Of a DNA stretch of 37,003 nucleotides, positions 1 to 37,003 are shown in pieces. Source of the stretch: an uncultured Ruminobacter sp. (GTDB lineage Bacteria; Pseudomonadota; Gammaproteobacteria; Enterobacterales; Succinivibrionaceae); assembly GCA_902764345.1 (NCBI GenBank), contig CACWVT010000033.1:1-37003 (forward strand), read 5' to 3'. The position numbers and the translations under genes are program-made. The notes beneath the pieces were generated by a model, which was not told the origin of the DNA, searched no databases, and worked only from the letters and a program-made list of their open reading frames with translations. Within the stretch, counting starts at the first letter, position 1. Each line of letters begins with the position of its first letter.

Positions 1-79
1 TTCCGAACACAGAAGTGAAAAGCGGTCACGCCGATGGTAGTGTAGCATTCGCTATGTGAGAGTAGGTCATTGCCAGGCA
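1..79 (+). rRNA. rrf: 5S ribosomal RNA, 3' part (cut by window start)
   Basis: The first 79 bases match the 3' two thirds of bacterial 5S rRNA, including the conserved GAACACAGAAGTGAAA and CGATGGTAGTGT blocks and the closing TGCCAGGCA. The 5' part is outside the window. It differs at several positions from the second 5S gene downstream, so the two are not recent identical copies. Confidence 0.93.
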
Positions 80-90
80 TTTTTTATTTG

Positions 91-120
91 AAGGGAGTCT
101 TAATGACTCCTTTTATAATT
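91..120 (+). terminator. Intrinsic terminator after first 5S
   Basis: GGAGTC (94-99) and GACTCC (105-110) pair around a TTAAT loop, extended by A:T pairs, and are followed by a T-rich run. It sits between the two 5S genes, so some transcripts should end before the second copy. Confidence 0.75.
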
Positions 121-157
121 TTGAAACAAAGCAGATATTTGTTTCACATACCGGTTA

Positions 158-276
158 ATCCTGGTGACAACAGTGCTGTTGAACCACCTGTTCCCATTCC
201 GAACACAGAAGTGAAAAGCAGTCACGTCGATGGTAGTGTAGCATTCGCTATGTGAGAGTAGATCATCGCCAGGTGC
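158..276 (+). rRNA. rrf: 5S ribosomal RNA, second copy
   Basis: A complete 5S gene of about 119 nt. The terminal helix forms between CCTGGTG (160-166) and CGCCAGG (267-273), and the internal blocks match the upstream copy. It carries substitutions relative to that copy (for example AGCAGTCACGTCG against AGCGGTCACGCCG). Exact ends are uncertain by a few bases. It ends the rRNA operon that enters the window from the left. Confidence 0.93.
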
Positions 277-285
277 TAATTGAAG

Positions 286-313
286 AAGGGAGCTGTACAG
301 CTCCCTTTTTTGC
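286..313 (+). terminator. Intrinsic terminator of the rRNA operon
   Basis: A 20-bp perfect palindrome, AGGGAGCTGT followed by ACAGCTCCCT, runs directly into a T6 tract. This is a strong rho-independent terminator just after the second 5S gene. Confidence 0.88.
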
Positions 314-426
314 TTTCATGACATATGGTTTTTAGTTTAAACTTTGATCCCGTCGGTTTACCCCGCACATAATTATGATTAGAATGCTTTTACATTAATT
401 ATATAAACTTAATTATGAGGTAAAAA

Positions 427-660
427 ATGAAAGCTTATGCAATACTCGGATGGATTGGATTCATAATCACATGCGTTGTATTTGTTCTCGGTGTGGTTAT
501 GTCCGGACAGTATCATCATGCTAATCTGCTGCTGATTCTTGCTCCGATTATCTGCTACTTTGCGAACAAGTATAAGTTCTACTGGATTTCCATCGTGATG
601 GCTCTGTTCCTTGGCGGTTTCTTTAATACACTGCTCGGGTATCTTCACAGGCTGTTCTAG
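427..660 (+). CDS. Small hydrophobic membrane protein, unknown function
   Basis: A 77-residue protein with three hydrophobic stretches (about residues 5-26, 33-47 and 52-70) separated by short polar turns containing HH and NKYK, so it is probably an integral inner-membrane protein. I do not recognise the family. The start is supported by a GAGG ribosome-binding site (416-419) upstream of the ATG. A hairpin follows the stop. The complementary strand of the same stretch is also open but has no comparable start signal or composition, so the plus-strand reading is preferred. It stands alone between the rRNA operon and a convergent V4R gene. Confidence 0.6.
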   Translation: MKAYAILGWIGFIITCVVFVLGVVMSGQYHHANLLLILAPIICYFANKYKFYWISIVMALFLGGFFNTLLGYLHRLF

Positions 661-688
661 TCTTAATATATTCGAGAATATATGTTAA

Positions 689-727
689 GGACTCACAGTG
701 TTCTAATATTGAACCTGCGAGTCCTTT
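689..727. terminator. Hairpin between convergent genes
   Basis: GGACTC (689-694) pairs with GAGTCC (719-724), with an inner GTTC/GAAC pairing. Short T runs lie on both sides, so it may serve both the small membrane protein and the V4R gene. Confidence 0.55.
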
Positions 728-739
728 CATAATGGTTGT

Positions 740-1270
740 TTATATTTTTCTGCATCTGAAGCGGCAGATTCTGTCTCCGTTGGCCCAGCAGTTGATTTCC
801 GTTACCTCGTATTTGTCTCCGGTATACTGCAGCAAAATCCCTTCAAGGAAGCCCTCATCGTAGTCGCATATCATCTCATTGTTAGGAGGCAGACCACTGC
901 AGTCAAGATCATCTGCGAGGGTGACTATTATTTCACTGAAATCAGCCTCAACATGCTCTACATTTAGTATACCGATACGGAGCTTATAGAGGATCTTATA
1001 GAGGTCTGTCATAAAGTCCTTGAAGCTTGCGTTGGTATTCAGATGCTTTTTAGTAAACTCAATACCGGCAATGGCTCCTGCCTCTTTAAAAATGGCATTG
1101 GATGTTTCGGCACCATAGCGTTTGGTGAGTGCCTCAATTAGTGAGAACTCCAGCTGACGGTATACTTCAACAGGAAGGTGATCTCCCAGATCCGGCCGAC
1201 CTTCCTTAATGTTGCCGAGCTTTTCCCATGAGAATTTCTTGTCATTTGCAGATCTGAAAATGTTGACCAT
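740..1270 (-). CDS. V4R (4-vinyl reductase) domain protein
   Basis: A 176-residue soluble protein. The C-terminal third (about 130-176) has the V4R pattern: a Cys-Asp-Tyr-Asp-Glu-Gly segment, then hydrophobic strands, then Asn-Cys-Trp-Ala-Asn-Gly-Asp-Arg-Ile-Cys-Arg-Phe, where the GDxxCxF end is typical of the small-molecule or metal-binding V4R fold. The N-terminal half is helical and resembles other stand-alone V4R proteins. No output domain is fused, so it may be a sensor, a chaperone-like partner or a haem/ligand binder; the sequence does not say which. AAGGAT lies upstream of the ATG. It is a single gene, 356 bp from yqeY. Confidence 0.75.
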   Translation of the reverse strand: MVNIFRSANDKKFSWEKLGNIKEGRPDLGDHLPVEVYRQLEFSLIEALTKRYGAETSNAIFKEAGAIAGIEFTKKHLNTNASFKDFMTDLYKILYKLRIGILNVEHVEADFSEIIVTLADDLDCSGLPPNNEMICDYDEGFLEGILLQYTGDKYEVTEINCWANGDRICRFRCRKI

Positions 1271-1626
1271 TGCACATCCTTAACTCTTAATGTCTGTATA
1301 TAGTCAGGAGATACGGCTTGTTCATCTCCGAGGTCACACGAGTGTTCCGTATAACAACAGTTTTAACAGAGTGTTTTGGTTGATAAATAACTTTTTAAAT
1401 AAGAATCTATTATCAATTTTATACACATCTGTGAATTCATTCTATGATTAATGATTATTTTTTAAACATTTTTATCGGTTTTGTTTATGTGTGCAGCATA
1501 TAAGAATGATTTGCCCGTATGGGCGGGGGATATGCTGAAGATTGTTTATCTGTTCAGTGTTTTTGAAATAAATAAAAAAAGGACTAATAAATTAGTCCTT
1601 TTTCCACCATTTGTACAATCCGGAAT
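1271..1626. other. Intergenic region between V4R gene and yqeY
   Basis: AT-rich and probably holds the V4R promoter, but no convincing -35/-10 pair stands out on the minus strand. Its right end contains the yqeY terminator. An open plus-strand frame here runs into yqeY and has no coding character. Confidence 0.5.
1575..1606. terminator. Bidirectional terminator after yqeY
   Basis: AAAGGACTAAT and ATTAGTCCTTT pair around AA, flanked by an A tract on the left and a T tract on the right. It works in both directions and lies 20 to 50 nt past the yqeY stop. Confidence 0.85.
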
Positions 1627-2073
1627 TTACTTGTTTAAGGCATCCTTGATTTTTTTGCTGAGGCTTCCCATATCTGTTCTGCCGTTAGCAAGAGGCTTAA
1701 CAAAGTTCATAACCTTAGACATGTCCTTCATGCCTGAAGCTCCGGTTTCGCTTAAAGCCTTGGCAATAAGTTCATCAACTTCAGCATCAGACATCTGTGC
1801 AGGTAAAAATTCCTGTAATACACTAATTTCGAATCTTTCGCCCTGAGCCAATTCATCACGGCCGGCAGCTTCATACTGAGCAGCTGATTCCTCACGCTGC
1901 TTAACCATCTTGGTAACGATGGCAATAATCTGACTGTCGTCAAGTGTGATTCGCTGGTCAACTTCCACTTTTTTTATCTCAGAGAGCAATAAACGCAACG
2001 CACTGGTGCGTTCCTTGTTCTTTGCCAGCATTGATTCCTTAATACGAACATTTAAATCTTCACGTAAGGACAT
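1627..2073 (-). CDS. yqeY: GatB/YqeY domain-containing protein
   Basis: A 148-residue protein with full-length YqeY character: an N-terminal helical segment with KERTSALRLLLSEIKK, the central QREESAAQY segment, and a C-terminal domain ending GRTDMGSLSKKIKDAL. The family shares its tail domain with GatB of the tRNA-dependent amidotransferase and is thought to bind tRNA; its exact role is not settled. It follows rpsU by 40 bp on the same strand, the usual rpsU-yqeY pairing, and is closed by a strong terminator. dnaG and rpoD, which follow in many gammaproteobacteria, are absent here. Confidence 0.93.
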   Translation of the reverse strand: MSLREDLNVRIKESMLAKNKERTSALRLLLSEIKKVEVDQRITLDDSQIIAIVTKMVKQREESAAQYEAAGRDELAQGERFEISVLQEFLPAQMSDAEVDELIAKALSETGASGMKDMSKVMNFVKPLANGRTDMGSLSKKIKDALNK

Positions 2074-2113
2074 AATTCTCTTCGACCTAAAAAGTAACGG
2101 TTAAAACAAAAAA

Positions 2114-2329
2114 TTAGTATAAACGATTGTGACGTGCATTTTCACGTGCAAGCTTCTTAGCCTGACGCTTTACTGCTGAAGCCTTTGCGCGCTTACGAAC
2201 AGTAGTTGGCTTTTCGTAAAATTCGCGGCTGCGAACGTCTGCTAAAATTCCTGCCTTTTCGCAAGAACGCTTGAAACGACGTAATGCTACGTCAAATGGT
2301 TCATTTTCACGTACTTTAATAATTGGCAT
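2114..2329 (-). CDS. rpsU: 30S ribosomal protein S21
   Basis: A 71-residue basic protein starting [20 protein letters not shown], the diagnostic start of S21, and ending in the Arg/Lys-rich tail. It binds the small-subunit platform near the anti-Shine-Dalgarno sequence and helps initiation. The start is fixed by GAGGTGA a few bases upstream of the ATG. In E. coli and Vibrio the gene across the divergent gap is tsaD; here tsaD lies 12.4 kb away with a CRISPR island between. Confidence 0.98.
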
Positions 2330-3120
2330 GTGCCATCACCTCGATAATAAAAAAAAATAATGAGCTCCCCACGTGATACAGAAAGACTCATCTGTTAACG
2401 TCTGCCAACACCTGCACGGATGCGCAGGCACAGGTCAAACAATTGTGCGAATTTTAATACTTTTAGGGAATAAAGTAAACAGATTTTTACCTCATTGGAA
2501 TGGAAAATTGTGTGTTTTTTATGCGTTTAATAGGCGTTTACTGATTAGTCGGGTAATAGGTCCCTCTGCAGTTTTAAAAATACGGAGGTTATTCAGAGCC
2601 CTTTATTATTTTAAGCCTGTGCATAAATGATGTCCCGGCATTTTATTCATCATTGTATTCCTGCATGTATTAATGTCGGCTGACAGTGAAAACAGGCATT
2701 CATGCGGATGGTTTTACGTTAATTCCGTATCTGTCCGCCATGTGTCCTGATTGTGATTATGTCTGTGAATAACATGTAATAACCTGTGAGTGTTTCGGGG
2801 ATAACTTTATTCGCTGTTTTGCATGTGTCTCTGAGGATATTTAAACCTTGATACTGCGGGGGCTTACGCATGATGTTTCCATGGTCCTGAAGCCGCATCG
2901 TAGCCTTAATCCGCTATTCCGTCTCCGGGGCTTGCCCGGTTCGAATTTCTTCTCTATCATTATCCGTGTATGTTATCCGTATGGTTGCCGGGAGCTGAGC
3001 TGATAGGCACGCAGGTCGTTTTGCCGAAGACATCATACGCATCATGTGACATCTTATACGTCATATGATGCGTAGCCCGGCGGATAATAATGTTTTTTTT
3101 ATTTCTTCCGGAGACAAGGC
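2330..3120. other. Long intergenic region right of rpsU
   Basis: A 791-bp stretch without a credible gene. The near end should hold the divergent rpsU promoter. A plus-strand frame of 85 codons near 2373 has no ribosome-binding site and no recognisable protein, so I do not call it. A strong inverted repeat lies at 3036-3074. This stretch begins the accessory island that separates rpsU from tsaD. Confidence 0.5.
3036..3074. repeat. 15-bp-stem inverted repeat upstream of the metallopeptidase gene
   Basis: TACGCATCAT (3036-3045) and ATGATGCGTA (3065-3074) are perfect complements. The pairing continues inward through a G:T pair and TGAC/GTCA, giving a 15-bp stem around a 9-nt loop. No T tract follows directly, so it is either an operator-like palindrome or a structured leader of the gene starting at 3121. 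Confidence 0.6.
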
Positions 3121-3858
3121 ATGAGTGACATGGTTATTCCCGTAAACCTGAGTATCAGGGACAAGAACGGAGAGCCTGTATCCAAAAAGGGAGTATTTAA
3201 GTTTTCAGGAAGGCTCAAGCGTTCCTTCAGACTTACTTTCGATGAGAAAATGGAACCGGTGGTGACGCTTCCTCTTTCGATGCTTCATTTTGGCCGTGCT
3301 CCCCAGACGCTTGTGGACAGATACGGGAGTTTCTTTACCGAGGTTTATCATAAACATCTCAGACTTTCCGGAAAAAGGAATTCGCTTGCCGGCAGATTAA
3401 ATGCTCTTACGGATGAATTTATCAGTAAGCATCATCCTTCAGATGAGTGGGTTGCCGATATGGCAGAAAAAACGCTTACTGAAATGACGGAATTCTGCAG
3501 AGAACTGTATGTCAGAATGGGAATGCGGAAAAACTTTAAATCTGTTTCCGTAAGGCTTCAGAAATCCAGATGGGGAAGCTGTTCTTCAACAGGGGCACTA
3601 AGCTTTAACTGTCTTATAATGCTTCTGCCTGAATCCTGCAGATATTATCTTGCCGTTCATGAAATGTGTCATCTTTTCGAGATGAATCACTCGGAAAGAT
3701 TCTGGGGACTGGTGGAAAAATACTGCCCGAACTACATAAGTATCGAGCAGGTTATAAAAGAACGGGGGAAAGAACTGTTCCCTGTTATGAGGGAACTGAA
3801 GAGGAGAAAGGTTATTTCCGTAAATTTCGGGGCCGGAATATTGGCCAAAATGAGATAA
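3121..3858 (+). CDS. YgjP-like zinc metallopeptidase (M48/SprT-like, DUF45)
   Basis: A 245-residue protein with the YgjP/WLM-type catalytic core: SRWGSCSSTGALSFN near residues 149-163, then HEMCH at 180-184 (HExxH zinc site with Glu181 as general base), and a third ligand candidate, His190, in the following MNHSERFW motif. The N-terminal half is the usual beta-rich YgjP region. Family members are predicted soluble peptidases, often encoded near restriction or other defence genes; substrates are unknown. GGAG precedes the ATG. The gene is the first of the rpsU-tsaD island and converges with the CARF/HEPN gene. A functional link to the CRISPR system is possible but not shown. Confidence 0.88.
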   Translation: MSDMVIPVNLSIRDKNGEPVSKKGVFKFSGRLKRSFRLTFDEKMEPVVTLPLSMLHFGRAPQTLVDRYGSFFTEVYHKHLRLSGKRNSLAGRLNALTDEFISKHHPSDEWVADMAEKTLTEMTEFCRELYVRMGMRKNFKSVSVRLQKSRWGSCSSTGALSFNCLIMLLPESCRYYLAVHEMCHLFEMNHSERFWGLVEKYCPNYISIEQVIKERGKELFPVMRELKRRKVISVNFGAGILAKMR

Positions 3859-3901
3859 GGCTCCATGCGAGTCTTATCTCATAAGGTATATTTAACACGT
3901 A

Positions 3902-6688
3902 TCAGTAAGACAACTCTGAAAATCTCACTATGTTTTCTACAGCGTTTTTTATTGTGTCGGCGGTGTAGTCTTTTTGGTTTTGGTCATGAAGCATGTAATT
4001 TCTGCATCCGCAGATTGCCTTATTTAAGTCGCGATACTGTGTTTGCCTGCTTTTTGATAAGTCAAGATATGGATAAAGGTGTAAAAGTTCATATGCGAAC
4101 AGTACGGCGTTTAGATAATCCCTCTGATTTAGGTAAAAAAGAGTGCGATCCTTAATTATTTGTTTTTTCTTCTCAGGAGAATTCTGTTTAATGTCTGAGA
4201 ACTCAAGCCATGAGAGATGTCTTTCAATTTTGTCTGAAAGTTTATTAAGGAGCTGATTGTTTTCTGACAGTTCATTGTATTTTGCTTCAATTGATTTAAA
4301 CAGTTTTGCTGATTTGTCAAACTGATTCATGTACTCGAAATAGGCAATATCGTTGATCATATCTGATATATCAGCGCCGTTATCTGCAAAAATACCGTTC
4401 ATGCTCATAAGGTTCTTTGTTCTATTGTATGTGGAGATTTCAAACGAATATTTTGTCAGCTTCAGCATTTCAGTTATTTTATTTATTGTTCCGGTTGCTG
4501 GCTGTGGGGAAAATTCTGCCAGCAGAGGCTGTATTTGCCTGTATGCATTACGGAGATTATCCTCATTAAGATTGTGCAGGGATTCTGTCATAAACCTACA
4601 TGTTGATTTCGTAAGCTCGTCATTAATTGCCGTTCTAGGAGGAATCATGTCTGCATAATAGATATTATCCATGCTTCTTCTGCCGAGAGTACACATAAGT
4701 TGTACAGCTCCGTACATAACTATAGGAAACTGTCTGAAACAGTGAGTGATGTCCATTGATATACGTACGTTGTCGGCCAATTTTTCATTCAGAAAATCGT
4801 ATATGGCGAGATAGTCCTCGTATGTGGAGCAGGATTCTTCGGTAAGGAATAATAACAGTTCAAAACCCAGCGTATTTCGTATATCCCTAAGTCTTTCGTT
4901 AATGTCTGAAAGCATTTGTTTTGGGACTTTGCCGTTACTGTTAAATACGTCTTTTATATATCCGCAAGCTGATTGAATTTCGTCGATGTCAGGTTTTAGT
5001 GAATTAAGATTATCTGCAAATTCATTCCACGCGCTTGTTTCCGTGCCTATAATTACGAGCTGTTTTAAACTGCTGATGGTTTCGGCAAGTTGGAGGGATA
5101 TGAAATTTGACGGAGGCAATTCTTTACCGTCAAGTTTGTAGACAGTTTTGTTATAGCTGCCGTTTCCTAAAAATGATATCAGAACGTTGTCAGTTATCAT
5201 GGTAGCAGGTGTTTCTGATATTTCTATACCAAAAGCGGTAAAAATTTCTTTTAGGCTGGCCCTGAGAGATGAATAAGAACTGCATGATCTGCAAATCTTG
5301 GTATCCGGATTGTCAAAGTTTTGGGATTTATCATTCTTATGAACCAGAGTTGCACGAATTGACTGCGTAAACAAATCATAAAGCTTGTAGTTCTGTTTCC
5401 CGTTTTCGGATTTTATTATGTTGTTTGCGATATTCTGTTTAATGGCTTGGGGGTCTTCACTTTTGATGGAAAGGTATTTTGCTTCTATGTAATATTCAAA
5501 GGCACAGCATGCACGTATCATGTCGCCGGTATTATAGTAGTGCCCTGTCAGTTTTCTGTAATAGTCTTTGTCGGATGTTGTTTGGGCAGTGTGAACCTTG
5601 TCATTAATGCTTTTTTTTAGACATCGCAGATATTTGTTGTTTTCAAGGTGCTTTTCAAGAAGAAGTGGATCTATCTGCTTGAGATTGGCGTAAGACTGAG
5701 AGAATTTACAGATATTTTCGAAATCTGCAGATCTCTTGAGTTTTGTTTTGATATCAGATTCTTCCTTGGAGGTGCTTTGAAAGTACCCAAGCAGACTGTC
5801 GATGTTTCCGGAGAATCTGTACTGGTTTATCTTTGTTGCCATGTCCGTAAATTCTTTCATCGGGGCAACGGTAAGCACTGTCCCCTGATACAGAATGTTT
5901 TCTTTTGGGTACTGCTGTAATATTGTCTTAATTTTTTCTGATATGCTTTCTATCTGTTCATAACCTGCTGTGTGAGTGAGCCCGGCGTATCTTGCGAGAA
6001 TCTCATCAATGAGAGGCTTCTTAATTTTTTCCGGTACAAGTGAATTCATTTTTGCATAGAAAATGTTTTTTATACGGATGTCATCTTTTATGTTCTGCAG
6101 ACATGAAACTGTTAAAAACGACATAATCGGACTGACGCGAAGTCCGTTAGTGATGTCAATATAAATGTCTGAATGGTTTTCTATGAGCGGAAGAATATTA
6201 TCGAAAATGAGAGTCTGACTTTCAGGTGATTGGAAAGAGTATTCATGAATTATTGCGTTGATACGTAAACTGATTTTTTTTGTCATAAAAAACAGATTAA
6301 TCATCTGTTCGCGTCTTTTTATGTCCGCAACATCCGGATCCCTGTTTTCACCGTGTTGACTGTCATTTTCCGTCAGATTAGTACCGGTGAAGATGTCTGT
6401 TTCTTTTTGGGTAATTAATCCGGCTCGTAGCAGGGCTTCACCGAGATTTGTAAAAAATATATTCCAGATACTTTTTAGTGTGCCGAGTATTATGATTTGG
6501 TTCGGGGTTTTCTTTGTGTCACAAAGATATTCATATACGGAAAGACCGAAGCAATTAGATTCGTATGTGTGTTTGTTGTCAAAAACATATTTGGTTTTAT
6601 TGAAGGAGGCGTTTCCCAAACTGGCAATCAGTACGGTGTTTCGGTTGTCGGAGCTGATGTTTGCTGAAGGAATATTAAGAGTGTTCAT
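3902..6688 (-). CDS. Tandem CARF-HEPN-CARF-HEPN protein (Csx1/TM1812 'DxTHG' family)
   Basis: A 928-residue protein built from two homologous halves. Half one has VLIASLGNASFNKTKY at 19-34, IIILGT at 65-70, DITNGLR at 178-184 and RATLVH at 445-450. Half two has VLISFLGNGSYNKTVY at 502-517, LVIIGT at 544-549, DITHCFR at 646-652 and RNYMLH at 896-901. The first motifs of each half mark the CARF Rossmann fold of the Cas_DxTHG/TM1812 family, and the Rx4H motifs are HEPN ribonuclease active sites. Relatives of about 400-460 residues are homodimers that cleave RNA when cyclic oligoadenylate from Cas10 binds the CARF pair. Here both protomers are in one chain, offset by about 483 residues. Neither half keeps a perfect DxTHG: one has Asn for His, the other Cys for Gly. 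The gene is more AT-rich than its neighbours, has a weak ribosome-binding site, and is divergent from cas6. The family assignment is strong; activity is inferred. Confidence 0.87.
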   Translation of the reverse strand: MNTLNIPSANISSDNRNTVLIASLGNASFNKTKYVFDNKHTYESNCFGLSVYEYLCDTKKTPNQIIILGTLKSIWNIFFTNLGEALLRAGLITQKETDIFTGTNLTENDSQHGENRDPDVADIKRREQMINLFFMTKKISLRINAIIHEYSFQSPESQTLIFDNILPLIENHSDIYIDITNGLRVSPIMSFLTVSCLQNIKDDIRIKNIFYAKMNSLVPEKIKKPLIDEILARYAGLTHTAGYEQIESISEKIKTILQQYPKENILYQGTVLTVAPMKEFTDMATKINQYRFSGNIDSLLGYFQSTSKEESDIKTKLKRSADFENICKFSQSYANLKQIDPLLLEKHLENNKYLRCLKKSINDKVHTAQTTSDKDYYRKLTGHYYNTGDMIRACCAFEYYIEAKYLSIKSEDPQAIKQNIANNIIKSENGKQNYKLYDLFTQSIRATLVHKNDKSQNFDNPDTKICRSCSSYSSLRASLKEIFTAFGIEISETPATMITDNVLISFLGNGSYNKTVYKLDGKELPPSNFISLQLAETISSLKQLVIIGTETSAWNEFADNLNSLKPDIDEIQSACGYIKDVFNSNGKVPKQMLSDINERLRDIRNTLGFELLLFLTEESCSTYEDYLAIYDFLNEKLADNVRISMDITHCFRQFPIVMYGAVQLMCTLGRRSMDNIYYADMIPPRTAINDELTKSTCRFMTESLHNLNEDNLRNAYRQIQPLLAEFSPQPATGTINKITEMLKLTKYSFEISTYNRTKNLMSMNGIFADNGADISDMINDIAYFEYMNQFDKSAKLFKSIEAKYNELSENNQLLNKLSDKIERHLSWLEFSDIKQNSPEKKKQIIKDRTLFYLNQRDYLNAVLFAYELLHLYPYLDLSKSRQTQYRDLNKAICGCRNYMLHDQNQKDYTADTIKNAVENIVRFSELSY

Positions 6689-7142
6689 TATATTGGCCCG
6701 TTGATTTGTTATTAATTAAGTTATCGACTGTCATAATGGTTTCGGTCAGAATGCTGCAGGATTTGTAATGAGCAGTGATTAAACAGAATAATTATAATGC
6801 AAACATCGCATTAACAGGTGTGTTTGTTGTTGGTAATTCGAATCCGGAATTGAATTCTGATTTCGTTTCAGATGAAAAAAAGTAGGTCATTCTTAAATGT
6901 TTAAGATCACTTAACCTAATATAATGCGGAGCTCTTAGGAAAAACGGTACTTCTTTTTTGAAATTAGAACCATCCCTCTGAAGAACACGATTTCAGACGA
7001 TCCATATTTCCATATGCTGACAGGTATTACGGCGACAACTGCTCCGATTGTTCCATACATATATCGGAATATGTGCTGGAAACGGTTATAATGCCGTATT
7101 TGTTAAATGATTAGTGATTTTTCTTAAAAGGTTCGGAATATA
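6689..7142. other. Divergent regulatory region between CARF-HEPN gene and cas6
   Basis: A 454-bp AT-rich gap. Three exact TATAAT hexamers face cas6 (6793-6798, 6920-6925, 7087-7092), but none has a good -35 box at 16-18 bp, so no promoter is assigned. No gene is evident. Confidence 0.45.
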
Positions 7143-8300
7143 ATGATGAATTTGGCTCTACCTCTGATAAAAATACGATTGTTTTTTCGTGCCGTATCGG
7201 ATATCTGTTTTCCGTCATATTCCGGTTCAACATTCAGGGGCGCTTTCGGCATTCATCTGCGGGAATCATTCTGCAGTACCTTGGAAAGAAAGTGCTGTGA
7301 ATGTAATAAGATCGGCACATGCGTCTATGCCGGAGTTTTTGAGGGAACCAGAGTCTTAAGTCAGGAAGGGGCTGAATCCGTTTCAGTGGATGTTCCCAAT
7401 GCCTATGTCATAGAACCTTTGCCGATTGACAGGGATTATGTTGCGTCCGGCGGTGTTTTTTCAATAGACATCATTCTTTTCGGAAAGGTGTCTGCTGAAC
7501 TGAACAACGTGGTAACGGCTTTCATAAAGGCTGGTTTCACGGGATTTACCGAATCCAGGGGAAGGGCTGAACTGATAAAGGTCTGTCAGATTTTTGAGGA
7601 TGACGTAAGGGTTCTGTTTGACAGGAGTAATCCATCCGTGTCCGGTAAACCTGTCAGTACTTATTCTCTCAGTGTTAATTCATCGTTTAAAGGCTGCCGT
7701 ATAATTCTCGAAACACCTTTAAGGATTGTTCATAAAAAGAAAAACATAAGTGTTGAGAATTTTACTCCCGGGATGTTTCTCAACGGAATTATAAGAAGGG
7801 TGAGAATTCTTCTCGCAAATCATGCCGAGGATGTCAGAAATTCAGGTTCTGACTTAATCCGTCCTTACTGTCCTGACTCGGAAAATTACAGATGTTACAG
7901 CGGTCTTGGTCATGTTCATGCTGAAACAAATGTTTCTGGGCCTCAGACTCTGACGGGATCCGGGGAACGGAGTGATACAGTTCCCTATTATGCTGAAAGA
8001 AGAAAGGCCGAGCTTGAAAAGCTTCCGGAATGGTCAAGACCTTTCTTTGAGCATGACGATGCCGAACTCAGTTCCAAGCTTGATACGATAGTAATTAACA
8101 ACAGAAAACTGCACTGGTTTGACTGGGCACGTCTTTCAAGCAGACAGCAGAGAAAAATAAAGCTTGGCGGTATCATGGGAACCTTTGAAATTGAGGGAGA
8201 TCTTGAGCTCCTGGCTCTTTTTATCAGAGCGGGGGAGATTATGCATGCCGGAAAGGCTGCAGTCATGGGACTCGGTAAATACAGGACTGAGTGGTTTTAA
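7143..8300 (+). CDS. cas6: CRISPR pre-crRNA processing endoribonuclease, Cas6 (RAMP)
   Basis: A 385-residue RAMP protein. The N-terminal region has FRGAFGIHLRESF followed by a CxxC...C-V-Y-A-G-V-F-E segment, the usual signature of the type III-associated Cas6 family. The C-terminal region ends with HAGKAAVMGLGKYR, the glycine-rich RAMP loop. Cas6 cuts the repeat RNA at the base of its hairpin and leaves an 8-nt 5' handle; the transcribed repeat of the array ends ATTGAAAC, which fits. It is the only crRNA-processing gene seen and stands alone between the CARF-HEPN gene and a convergent DUF5131 gene. The start is ATGATG with AAAAGG upstream; either ATG could be used. Confidence 0.88.
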   Translation: MMNLALPLIKIRLFFRAVSDICFPSYSGSTFRGAFGIHLRESFCSTLERKCCECNKIGTCVYAGVFEGTRVLSQEGAESVSVDVPNAYVIEPLPIDRDYVASGGVFSIDIILFGKVSAELNNVVTAFIKAGFTGFTESRGRAELIKVCQIFEDDVRVLFDRSNPSVSGKPVSTYSLSVNSSFKGCRIILETPLRIVHKKKNISVENFTPGMFLNGIIRRVRILLANHAEDVRNSGSDLIRPYCPDSENYRCYSGLGHVHAETNVSGPQTLTGSGERSDTVPYYAERRKAELEKLPEWSRPFFEHDDAELSSKLDTIVINNRKLHWFDWARLSSRQQRKIKLGGIMGTFEIEGDLELLALFIRAGEIMHAGKAAVMGLGKYRTEWF

Positions 8301-8328
8301 TCCGTTTTCCGCCACATCTTAACTGACA

Positions 8329-8344
8329 TCTCAATATATTGAGA
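8329..8344. repeat. Palindrome between convergent cas6 and DUF5131 genes
   Basis: TCTCAATATATTGAGA is a perfect 16-bp palindrome about 30 nt after the cas6 stop. It may help end transcription, but it lacks a clear T tract. Confidence 0.35.
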
Positions 8345-8421
8345 AATTTGTCGTGAATTGACCTTCCGTGTAAATACCGGATACGTTCATATTCTTTTTA
8401 AGGAGCGGATTATTCGTGGTT

Positions 8422-9327
8422 TCAGTTATCATACTGAGAATAGTCAGGGGCAGGGCTCCCGCATTTTCCGCATCGGCTGCATCCGTTGCAGGCGATTCTC
8501 ATGCTGCACTTGTCGCAGCGTTCAATGTATGACGGCTTATACATACTGCCATCGGATATTGGAAATCCCAGATTGTCATGAAGCCTGAATTCAATGGGTT
8601 TTCCCTGAAAACTTAATCCAGACAGAAAGGCCTGTTCCGTCTGCAGCAGATTGCCTTCTATGGTATAGGTTCTGCCGTCCTTAACGAATTTTCTGCCCGT
8701 TCCGCAGAAAACGAAGGTAACGTTGTGTCTTCTGCATTCATCACTGAGTTTTTTTACCCATTCATAATGGTTTGGTCTGGAACCGTCGTAGTTTTCACCG
8801 TCACAGAGAACCTGTTCAAGCTGACCGGTTTCAAGGTATTTCTCAATGGTTACAGGACCGATTAATGGAGCACACATGATACCTTTGTGTTTAAACGGCA
8901 GATCAAGAAGAACGGGGATGCGTTCATCGGTTCTTTTCTGATTCTCGCAGCTTACATTGAAAAACACGTTTTCCCATCCGTCTCCCCAGTCTGTCGGCAG
9001 GCATGACGCTACTCTCTCCGGACGTTTGGTAAGTAGAAAGAACTTAACGTCCGGGCGCTGATGCATTATTCTCCAGGCATCCTGACGCCAGGCGTCGGCC
9101 TCCTCCAGAAAAAAGTCTGATGTCATGCAGACTCTGAGCATTTCTCCGCTTTGAACCTTGAAATTACCGTTACGATCCTTCGACAGCGGATAATTAAATC
9201 CTGCTCCGTTTCTGCTGATGTCGGCCCCGCTTCTGTCTCTCATCCTGTCCAGAAAAAACATGTAGCAGTTTCGACATCCTTCACTGCATTTGCGGCAACC
9301 ATGCCACGGATTCCAAATGTCATGCAT
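8422..9327 (-). CDS. DUF5131 (phage Gp37/Gp68-type) radical-SAM-like protein
   Basis: A 301-residue protein starting MHDIWNPWHGCRKCSEGCRN, the DUF5131 opening. C14-x3-C18-x2-C21 is a radical-SAM-type CX3CX2C motif, with a further Cys11. The middle carries the family blocks FFLLTKRPER, WENVFFNVSCENQ and KHKGIMCAPLIGPV. The C terminus has a second cluster, C271, C274, C280, C283, C286 and C289, which could hold another iron-sulphur cluster or zinc. Related genes occur in phages and mobile or defence loci, sometimes beside three-Cys-motif (TcmP) partners, which are absent here. The substrate is unknown. The gene is inside the CRISPR locus and convergent with cas6. Confidence 0.85.
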   Translation of the reverse strand: MHDIWNPWHGCRKCSEGCRNCYMFFLDRMRDRSGADISRNGAGFNYPLSKDRNGNFKVQSGEMLRVCMTSDFFLEEADAWRQDAWRIMHQRPDVKFFLLTKRPERVASCLPTDWGDGWENVFFNVSCENQKRTDERIPVLLDLPFKHKGIMCAPLIGPVTIEKYLETGQLEQVLCDGENYDGSRPNHYEWVKKLSDECRRHNVTFVFCGTGRKFVKDGRTYTIEGNLLQTEQAFLSGLSFQGKPIEFRLHDNLGFPISDGSMYKPSYIERCDKCSMRIACNGCSRCGKCGSPAPDYSQYDN

Positions 9328-9984
9328 ATATGTTTATCTCATACTGAAAGAGTAGATGTGTTTATCTCGGATGAGGCATGAATTTCTGATGACCTCTGTT
9401 CAGATAATCATACCCGTAAATATGTTGAATAGTTTTGCATAAAAATAATTTTTTGAAATATTGCTCATTTTTTATACAAGGTAATTATAAGGAAAAGCTG
9501 AAGCTGATAAAATTGTAATTTCCTGATTATTAAATTTTGGGAAACAACATGTAATGAAAGCAAATATAAAAATAAATAATGTTTATTTGTATCTATGCAT
9601 TATTTATTACTTGTCTGCCTTTATTATCGGAAAGTTGTCTTACATAAAAATATCGTCAGTAAAAAAGACTGATGTTTCTTTCATTTGCACTTTCGGACGT
9701 CGTTTCCGCACTCCCGTGTATCCTTTCTGTCCGGTGTATGCAGAGTGCTGCAGCTTGGTATGTTTTTCTGTATTCAGATTAGTGAATGCATGACGTACTA
9801 ATATCCGTCCGAAGATATTGGAACATTGTTACCTTAGGCAGCAGTGTTCGGATTTGACTTTGAAATCCTTTGGAGAAGGGCGTGAACGGGCACTATTGTG
9901 CTGTAATGCACAATGTTCCGTTTTCATTCAGTTTTCAACATCCTTTCTGATTTCAGGTCATATTCGCACAAAAGGGGGAATTTT
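9328..9984. other. Intergenic region between DUF5131 gene and cas1
   Basis: A 657-bp AT-rich region expected to hold the divergent promoters of the DUF5131 gene and cas1. A frame of 79 codons at 9554-9793 lacks a recognisable product and is not called. A 7-bp inverted repeat lies at 9895-9914. The cas1 reading frame stays open upstream to 9913, but family alignment and the ribosome-binding site favour 9985. Confidence 0.5.
9895..9914. promoter_or_regulatory. Inverted repeat upstream of cas1
   Basis: ATTGTGC (9895-9901) and GCACAAT (9908-9914) are perfect complements around a 6-nt centre, about 70 nt before the cas1 start. The form suits a dimeric regulator site or a small hairpin in the leader; nothing in the sequence identifies the protein. 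Confidence 0.35.
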
Positions 9985-11010
9985 ATGTCAACTTTGTATT
10001 TATGTTCTCAAAAGACGAAACTTCGTTTTATGGACAATCATTTTGTTCTGACCACATTCGAGGATGAGTACGGCAGAAGCTATGAGGTTAAGCGCGTTTC
10101 CGGAAGACAGATTGATAGCGTGCTTGCCTTCGGCATAATTGCCATAACACGTGAGGCTTTAACCTACTGCATGAGTAACGGTATTACCGTTTCTTATTTT
10201 TCGTCAAACGGCAAATACATCGGTTCCTCCGTGTCAAACGAAGCAAAATGTTCAGAGTTAAAACTCTGTCAGTATGCCAGGTATTTCAATGATGTACACA
10301 GACTTTATCTTGCCAAGATGATTGTCATGGGCAAAATCCGTAATCAGATAGCCACGCTTAAATACTTCAGTCATAACAGGGATAATGCCGCTGAGCAGGT
10401 GGAGCAGGTCATATCTCAGATGGAAATGCACATGAAAAGAATCGGTTGTGCCGAAAGTGTAAGAGAGCTGGACGGTATAGAAGGTGTGAGCGCCAGTCTT
10501 TATTTCGGTATCTGGAGAAGATTTCTGCCTGGGGAATTAGGTTTTGTCAAAAGAATAAAACATCCGGCAACGGATCCCGTGAATGCAATGCTTTCCCTGG
10601 GGTATACCCTCCTTACCAATTTAATCAGGGGAATTGCAGTTGCCAGAGGTCTGGAACCATCCATCGGATATTTGCATGAGCAGCATTCAAACAGACCTTC
10701 ACTTGCCTGTGATCTGATTGAAGAGTTTCGGGCTCCTATAGTGGACAGATTTGTGGTTCGCGGATGTAATCTTCAGCAGTTCAGATCGGAGATGTTTTCT
10801 GAAAATGATCCGGTAAAGGGAGTCCGATTTAAAGGTGACTTTATCAGAGCATTTTTCTCAAGCTGGGAAATGTTTATTTCAAAGAATGTCAGGGAATACG
10901 GAGTTGCCGAAGAGGACAGAAAAGACCTGATTTCTCTAATTGTAAGGCAGGTGGACAGAATAGCAGGGGTTATCCGTAACGGAGGAGTGTATGAACCATT
11001 CAGGTTCTGA
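9985..11010 (+). CDS. cas1: CRISPR integrase Cas1
   Basis: A 341-residue Cas1, the integrase that inserts spacers at the leader end with Cas2. The N-terminal beta domain starts MSTLYLCSQKTKLRF. In the helical domain the metal-binding catalytic set is visible: Glu166 in DGIEGVSA, His231 in GYLHEQHSNRPSL, and the acidic group Asp243/Glu246/Glu247 in DLIEEFR. The start is placed at 9985 because AAGGGGG lies 7-13 nt upstream and the protein then has normal length; an in-frame upstream extension has no family match. cas2 follows after 147 bp on the same strand. The active-site residues are intact. Confidence 0.95.
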   Translation: MSTLYLCSQKTKLRFMDNHFVLTTFEDEYGRSYEVKRVSGRQIDSVLAFGIIAITREALTYCMSNGITVSYFSSNGKYIGSSVSNEAKCSELKLCQYARYFNDVHRLYLAKMIVMGKIRNQIATLKYFSHNRDNAAEQVEQVISQMEMHMKRIGCAESVRELDGIEGVSASLYFGIWRRFLPGELGFVKRIKHPATDPVNAMLSLGYTLLTNLIRGIAVARGLEPSIGYLHEQHSNRPSLACDLIEEFRAPIVDRFVVRGCNLQQFRSEMFSENDPVKGVRFKGDFIRAFFSSWEMFISKNVREYGVAEEDRKDLISLIVRQVDRIAGVIRNGGVYEPFRF

Positions 11011-11013
11011 TGA

Positions 11014-11046
11014 GGTTAATCTTAACCTTAACCTGAAAGATTAACC
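11014..11046. repeat. Inverted repeat in the cas1-cas2 gap
   Basis: GGTTAATCTT (11014-11023) and AAGATTAACC (11037-11046) form a perfect 10-bp stem with a 13-nt loop, starting 4 nt after the cas1 stop. No T tract follows, so it may be an RNA-stability or processing element between the two genes rather than a full terminator. Confidence 0.5.
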
Positions 11047-11157
11047 GGCGTCTTAATGAAATTTCATCCTGTAACACTGGTATCTTGAGGAATATGTGTA
11101 AACAGAGTCCTAATTCGTGCCGTGAAATCTGCAGGCGATATGATAGGTGGTGTGATG

Positions 11158-11454
11158 ATGTCTGATAATAATCCAAAATACGTCATCTGCTACGATGTAA
11201 GCGATGACAAAAGGCGTCGCAGTCTGGTGAGGTGTCTGAATTTCTACGGAGACAGAGTTCAAGGTTCAGTCTTCGAGGCTTTTCTTGACCCTGATTTGCT
11301 TGATGAAATGCAGCTCAAAATATCCAAAATTATTGATGACAGAACAGACAGTGTATTCATTTATCCCTTAAACGGAGTTACCGAAGCTCTTGTAAAGAGG
11401 ATGGGTGCGAATAACTATGATGTACCTGAAAGATCATCATTTTTCATTATGTAG
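11158..11454 (+). CDS. cas2: CRISPR adaptation protein Cas2
   Basis: A 98-residue Cas2. The ferredoxin-like fold starts with NPKYVICYDVSDDKRR, whose Asp after the first strand is the conserved acidic residue of the family, followed by FYGDRVQGSVFEAFL. Cas2 bridges two Cas1 dimers in the integration complex. Two adjacent ATG codons (11155 and 11158) follow an AGGTGG ribosome-binding site; an in-frame upstream extension to 11122 has no family match. The gene ends 118 bp before the first degenerate CRISPR repeat fragment. Confidence 0.93.
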   Translation: MSDNNPKYVICYDVSDDKRRRSLVRCLNFYGDRVQGSVFEAFLDPDLLDEMQLKISKIIDDRTDSVFIYPLNGVTEALVKRMGANNYDVPERSSFFIM

Positions 11455-11502
11455 ATTTTAAAGTCTGCTTCTCTTTATATTGCCTGAAAGGAACAGTACT
11501 GA

Positions 11503-11526
11503 GGCGGAAAGAAAAATCTTTCTGCC
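11503..11526. terminator. Hairpin after cas2
   Basis: GGCGGAAAGA (11503-11512) and TCTTTCTGCC (11517-11526) pair with one G:T around AAAA. It lies 48 nt past the cas2 stop. A U tract is lacking, so termination is only possible. Confidence 0.4.
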
Positions 11527-11572
11527 TGTACCGGTAAAAGAGAAAAACTCATTTGCGTTAGGTTCAGAGCTG

Positions 11573-11598
11573 AATCCGACGAGGCATACCTTAGTAAC
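11573..11598 (-). CRISPR. Degenerate, truncated CRISPR repeat at the leader-distal end
   Basis: AATCC, then GACGAGGCATACC and TTAGTAAC, match the repeat with the left arm of the hairpin deleted and two further changes. It is followed by 40 bp (11599-11638), one spacer length, before the first full repeat. It looks like the decayed oldest repeat and a relict spacer. Confidence 0.65.
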
Positions 11599-11667
11599 TT
11601 AAAGACTTACAATTCTTAAATCCGGAAACCAAAACACAGTTTCAATCCCTCTAAGCGAGGGCATACC

Positions 11668-11706
11668 TCAGTAACACTCCTTATTTGATGGGTTTAAATC
11701 ATTCAT
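11668..11706 (-). CDS. 12-residue mini-ORF running into the repeat (copy 1)
   Basis: Encodes MNDLNPSNKECY and stops at TGA inside the repeat at 11668. AGGAG (11716-11720) lies 9 nt before the ATG. It follows the hydrophobic mini-ORF by 27 nt on the same strand. It may be the start of a gene cut off by the repeat rather than a complete peptide. Confidence 0.3.
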   Translation of the reverse strand: MNDLNPSNKECY

Positions 11707-11733
11707 TATTGTGATCTCCTGCGGTTGTGGTGA

Positions 11734-11790
11734 TTAGTTTAGCGCTTTCATAATGAGCAGAGCAAGCGCGAAAAGTATCAAATAGGTCAT
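11734..11790 (-). CDS. 18-residue hydrophobic mini-ORF in the array (copy 1)
   Basis: Encodes MTYLILFALALLIMKALN, a single hydrophobic helix with a lysine near its end, resembling small membrane-acting peptides in size and composition only. An AAGGAG box at 11799-11804 is spaced 8 nt from the ATG, an optimal ribosome-binding site. A GC-rich hairpin lies just upstream at the repeat edge. Expression is not shown. It could be a type I toxin-like peptide, a captured phage gene or chance. Confidence 0.45.
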   Translation of the reverse strand: MTYLILFALALLIMKALN

Positions 11791-11944
11791 ATTCCGTTCT
11801 CCTTTTCCTTTTCTGGCGGGGCTTCCAGCTTCCCCAGTTTCAATCCCTCTAACTGAGGGCATACCTCAGCAACAATGTTACATGCTGGTGCTGAGGTGTT
11901 TCATAGTATTGGAGAGTTTCAATCCCTCTAAGCGAGGGCATACC

Positions 11945-11983
11945 TCAGTAACACTCCTTATTTGATAGGGGTAAATCATTCAT
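11945..11983 (-). CDS. 12-residue mini-ORF running into the repeat (copy 2)
   Basis: Encodes MNDLPLSNKECY. It differs from copy 1 by two residues, and the AGGAG box has become ATGAG, so this frame looks less constrained than the hydrophobic one. Confidence 0.22.
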   Translation of the reverse strand: MNDLPLSNKECY

Positions 11984-12010
11984 TATTGTGATCTCATGCG
12001 GTTGTGGTGA

Positions 12011-12067
12011 TTAGTTTAGCGCTTTCATAATGAGCAGAGCAAGTGCGAAAAGTATCAAATAGCTCAT
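12011..12067 (-). CDS. 18-residue hydrophobic mini-ORF in the array (copy 2)
   Basis: Second copy, encoding MSYLILFALALLIMKALN. Compared with copy 1 it has one Thr-to-Ser change and one silent change, and its ribosome-binding site is intact. Retention of frame and start signal since the duplication is weak evidence for function, since the copies are young. Confidence 0.45.
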   Translation of the reverse strand: MSYLILFALALLIMKALN

Positions 12068-13071
12068 ATTCCGTTCTCCTTTTCCTTTTCTGGCGGGGCT
12101 TCTAGCTTCCCCGGTTTCAATCCCCCTAACTGAGGGCATACCTCAGCAACTTGATACTGACTTTGTTTGGTTTGTCGGAAGTACAGGGTTTCAATCCCTC
12201 TAACCGAGGGCATACCTCAGCAACCAGAATTACCAATCCGACAGTACGCCAAATCCAGGAGTTACAGTTTCAATCCCTCTAACCGAGGGCATACCTCAGC
12301 AACGCCCCATATGCGGCAGATGAGTACGCGTTCTAATTAGAGTTTCAATCCCTCTAACCGAGGGCATACCTCAGCAACAACAACGTAGTATTCTATTTCA
12401 AGTCATTTGATGAACTGTTTCAATCCCTCTAACCGAGGGCATACCTCAGTAACGTTCTCTAAGGGTAATTCTACTAGTTATACTCTCTATAAGATGTTTC
12501 AATCCCTCTAACCGAGGGCATACCTCAGTAACATGAAGTTCTCTAAAGGAACTTCAGTAAGTTACACTTTGTTTCAATCCCTCTAACCGAGGGCATACCT
12601 CAGTAACCTGATGAACTGAACGATTTCTTAAATAAGGCAATCGAGAGTGGTTTCAATCCCTCTAACCGAGGGCATACCTCAGTAACTAACAAGCTGTTTC
12701 CTGCCGGATTTGCAGTTGAAGGGTTTCAATCCCTCTAACCGAGGGCATACCTCAGTAACAAAGCAATAGCATCAGGTATCAATGCAGTAGCTGAAGGCTG
12801 GTTTCAATCCCTCTAACCGAGGGCATACCTCAGTAACTACTGATGAAGAGTTCTACCAACCAGAAGTGTATTTTAAGGTTTCAATCCCTCTAACCGAGGG
12901 CATACCTCAGTAACTGAACAGGCAAGTGAGTGGGCTGACGAACATCCTGAACTGGTTTCAATCCCTCTAACCGAGGGCATACCTCAGTAACCCTTAACAC
13001 TAAAGTAGCTGTTGTGAAAAACACAGTGTTTCAATCCCTCTAACCGAGGGCATACCTCAGTAACTGTTACA

Positions 13072-13093
13072 CAGGGATACGAAAGTATCCCTA
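13072..13093. repeat. Hairpin with GAAA tetraloop inside a spacer
   Basis: Within the spacer at 13065-13101, AGGGATAC and GTATCCCT form a perfect 8-bp stem closed by GAAA. The spacer appears to have been taken from a structured element of its source. Confidence 0.6.
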
Positions 13094-14128
13094 TTCTAAG
13101 GGTTTCAATCCCTCTAACCGAGGGCATACCTCAGTAACATTCAGCAAGAACTTTACAGGCTGCTCAGGCTTTAGGTTTCAATCCCTCTAACCGAGGGCAT
13201 ACCTCAGTAACTTCAGAATGATTCTGCATAGCAGTATCAAATTCTTTAGCGTTTCAATCCCTCTAACCGAGGGCATACCTCAGTAACGTTTGATATCAGA
13301 CCAATTCATGATGAATTTGCATGTCGTTTCAATCCCTCTAACCGAGGGCATACCTCAGTAACTTGGGGTGATACCCAATCTGGAAAGAAACACTGTACAT
13401 TCGTTTCAATCCCTCTAACCGAGGGCATACCTCAGTAACATAAGGAGGAGCTAGAGATGAGAAGACTTATTATAAATAGTTTCAATCCCTCTAACCGAGG
13501 GCATACCTCAGTAACAGATGGCTGCCTTTTTGGTTTCATGTTGTAGAGATATGACGTTTCAATCCCTCTAACCGAGGGCATACCTCAGTAACCTTCTGCA
13601 GAAGGTTTAAGCACAGACTTCTCATCGAAGAAGGTTTCAATCCCTCTAACCGAGGGCATACCTCAGTAACTAGAACACTTCCATGAATTACAGAAAGATG
13701 TCACTTTAGTGTTTCAATCCCTCTAACCGAGGGCATACCTCAGTAACAACAAGACCAGCTTAACCTATAAGATATGTTCTAAAGGTGTTTCAATCCCTCT
13801 AACCGAGGGCATACCTCAGTAACGTCTGCTGCTGAATGGGCTGATGCTCATCCTGAGGTTGTTTCAATCCCTCTAACCGAGGGCATACCTCAGTAACTTA
13901 ATAGCTGAACTGTATCAGAGTAATCTGTTAGATTAGTTTCAATCCCTCTAACCGAGGGCATACCTCAGTAACTCTTATCATGCATTCTTAATGGAGACTA
14001 TTATGGTACACATGTTTCAATCCCTCTAACCGAGGGCATACCTCAGTAACTTCTCATATTCTTGGTTCTTTTAGTGCAAACCAAAGAGATGGTTTCAATC
14101 CCTCTAACCGAGGGCATACCTCAGTAAC

Positions 14129-14330
14129 AGTACGTCTTCTGAGGCCTTGATTATCAGGTGTTTCAGATAGCTGTTTTTCTAACCTAATAATTCATGTGTC
14201 AAAGTTATCATATAAAAAATATTCATGCAATTAAAAATACAGTAAAATCAGGGGTTCTTCACGTTTCTAACCTACGGGGTTTTTGGCCTAAAAATCGGTT
14301 AGAAAAAAGCAATATTCTAACATTTTAAGT
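14129..14330 (-). promoter_or_regulatory. CRISPR leader
   Basis: AT-rich sequence directly right of the newest repeat. The motif TTCTAACC occurs at 14177-14184 and 14265-14272, in inverted form at 14297-14304, and partly at 14315-14321; TCTAACC is also in every canonical repeat. A TTGACA box reads leftward at 14202-14197, but no good -10 follows at 16-18 bp, so the transcription start is not fixed. Confidence 0.7.
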
Positions 14331-14727
14331 TTATTAAGTAGCGGATAATAATATAATGTTAAGCCAAGTGTTGTTTATTTTTATGTTTTTTCGTAAAAAC
14401 GCATTTTTGCAAAATGATTAAAAAATATGCAATTTACAAATATGTTTTTGAATGTCCCGTAAGCTGGGATTCCGTTTATTTAGGAGCATCAGCTTAATCA
14501 GGTTCGGTTGTATAATTCCAGACATAATTCGTGCCTACAGGCTTGAATGGGCATGATAAGCTTAGTGGGAAAGGTTTCGGAAATAACGGTTCATGATGTA
14601 TCTGGTTTATGCAAAAAATTTGTTTATACTGATAAATCATTCTTAATTCCTTATTCATATCGCGAGAACTCTGCTAATCCTGTATAATTCATTCAAAATT
14701 CCAATTGAGCGTGGAGATTTGGTTTAA
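14331..14727. other. Intergenic region between CRISPR leader and tsaD
   Basis: About 400 bp with no gene, AT-rich on the left. It should hold the tsaD promoter; TATAAT hexamers at 14511-14516 and 14683-14688 lack matching -35 boxes. No tRNA or attachment-site-like repeat was recognised. Confidence 0.45.
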
Positions 14728-15747
14728 ATGAAGGTTTTAGGTATTGAAAGTTCCTGTGATGAAACAGGCGTGGCAATTTACGATGATGAAAAGGGACTGC
14801 TCTGCAATCAGCTGTACAGTCAGATAAAGCTTCATGCCGAATATGGCGGTGTTGTACCTGAGCTGGCAAGCCGCGACCATATAAGAATGGCCATCAGACT
14901 GGTAAAGGCAGCACTCGATGAGGCTCACTGCACCAGGGACGACATTGATGCCGTTGCCTATACCGCAGGGCCGGGACTCATCGGAGCACTTATGGTAGGT
15001 GCCACCGTTGCTAGAACCATCGCCTATGCCTGGAATAAGCCGGCCGTTCCGGTTAACCACATGGAAGGTCACATGCTTGCTCCTATGCTTGAAGACAGAA
15101 AGCCGGAATTTCCGTTCCTTGCACTTCTGGTTTCCGGCGGACATACCATGATTATTGATGTGGCCGCACCGGGACAGTACAGAATCATCGGTCAGTCAGT
15201 TGATGATGCCGCAGGTGAGGCTTTTGACAAAACCGCAAAACTTCTCGGTATTGCATATCCCGGCGGTCCGCTTCTTTCAGCTCTTGCACAGAAGGGCGTA
15301 AAGGATCGTTTTGTTTTCCCAAGACCGATGTACAACAGTCCGAATCTTGATTTTTCATTTTCTGGATTAAAGACCTTTGCCGCCAATACCATTGCCGAAC
15401 ACAATACCTGTGAACAGGATCGTGCGGATGTGGCGAGAGCCTTTGAGGATGCCGTTGTGGACATTCTAAAGATTAAGGTTAAGAAGGCTCTGAAGCAGAC
15501 CGGTTACAAACGACTTGTCATTGCCGGAGGCGTAAGCGCCAACAGAACCCTTCGTTCCGAAATGGAAAAAATGATGCAGAACTTAAATGGTGAGGTGTTC
15601 TATCCAAGAATATCATTCTGCACTGACAACGGAGCCATGATTGCCTATGCCGGAATGTTCCGGTTCAAGCAGGGGGCCAGATCCGGTCTTGAGATAAAGG
15701 TAACTCCTAGATGGCCTCTGGATACCCTGAACGACAGCTATCTCTGA
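14728..15747 (+). CDS. tsaD: tRNA N6-threonylcarbamoyladenosine transferase subunit TsaD
   Basis: A 339-residue protein of normal length. It transfers the threonylcarbamoyl group to A37 of ANN-decoding tRNAs together with TsaB and TsaE in the cytoplasm. The N terminus [18 protein letters not shown] is the ASKHA phosphate-binding motif; HMEGH (His111, His115) binds the metal, and LVSGGHT and a late Asp-Asn-Gly segment complete the nucleotide site. It starts the core block tsaD-folB-folK-uppP. In E. coli it sits next to rpsU, so this is the right border of the accessory island. Confidence 0.98.
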
Positions 15748-15787
15748 TTCGCTGAACGGAAGGGACTTAAGAGTTGGCGTAATTTTA

Positions 15788-15839
15788 TATGACAGGCATA
15801 ATGCCTGAATCTCTGCGGATAATCCGCAGAGGCGTCATA
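15788..15839 (+). ncRNA. Candidate three-way-junction RNA between tsaD and folB
   Basis: An outer stem TATGAC (15788-15793) / GTCATA (15834-15839) encloses two hairpins: AGGCA/TGCCT (15794-15806) and CTCTGCGG/CCGCAGAG (15811-15831, loop ATAAT). No U tract follows directly. It may be a processing or attenuation element in the tsaD-folB transcript; no known riboswitch is recognised. Confidence 0.4.
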
Positions 15840-15869
15840 AGAAAATTTTAGGCAGTACGGTTTAAAAAG

Positions 15870-16265
15870 ATGCAGAACGTAAGAAATCCAAAAGAACATG
15901 ATACGGTTATTATTAATGGTCTGGTGTTTTCCTGTATCATAGGGATGCTTCCGGAAGAGAGGGTAAAGGAGCAGAGGGTTATTGTTAATGCCGAACTCTA
16001 TACCTCTTTTGACAGAATTTCCGAAAGCGACGACATCGCTCATACGGTAAACTATGCCGAAGCGGCAGACCTTATCGTTTCGGAATCGGTGGAATGCCGT
16101 GCGGAAACCGTTGAATATCTCGGCAACCGTCTCATAAAGGTCCTGAAAGACAGATTTGCTGACAGTCTTTTCGGGGTTTCAATCGAAGTGCTGAAACCGG
16201 ATATTCTGAGCAATGTGGACAGCGTCGGCATCAGAATGACCAGAATGTTTAAGCAGGATATCTAA
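15870..16265 (+). CDS. folB: Dihydroneopterin aldolase
   Basis: A 131-residue protein of the FolB family, which converts 7,8-dihydroneopterin to 6-hydroxymethyl-dihydropterin and glycolaldehyde in folate synthesis. Visible features are the NGLVFSCIIGMLPEER opening, the substrate-side TVNYAEAADLI motif, and ETVEYLGNRLIKVL, where a conserved Glu binds the pterin. The final GIRMTR strand matches the tunnel fold. The N terminus is about ten residues longer than E. coli FolB; a later start is possible, as the ribosome-binding site is weak. folK follows one base after the stop, so the two consecutive folate steps are co-transcribed. Confidence 0.93.
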   Translation: MQNVRNPKEHDTVIINGLVFSCIIGMLPEERVKEQRVIVNAELYTSFDRISESDDIAHTVNYAEAADLIVSESVECRAETVEYLGNRLIKVLKDRFADSLFGVSIEVLKPDILSNVDSVGIRMTRMFKQDI

Positions 16266-16266
16266 A

Positions 16267-16770
16267 ATGACAAAAGTGGCTCTGGCTCTCGGCTCAAATC
16301 TCTACCGTCAGGTTTCCCTGACTCATGCCATGTTGAAACTCAGAAGCGTTTTAACGGACATGTCCTGTTCTGAGGTATATGAGACGGTACCTTTGCATGC
16401 AAAAGGTCCGAAGTTTTACAATGCGGTGGTGACGGGCTCCACCGAACTGTCCCTTGAGGAACTGATGACGTTTACCAAGGATACCGAAAAGGAGATGGGG
16501 CGCGGTGACTGGTATGACAGATTCGGATCCAGACTCTCCATAAGGTGTCTTGACATTGACGTTCTGCTTTACGGGAATGTAATTAGCGAACAGCCGGAAC
16601 TTCCTCGTTCTGACATATTCAAATATTCATTCGTTACCGTTCCCCTGGCCTCTCTTTCACCGGAACTTACTCCTCCGGGATGTGACAGAAACGTAAGGAG
16701 TCTCGCCGAGGCAATGAGTACGGACAATCTTGTTCCCGTCTCATGGCTGAAACTCGACGCTATCGGTTGA
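16267..16770 (+). CDS. folK: 6-hydroxymethyl-7,8-dihydropterin pyrophosphokinase (HPPK)
   Basis: A 167-residue HPPK, which moves pyrophosphate from ATP to the product of FolB. ALALGSNL at the start and FYNAVVTG in the middle are family motifs, and IRCLDIDVLLYG holds the two Mg-binding aspartates. The usual RxxPRxLDLD signature is modified here (Arg-Cys-Leu-Asp-Ile-Asp). It begins right after folB, indicating translational coupling. E. coli keeps folK elsewhere; a folB-folK pair next to uppP is common in Vibrio-type genomes. Confidence 0.93.
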   Translation: MTKVALALGSNLYRQVSLTHAMLKLRSVLTDMSCSEVYETVPLHAKGPKFYNAVVTGSTELSLEELMTFTKDTEKEMGRGDWYDRFGSRLSIRCLDIDVLLYGNVISEQPELPRSDIFKYSFVTVPLASLSPELTPPGCDRNVRSLAEAMSTDNLVPVSWLKLDAIG

Positions 16771-16862
16771 TTCCGTCATCAATGTAATGCCGGGGCTAAA
16801 TCAATCATAAAGAAAGGATTATAAAAAGAAATATTATTTGATAAAAAATCAGGACTAAAAAA

Positions 16863-17765
16863 GTGGACACTCTTCAGACAATTATTCTGGCTCTGATTCA
16901 GGGCTTTACCGAATTTCTTCCGGTTTCAAGTTCAGCTCATCTGATTCTTCCGTCAAAGCTTATTGAGGACTGGCCGGATCAGGGGCTTGCATTTGACATC
17001 GCAGTTCATGTCGGCACTCTCATGGCCGTGGTCATTTACTTCAGAAAAAGTCTTCTCAGAATGACTGAGGACAGTCTTAAATTTGTGTTCCGCAGGGGAA
17101 AGTTTACCAGATCCGTGGAGCTTCTCTTTTACGTAATGATGGCTACCGTTCCCGCAGGTCTGTGCGGTCTGGCCTTTAAAGGTGCCATTGAGACTTATCT
17201 GAGAAGTCCTCTGGTCATTGCCGGAAGCACCATTTTATTCGGTCTTCTGCTGTGGGCTGCGGAGGTATACAACAGGAGAACTGCTGCCGTGGCCGTTACG
17301 GATTCTGCGGCGGCCCGTAACGCTTCCGGTAATTCAGACGCCGGTTCCTCTCTTTCTGAGGAAGTGACCGGTGATGCCGCAGGCAGGGAAATCAATTTCA
17401 GAAAGGCTCTTCTTATAGGCTGTGCCCAGGCTCTGGCTCTTATTCCGGGAACCTCCAGATCAGGCATTACCATTACCGCGGGATATTTTCTGAAACTGAG
17501 TCCGAAGGCCGCGGCCGAATTCAGTTTCCTTATGTCCATTCCCGTAATCATTCTTTCCGCCCTGATGATGACAAAGGACGTTATTTTTGAAAATCATCCG
17601 TTTGATTTGCAGAGTACGCTGCTGGGACTGGTCATTTCCTTTGTGGTGGCTTACCTGGTGATTAAGCTGTTCCTTGATTTTCTGAACAGGGTCGGGCTGT
17701 TCCCTTACGTGATTTACCGCATTGTTCTGGGAATTTTCCTTTTTGCGGTGTTCTGGCCGAAGTAG
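16863..17765 (+). CDS. uppP: Undecaprenyl-diphosphate phosphatase
   Basis: A 300-residue BacA/UppP membrane enzyme that recycles undecaprenyl diphosphate for peptidoglycan and O-antigen synthesis and can give bacitracin resistance. The two catalytic motifs are present: QGFTEFLPVSSSAH at 13-26 and PGTSRSG at 195-201. The start is GTG with only a weak ribosome-binding site. It is longer than E. coli UppP (273) because of a polar Ala/Ser/Asp/Glu-rich insert at about residues 138-176, in a loop between membrane segments. It ends the tsaD block and is followed by a strong terminator. Confidence 0.96.
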   Translation: MDTLQTIILALIQGFTEFLPVSSSAHLILPSKLIEDWPDQGLAFDIAVHVGTLMAVVIYFRKSLLRMTEDSLKFVFRRGKFTRSVELLFYVMMATVPAGLCGLAFKGAIETYLRSPLVIAGSTILFGLLLWAAEVYNRRTAAVAVTDSAAARNASGNSDAGSSLSEEVTGDAAGREINFRKALLIGCAQALALIPGTSRSGITITAGYFLKLSPKAAAEFSFLMSIPVIILSALMMTKDVIFENHPFDLQSTLLGLVISFVVAYLVIKLFLDFLNRVGLFPYVIYRIVLGIFLFAVFWPK

Positions 17766-17853
17766 AACGACCGATCCGAGATGCCTTGTCCGTAAGGCTT
17801 GGCCGTAACGGTTCAGGCGTTCATTTGTGGCATTAAGGTACATAGAAAATGAT

Positions 17854-17899
17854 AACGGAGCCTGTTCCGGGTTTAATGCGGAACAGGCTCCGTTTTTAT
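17854..17899. terminator. Terminator between uppP and cca
   Basis: AACGGAGCCTGTTCCG (17854-17869) and CGGAACAGGCTCCGTT (17879-17894) form a perfect 16-bp stem followed by T5. It ends uppP and probably also the convergent cca. Confidence 0.9.
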
Positions 17900-17905
17900 C
17901 AGTAA

Positions 17906-19153
17906 TCAGTATATGACGCCGGGATACAGTTGCTGAAGCTCCAGGAGGGCTTTGGCAATAAGCTCCGTGCGTCGTCTGTTGAGTTCTTCCGTTATGGCCG
18001 CTCCGGTAAAGCCGTCAGCCATTACATCTGCGGTTTTGGCACTGGAGGCCTTTGCCAGAACGTAAGCAAGAAAGTAGTCACTTATGAAGGCTTCCTTTTC
18101 AAAACCGAGTCTGCCGTGGCTGTCAGCCCTGATGCACTGCCCGATGATGCCTGTTCTTGTGGCATCCCTGTAGGAACCTGTGTCAAGAAACAGTCTGTTG
18201 AAATAGTCAGGAGACTTGTGGCAGAGATTTACGTAAGAATGATACCTGCAGACATTTACCGCTGTTTTCTGAAAGTCCTTCGGTACCCTGAGACGTCTGC
18301 AGAAGTTTTCCACAAGCGGTACTCCGGCAAGACGATGGGGATTTTCCTCCGGAATGTCGGATCTGAATTCAATGATTTTACCGAAGTCATGGGTAAGCAT
18401 GGCAAATCTTGTCTGCGGATTTTTCGTGAGTCCGCTTATGGCCTTAAGGGTGAGAAGGGTATGCGAGAAGGTGTCCTTTTCCGGATGATAAACCGGGTTC
18501 TCCTTCAGGGACTTGAGCTCATGAAGCTCCGGAAAGAGTTCCTTAAGGCTGTCGGTTTCATCCAGAAATTCAAAGAACTTTTCCGGATTCTCCGATGTAA
18601 GCGCCTTTAACACCTCCTGCCACACTCTTTCCGCAGTGAGGTATTTCAGTTCGCCGTCAGCGGCAAGTTTACGGCAGAGATCCGCCGTTTCCGGGGCCAC
18701 TCTGAAGCCCAGGTGAAAAAACGAGGCATAGAATCTTGCCAGACGCAGAACACGCAGCGGATCTTCGGAAAATGCCGGGGACACGTGTCTGAGGATTCTG
18801 TTCCGGATGTCGTTCCTGCCGCCGTAGGGATCAATAAGATTCCCACTGCCGTCTTCGGCAATGGCGTTTATGGTGAGATCCCTTCTCTGCAGATCCTCCT
18901 CGATGGTGACATCGGGACTGAAGCTGCATATAAATCCCGTATAGCCGTGACCTTTCTTGCGTTCGGTTCTGGCAAGAGCATATTCCTCAGATGTTTTGGG
19001 ATGCAGAAATACCGGGAACTCCCTGCCGACGCAGATATATCCTGCCGCCGTCATTTCTTCGGGAGTTGCTCCGGTGACACAGTAGTCCGAGTCTTTCGGA
19101 GTGATTCCGAGCAGTCTGTCCCTCACGGCTCCGCCGACAAGATAGATATTCAT
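17906..19153 (-). CDS. cca: CCA-adding tRNA nucleotidyltransferase
   Basis: A 415-residue class II enzyme that adds or repairs the CCA end of tRNAs. Head: [12 protein letters not shown], then a Lys-Asp-Ser-Asp-Tyr catalytic pair (DxD), then [15 protein letters not shown] with the flexible-loop motif and [11 protein letters not shown]. The C-terminal half includes an HD-type phosphohydrolase region, with a His-Ser/His-Asp pattern around [10 protein letters not shown], as in gammaproteobacterial multifunctional CCA enzymes. AGGAG precedes the ATG. In E. coli cca lies directly beside ygiM; here two secretion genes are in between. Confidence 0.97.
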
Positions 19154-19374
19154 ATAAAACTCCTAAGTTTATGCGTAACGGCCGGGTACATAAACGTGAT
19201 ATACGGATTCGGAATGCTGTTGTACGCTTCCGGACCGGATTGGCGTGATCGTGCCGTTTCATGCCGGAGCTGTCTGAAACCGTCCGTAAGCTCCCTTGCA
19301 GAACGCGGTTCCCGTCCGTGGCACGGTTGATGGGACGACGGGACTCGTCTCATCTCATTATTAAGCGGTTGTTT

Positions 19375-19403
19375 TTGTTTAACCGGGGTTAAAATGTTAT
19401 CAT
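19375..19403 (+). promoter_or_regulatory. Likely gspA promoter
   Basis: TTGTTT (19375-19380) and TATCAT (19398-19403) are separated by 17 bp, about 67 nt upstream of the gspA start. Spacing is ideal and each box has four or five consensus bases. Confidence 0.5.
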
Positions 19404-19412
19404 TATATCGGT

Positions 19413-19451
19413 TATTTTGTAAAACTTTTAACAGGGGTATTTTGTAAAACT
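19413..19451 (+). repeat. 14-bp direct repeat in the gspA leader
   Basis: TATTTTGTAAAACT occurs at 19413-19426 and again, exactly, at 19438-19451. The copies are 25 bp apart and downstream of the predicted promoter, where a bound regulator or RNA element could control gspAB. Confidence 0.6.
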
Positions 19452-19470
19452 CCGGCAGGGACTGTTTTTT

Positions 19471-21555
19471 ATGTACAAGCAGTTTTTTGGATTAAGTGAG
19501 GCTCCGTTCAGTATTTCACCGAATCCGAAGTTTTTCTATCTCAGCAGACATCACCGTGAAGCCTTGTCCATGTTAAAGCACGGGACTCAGGAAAGCGGCG
19601 GTTTCATTCTCTTTACCGGTGAAGTCGGAACGGGTAAGACCGTTATTCTGCGAACCATGATGCAGGAAATTCTGGAAAGGAATGAAATGGAGCTGGCCGT
19701 TATTTTTAATCCGGCACTGTCACTTATTGAACTGCTAGAGACAATATGTCATGAGTTCGGCATTGATTTCGCCGAAGGTTCCTCAAAGAGGGTTCTTCTG
19801 CAGCACATTAGTGATTTTCTGACGGAAAACTACAGAAAAGGCCGCCGAGCCCTGTTAATGATTGACGAAGCCCAGCATCTGGATGACGAGCTGATTGAGC
19901 AGGTTCGTCTTCTCACCAATATTGAGACCGACAATACAAAGCTGCTGCAAGTAATCCTTGTGGGACAGCCTGAACTGCAGGAGAAATTCCGTTCTCAGCA
20001 CATGCGTCAGATTTCCCAGCGCATTACCGCAAGATTTCATCTGCTGCCTCTTTCCATCTATGAGGTTGATTCCTATATCCGTTTCCGCATGCAGTCGGCA
20101 GGATGCGTGCAGGTTATTTTCAGTCAGGGAGCGGTAAGGGAACTGTATAAGGTTTCGGGAGGCATTCCGCGCATCATAAATGTCTGCTGTGACAGGGCTC
20201 TGCTTGCAGCATACGTGGATAATTCCCATACCGTGGAACGCCGGCACATGCTGCAGGCGGTTCACGAGGTGATGGGAACCAAGGGCTTTGTTGCTACCGT
20301 CAGGGAATATCTCGCTTCAGGCAATTTCCTTAATTACGGCATGCGTCTTACCTGTGGCGTACTGCTTGCCGCAGCCGTGGGTTTGGGAACGGGATATCTG
20401 TTCTGCCACCGGAATCCGGTGGAGCTTAAGCAGGACATGGTAAAGGTGCTTAAGGCTGATAAGGACATAATCAGCTATCGTGAATCCATCCGGGAAATTA
20501 AGGAGCACAGGGCTGAAAAGGAAAGCATCATCAGGGAACAGACCCGTTACAGAACGGATGTGCTCAACAGCTCCTTTGAGGAGGAGGCCTGGAAAAAGCT
20601 TCAGCGGGAATGGGGCTTTGCCAACGCAACAGGTAATGCCGATACCGACTGCACCTACCTTAAGAGTGCGGGATTCATGTGCTTTTCCGGAAACGGCAGT
20701 CTGTCTGAGCTTGAAAGATATAACGTTCCTGCAGTCCTGTCTCTTATGGACGTAAAGCTCAGACCGTTTTATGCCGTGCTGCTGAAGCTTAACGACAACT
20801 ATGCGGTACTGCTTATTAACAACAGGGAATGGGTCGTTCCAAGAGATTTCGTTGCCGGAGCCATGGAAGGAAACTTCCGTCTGATATGGCCTCTTCCGGA
20901 CGGAGAGGAAAGGGTGAGCAGACGCAGCAGTCAGGCGGCCCAGATAAAGCTCTTCGACATGCTGAACCGTTATGAGAATACTGATGCCCATGCCTTTAAC
21001 GGTTACGATAAAACCATGGTGAACCGGGTTAAGAAGGCTCAGGAGACTCTGGGGCTGAAGCCTGACGGCTATGCGGGAATCGATACCCTGTGGGCACTTC
21101 TGCCGTACGCTGACACCGAACATTCTCTCTATGAGGAATATATTGCCTCCGCAGAATATGAGAATAATCTGCAGACGCTTGTTGACAGCTACAGCGTAAA
21201 TCCACCGGAAAATGCACCGGCAGATGCACCGGCAGATGGTAATGGTAACGGCACCGGTCTCAAGGAAAATAAAGCCTTGGGGCCCGTAACCGAAAGTGAG
21301 GCGGTACGGGAGCAGAAAAAGAATTCGTCTTCGGCAAATGACTTAATCATCAGTGAGGATGATCTTCTCTCCGGTGCAGACGGATATGATGCCGGAAATT
21401 CAAAGTCTGCGGATAACGGTCGGGAAAAGAAAGGAGCTTCCGGTAACGATATGAAAAAGTCTGCCGATGCCGGTGGAAGCGCAGGCACGTCCACCGTTGC
21501 ACAACAGGAGGCATCAGCCTCTGAAGGTCTTTCCATATCCATGGATGATTTATAG
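19471..21555 (+). CDS. gspA: GspA/ExeA-type ATPase of type II secretion
   Basis: A 694-residue protein starting YKQFFGLSEAPFSISPNP, the ExeA opening. Walker A GEVGTGKT is at 50-57, Walker B ALLMIDEAQ at 127-135, and one membrane helix lies at about 291-312. The periplasmic part has a C39-like region (about 370-480) and a peptidoglycan-binding domain (about 495-540). In Aeromonas, ExeA with ExeB uses ATP to open peptidoglycan and assemble the secretin ExeD. The tail after residue 555 is unusual: a long polar, Ala/Gly/Asp/Ser-rich stretch containing two ISxDDL-type repeats. gspB follows 60 bp downstream. No other secretion genes are nearby, so the pair presumably serves a type II system encoded elsewhere. 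Confidence 0.9.
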   Translation: MYKQFFGLSEAPFSISPNPKFFYLSRHHREALSMLKHGTQESGGFILFTGEVGTGKTVILRTMMQEILERNEMELAVIFNPALSLIELLETICHEFGIDFAEGSSKRVLLQHISDFLTENYRKGRRALLMIDEAQHLDDELIEQVRLLTNIETDNTKLLQVILVGQPELQEKFRSQHMRQISQRITARFHLLPLSIYEVDSYIRFRMQSAGCVQVIFSQGAVRELYKVSGGIPRIINVCCDRALLAAYVDNSHTVERRHMLQAVHEVMGTKGFVATVREYLASGNFLNYGMRLTCGVLLAAAVGLGTGYLFCHRNPVELKQDMVKVLKADKDIISYRESIREIKEHRAEKESIIREQTRYRTDVLNSSFEEEAWKKLQREWGFANATGNADTDCTYLKSAGFMCFSGNGSLSELERYNVPAVLSLMDVKLRPFYAVLLKLNDNYAVLLINNREWVVPRDFVAGAMEGNFRLIWPLPDGEERVSRRSSQAAQIKLFDMLNRYENTDAHAFNGYDKTMVNRVKKAQETLGLKPDGYAGIDTLWALLPYADTEHSLYEEYIASAEYENNLQTLVDSYSVNPPENAPADAPADGNGNGTGLKENKALGPVTESEAVREQKKNSSSANDLIISEDDLLSGADGYDAGNSKSADNGREKKGASGNDMKKSADAGGSAGTSTVAQQEASASEGLSISMDDL

Positions 21556-21615
21556 AATTACCGGTAAGCTGAGGAATGTAATCCGGTAGGTTAACCGGAA
21601 TCATAAGGAACTGAA

Positions 21616-22470
21616 ATGTCTTTGTTTTTTGATGCCGACAGAATTAATAAGAGTCCTGAAGTGGCGGCCGCGCAGGCCTATGAGAGTGCCAGAATGAGAA
21701 AGGGGCGCCTTCTCTACTATACTCTTCTTGCCATTGTCGGAGCCGCTTCCTTTGCGGCCTATGCCTTTTATGAGAAACAGTCTTTTGAAGAAGGACTGGC
21801 TGCTCAGAAGGAAAGGCTTTTAAGAAGCTTTGACGGTGAACTTTCAGGGCTCCGCCGTGAGCTTACCGCAGATGATTCCTCACTCTATCCTTATGTTGAA
21901 CCTTCAAAGCCTCATGAGTTTGCCGTAAAGCATCTTAACGTGAGACCGGAGCAGCCTGAATACGTCTTTTCAAAGGATGAGACCGGAGTGACGGGCATCC
22001 GTACAGAACGTAATGAAAGTGACATAGACAGTGACGTTGAGAGAATAAATGCGGCATTAAGAGGCAGAACCGCGGATACCGGCTCTTCCGGTGATGAAAA
22101 GCGCCGGGTGGTAAAAAAGGATCTTAAATCGGTTTTTGACGAAGCTGTCAGCTCAACCGATACCGGTGATCTGGATTTCAGAATTCCCGATACCTCATCA
22201 CCCCGGAACAGTGATTCCGGCCCGCGTGATGCGACGGACATCAGCATGATGCCGTCAGATATCAGAAATGCCGTTCCGTCATTTGTCTATTCCTCTCACA
22301 ACTATTCCACCGATGCCTCAAAGCGCAGCATTACCCTCAACGGCAACGTTATTAAGGAAGGGGGAACCTACAGAAATCTTGAGGTGCTTAAGATAGCTGA
22401 GAATTACGTGGTGATGAGGGTGAACGGAAGGAGTTTTTCCATAAAGGCCATGGAGGATTACAGACAGTAA
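21616..22470 (+). CDS. gspB: GspB/ExeB-type secretion assembly protein
   Basis: A 284-residue protein with a short cytoplasmic N terminus, one membrane helix at about 33-52, a long polar periplasmic linker, and a C-terminal T2SSB domain (about 215-284) containing VPSFVYSSHNYSTDASKRSI and the closing VVMRVNGRSFSIKAMEDYR. This is the domain that works with GspA in secretin assembly. The linker is rich in Ser, Asp and Arg and poorly conserved, as in relatives. It shares an operon with gspA and ends at a strong bidirectional terminator. Confidence 0.88.
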   Translation: MSLFFDADRINKSPEVAAAQAYESARMRKGRLLYYTLLAIVGAASFAAYAFYEKQSFEEGLAAQKERLLRSFDGELSGLRRELTADDSSLYPYVEPSKPHEFAVKHLNVRPEQPEYVFSKDETGVTGIRTERNESDIDSDVERINAALRGRTADTGSSGDEKRRVVKKDLKSVFDEAVSSTDTGDLDFRIPDTSSPRNSDSGPRDATDISMMPSDIRNAVPSFVYSSHNYSTDASKRSITLNGNVIKEGGTYRNLEVLKIAENYVVMRVNGRSFSIKAMEDYRQ

Positions 22471-22510
22471 CATGGACTGACGTTTCCTCCGGAAGAATGA
22501 TGGAAATCAG

Positions 22511-22560
22511 AAAGCAAAAAGCATCGGATTATTTATGTTTCCGATGCTTTTTGCTTTTTC
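22511..22560. terminator. Bidirectional terminator between gspB and ygiM
   Basis: An 18-bp perfect stem (22511-22528 with 22540-22557) ends in T-rich sequence on the plus strand and A-rich sequence on the left, so it can act for both converging genes. Confidence 0.9.
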
Positions 22561-22631
22561 CTGAATGCCGTAAGAATTCTCCCTGAACTCTTACGAAACA
22601 AACGTTCTGACACCGTCAGCAGACGATGCCG

Positions 22632-23450
22632 TTAGTAGTAATAGTCGCTGTCCTTGCGGCGCGGTCTTGGAAGATATACCAGAATCACACCGACAATGGC
22701 TCCGATCAGGGCAATGAGTCCGCCCTGCTTCCACCATCTTAACTGCATGTCCTGATCCTTGGTTTCAAGCTTGGATGAAAGCTCTTCGTTTTCCTCAGTG
22801 GTTTCCCTGAGTCTGATTTCCATGTCTTCATGAAGCTGCTTCAGGTCAGTGTATGCCTTTTTGAGCTCGGCAAGTTCAGCAGAGGTCTTTCTTAAGTCCC
22901 TGATGGTTTCGCTGTCAATGTTGTCCAGCTTATACTTAAGGGTATTGTTTTCCTCTTCAAGTCTGGTTACCTTGTAGAGATTGCTTTCCTCTTTCTGAAC
23001 GTCCTTCTTGGGAACCCATACGATGGTATCCTTAGGAGTACGGATTTCAACGTAGTCGTTCTTTTCGGAGAGAACTTCTACTCTTTCACCGATTCTGATT
23101 TGGCCGGTAAGCTTATACTGTCTGCCCGGACCTCTGGTTGCCCAGATGCTGTTGTTATCGGATATGTAGGCTACGTAAGAAGTCCTGCGGGCAGGAGCTG
23201 CGTTTTCTTCCGCTGCAGGCTGAGGAGCCGGCGCAGGTCTGACATCAGCCTTAGGTGCTTCAGGAGCTGCTGTGGAGGCTGTATTCTGAGCCTGTGGCGC
23301 TACCGTTCTTGCAGGTGCGGAAACTTCTTTGGCCGCAGGTTTTTCAATGCGATCCTCACTGACTTCGGTCAGTTCAATGGCAAACGCACCGGATACCGCG
23401 GATAATGATAACAGAGTGCCGCCGATAAATGCTTTGGTAATCTTACGCAT
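22632..23450 (-). CDS. ygiM: SH3 domain-containing periplasmic protein (YgiM, TIGR04211 family)
   Basis: A 272-residue protein with a signal peptide (cleavage near AFA at residue 24), an Ala/Pro-rich linker, a bacterial SH3 domain (about 92-150, with WATRGPGRQYKLTGQI), a coiled coil (about 158-235) and a C-terminal membrane helix (about 241-261) followed by an Arg/Lys cap and a YYY end. The architecture matches E. coli YgiM, which lies next to cca there. It is thought to act at the cell envelope; its biochemical role is not established. It converges with gspB. Confidence 0.92.
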   Translation of the reverse strand: MRKITKAFIGGTLLSLSAVSGAFAIELTEVSEDRIEKPAAKEVSAPARTVAPQAQNTASTAAPEAPKADVRPAPAPQPAAEENAAPARRTSYVAYISDNNSIWATRGPGRQYKLTGQIRIGERVEVLSEKNDYVEIRTPKDTIVWVPKKDVQKEESNLYKVTRLEEENNTLKYKLDNIDSETIRDLRKTSAELAELKKAYTDLKQLHEDMEIRLRETTEENEELSSKLETKDQDMQLRWWKQGGLIALIGAIVGVILVYLPRPRRKDSDYYY

Positions 23451-23820
23451 GTTTTATCCTTGCTTTGATCTTTATATCTGAAAATTTAAAACATATGGTA
23501 TTTTACTCTAATTATCAAAAAAATTCATCGTTGGGATTTCGGTTCATATAGAACACGTATTCCGTTTTGCATGTCTCTGCTTCCTATTTGTTTCTTATCC
23601 GGTGTTACTGAATGAATCCATGACTTAAGGCCTTCGGGATAACGTTGGAAATTCAGTTTTTTAAATTCCAAAAAATATTTGTCATTTGATTTTTCGACCA
23701 TGGTTGAAATATATACCGTCCGCTTTTTTGTTCATAATTAACTTAAAGTCTGGCCGCGGCGTCAGTGAATCCGTTCCCGGGCCGTTTAATTCATAACATG
23801 AACATTTAAGGAGATAAATC
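23451..23820. other. Divergent intergenic region between ygiM and the viperin island
   Basis: A 370-bp AT-rich gap that should hold promoters for ygiM and for the 141-residue gene. No promoter pair is convincing. No gene is evident. Confidence 0.45.
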
Positions 23821-24246
23821 ATGCGTACCGTTGAAGAGCGTCTGAGAGAGTTAATGGAAGCAGAAGAAAATTCTTTCGATTCTTATGTAGAAAAGATTGA
23901 CTCACGCTGTCAGGGACTTTCTTCAGAGAAATCATTTGCCGAAAACACAGCAGAAAAAATTCGTGACTATTTTTCAGCACTGCACAGAGAGGAGTCTTCT
24001 GATGACAGCAGGTCCGTTGTTATCGGCAGGAAGATTGACGGAGCTCTATTGACAGGTCTCAAGAAAACAACCGAGTATCTTGAGGCACTGAACGAAGAAG
24101 AATTTCCTGATGACTCTAAGGCGGTTATTGTCGGCAGGAAGCTTTGCTCAGGTCTGGATAAAGGTTTAGAGGTAAGCGATAAGGTGATGAAGTCTGACGG
24201 TTTTAAGTTTGTGGAATTGGCGGTTGGTCTGTTTTTCGGCCGATAA
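23821..24246 (+). CDS. Acidic 141-residue protein with internal repeat, viperin neighbour
   Basis: I do not recognise the family. The protein is soluble, acidic and mostly helical. It contains an internal duplication: DDSRSVVIGRKIDGALLTGL at about 61-80 and DDSKAVIVGRKLCSGLDKGL at about 97-116, each preceded by a Glu-rich LxxLxxEE segment. The C terminus is hydrophobic (FVELAVGLFFGR). AAGGAG sits 8 nt upstream of the ATG. The viperin-family gene starts 41 bp later with an equally strong ribosome-binding site, so the two are probably one operon. It could be a partner, regulator or immunity-type protein for the enzyme; that is inference from position only. Confidence 0.75.
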   Translation: MRTVEERLRELMEAEENSFDSYVEKIDSRCQGLSSEKSFAENTAEKIRDYFSALHREESSDDSRSVVIGRKIDGALLTGLKKTTEYLEALNEEEFPDDSKAVIVGRKLCSGLDKGLEVSDKVMKSDGFKFVELAVGLFFGR

Positions 24247-24287
24247 CAGCGGAAGCATCGGCTAATCAGGGGATAAAGGAGTAAGTT

Positions 24288-25409
24288 ATGCGCAATATCG
24301 GTGTTATCGGGCAGAACAGTGAATTTGTATCTGAATTTTCAGCACATGCAGATAATGCTGTTTCCGGTTTGGATAAAGCCTGTTTCATTCCGTTTGAAAT
24401 GGAGCAGGGGAACGACACCGGTATGTCCGGAGAGACCAAAACTACTTCAGAAGAAAGAGGGAACGGCATGTTACTGAGCAATTACGGTAAAATATCCGGA
24501 AGATGTGTGAAATTTAATCTTCACCTTATTGAAGGATGCAATTACCACTGCAGGCACTGTTATGCAAAGTTTAACAGCAGAAAGATTCTTTCCTTTGATA
24601 ATTGGAAAAACATTGTCGATAACTGCATCGATGCGGTACCTGACTGCAGTTTTAACATTGCAGGCGGAGAACCGCTGATGGCTCCGTATTTTAACAGCCT
24701 TGTAAATTACTGCCATGAACGCGGCAGAAAGGTATCGGTTATAACCAATGGTTCGATGATAACCGACGCATGGATAGTGAAAAACGCACCGATGCTTGAC
24801 ACCTTCGGGCTTTCACTTGACAGTTTCAATGCCGAAACCCTGGTCAGAATGGGGCGTTGTACCAGAACCGGAAAGATTCTTACGGCTGAAAGGATCAGGG
24901 CAATTACTCATGCCGTAAAGGCAGTAAATCCAGCATGTAACATTAAGGTTAATACCGTGGTCTGTTCGCTCAATAAGAATGAAACTGTCCGCGACGATAT
25001 TCTTGACATGCCCGTATCCCGCTGGAAAATATTCAAAATGATGAGTTTTGCCAATGATAGTTTTAATAATTTTGACATCAGTGTTACGGATGAAGAGTAT
25101 ATGCGCTACATACGTAACAATCTCGGTGTTCCACCTGAAGAGATTAATGGAAAGTCTTCTCGGATATTTAAACTGTCAGATTCATGTTCCGCAGTGGTGG
25201 AAAAGAATCTTGACGGCGGATATCTGATGATCGATGCCTGCGGGGACCTGGTGGACAATACCAGAAACACGAGTTACGTCCATGTCGTTAACTGTATTAC
25301 GGGGAACGTGAGAGAGGGGCTGAACAGACTTGCATTTAACTCTGAATTGTACTGGTCCAGATATACTGATTCCTCCGGCGACATGAGTAATTCCAGGATT
25401 GCGGCCTGA
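24288..25409 (+). CDS. Viperin-family (pVip) radical SAM protein
   Basis: A 373-residue radical SAM enzyme. EGCNYHCRHCY gives the CX3CX2C cluster (Cys84, Cys88, Cys91), followed by FNIAGGEPLMAPYF, VSVITNGSMITDAW, FGLSLDSFNAE, IKVNTVVCSLNKNE and VSRWKIFKMM. These blocks, in this order, are those of animal viperin and prokaryotic viperins, which make 3'-deoxy-3',4'-didehydro ribonucleotides that block phage RNA synthesis. Late motifs (LMIDACGDLVDN, WSRY) also fit. The N terminus extends about 60 residues before the core; the first ATG has AAGGAG and is preferred, although the ATG at 24468 has a weaker site and would give a normal-length core. It is in an apparent operon with the acidic 141-residue gene, inserted between ygiM and pit. 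Assigning it to viperin rather than MoaA-like relatives rests on the whole motif series. Confidence 0.82.
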   Translation: MRNIGVIGQNSEFVSEFSAHADNAVSGLDKACFIPFEMEQGNDTGMSGETKTTSEERGNGMLLSNYGKISGRCVKFNLHLIEGCNYHCRHCYAKFNSRKILSFDNWKNIVDNCIDAVPDCSFNIAGGEPLMAPYFNSLVNYCHERGRKVSVITNGSMITDAWIVKNAPMLDTFGLSLDSFNAETLVRMGRCTRTGKILTAERIRAITHAVKAVNPACNIKVNTVVCSLNKNETVRDDILDMPVSRWKIFKMMSFANDSFNNFDISVTDEEYMRYIRNNLGVPPEEINGKSSRIFKLSDSCSAVVEKNLDGGYLMIDACGDLVDNTRNTSYVHVVNCITGNVREGLNRLAFNSELYWSRYTDSSGDMSNSRIAA

Positions 25410-25431
25410 AACGGAGGTGTAATTCATTACG

Positions 25432-25470
25432 AAAGAACCCTTTATCCTTGCGAATAAAGGGCTCTTTGAA
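25432..25470. terminator. Hairpin between viperin-family gene and pit
   Basis: AAAGAACCCTTTATCC and AATAAAGGGCTCTTT pair nearly perfectly around a short loop, between two convergent genes. The U tract is weak. Confidence 0.6.
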
Positions 25471-25495
25471 TATCTTCGTCTTTTTCCGTTCTCAG

Positions 25496-26767
25496 TTAAG
25501 AAGCATAAAACAGAACAAGCTTGAATATATAGAAGAACAGGATTGAGAAAAGGGCTCCTGCCGGGAGGGTTACGACCCACGATACTATGATATTGCGAAC
25601 TATGGTCATGTTGATTGCCGCAATACCTCGGGCGAGCCCCACCCCCATGATGGCACCCACAAGTGTCTGGGTAGTTGAGATCGGCAACCCGGTACCGGAT
25701 GCGATAACCACAGTGCTTGCGGTGGCAAGCTGAGCGGCAAATCCGCGGCTCGGGGTGAGGGCGGTAATGCCTGAACCGACGGTGCTCATAACCTTGTAGC
25801 CGAAGGTTGCGAGTCCCACAACCATACCGATTGCGCCGAGTGGCAGAACCCACCACGGCATGCCTGATTCCGCGGCGATGTCTCCGCCGTTATTCAGGAT
25901 GGTGGCAACGGAAGCCAGAGGTCCGATGGCATTGGCCACGTCATTGGAGCCGTGTGCAAAGGCCATGGCACAGGCCGTCATCAGCATGAGAATTGAGAAT
26001 ACCTTTTCCACGTTGGCATAGTGCTTCTTGACATCAAGTGTCTTATCAAATTTTTTGTAACGCAGAATAACTGCCGAAATAACGGCACTGATGATGGCAA
26101 GCAGCAGACTGAGTCCCCAGCTTTCCTCTGAGGTCAGGCTGATGTTTACATGCTTTAAGCCTTTCTGGATTGTTACGACAGTGATGAGAAGAATTGTAAG
26201 AAACACGTAGTATGGCGCTATGCGTTTGGCGTGTTTCAGCGGATGGTATCTCCAGAATATGAATCTCTGGATGTGCAGGAAGAGCACGAAGGCGAGAATG
26301 CCGGCAATGACAGGTGTGATAATCCAGGAGCCCACGATGCCTGAGAACATATCCCAGTGAATGGCAGACCATCCGGTGCTGACAATGCCGAAGCCTACAA
26401 TCGCCCCGATAATGGAGTGGGTGGTGGAAACCGGCCAGCTGAAATACGATGCAAGTATCAGCCATATGCCTGCAGCCAGCATGGAACTTATCATGCCGAG
26501 AATCATGTCGGCGGATTCAATGTGTGCCGAGCTGTCTATAACCCTGTCCTTTATGGTGGATACCACTTCGCCGCCGGCAAGGAGAGCCCCGGCGAATTCA
26601 AAGATTATGGCTATGATGATAGCCTGTTTAACCGTAATGGTCTTGGTGCCGACGGAGGTACCCATGGCGTTTGACACGTCATTGGCTCCGATGCCCCAGG
26701 CCATCAGGAAAGCCACAGCTCCCGCAAAGAATACGATGAGGCTGCTGTGCGCTAAAAGAAATTCCAT
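25496..26767 (-). CDS. pit: Inorganic phosphate transporter, PiT family
   Basis: A 423-residue membrane protein with about ten hydrophobic segments. The duplicated PiT signature is present: GANDVSNAMGTSVG in the N-terminal half and GSNDVANAIGPLA in the C-terminal half. It carries out proton-coupled metal-phosphate uptake across the inner membrane. It lies 14 bp downstream of the DUF47 gene, the standard pit partner, so the two form an operon. This pair next to ygiF and glnE also occurs in Vibrio-type genomes. The length is shorter than E. coli PitA (499). Confidence 0.93.
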   Translation of the reverse strand: MEFLLAHSSLIVFFAGAVAFLMAWGIGANDVSNAMGTSVGTKTITVKQAIIIAIIFEFAGALLAGGEVVSTIKDRVIDSSAHIESADMILGMISSMLAAGIWLILASYFSWPVSTTHSIIGAIVGFGIVSTGWSAIHWDMFSGIVGSWIITPVIAGILAFVLFLHIQRFIFWRYHPLKHAKRIAPYYVFLTILLITVVTIQKGLKHVNISLTSEESWGLSLLLAIISAVISAVILRYKKFDKTLDVKKHYANVEKVFSILMLMTACAMAFAHGSNDVANAIGPLASVATILNNGGDIAAESGMPWWVLPLGAIGMVVGLATFGYKVMSTVGSGITALTPSRGFAAQLATASTVVIASGTGLPISTTQTLVGAIMGVGLARGIAAINMTIVRNIIVSWVVTLPAGALFSILFFYIFKLVLFYAS

Positions 26768-26781
26768 CGTTCGTTTATCCC

Positions 26782-27459
26782 TTATGACTTAGTTATCATC
26801 AGTTCAAGTCTTGAACCTACTCTCAGCGCCTGATCTGCCAGATCCCCGACTTTTTCGAGAATCTTGTAGATGAACATGGCGTCAATCGGATTCAGATCCA
26901 TTTCCCTGATGTATATTTGTCTTCTGAGGTTTATCTGCATGTGGTCAGTATCGTCCTCGATTAGGTCAATTTCCTTTACCATGCTTTGAACGAGTGTGAG
27001 TTCCTTGCCCCTGAAGCCGCTTTCCAGCAGGTCTTCCAGCTCATTGATGACTTTCTTTGTGAGTTCAACGGCTTCGATGCTGCGGTTAAGGTATTTCAGA
27101 AAGTCTTCCTTTATTTCCGCAGGGATCGTCAGCTGTCTGCCGAGCATGAGACCTGAAATGTCTCTTGCTATGTTGGCGATTTTGTCTTCCTGGGTTACCA
27201 GTTCCAGAAGGTATGTTCTGTCTACCGGCATGAAAAGTGAATTGGGAAGGTTGATGCGGATATCCTTCTTGATTACGTCTGCTGCTCTTTCAAATTTACA
27301 GATCTGCTGCTGTTCACCGGAGGCTTTGTCCCAGTCGTTACTGAATACGCCGTCGAAGAATGGTGGAAGGTGGGAACAGCATTCATAGATGTTGTTGATG
27401 TGTTCATACAGAGGTTTAAGAGGAGATTTTGCAAAAAGATTCAGAAAATTTACTTGCAT
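26782..27459 (-). CDS. DUF47/TIGR00153 PhoU-like phosphate transport regulator
   Basis: A 225-residue all-helical protein of the DUF47 family, distant from PhoU, which forms helical bundles and modulates PiT transporters. The start is set at MQVNFLNLFAKSPLKPLYEH, which matches the normal family N terminus; the frame stays open 22 codons further upstream without family support. Acidic ED-containing helices, such as VKEIDLIEDDTDHMQ, are the likely metal-binding faces. It is upstream of pit in the same operon. Confidence 0.9.
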   Translation of the reverse strand: MQVNFLNLFAKSPLKPLYEHINNIYECCSHLPPFFDGVFSNDWDKASGEQQQICKFERAADVIKKDIRINLPNSLFMPVDRTYLLELVTQEDKIANIARDISGLMLGRQLTIPAEIKEDFLKYLNRSIEAVELTKKVINELEDLLESGFRGKELTLVQSMVKEIDLIEDDTDHMQINLRRQIYIREMDLNPIDAMFIYKILEKVGDLADQALRVGSRLELMITKS

Positions 27460-27853
27460 AAAGATTACTCTTAATGTAATGAAAAATGTGATTAATATTC
27501 TACTTTGAAGCTCCCAAATAATCAATAAGAACGATTACGTTTTAGGCCGTATGCCATAAATAACCCGCCGGCAAAAAGCGTCTCCGGCGCAAAAGCCGTT
27601 TTCAGAAAAAAGTTAGTTCCGTCCCGGCGACGCAACCGTGGTGCTGACCGGGAACGGAAAATAAACATGCTCCCGTGTTTTTGTGATGCATTTTGGCAAG
27701 AGGAAGAGGCATATATGTTAAAATCTTCAGCCGTCAGATACCGTGCCTGGAGACGGGAGGCGGCGCCTTTTAGGTCATGCCGAATCTCATTAACGGAACG
27801 CGCGGCATGACGCACATGCGGTCGGAGAGCCGTACATATCGGAGGATACAGTC
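27460..27853. other. Divergent intergenic region between DUF47 gene and ygiF
   Basis: A 394-bp gap. A possible ygiF promoter is TTGGCA (27693-27698), 17 bp, TGTTAA (27716-27721), with a TATATG overlap. A minus-strand frame of 97 codons at 27522-27815 has no recognisable product and is not called. Confidence 0.4.
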
Positions 27854-28957
27854 ATGAGTAATGAAATAGAAATAAAATTAATGGTTCAGCCGTATGACGG
27901 AACCGCGGGAGGCTCCGTTGACGGTGCCTGCTTTATCCACGGTATGGACGGTGTGCTGGCATCCCTGAATGCCTCCGTAATCAGAACTGCGGAACTCGAG
28001 CTTGAAAACAGTTACTACGATACTCCGGATCTTGCCCTTTACCGGGCCGGCATTGCCCTGAGAGTCCGTAAAACCGGCAGTGAGACTGAGGGGACAATAA
28101 AGACCAGACGCATGAGCAGCGGCGGTATTCATGTTCATCCGGAATATAACGTGCCGCTTTCCGAAAAACCGGACGTACCCGATCTCAGAATGTTTCCGGA
28201 ACATATTTTTGCGGAAATTGACGTTGATGCCGTACAGAAAGAACTTTATGAAAACATGGCCCAGAACTGCAGAAGGCACATCTGGCTTGTTTCCTTCATG
28301 GATGCGGAGATTGAGCTGAGCTTCGACAGGGTTGCATACAAGACCTCCGACGGCGGAACGGTTGCGGGAACCGAGCTCGAGCTTGAACTTAAAAAGGGCG
28401 GTGTGACCGCACTTCAGAAATTTGCGGGCGAACTCACCGACGCGGTATATGCAGGCAGAATCGCAAGATTCCGTCCTGAAAGTCTGAGTAAGATGCACAG
28501 GGCCGCCATCTATGCCGGTATTTCCGAACTGAAGCTTCCGTCCGGGAATGAGATTTTCGGGAAGGATGCGGACTCTGACGGAGCCTGCGGTACGGAAAAG
28601 GCTTTTGCAGGTCTCATGAGTGCGACAGGCCGAATTGCAAGCGTAATTTATCTCGGTCCCGAAGGCAGAAATGAGGAAACGGCGAAAATGGCTCTTGACA
28701 TGATGTGGCGCTGTTTCAGAGCTTTGGCGGCCATGCATGTTCCGGCAGATTCCGACATTTTCGGACAGTATGCGGAGCTCCGGGATATTCTCAGAAAAAG
28801 GATCAGCGGTCTTTCAGAAGAAGGAGCCTCAGACGTCATGCACTTCCACAACCTTGCGGATGAGATGGCGGCTCTTGACGGAATTCTGACTGACAGGGAC
28901 TTTATCAGGGTAATCCTTGAAATCAATTTTGCGGGACTCAGAGGGGAAAAGGCATGA
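27854..28957 (+). CDS. ygiF: CYTH-domain inorganic triphosphatase
   Basis: A 367-residue protein. The N terminus has the CYTH motif ExExK (Glu4, Glu6, Lys8) followed by strands with TGTE-like triphosphate-tunnel residues: RVRKTG, TIKTR and ELELELKKG. E. coli YgiF hydrolyses tripolyphosphate. The C-terminal part (about 245-367) is a short CHAD-like helical region, so the protein is about 65 residues shorter than E. coli YgiF (433). GGAGG precedes the ATG. Its stop overlaps the glnE start by four bases (ATGA), so the two are translationally coupled, as the E. coli gene order would predict. Confidence 0.9.
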   Translation: MSNEIEIKLMVQPYDGTAGGSVDGACFIHGMDGVLASLNASVIRTAELELENSYYDTPDLALYRAGIALRVRKTGSETEGTIKTRRMSSGGIHVHPEYNVPLSEKPDVPDLRMFPEHIFAEIDVDAVQKELYENMAQNCRRHIWLVSFMDAEIELSFDRVAYKTSDGGTVAGTELELELKKGGVTALQKFAGELTDAVYAGRIARFRPESLSKMHRAAIYAGISELKLPSGNEIFGKDADSDGACGTEKAFAGLMSATGRIASVIYLGPEGRNEETAKMALDMMWRCFRALAAMHVPADSDIFGQYAELRDILRKRISGLSEEGASDVMHFHNLADEMAALDGILTDRDFIRVILEINFAGLRGEKA

Positions 28958-31821
28958 ATTTCAGTGAAGGCATGAGAAAAGAAGCCGACAAGTATTTTGC
29001 TCTTCTCAGGGAAAAAGCCACGGAGGAGCAGCTTGCAAAGATTGAAACGGTGCATGATGAGCTGTATCAGACGTTCGCACTCAGTGATTTTGCGGGACGC
29101 TTTCTGTCGATGAGACCGGAAATCCTGTGCCGGATTATAGATTCCGGTGAACTTGAGAGCGGAGACAGAACAGCATCATACGCCACGGAGCTGGATGCTC
29201 TTCTTAACGGCATAACGGATGACAATGTCCTTAAAAGAAAGCTGCGTCTTTTCAGAAACGAGAAGCTCTCCGTCATCGCCTGGAGACAGCTTAACAACAA
29301 ATCGGATCTCGCTGAGGAGTTCAGACATCTGAGTGAACTCGCCGAACAGATTATCATTAAAACCATGGACTGTCTGTACGGACGATGCTGTCAGGTTTTC
29401 GGGACACCGTATTCCTATGACGGCGTACAGCAGAGGATGCTGGTCATAGGCATGGGAAAGCTGGGCGGACGCGAACTTAACTTTTCCTCCGACATTGATC
29501 TGATTTTCTGCTATCCGCACCGCGGAGAGACCCGCGGGGCAAGACGTTCCATCGACAATCAGGTGTTTTTCACCAGACTGGGACAGCAGCTTATTCAGAT
29601 TCTTGATCAGCAGACCGTGGACGGTATTGTCTATCGTGTGGACATGCGTCTGCGTCCTTTCGGCGACAGCGGTCCGCTGATAAGCTCGTTTGCGGCTCTT
29701 GAGGATTATTATCTGAAGCACGGCCGTTCATGGGAACGCTATGCCATGGTGAAGGGGCGCGTGCTCGGTGAGGAAACTCCTGAGTCACTGGAGCTCGACA
29801 GCATGCTCAAACCATTCGTCTACAGACGTTACCTTGACTTCGGGGCCGTGGAATCACTGCGCAAGATGAAGGCCATGATTGAGGCTGAAGTAAGGCGCCG
29901 TCAGCTGACTGACAATTTCAAGCTTGGTGCCGGCGGCATCAGGGAAATTGAATTCATTGCCCAGGTGTTCCAGCTGATGCGCGGCGGACGCATGGTGTCA
30001 CTGCAGGAAAGACATCTTCTGACAGTGCTTGAGAATCTCAAACACGGCAACTGCATAACGCCAGAGGTGTATGACTGCCTTATGCCGTGCTATGTTTTCC
30101 TGCGCCGCACGGAAAACATTCTCCAGGAAATCAATGACGAACAGACTCAGACCCTGCCTTCATCCCCGCTTAATCAGGAGCGTCTCGCCAAGGCCATGGG
30201 ATTTGAAACGTTTGAGGAGTTTTATGCTCACATCAATTCCATTATGGAGACCGTGCATAAGGAATTTGCCCTGCTGATAAGCGATCCTGAATCGGAAACA
30301 GTGGAGGAGGATCCCGTATTCTCCGATCTCTGGCTTCTTAATCTCAACCGTGAAGAGATTAAGGAAATCGTTGTAAATCAGTTCAGGGATCAGAGTCAGA
30401 TTGACCATCTTGCGGACGAGATAAAACTTTTTAAGGACGAATGTGCCAACAAGCCGATAGGTCCGAAGGGCAGAGCCATTCTGAACAGGCTTATTCCGTA
30501 CCTTTTCAGAAGCTTTGCAAACATGAAGCACGGTGCGGCCACAACCTTCAGCAGAGTTTCAAAACTGCTGCTTACCATTTGTCTCAGAACCACATACATG
30601 CAGCTGCTGCAGGAAAATCCTCAGGCCTGCGATCAGCTTCTCAAGCTCTGCTCCGGCAGTGAGCTGATTACCGCTCAGCTTACGGAGCATCCGGTGCTTC
30701 TCGATGAGCTGCTGATGCCGAACAGTCTGTATAAGCCTACAAGTCCGGATGACTATTCTCATGACCTCCATGAGTTCCTGATGCGCGTCGAAAGCTCCGA
30801 TCTTGAGCATCAGATGGAAAGTCTGCGTCAGTTCAAGCAGATTCAGCTCCTGCGCATATGCGCTGCCGACCTGGTGGGTGCGCTTCCGCTGATGAAGGTC
30901 AGTGACTACCTGACATTTCTCGCACAGGCCATTCTCGACGAGGTGGTTAATCTTACCTGGAACCAGCTGGTGGCCAAATACGGACTTCCGTATAACGCCC
31001 ATAAGCACGGGGACAAGGGAATATGCGTGATTGCCTATGGCAAGATGGGCGGTATTGAGCTGAGCTACGGTTCCGATCTTGATCTGGTATTTCTCTGTGA
31101 CAGTGATCTGGAGAAGGAGACGGATCATCCGGAACATCCTATTTCCGACAGAATGTTCTACGGCCGTTTTGCCCAGAGACTGATGCATCTTTTCAGTACC
31201 AGACTTTCTTCGGGAGTGCTGTATGAGGTGGATGCCAGACTGAGACCGGAAGGTGAGGCCGGGCCGCTGATTTGTTCCATATCAGGATATGAATCCTACC
31301 TTAACAATAAGGCCTGGACCTGGGAGCTTCAGGCTCTGGTAAGGGCAAGAGCAGTGCTCGGTCCCGATCGCCTGGTGTCAAGGTTTAATGAAATCCGCAA
31401 CGGTGTGCTTCGCAAGAGCAGGGACGTGGAGAAACTCCGTGAGGAGGTCGTGAGCATGCGTACCAAAATGCGTAGCAGTCTTATCAGAGGACCTAAGGAA
31501 GCCTTCGATACCAAGCAGGGTGAGGGCGGTATGGCAGACATAGAGTTCATGGCCCAGTATCTGATTCTGGCTAATGCCCCTACAAGTCCAGATCTGGTGC
31601 TGTGGTCAGACAATGTTCGTATCTTCGAGGAATGTGCCCGTCTTGGATTCATTACCGAGGAGGAATCCAAGTGTCTTATCAACGCCTATCTTGATATCAG
31701 GGCCATGTATCATCACCATTCACTGCTTGGAATCAGCAGGGTCTATGACGGTCACAAGCTGGATGAACAGCGGGAGGCCGTAAAGAAACTGTGGCGTAAG
31801 ATTATGCTGAAGGAGGAGTAA
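28954..31821 (+). CDS. glnE: Bifunctional glutamine synthetase adenylyltransferase/deadenylase
   Basis: A 955-residue protein of full family length (E. coli 946). It adenylylates and deadenylylates glutamine synthetase in response to PII and glutamine. Both nucleotidyltransferase domains are intact: GMGKLGGRELNFSSDIDLIF at 166-185 and AYGKMGGIELSYGSDLDLVF at 694-713, each with the DxD catalytic pair. Further blocks, such as RVDMRLRPFGDSGPL and EVDARLRPEGEAGPL, are also doubled. The start overlaps the ygiF stop. hldE, which follows in E. coli, is not here; an LPS operon converges instead. Confidence 0.98.
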   Translation: MNFSEGMRKEADKYFALLREKATEEQLAKIETVHDELYQTFALSDFAGRFLSMRPEILCRIIDSGELESGDRTASYATELDALLNGITDDNVLKRKLRLFRNEKLSVIAWRQLNNKSDLAEEFRHLSELAEQIIIKTMDCLYGRCCQVFGTPYSYDGVQQRMLVIGMGKLGGRELNFSSDIDLIFCYPHRGETRGARRSIDNQVFFTRLGQQLIQILDQQTVDGIVYRVDMRLRPFGDSGPLISSFAALEDYYLKHGRSWERYAMVKGRVLGEETPESLELDSMLKPFVYRRYLDFGAVESLRKMKAMIEAEVRRRQLTDNFKLGAGGIREIEFIAQVFQLMRGGRMVSLQERHLLTVLENLKHGNCITPEVYDCLMPCYVFLRRTENILQEINDEQTQTLPSSPLNQERLAKAMGFETFEEFYAHINSIMETVHKEFALLISDPESETVEEDPVFSDLWLLNLNREEIKEIVVNQFRDQSQIDHLADEIKLFKDECANKPIGPKGRAILNRLIPYLFRSFANMKHGAATTFSRVSKLLLTICLRTTYMQLLQENPQACDQLLKLCSGSELITAQLTEHPVLLDELLMPNSLYKPTSPDDYSHDLHEFLMRVESSDLEHQMESLRQFKQIQLLRICAADLVGALPLMKVSDYLTFLAQAILDEVVNLTWNQLVAKYGLPYNAHKHGDKGICVIAYGKMGGIELSYGSDLDLVFLCDSDLEKETDHPEHPISDRMFYGRFAQRLMHLFSTRLSSGVLYEVDARLRPEGEAGPLICSISGYESYLNNKAWTWELQALVRARAVLGPDRLVSRFNEIRNGVLRKSRDVEKLREEVVSMRTKMRSSLIRGPKEAFDTKQGEGGMADIEFMAQYLILANAPTSPDLVLWSDNVRIFEECARLGFITEEESKCLINAYLDIRAMYHHHSLLGISRVYDGHKLDEQREAVKKLWRKIMLKEE

Positions 31822-31882
31822 CCGGACCCGGGGCCCGGCTCGCAAAGTTTCTTTATAAGAGCGGCAGGAACCATGGTACGTA

Positions 31883-31925
31883 AAGAAGCGGCCGGATTCA
31901 TTGAAAGAACCGGCCGCTTCTTCGT
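31883..31925. terminator. Terminator between glnE and the GT9 gene
   Basis: AAGAAGCGGCCGG (31883-31895) and CCGGCCGCTTCTT (31910-31922) form a perfect 13-bp stem with short T/A runs on either side, placed between two convergent genes. Confidence 0.8.
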
Positions 31926-31956
31926 TTCAGTGACTGCTTACGTTAATCAGGTGTCG

Positions 31957-33120
31957 TCAGTGCCCTGAAGATTCATCCAGACTTCCGATAAAGTCCCGTA
32001 CGGCTCCAGTGAGTTCGGAACTTTCCGCTTCGGCAAAGTTTGCGGTCTTAAGAATGACGTTGACGGCTTTTGGTGCCTTGGCATACCAGCGGCTGTAATT
32101 TGCCGGATTGTTTCCGTAGAAGGTTAGTTCAGGAATGTCAAAGCAGGCCGCCACATGGGCACTTCCGGTATCAACTCCTATCATGGCGTCACATGAGGCC
32201 ATTGCGGTAATGATTTCCCTTGCAGAGGACAGAACTCCGGTAACTGATACCCTGCCGTTATTCCCGAAATTATCCGCCAGCAGACGTTCTCCCCGTTCCC
32301 TGTCTGCAGGCCCTGTCCAGAGAACAACATGCATGTCAGTTTTTTCCAGCAGTTCCTTGATGACGTTGATAATGCACCCGTCAGTGAATCTTCTGGAGGA
32401 AGAGGCTCCGTAAGGATTGAATATTACGGTTTTTTCCCCTGGGCGGTTTTCAGGACTCTTAAGAAAGGCAAAGCGGGGTCCTGCAGCGGGGATGTCGTCA
32501 GCAAACATTCTGAAGTAGCTTCTGTCGATGTCATCAGGTGCGATACCGCCTTTTTCCAGAATTCTGAAGAGCAGATCCGTTATATGCAGACATTTTTCCG
32601 ACTGTTCCCAGGTGAGTCCACGTTCATCAACCGATGACGTGTACTCATAAATCCCCAGATTGTCGCATTTTAAGAATTTATCAAGCGTGGCAATCCATTT
32701 GGGATGAATGCGGTTGATGAGTCTCAGGTGTCTGCCTTTAAGCTTTTCAAAAAGATGAATATAAAGATCGCATCCGTGGAGCTCAGCGGCATATTTGTCG
32801 GTTTCATGATTTTTTGGCTTCTTTGGGAAAATTATTACCTTATCAATGAAATCCGCAGCTTCATAGATCTGAGCCGTGTTACTGTTTGACAGTACGGTGA
32901 TTTCGCAGTCTGGGCTGAATCTTCTGAGCTCTCTTATGAACGGCAGAAAACATACGGCGTCACCGAGCTTTCCGTCAGCGCGGTAGATTACGGCCTTTTT
33001 AAGACCTGTCGGGCTGAACGGTTCTTCCGAGGATTTGAAGTCGTACATGCTTCTGCTTATAAAATGTCTGATGGAGTCCTTCAGCACCAGAAAAGATTTT
33101 TTTAAATCATGTAAGGACAT
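31957..33120 (-). CDS. Glycosyltransferase family 9 (heptosyltransferase-like)
   Basis: A 387-residue GT-B enzyme of the heptosyltransferase family. The N-terminal domain has AVIYRADGKLGDAVCFLPFI, with the conserved Asp that activates the acceptor. The C-terminal domain has VIFNPYGASSSRRF and IGVDTGSAHVAACFDIPELT, the ADP-sugar binding part. Such enzymes add heptose or related sugars to the LPS inner core on the cytoplasmic face. Which core position cannot be told. It is the last gene of the minus-strand LPS cluster, 148 bp after lpxL. Confidence 0.87.
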   Translation of the reverse strand: MSLHDLKKSFLVLKDSIRHFISRSMYDFKSSEEPFSPTGLKKAVIYRADGKLGDAVCFLPFIRELRRFSPDCEITVLSNSNTAQIYEAADFIDKVIIFPKKPKNHETDKYAAELHGCDLYIHLFEKLKGRHLRLINRIHPKWIATLDKFLKCDNLGIYEYTSSVDERGLTWEQSEKCLHITDLLFRILEKGGIAPDDIDRSYFRMFADDIPAAGPRFAFLKSPENRPGEKTVIFNPYGASSSRRFTDGCIINVIKELLEKTDMHVVLWTGPADRERGERLLADNFGNNGRVSVTGVLSSAREIITAMASCDAMIGVDTGSAHVAACFDIPELTFYGNNPANYSRWYAKAPKAVNVILKTANFAEAESSELTGAVRDFIGSLDESSGH

Positions 33121-33223
33121 AGCGGTCTCATTCCTGTTTCAGTGAATTCTGCTTGATTTATTCCGTATCCCGTATTCTGATTACGGTCAGGAACACATGT
33201 CGGTTCGGGACTGTCATGAACCG

Positions 33224-33248
33224 TTCCGTCCGTATGATGCGGACGGAA
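33224..33248. repeat. Hairpin between lpxL and the GT9 gene
   Basis: TTCCGTCCG and CGGACGGAA form a perfect 9-bp stem with a 7-nt loop, 20 nt after the lpxL stop. With no U tract, it may be a partial terminator or an mRNA-stabilising element within the operon. Confidence 0.5.
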
Positions 33249-33268
33249 TGAATAATGGACATGACGGG

Positions 33269-34285
33269 TTACAGATTGTGGTATCTGTCCGAACCGTCTG
33301 GTGTGGTCTTGAAACGGCGGTGCAGCCACATGTACTGAGGCAGTGCCTCTTTTATCATGTTTTCCACAACGTGGTTGCAGGTCGCTGCATCCTGCTGGTC
33401 ATCACCGACCGGGAAGTTTTCAAGGATATCCTCAACCACCAGTCTGTAGCCCTTAAATCCCGGCAGTCTGATGCTGTATGACGGCTGTACCACGGTGTTT
33501 CTTATCTTGGCAAATCCGGCGGTTCCGGTGACCGTGGCCGCATCTTTTACTCCGAAAAACGGAGCAAAGACATGAGGCAGTCTTTTGCCGTAGTCCTGAT
33601 CCGGCGCATACCAGATTGGCAGTCCCTTCATGAGAGCCTTGACTATAGGCCTTGGTTCCTTGCGATCCACCAGATAGAGATTGGATCTGGTACGGCCAAC
33701 CACCTGAAGATATTCGATAACGGGATTGTCATTCGGACGATATACGCCGACTCCCTTTTTTATGTTGGTGCCATAGATTCTGGCCATTAGTTCCAGGGTT
33801 ACGAAATGACAGGTAAGAACAACAATGCCCTTGCCCGATTCGGCAAGATCTTTGGCTTTTTTCAGCTGTTCCGGATCAATGTGAACCAGTCTCTTTAAAC
33901 GCCATTCCGGCCAGTACCAGGCCATTGCTGTTTCAAAAATTCCCATGCCGCAGTTGGCAAAGTGCTCTTTGGTCAGACTTCTGATTTCCTCATCCTTCAT
34001 TTCCGGAAAGGCAAGCCTGAAATTCTGTTCACTGATGTGACGGCGTCTCGGAAGAACGGCCATTGCCAGATATCCCAGAATTCTGCCGAGTGTCATGAAT
34101 ACCGGGTATGGAAGGAGGACGATAAGACGAAGCACGAAAGATGCCAGCCACTGGAGCCAGTATCTCGGGTGCAGCATCGCGATGGTCACCTTCGGATCTG
34201 ACTGAGCCTTGGAGTGATACTTTTCCTTTGATTTTGGAGCGGATGTTTTTTTTCCGCTGTCACGGTTTTCGGTATTATCTGTCAT
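33269..34285 (-). CDS. lpxL: Lipid A lauroyl-type acyltransferase
   Basis: A 338-residue LpxL/HtrB-type membrane enzyme that adds a secondary acyl chain to lipid A. LHPRYWLQWLASFVLRL at the start, the HX4E acyltransferase motif in CHFVTLE, GVYRPNDNPVIEYLQ, WYAPDQDYG and the closing QYMWLHRRFK match E. coli LpxL closely. The frame is open 15 codons further upstream, but the start at 34285 overlaps the end of the preceding GT4 gene by 11 bp, the usual coupling arrangement. A polar, Lys/Ser-rich N-terminal tail of about 30 residues precedes the conserved core. It acts at the cytoplasmic side of the inner membrane. Confidence 0.92.
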   Translation of the reverse strand: MTDNTENRDSGKKTSAPKSKEKYHSKAQSDPKVTIAMLHPRYWLQWLASFVLRLIVLLPYPVFMTLGRILGYLAMAVLPRRRHISEQNFRLAFPEMKDEEIRSLTKEHFANCGMGIFETAMAWYWPEWRLKRLVHIDPEQLKKAKDLAESGKGIVVLTCHFVTLELMARIYGTNIKKGVGVYRPNDNPVIEYLQVVGRTRSNLYLVDRKEPRPIVKALMKGLPIWYAPDQDYGKRLPHVFAPFFGVKDAATVTGTAGFAKIRNTVVQPSYSIRLPGFKGYRLVVEDILENFPVGDDQQDAATCNHVVENMIKEALPQYMWLHRRFKTTPDGSDRYHNL

Positions 34286-35411
34286 GACTGTGATTAACCT
34301 TTTCAATGATTGCGGTATATAACTCGGCATACTTCAGCGCACATGTTTCCGGAGAGAATTTCTTAAGGGATTCAGTGGCATTGTCCACGAGTCTGTCCCT
34401 GAGATCGTTATCGTTAAGCAGCCTGGTTATTTCCTGATACAGCATTTCACTGTTTCCGTTTTCAAAAAGCAGTCCGGTCTTTTCATGCTGAATGATTTCC
34501 GGAATGCCGTCAACCTCTGAGGCGATTACGGGAACTCCGTGATCAATTACGTCAAGAAGCACGGAACCGAGCCCCTCGTTTCTTGACGGGAACACGAAGT
34601 AATCCATTGCATCAATGTAATCTGCCACGTTAGTTTTGAAACCCAGCCATCTGACCTGAGGCAGATCTTCGGTCATTTTTTTCAGTTCCTCTTCATCACA
34701 GCCTGCACCAAGAAAAATGAATACGGCATCCGGACGCTCCATTACCAGTTTTCTGATGGCCTCAATGAATACCTTCTGCCCTTTGTGTTTGTCCACGTAG
34801 GCTCCGATGTGCCCGAATACGGGAGAACCGTTCAGTTCGTTTCTGATTTTGGCCGTAACCTCTGGATTACCGCGGCTTGAGTTGAATACGGAGTAGATAA
34901 CCCTCAGTTTTCCGCTTAAATTCAGACTGCTGCCGAAGCTTTCAATTATGCTGCTTCTGATGGCGCCGGAGACTGATGATATGAATGAGGCGTGGTCGAA
35001 GCTGTATCTGTTGAAGAAGGTGTTCTTTACCCTCTGCGGTACACGACGGGTAATTACGTACGGAGTACCGTATATGCGGTGATGGATGGCCGCGAAGTGA
35101 ACGGCCTTTGCCTCGTGTGCGTGAATGATTTCGGCCTGTGTTCCCAGTGCTACGTGACCGAAGCATTCGTTTCTTACCTTTATGATGGTAAGGTTGGGAA
35201 TATCGGTAACATATGCCGGGATTTCACTGTTTTTGCGGCAGACGAGAAACTGCTTAAGGCCAGGGTAAAGGAACTGAAGATGTCTTATCAGCAGGGTAGT
35301 CTGACGTTCACCTCCGCGGAATCCCCTGGCAAGGTTTACGTGACAGATCGACTTAAATTCAGGTACCGATTCGGAAACAGACCTCATTTCATTTTTATTT
35401 TCCTGATTCAT
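34275..35411 (-). CDS. Glycosyltransferase family 4 (GT-B)
   Basis: A 378-residue GT4 enzyme. The N-terminal domain has ARGFRGGERQTTLLIRHL, with the glycine-rich acceptor loop, and EIIHAHEAKAVHFAAI. The C-terminal domain has FGHIGAYVDKHKGQKVFIEA, then DYFVFPSRNEGLGSVLLDVI, with the nucleotide-sugar EX7E-type motif. The start is ATG at 35411, because GGAGAAG lies just upstream; an upstream TTG is less likely. The gene overlaps its upstream GT2 neighbour by 17 bp and lpxL by 11 bp, so all three are one operon. It probably extends the LPS core; sugar and linkage are unknown. Confidence 0.87.
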   Translation of the reverse strand: MNQENKNEMRSVSESVPEFKSICHVNLARGFRGGERQTTLLIRHLQFLYPGLKQFLVCRKNSEIPAYVTDIPNLTIIKVRNECFGHVALGTQAEIIHAHEAKAVHFAAIHHRIYGTPYVITRRVPQRVKNTFFNRYSFDHASFISSVSGAIRSSIIESFGSSLNLSGKLRVIYSVFNSSRGNPEVTAKIRNELNGSPVFGHIGAYVDKHKGQKVFIEAIRKLVMERPDAVFIFLGAGCDEEELKKMTEDLPQVRWLGFKTNVADYIDAMDYFVFPSRNEGLGSVLLDVIDHGVPVIASEVDGIPEIIQHEKTGLLFENGNSEMLYQEITRLLNDNDLRDRLVDNATESLKKFSPETCALKYAELYTAIIEKVNHSHDR

Positions 35412-36177
35412 GCTTCTTCTCCATGGCAATCTGATAAAGACAGAGATATTTGTTGAATGTGTAGCTGGAGGTGCTTGCAGAGATCAGAAAACCAATTCTG
35501 CCGTCAAGAATGCCGAGCTGGAAAATGTATTTGCGCAGGAACGAAAAGCCGCCCTTGATAAACGGGGTCAGGAAGCAGCATCCGCGACCTTTCTTCGTAT
35601 ATTTGTTTTTTGCCCATTCAGAGGCGTATTTAACCTGCTTCATCTGCATGTTGAGATAGGTATCATAGGTGTAGTGAAGCATGCTGTTTTTTGAGTCTAC
35701 GATTTTGGCATCGGCAGGAAGAACCAGTTTTTCATGCACAAGGCTGTCGTTGTATGTCGTGTATGTGCGGGAGTGCACGCGCAGTACCCTGTCTGGGAAA
35801 TAACCGCAGTGACGTATTCTGATGCCAAAGGCGTGGTTTGCTCTTGAAATGTTGAGAATCTCATTTGTTTTAGCTTTCTCGGTGAAGGCTCTGATTTCCT
35901 CTCTCAGTTCCGGTGTCAGTCTTTCATCGGCATCAAGCCACACACACCAGTCCTTTGTGGCGTATTTCTGCAGCTTTTGTCTCTGTTTGCCGTAGCCTTC
36001 CCATTCATGGTGGTGAACAACTCTGGCTCCCAGACTTTCGGCTATGTTTACGGTATCATCTTTACTTCCGCCGTCCAGTACAATGATTTCATCCGCAATA
36101 TCCTGCATGGATCTGATGCATTCCGCAATATTTGCGCTTTCGTTTCTGGCAATTACAAGAGCTGATATTGATGTCAT
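35395..36177 (-). CDS. Glycosyltransferase family 2, WaaE/KdtX-like
   Basis: A 260-residue GT-A enzyme. ISALVIARNESANIAECIRS is the nucleotide-sugar binding start, EIIVLDGGSKDDT follows, and WCVWLDADERLTPELREEI holds the DxD metal site. HCGYFPDRVLRVHSR and VHEKLVLP are typical of the WaaE/KdtX group, which adds glucose to the inner-core heptose. The start at 36177 has AAGGAC directly upstream; an in-frame extension of 36 codons has no family match. It is the first gene of the LPS operon. The exact sugar is uncertain. Confidence 0.87.
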   Translation of the reverse strand: MTSISALVIARNESANIAECIRSMQDIADEIIVLDGGSKDDTVNIAESLGARVVHHHEWEGYGKQRQKLQKYATKDWCVWLDADERLTPELREEIRAFTEKAKTNEILNISRANHAFGIRIRHCGYFPDRVLRVHSRTYTTYNDSLVHEKLVLPADAKIVDSKNSMLHYTYDTYLNMQMKQVKYASEWAKNKYTKKGRGCCFLTPFIKGGFSFLRKYIFQLGILDGRIGFLISASTSSYTFNKYLCLYQIAMEKKHESGK

Positions 36178-36626
36178 ATAGTCCTTCTTCCGATTATCGG
36201 TGGTACATCGTTTTATTATGTGTGCGCGAACCGGAGTCTGCAGAAAGACTGTCCGCTGCGTGAATGTTTGAACCTGAGACGGCACAAAATTTCCGTGTTC
36301 ATGATAACGGGAGCGGATCCTGCAGTACAGGTTCGGATAACCGCATTATATCAGTATATTGGCTTAAAGTTAAATGCGGGAAAGGAACGTTTCCTGCCGG
36401 GAATGTCTGCCGTCAGAAACTTCTTGCTGACCGTCATCGTCTTTACGGAAGAGGCTGGCATGATATAGAATGACTGCGGGATGTCCGTGAGCGGAATGCC
36501 GCCAATCACGGCTGATTCCTAAATCGCACAATCAATATAAGCGGTGAGAATGAAACAGCTTCCGGTTTATGACGGGTATGTCGGCAAAGGCCGGATGCGG
36601 ATGAATGAGGAAAAAGGAGTTAAATA
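36178..36626. other. Region upstream of the LPS operon
   Basis: A 449-bp region with the leftward LPS promoter and no recognised gene until the kinase-like remnant. Plus-strand frames at 36220-36473 lack protein-like character. A 25-codon frame at 36550-36627 ends in a TAG that overlaps the GTG of the remnant; it may be a coupled leader peptide or chance. Confidence 0.45.
36345..36373 (-). promoter_or_regulatory. Promoter of the LPS operon
   Basis: On the minus strand an extended -10, TGATATAAT (TATAAT at 36350-36345), lies 17 bp from TTAACT (36373-36368). It faces the GT2 gene, whose start is about 170 nt downstream. Confidence 0.55.
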
Positions 36627-36695
36627 GTGGACGTTATAAGTGTTAACGGTGCCGATTACGGGATCGTCAGGATTTTGGGTAAGGGAAAGGGTTAA
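36627..36695 (+). pseudogene. 5' remnant of a kinase-like gene
   Basis: An AAGGAG box (36614-36619) precedes GTG at 36627, which opens a 22-codon frame ending DYGIVRILGKGKG and then TAA. The end resembles the first strand and glycine-rich loop of a family of bacterial RIO/Ser-Thr-type kinases whose start reads RLLGKGKGGYSYL. The frame stops exactly where a GG dinucleotide meets new sequence that carries the promoter and transposase gene of an IS607-like element. I infer a kinase gene cut by insertion; the identity rests on a short match. Confidence 0.45.
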
Positions 36696-36702
36696 CAACT
36701 GC

Positions 36703-36730
36703 TTGACTAAATCTATAAATAGTTTATAAT
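36703..36730 (+). promoter_or_regulatory. Promoter of the IS607-type transposase
   Basis: TTGACT (36703-36708) and TATAAT (36725-36730) with a 16-bp spacer, about 30 nt before the ATG at 36761. This is one of the best sigma-70 matches in the window. Confidence 0.65.
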
Positions 36731-36760
36731 ACATTTAAAATAGTTATAGGTTTATTTGTA

Positions 36761-37003
36761 ATGAATAAGATTATTTCAATTGGACTTCATGTTCAGACTT
36801 ACGTAACTGGGAAAAATCAGGGAAGCTAAAGCCTGACAGTATATTTCCCGGAGGAACCAGAAGATATAACAGTGATACCATAATGAGGATAAGCGGTAAA
36901 GAGCTCCTCAAATTGAAAAAGATGACAGGGTCACCATCGCTTATGCCAGAGTAAGTTCTCAGGATCAGAAAGAGGATCTCAAAAGGCAGGCTCAGGTTTT
37001 GGA
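36761..37003 (+). pseudogene. tnpA: IS607-type TnpA serine recombinase, frameshifted and cut by window end
   Basis: The reading starts MNKIISIG, then continues in another frame as DLRNWEKSGKLKPDS and GGTRRYNSDTI, the MerR-like helix-turn-helix typical of IS607 TnpA. It then shifts again to VTIAYARVSSQDQKEDLKRQ, the serine-recombinase start with its catalytic Ser in the ARVSS motif. The first shift also removes several helix residues. The second lies at an A run near 36915-36920, where one missing base would explain it. The copy is probably inactive, unless the second shift is a sequencing error. The rest of the catalytic domain is beyond the window. Confidence 0.8.

What the first reader, a model, noticed from the sequence alone, without database searches (positions are those of the whole stretch)
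3902..6688. Single-chain CARF-HEPN-CARF-HEPN nuclease: a fused Csx1-type dimer
Seen: two halves about 483 residues apart, each with the same series of motifs (SLGN-x-S-[FY]-NKT-x-Y, IIxGT, DIT-x-x-[LF]-R, Rx4H). Known: TM1812/Csx1 proteins are single CARF-HEPN homodimers switched on by cyclic oligoadenylate. Inferred: this chain folds as an internal dimer. The halves have diverged in the ligand motif (DITNG and DITHC in place of DITHG) while both HEPN motifs are kept, which suggests asymmetric ligand binding or one regulatory and one catalytic CARF. I know of fused tandem designs in Can1-type nucleases but not of a described tandem Csx1 of this form.
Basis: partly seen in the sequence, partly recalled or inferred. 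Interest (0 to 1): 0.88.

Follow-up and report, generated by a model that had tools for sequence, protein, structure and literature searches.

The report
Single-chain tandem Csx1-type CRISPR RNase
A bacterium, probably from the rumen, carries what looks like a CRISPR alarm-triggered RNA-cutting protein in which the two copies that usually pair up are fused into one lopsided chain; one such fused protein from another lineage was already known, so this looks like a second case rather than a new kind of thing.

Summary
Confirmed: window 3902-6688 (-) encodes one 928-residue chain of two homologous CARF-HEPN halves (BLASTP E=1.7e-15 between halves; 0 of 1000 shuffles as high), both of the TM1812/Csx1 (CARF2) lineage, each with an R-x4-H HEPN motif. 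Relatives occur in 10 of 56 genomes of its family, taken to be Succinivibrionaceae. The tree suggests duplication and fusion of a single-chain Csx1 of their own order. The two CARFs differ in a fixed way: in 12 members the first keeps G but has lost H of DxTHG in 11; the second keeps H and has C or S. It lies near cas6, cas1, cas2 and an array; a type III-D operon with a GGDD Cas10 is on another contig. Cas10 is in 10 of 10 tandem genomes against 4 of 46 others. Best reading: an RNase switched on by cyclic oligoadenylate through one asymmetric intramolecular pocket. The kind is known: Csm6-2 is already a CARF-HEPN-CARF-HEPN RNase. New: a Csx1-derived, probably separate fusion. Activator and activity are untested.

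The parts
3902..6688 (-). Tandem Csx1-type protein, CARF1-HEPN1-CARF2-HEPN2, 928 aa
5999..6646 (-). CARF1 (residues 15-230)
   Evidence: PADLOC CARF2-type models; limits from a profile of A1, which contains this protein; model pLDDT mostly over 80 apart from a loop at 105-115
6143..6157 (-). DITNG (178-182): first-half version of DxTHG, H lost, G kept
5219..5905 (-). HEPN1 with its linker helices (residues 262-490)
   Evidence: PADLOC CARF_HEPN-type model PDLC01843 spans 18-451; limits; low model confidence near the motif
5339..5356 (-). HEPN1 motif RATLVH (R445, H450)
4619..5206 (-). CARF2 (residues 495-690)
   Evidence: Pfam Csx1_CARF 503-666, TIGR02221 502-681
4739..4753 (-). DITHC (646-650): second-half version of DxTHG, H kept, C in place of G
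3905..4516 (-). HEPN2 with its linker helices (residues 725-928)
   Evidence: PADLOC Csx1/Csm6 model PDLC01032 spans 501-896; limits; low model confidence at 894-913
3986..4003 (-). HEPN2 motif RNYMLH (R896, H901)
7143..8300 (+). cas6 (385 aa), divergent from the tandem gene
   Evidence: Pfam CRISPR_Cas6 7.4e-10, PADLOC Cas6 3.6e-65
9913..11010 (+). cas1 (365 aa), the only Cas1 match in the genome with the model searched
11122..11454 (+). cas2 (110 aa)
   Evidence: PADLOC Cas2 3.2e-20
11639..14128 (+). CRISPR array, 30 copies listed of a 37-nt repeat; 25 exact copies of its last 19 nt in the genome, all in this contig

Best explanation
It is a type III CRISPR ancillary effector: a Csx1-type RNase whose usual homodimer has been fused into one chain. 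The Cas10 of the genome's type III-D complex (GGDD cyclase motif, on another contig), guided by crRNAs from the array in this window and processed by the Cas6 beside it, makes a cyclic oligoadenylate when it meets invader RNA. CARF1 and CARF2 of the one chain form a single composite pocket that binds the ring; closing of the pocket brings HEPN1 and HEPN2 into one RNase centre that cuts RNA non-specifically and halts the cell. Because the two CARFs are separate sequences, the pocket is asymmetric: CARF1 has lost the H of DxTHG and CARF2 keeps it. Shown here: two homologous halves, family membership, both HEPN motifs, the shared difference between the CARFs, and co-occurrence with Cas10. Inferred: intramolecular dimer, ligand binding, RNase activity, use of this array by the III-D complex. 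Unknown: which ring; cA4 is the default for Csx1 (PMC11229360), and cA5 or cA6 is possible by analogy with Csm6-2.
Against: No activity, ligand or oligomer data. Cas10 is not in the window; it is on another contig. Of 11 copies whose flanks were read, 6 show no cas gene (by similarity to the cas genes seen here, not by profile) and no array in 12-19.5 kb. HEPN regions of the window model are poorly predicted (pLDDT under 50 at 450-458 and 894-913). Whole-chain matches to Csm6-2 have large rmsd, so the domain arrangement is not fixed by the models. Single TIGR02221 matches in the genome search, 73 and 54.5 bits, are each under the cut-off. The Cas10 association is not corrected for kinship (genera: 4 of 4 against 1 of 10); two of the ten Cas10 genes are themselves interrupted (G002 in two frames, G008 broken). 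DITH followed by C or S is common in single-chain TM1812 genes too, so the second CARF may simply keep an old form.
Confidence: 0.75

Rival explanations
1. Asymmetric working halves: one HEPN (or one CARF) does the chemistry or the sensing and the other half is a scaffold that is drifting towards loss.
For: Single losses occur: HEPN1 arginine lost in the second copy of G011 (taken to be S. amylolytica), HEPN2 histidine lost in one Tb.RUG.285 copy (RKDIFF). CARF1 lost the DxTHG histidine in 11 of 12.
Against: In the window protein both HEPN motifs are intact; HEPN1 is complete in 11 of 12 and HEPN2 in-frame in 10 of 12, so neither half is the consistent loser. In Csm6-2 residues of both HEPNs are needed (PMC13187428, Results).
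Confidence: 0.2
2. It is a diverged member of the known Csm6-2 family, that is, the same fusion event, not a separate one.
For: Same domain order; type III-D context in both; Csm6-2 9w3w is the top second-look structural match of the window model.
Against: Halves match CARF2/TM1812 models and join singles of their own order at 100/99 support, N and C halves together at 99/98, after three long-branched pairs and one long single were dropped. Csm6-2 has its HEPN1 R and H 73 residues apart and is called a fused Csm6 (PMC11229360); here both are R-x4-H. No sequence match to a Csm6-2 chain at E up to 1 or 10, though I could not confirm that the chain is in that sequence library. Csm6-2 was not in the tree.
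Confidence: 0.15
3. It works mainly as a ring nuclease or a cOA sink that limits signalling by another effector.
For: CARF2 keeps the DxTHG histidine; CARF-domain ring nucleases are among the structural matches.
Against: Two intact HEPN motifs; the two CARF effector models searched found no other gene in the window's genome; CARF1 has lost the histidine.
Confidence: 0.1
4. A CRISPR-independent HEPN toxin or defence gene that only happens to lie beside cas genes.
For: 6 of 11 copies have no cas gene or array seen in the flanks read.
Against: All 10 genomes with it have a Cas10 with GGDD, against 4 of 46 others; within the window's own genus the 2 genomes with the gene have Cas10 and the 2 without lack it.
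Confidence: 0.05

Closest known systems
Csm6-2 (Actinomyces procaprae; PMC11229360, PMC13187428; 9W3U/9W3V/9W3W)
   Different: Called a fused Csm6; about 795 aa; HEPN1 R and H 73 residues apart; activator given as cA6 in 2024 and as cA5, with weak cA6, in 2026. Here TM1812/Csx1 lineage, 928 aa (935-1109 in relatives), R-x4-H in both HEPNs, another bacterial phylum, activator unknown
Csx1 / TM1812 family (TIGR02221; solved example Marinitoga Csx1-Crn2, 8y6z, 8y7g)
   Same: Both halves match the family profile and, in the relative's model, the CARF-HEPN fold of Csx1-Crn2
   Different: Those are defined as one CARF and one HEPN per chain acting as dimers; here two of each in one chain with unlike DxTHG motifs
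Can1 (6sce)
   Different: Can1 has nuclease-like and PD-(D/E)xK domains and nicks DNA; here HEPN motifs

Membership tests
TM1812/Csx1 (TIGR02221) | Score over the curated cut-off for the whole protein | tested here: met
   122.3 bits against 76.25, two stretches; single matches in the genome search 73 and 54.5 bits, below it
TM1812/Csx1 | HEPN R-x4-6-H motif | tested here: met
   R445-H450 and R896-H901
TM1812/Csx1 | One CARF and one HEPN per chain, active as a dimer of chains (definition in PMC11229360) | tested here: not met
   Two CARF and two HEPN domains in one chain
TM1812/Csx1 | Activated by cA4 | not testable with these tools
   needs an RNase assay
Csm6-2 | CARF-HEPN-CARF-HEPN in one polypeptide | tested here: met
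Csm6-2 | HEPN1 R and H separated by 73 residues, R-x4-6-H only in HEPN2 (PMC11229360) | tested here: not met
   R-x4-H in both HEPNs; HEPN1 motif complete in 11 of 12 family members
Csm6-2 | Sequence relationship to the A. procaprae protein | tested here: inconclusive
   No match at E up to 1 or 10, but presence of that chain in the library was not confirmed and its sequence was not obtained
Csm6-2 | Encoded in a type III-D locus | tested here: inconclusive
   III-D operon in the same genome but on another contig; in one relative the tandem gene is beside a III-D operon
Csm6-2 | Activated by cA5 or cA6; tetramer | not testable with these tools
   needs biochemistry
Can1 | PD-(D/E)xK nuclease domain | tested here: inconclusive
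   No such family among the matches at E up to 1 in Pfam, NCBIfam or PADLOC; HEPN motifs present instead

The most novel reading that the evidence does not exclude
A second, independent fusion of a CARF-HEPN dimer, this time from Csx1, that has used the freedom of two unlike CARFs to build a pocket for a ring without two-fold symmetry (cA5, cA3 or a mixed or modified ring). That would make 'fuse the dimer, then break its symmetry' a convergent route to new messengers, with the loss of the DxTHG histidine in the first CARF alone as its mark.
Probability: 0.3. Interest if true: 0.78.

Novelty: new variant of a known kind. Interest (0 to 1): 0.5.

Why it matters
Homodimeric CARF sensors favour rings with two-fold symmetry such as cA4 and cA6 (stated in PMC13187428). 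Csm6-2 showed that a fused, asymmetric pair can prefer cA5. A fused family from the Csx1 lineage, with about a dozen diverged members and single-chain relatives in the same order, would let one ask whether fusion changes messenger choice in general, and which residues do it. It also gives natural variants in which one HEPN motif is lost, a test of whether both halves must be catalytic. If the ligand proves to be plain cA4, it remains a useful one-chain form of Csx1.

Tried and rejected
Rejected: that the repeat is chance. Rejected: that the second half is an unrelated family; both halves match TM1812 and CARF2 models. Rejected: that the tandem is an assembly artefact of this one genome; it recurs in named records, among them Succinimonas amylolytica DSM 2873. 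A second copy in that strain rests on taking G011 for it, because the two share a contig of 2,068,667 bases.

Led nowhere: the single-protein scan of genome contigs found no relative. Plasmids, phages and viral contigs gave no relative. PDB by sequence gave nothing of this family for the window protein or the tandem profile, nor for two single-chain relatives. Foldseek's own lists did not show Csm6-2 in the 50 rows printed; it appeared only in the second-look alignments. The 2020 CARF classification is not held. A try at reaching an Actinomyces genome through a phage record went no further, so Csm6-2 could not be put in the tree.

Caveats on counts. The 12 members counted for motifs leave out fragments: the cut copy L038/L049 and the pieces in L035, L037 and L039; of the 12, one (L036/L048) lacks its first residues at a contig end and one (RUG520, L027/L041) has its last motif in another frame. 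The single-chain genes were found with a motif that includes DITH[CS], so they are biased: of 24 such rows, three of them neighbours not picked by the motif, 20 read DITHS, 3 DITHC and 1 DVTHG. The C or S of the second CARF may therefore be an old form and not a change made after fusion. The unbiased check is the phylum sample: 11 of 12 single-chain genes read D-x-T-H-G and one D-x-T-S-G (13 loci, two of them pieces of one gene). L058 shows a weak extra CARF-like match (E=0.3). The definition of a true Cas10 (over the cut-off, nearly full profile, GGDD) was made after seeing the table; of the ten other genomes with weaker or partial matches nine show a GGDEF/GGEEF-type motif and one none. The domain profiles were built from A1, so family members match them by construction.

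Trees. In the first tree both halves formed one group each (96/89 and 97/97), but long branches met. With three long pairs and one long single dropped, N halves stayed together (96/92) while C halves did not (39% of bootstrap trees), the window's C half lying in no well-supported C group. There the window's two halves are each other's most identical rows (24%), so a separate fusion for the window lineage is not excluded.

Full report
What is there. The minus strand of the window at 3902-6688 encodes 928 residues without a stop. The two halves are homologous: BLASTP E=1.7e-15, 25% over 354 positions; Smith-Waterman 211 against 44 +/- 7 for 1000 shuffles, none as high. TIGR02221 matches twice (122.3 bits, cut-off 76.25) and the best PADLOC model is CARF2--CARF_HEPN at 3.5e-63. 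Pfam Csx1_CARF also passes its cut-off (25.9 against 24.7 bits). Each half ends in an R-x4-H motif, 445/450 and 896/901.

Family and origin. With the 11-row alignment A1, 10 of 56 genomes of the window's family (4 of 14 genera) match. Seven of the ten have at least one full-length or near full-length frame; in G008 the gene is broken, and in G030 and G034 it is cut by contig ends. A pattern-based scan of 84,980 species genomes gave 34 named loci: 11 carry the tandem (two of them cut by contig ends), in records titled Succinivibrionaceae bacterium (5), Aeromonadales (2), proteobacterium (2), Succinimonas amylolytica (1) and Ruminobacter (1); in the other 23 no second CARF-HEPN half was found. 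In a sample of 398 genomes of the phylum, 13 match TIGR02221 and only the window's own has two matches in one frame of tandem length; the other genome with two matches, G558, has pieces in separate frames. In the order sample 8 of 394 genomes match A1, two of them outside the family and with single-chain genes.

In the tree of 51 rows, N halves and C halves each group (96/89, 97/97). With three long-branched pairs and one long single dropped, N and C halves together form one side of a branch (99/98) and join three single-chain genes of the same order, one of them of the same genus (100/99). That fits duplication and fusion of a local Csx1 gene; whether once or more than once is not settled for the window lineage, since the C halves no longer form one group there.

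The two CARFs. In 12 members the first CARF reads D-x-[TS]-x-G with N in 7, Y in 4 and H in 1, and G in 12 of 12; the second reads DITH[CS], H in 12 of 12, C in 6 and S in 6. The three nearest singles read DVTHG, and in the unbiased phylum sample 11 of 12 single genes read D-x-T-H-G. Loss of the histidine in the first CARF is therefore clear. The C or S of the second is less so: 23 of 24 singles from the motif-based scan also read DITHS or DITHC, though that scan favoured them. HEPN1 is complete in 11 of 12 and HEPN2 in-frame in 10 of 12; one HEPN2 loss is a substitution (RKDIFF), and in RUG520 the motif lies in another frame.

Surroundings. The gene is divergent from cas6 and lies near cas1, cas2 and a CRISPR array with 30 repeat copies listed. 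The last 19 nt of the repeat has 25 exact copies in the genome, all in this contig, and the Cas1 model searched has one match in the genome. Cas10 is on contig C8 in an operon with Csx10 and Cas7 genes typed as III-D by PADLOC and a gene like the Csx19 of a relative; the small Cas7 is split into two frames. It carries GGDD. Nine of the 10 tandem genomes have a III-D Cas10 of this kind, one of them (G002) in two frames, and G008 has a broken III-A one. Cas10 is in 10 of 10 tandem genomes and 4 of 46 others (Fisher 2.8e-8 without correction for kinship; genera 4 of 4 against 1 of 10, 0.005). Three of the four Cas10 genomes without the tandem have a full-length match to a Csm6-type model, and the fourth a weak CARF4-type match (1.7e-8) beside Cas10; only 1 of 10 tandem genomes has a full-length Csm6-type match. 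Of 11 copies whose flanks were read, 5 lie by cas genes or an array (window, L028 with an array only, L030, L034, L036) and 6 do not; this used similarity and a repeat script, not profiles. The flanks of L045 were not annotated.

Compared with what is known. [quoted passage not shown] Its cryo-EM structures show an intramolecular dimer, assembled into a tetramer, with an asymmetric pocket that prefers cA5, and residues of both HEPNs are needed (abstract, passages and Results section of PMC13187428). So the kind is known. Searches for 'Csm6-2', for tandem or fused CARF-HEPN terms, for CARF superfamily terms, for 'CARF-HEPN-CARF' and for Succinivibrionaceae with CARF terms (in only 20 of 28 and 10 of 80 papers were listed) showed no paper titled on a tandem Csx1; 'CARF-HEPN-CARF' occurs in one paper only, that on Csm6-2. 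The library is open-licence papers only, and the 2020 CARF classification is not in it.

Verdict. A real, conserved, probably working single-chain Csx1-type RNase of a type III CRISPR system; a new variant of a known kind. The point of interest is a probable second, Csx1-derived fusion whose two CARFs differ in a fixed way, which makes the link between fusion and messenger choice testable. Ligand, activity and internal dimer remain inferences.

Noticed in passing
window 11638-11873 and 11915-12150: A 236-nt stretch of the CRISPR array (repeats and spacers) is duplicated at 96% identity, 277 nt apart.
   Followed up: no
window 8422-9327 (-): A DUF5131 protein (Pfam 1.1e-38; PADLOC PDC-M30B) sits between cas6 and cas1 on the other strand.
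   Followed up: no
L025 6117-8045 (-): A reverse transcriptase matching RT_UG17 (PADLOC 2.1e-108) lies beside the III-D operon of the same genome.
   Followed up: no
L025 10732-10992 and 10962-11219 (+): The small Cas7 gene of the window genome's III-D operon is split into two overlapping frames, while a relative (L036) has it in one; sequencing error or decay not resolved.
   Followed up: no
L035 2206-5254 (-) and L145: In G008 both the tandem gene and its III-A-like Cas10 locus are broken into several frames.
   Followed up: partly
L065 9298-12265 (+); also L051 and L059: Single-chain CARF genes of this lineage occur in pairs on one strand, overlapping by 29 bases in L065, a possible state before fusion.
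   Followed up: no
G037, G048, G050, G051 (L146-L150): Family genomes with Cas10 but no tandem gene mostly carry a Csm6-type gene instead, as if the two effectors replace each other.
   Followed up: partly
window 1-77 and 160-274: A 5S rRNA gene (Rfam, 160-274) and a 95% identical stretch at the contig end (1-77 against 197-273), so the contig probably starts in an rRNA operon.
   Followed up: no
window 740-1270 (-): A V4R-domain protein (Pfam 1.5e-14) near the rRNA genes.
   Followed up: no
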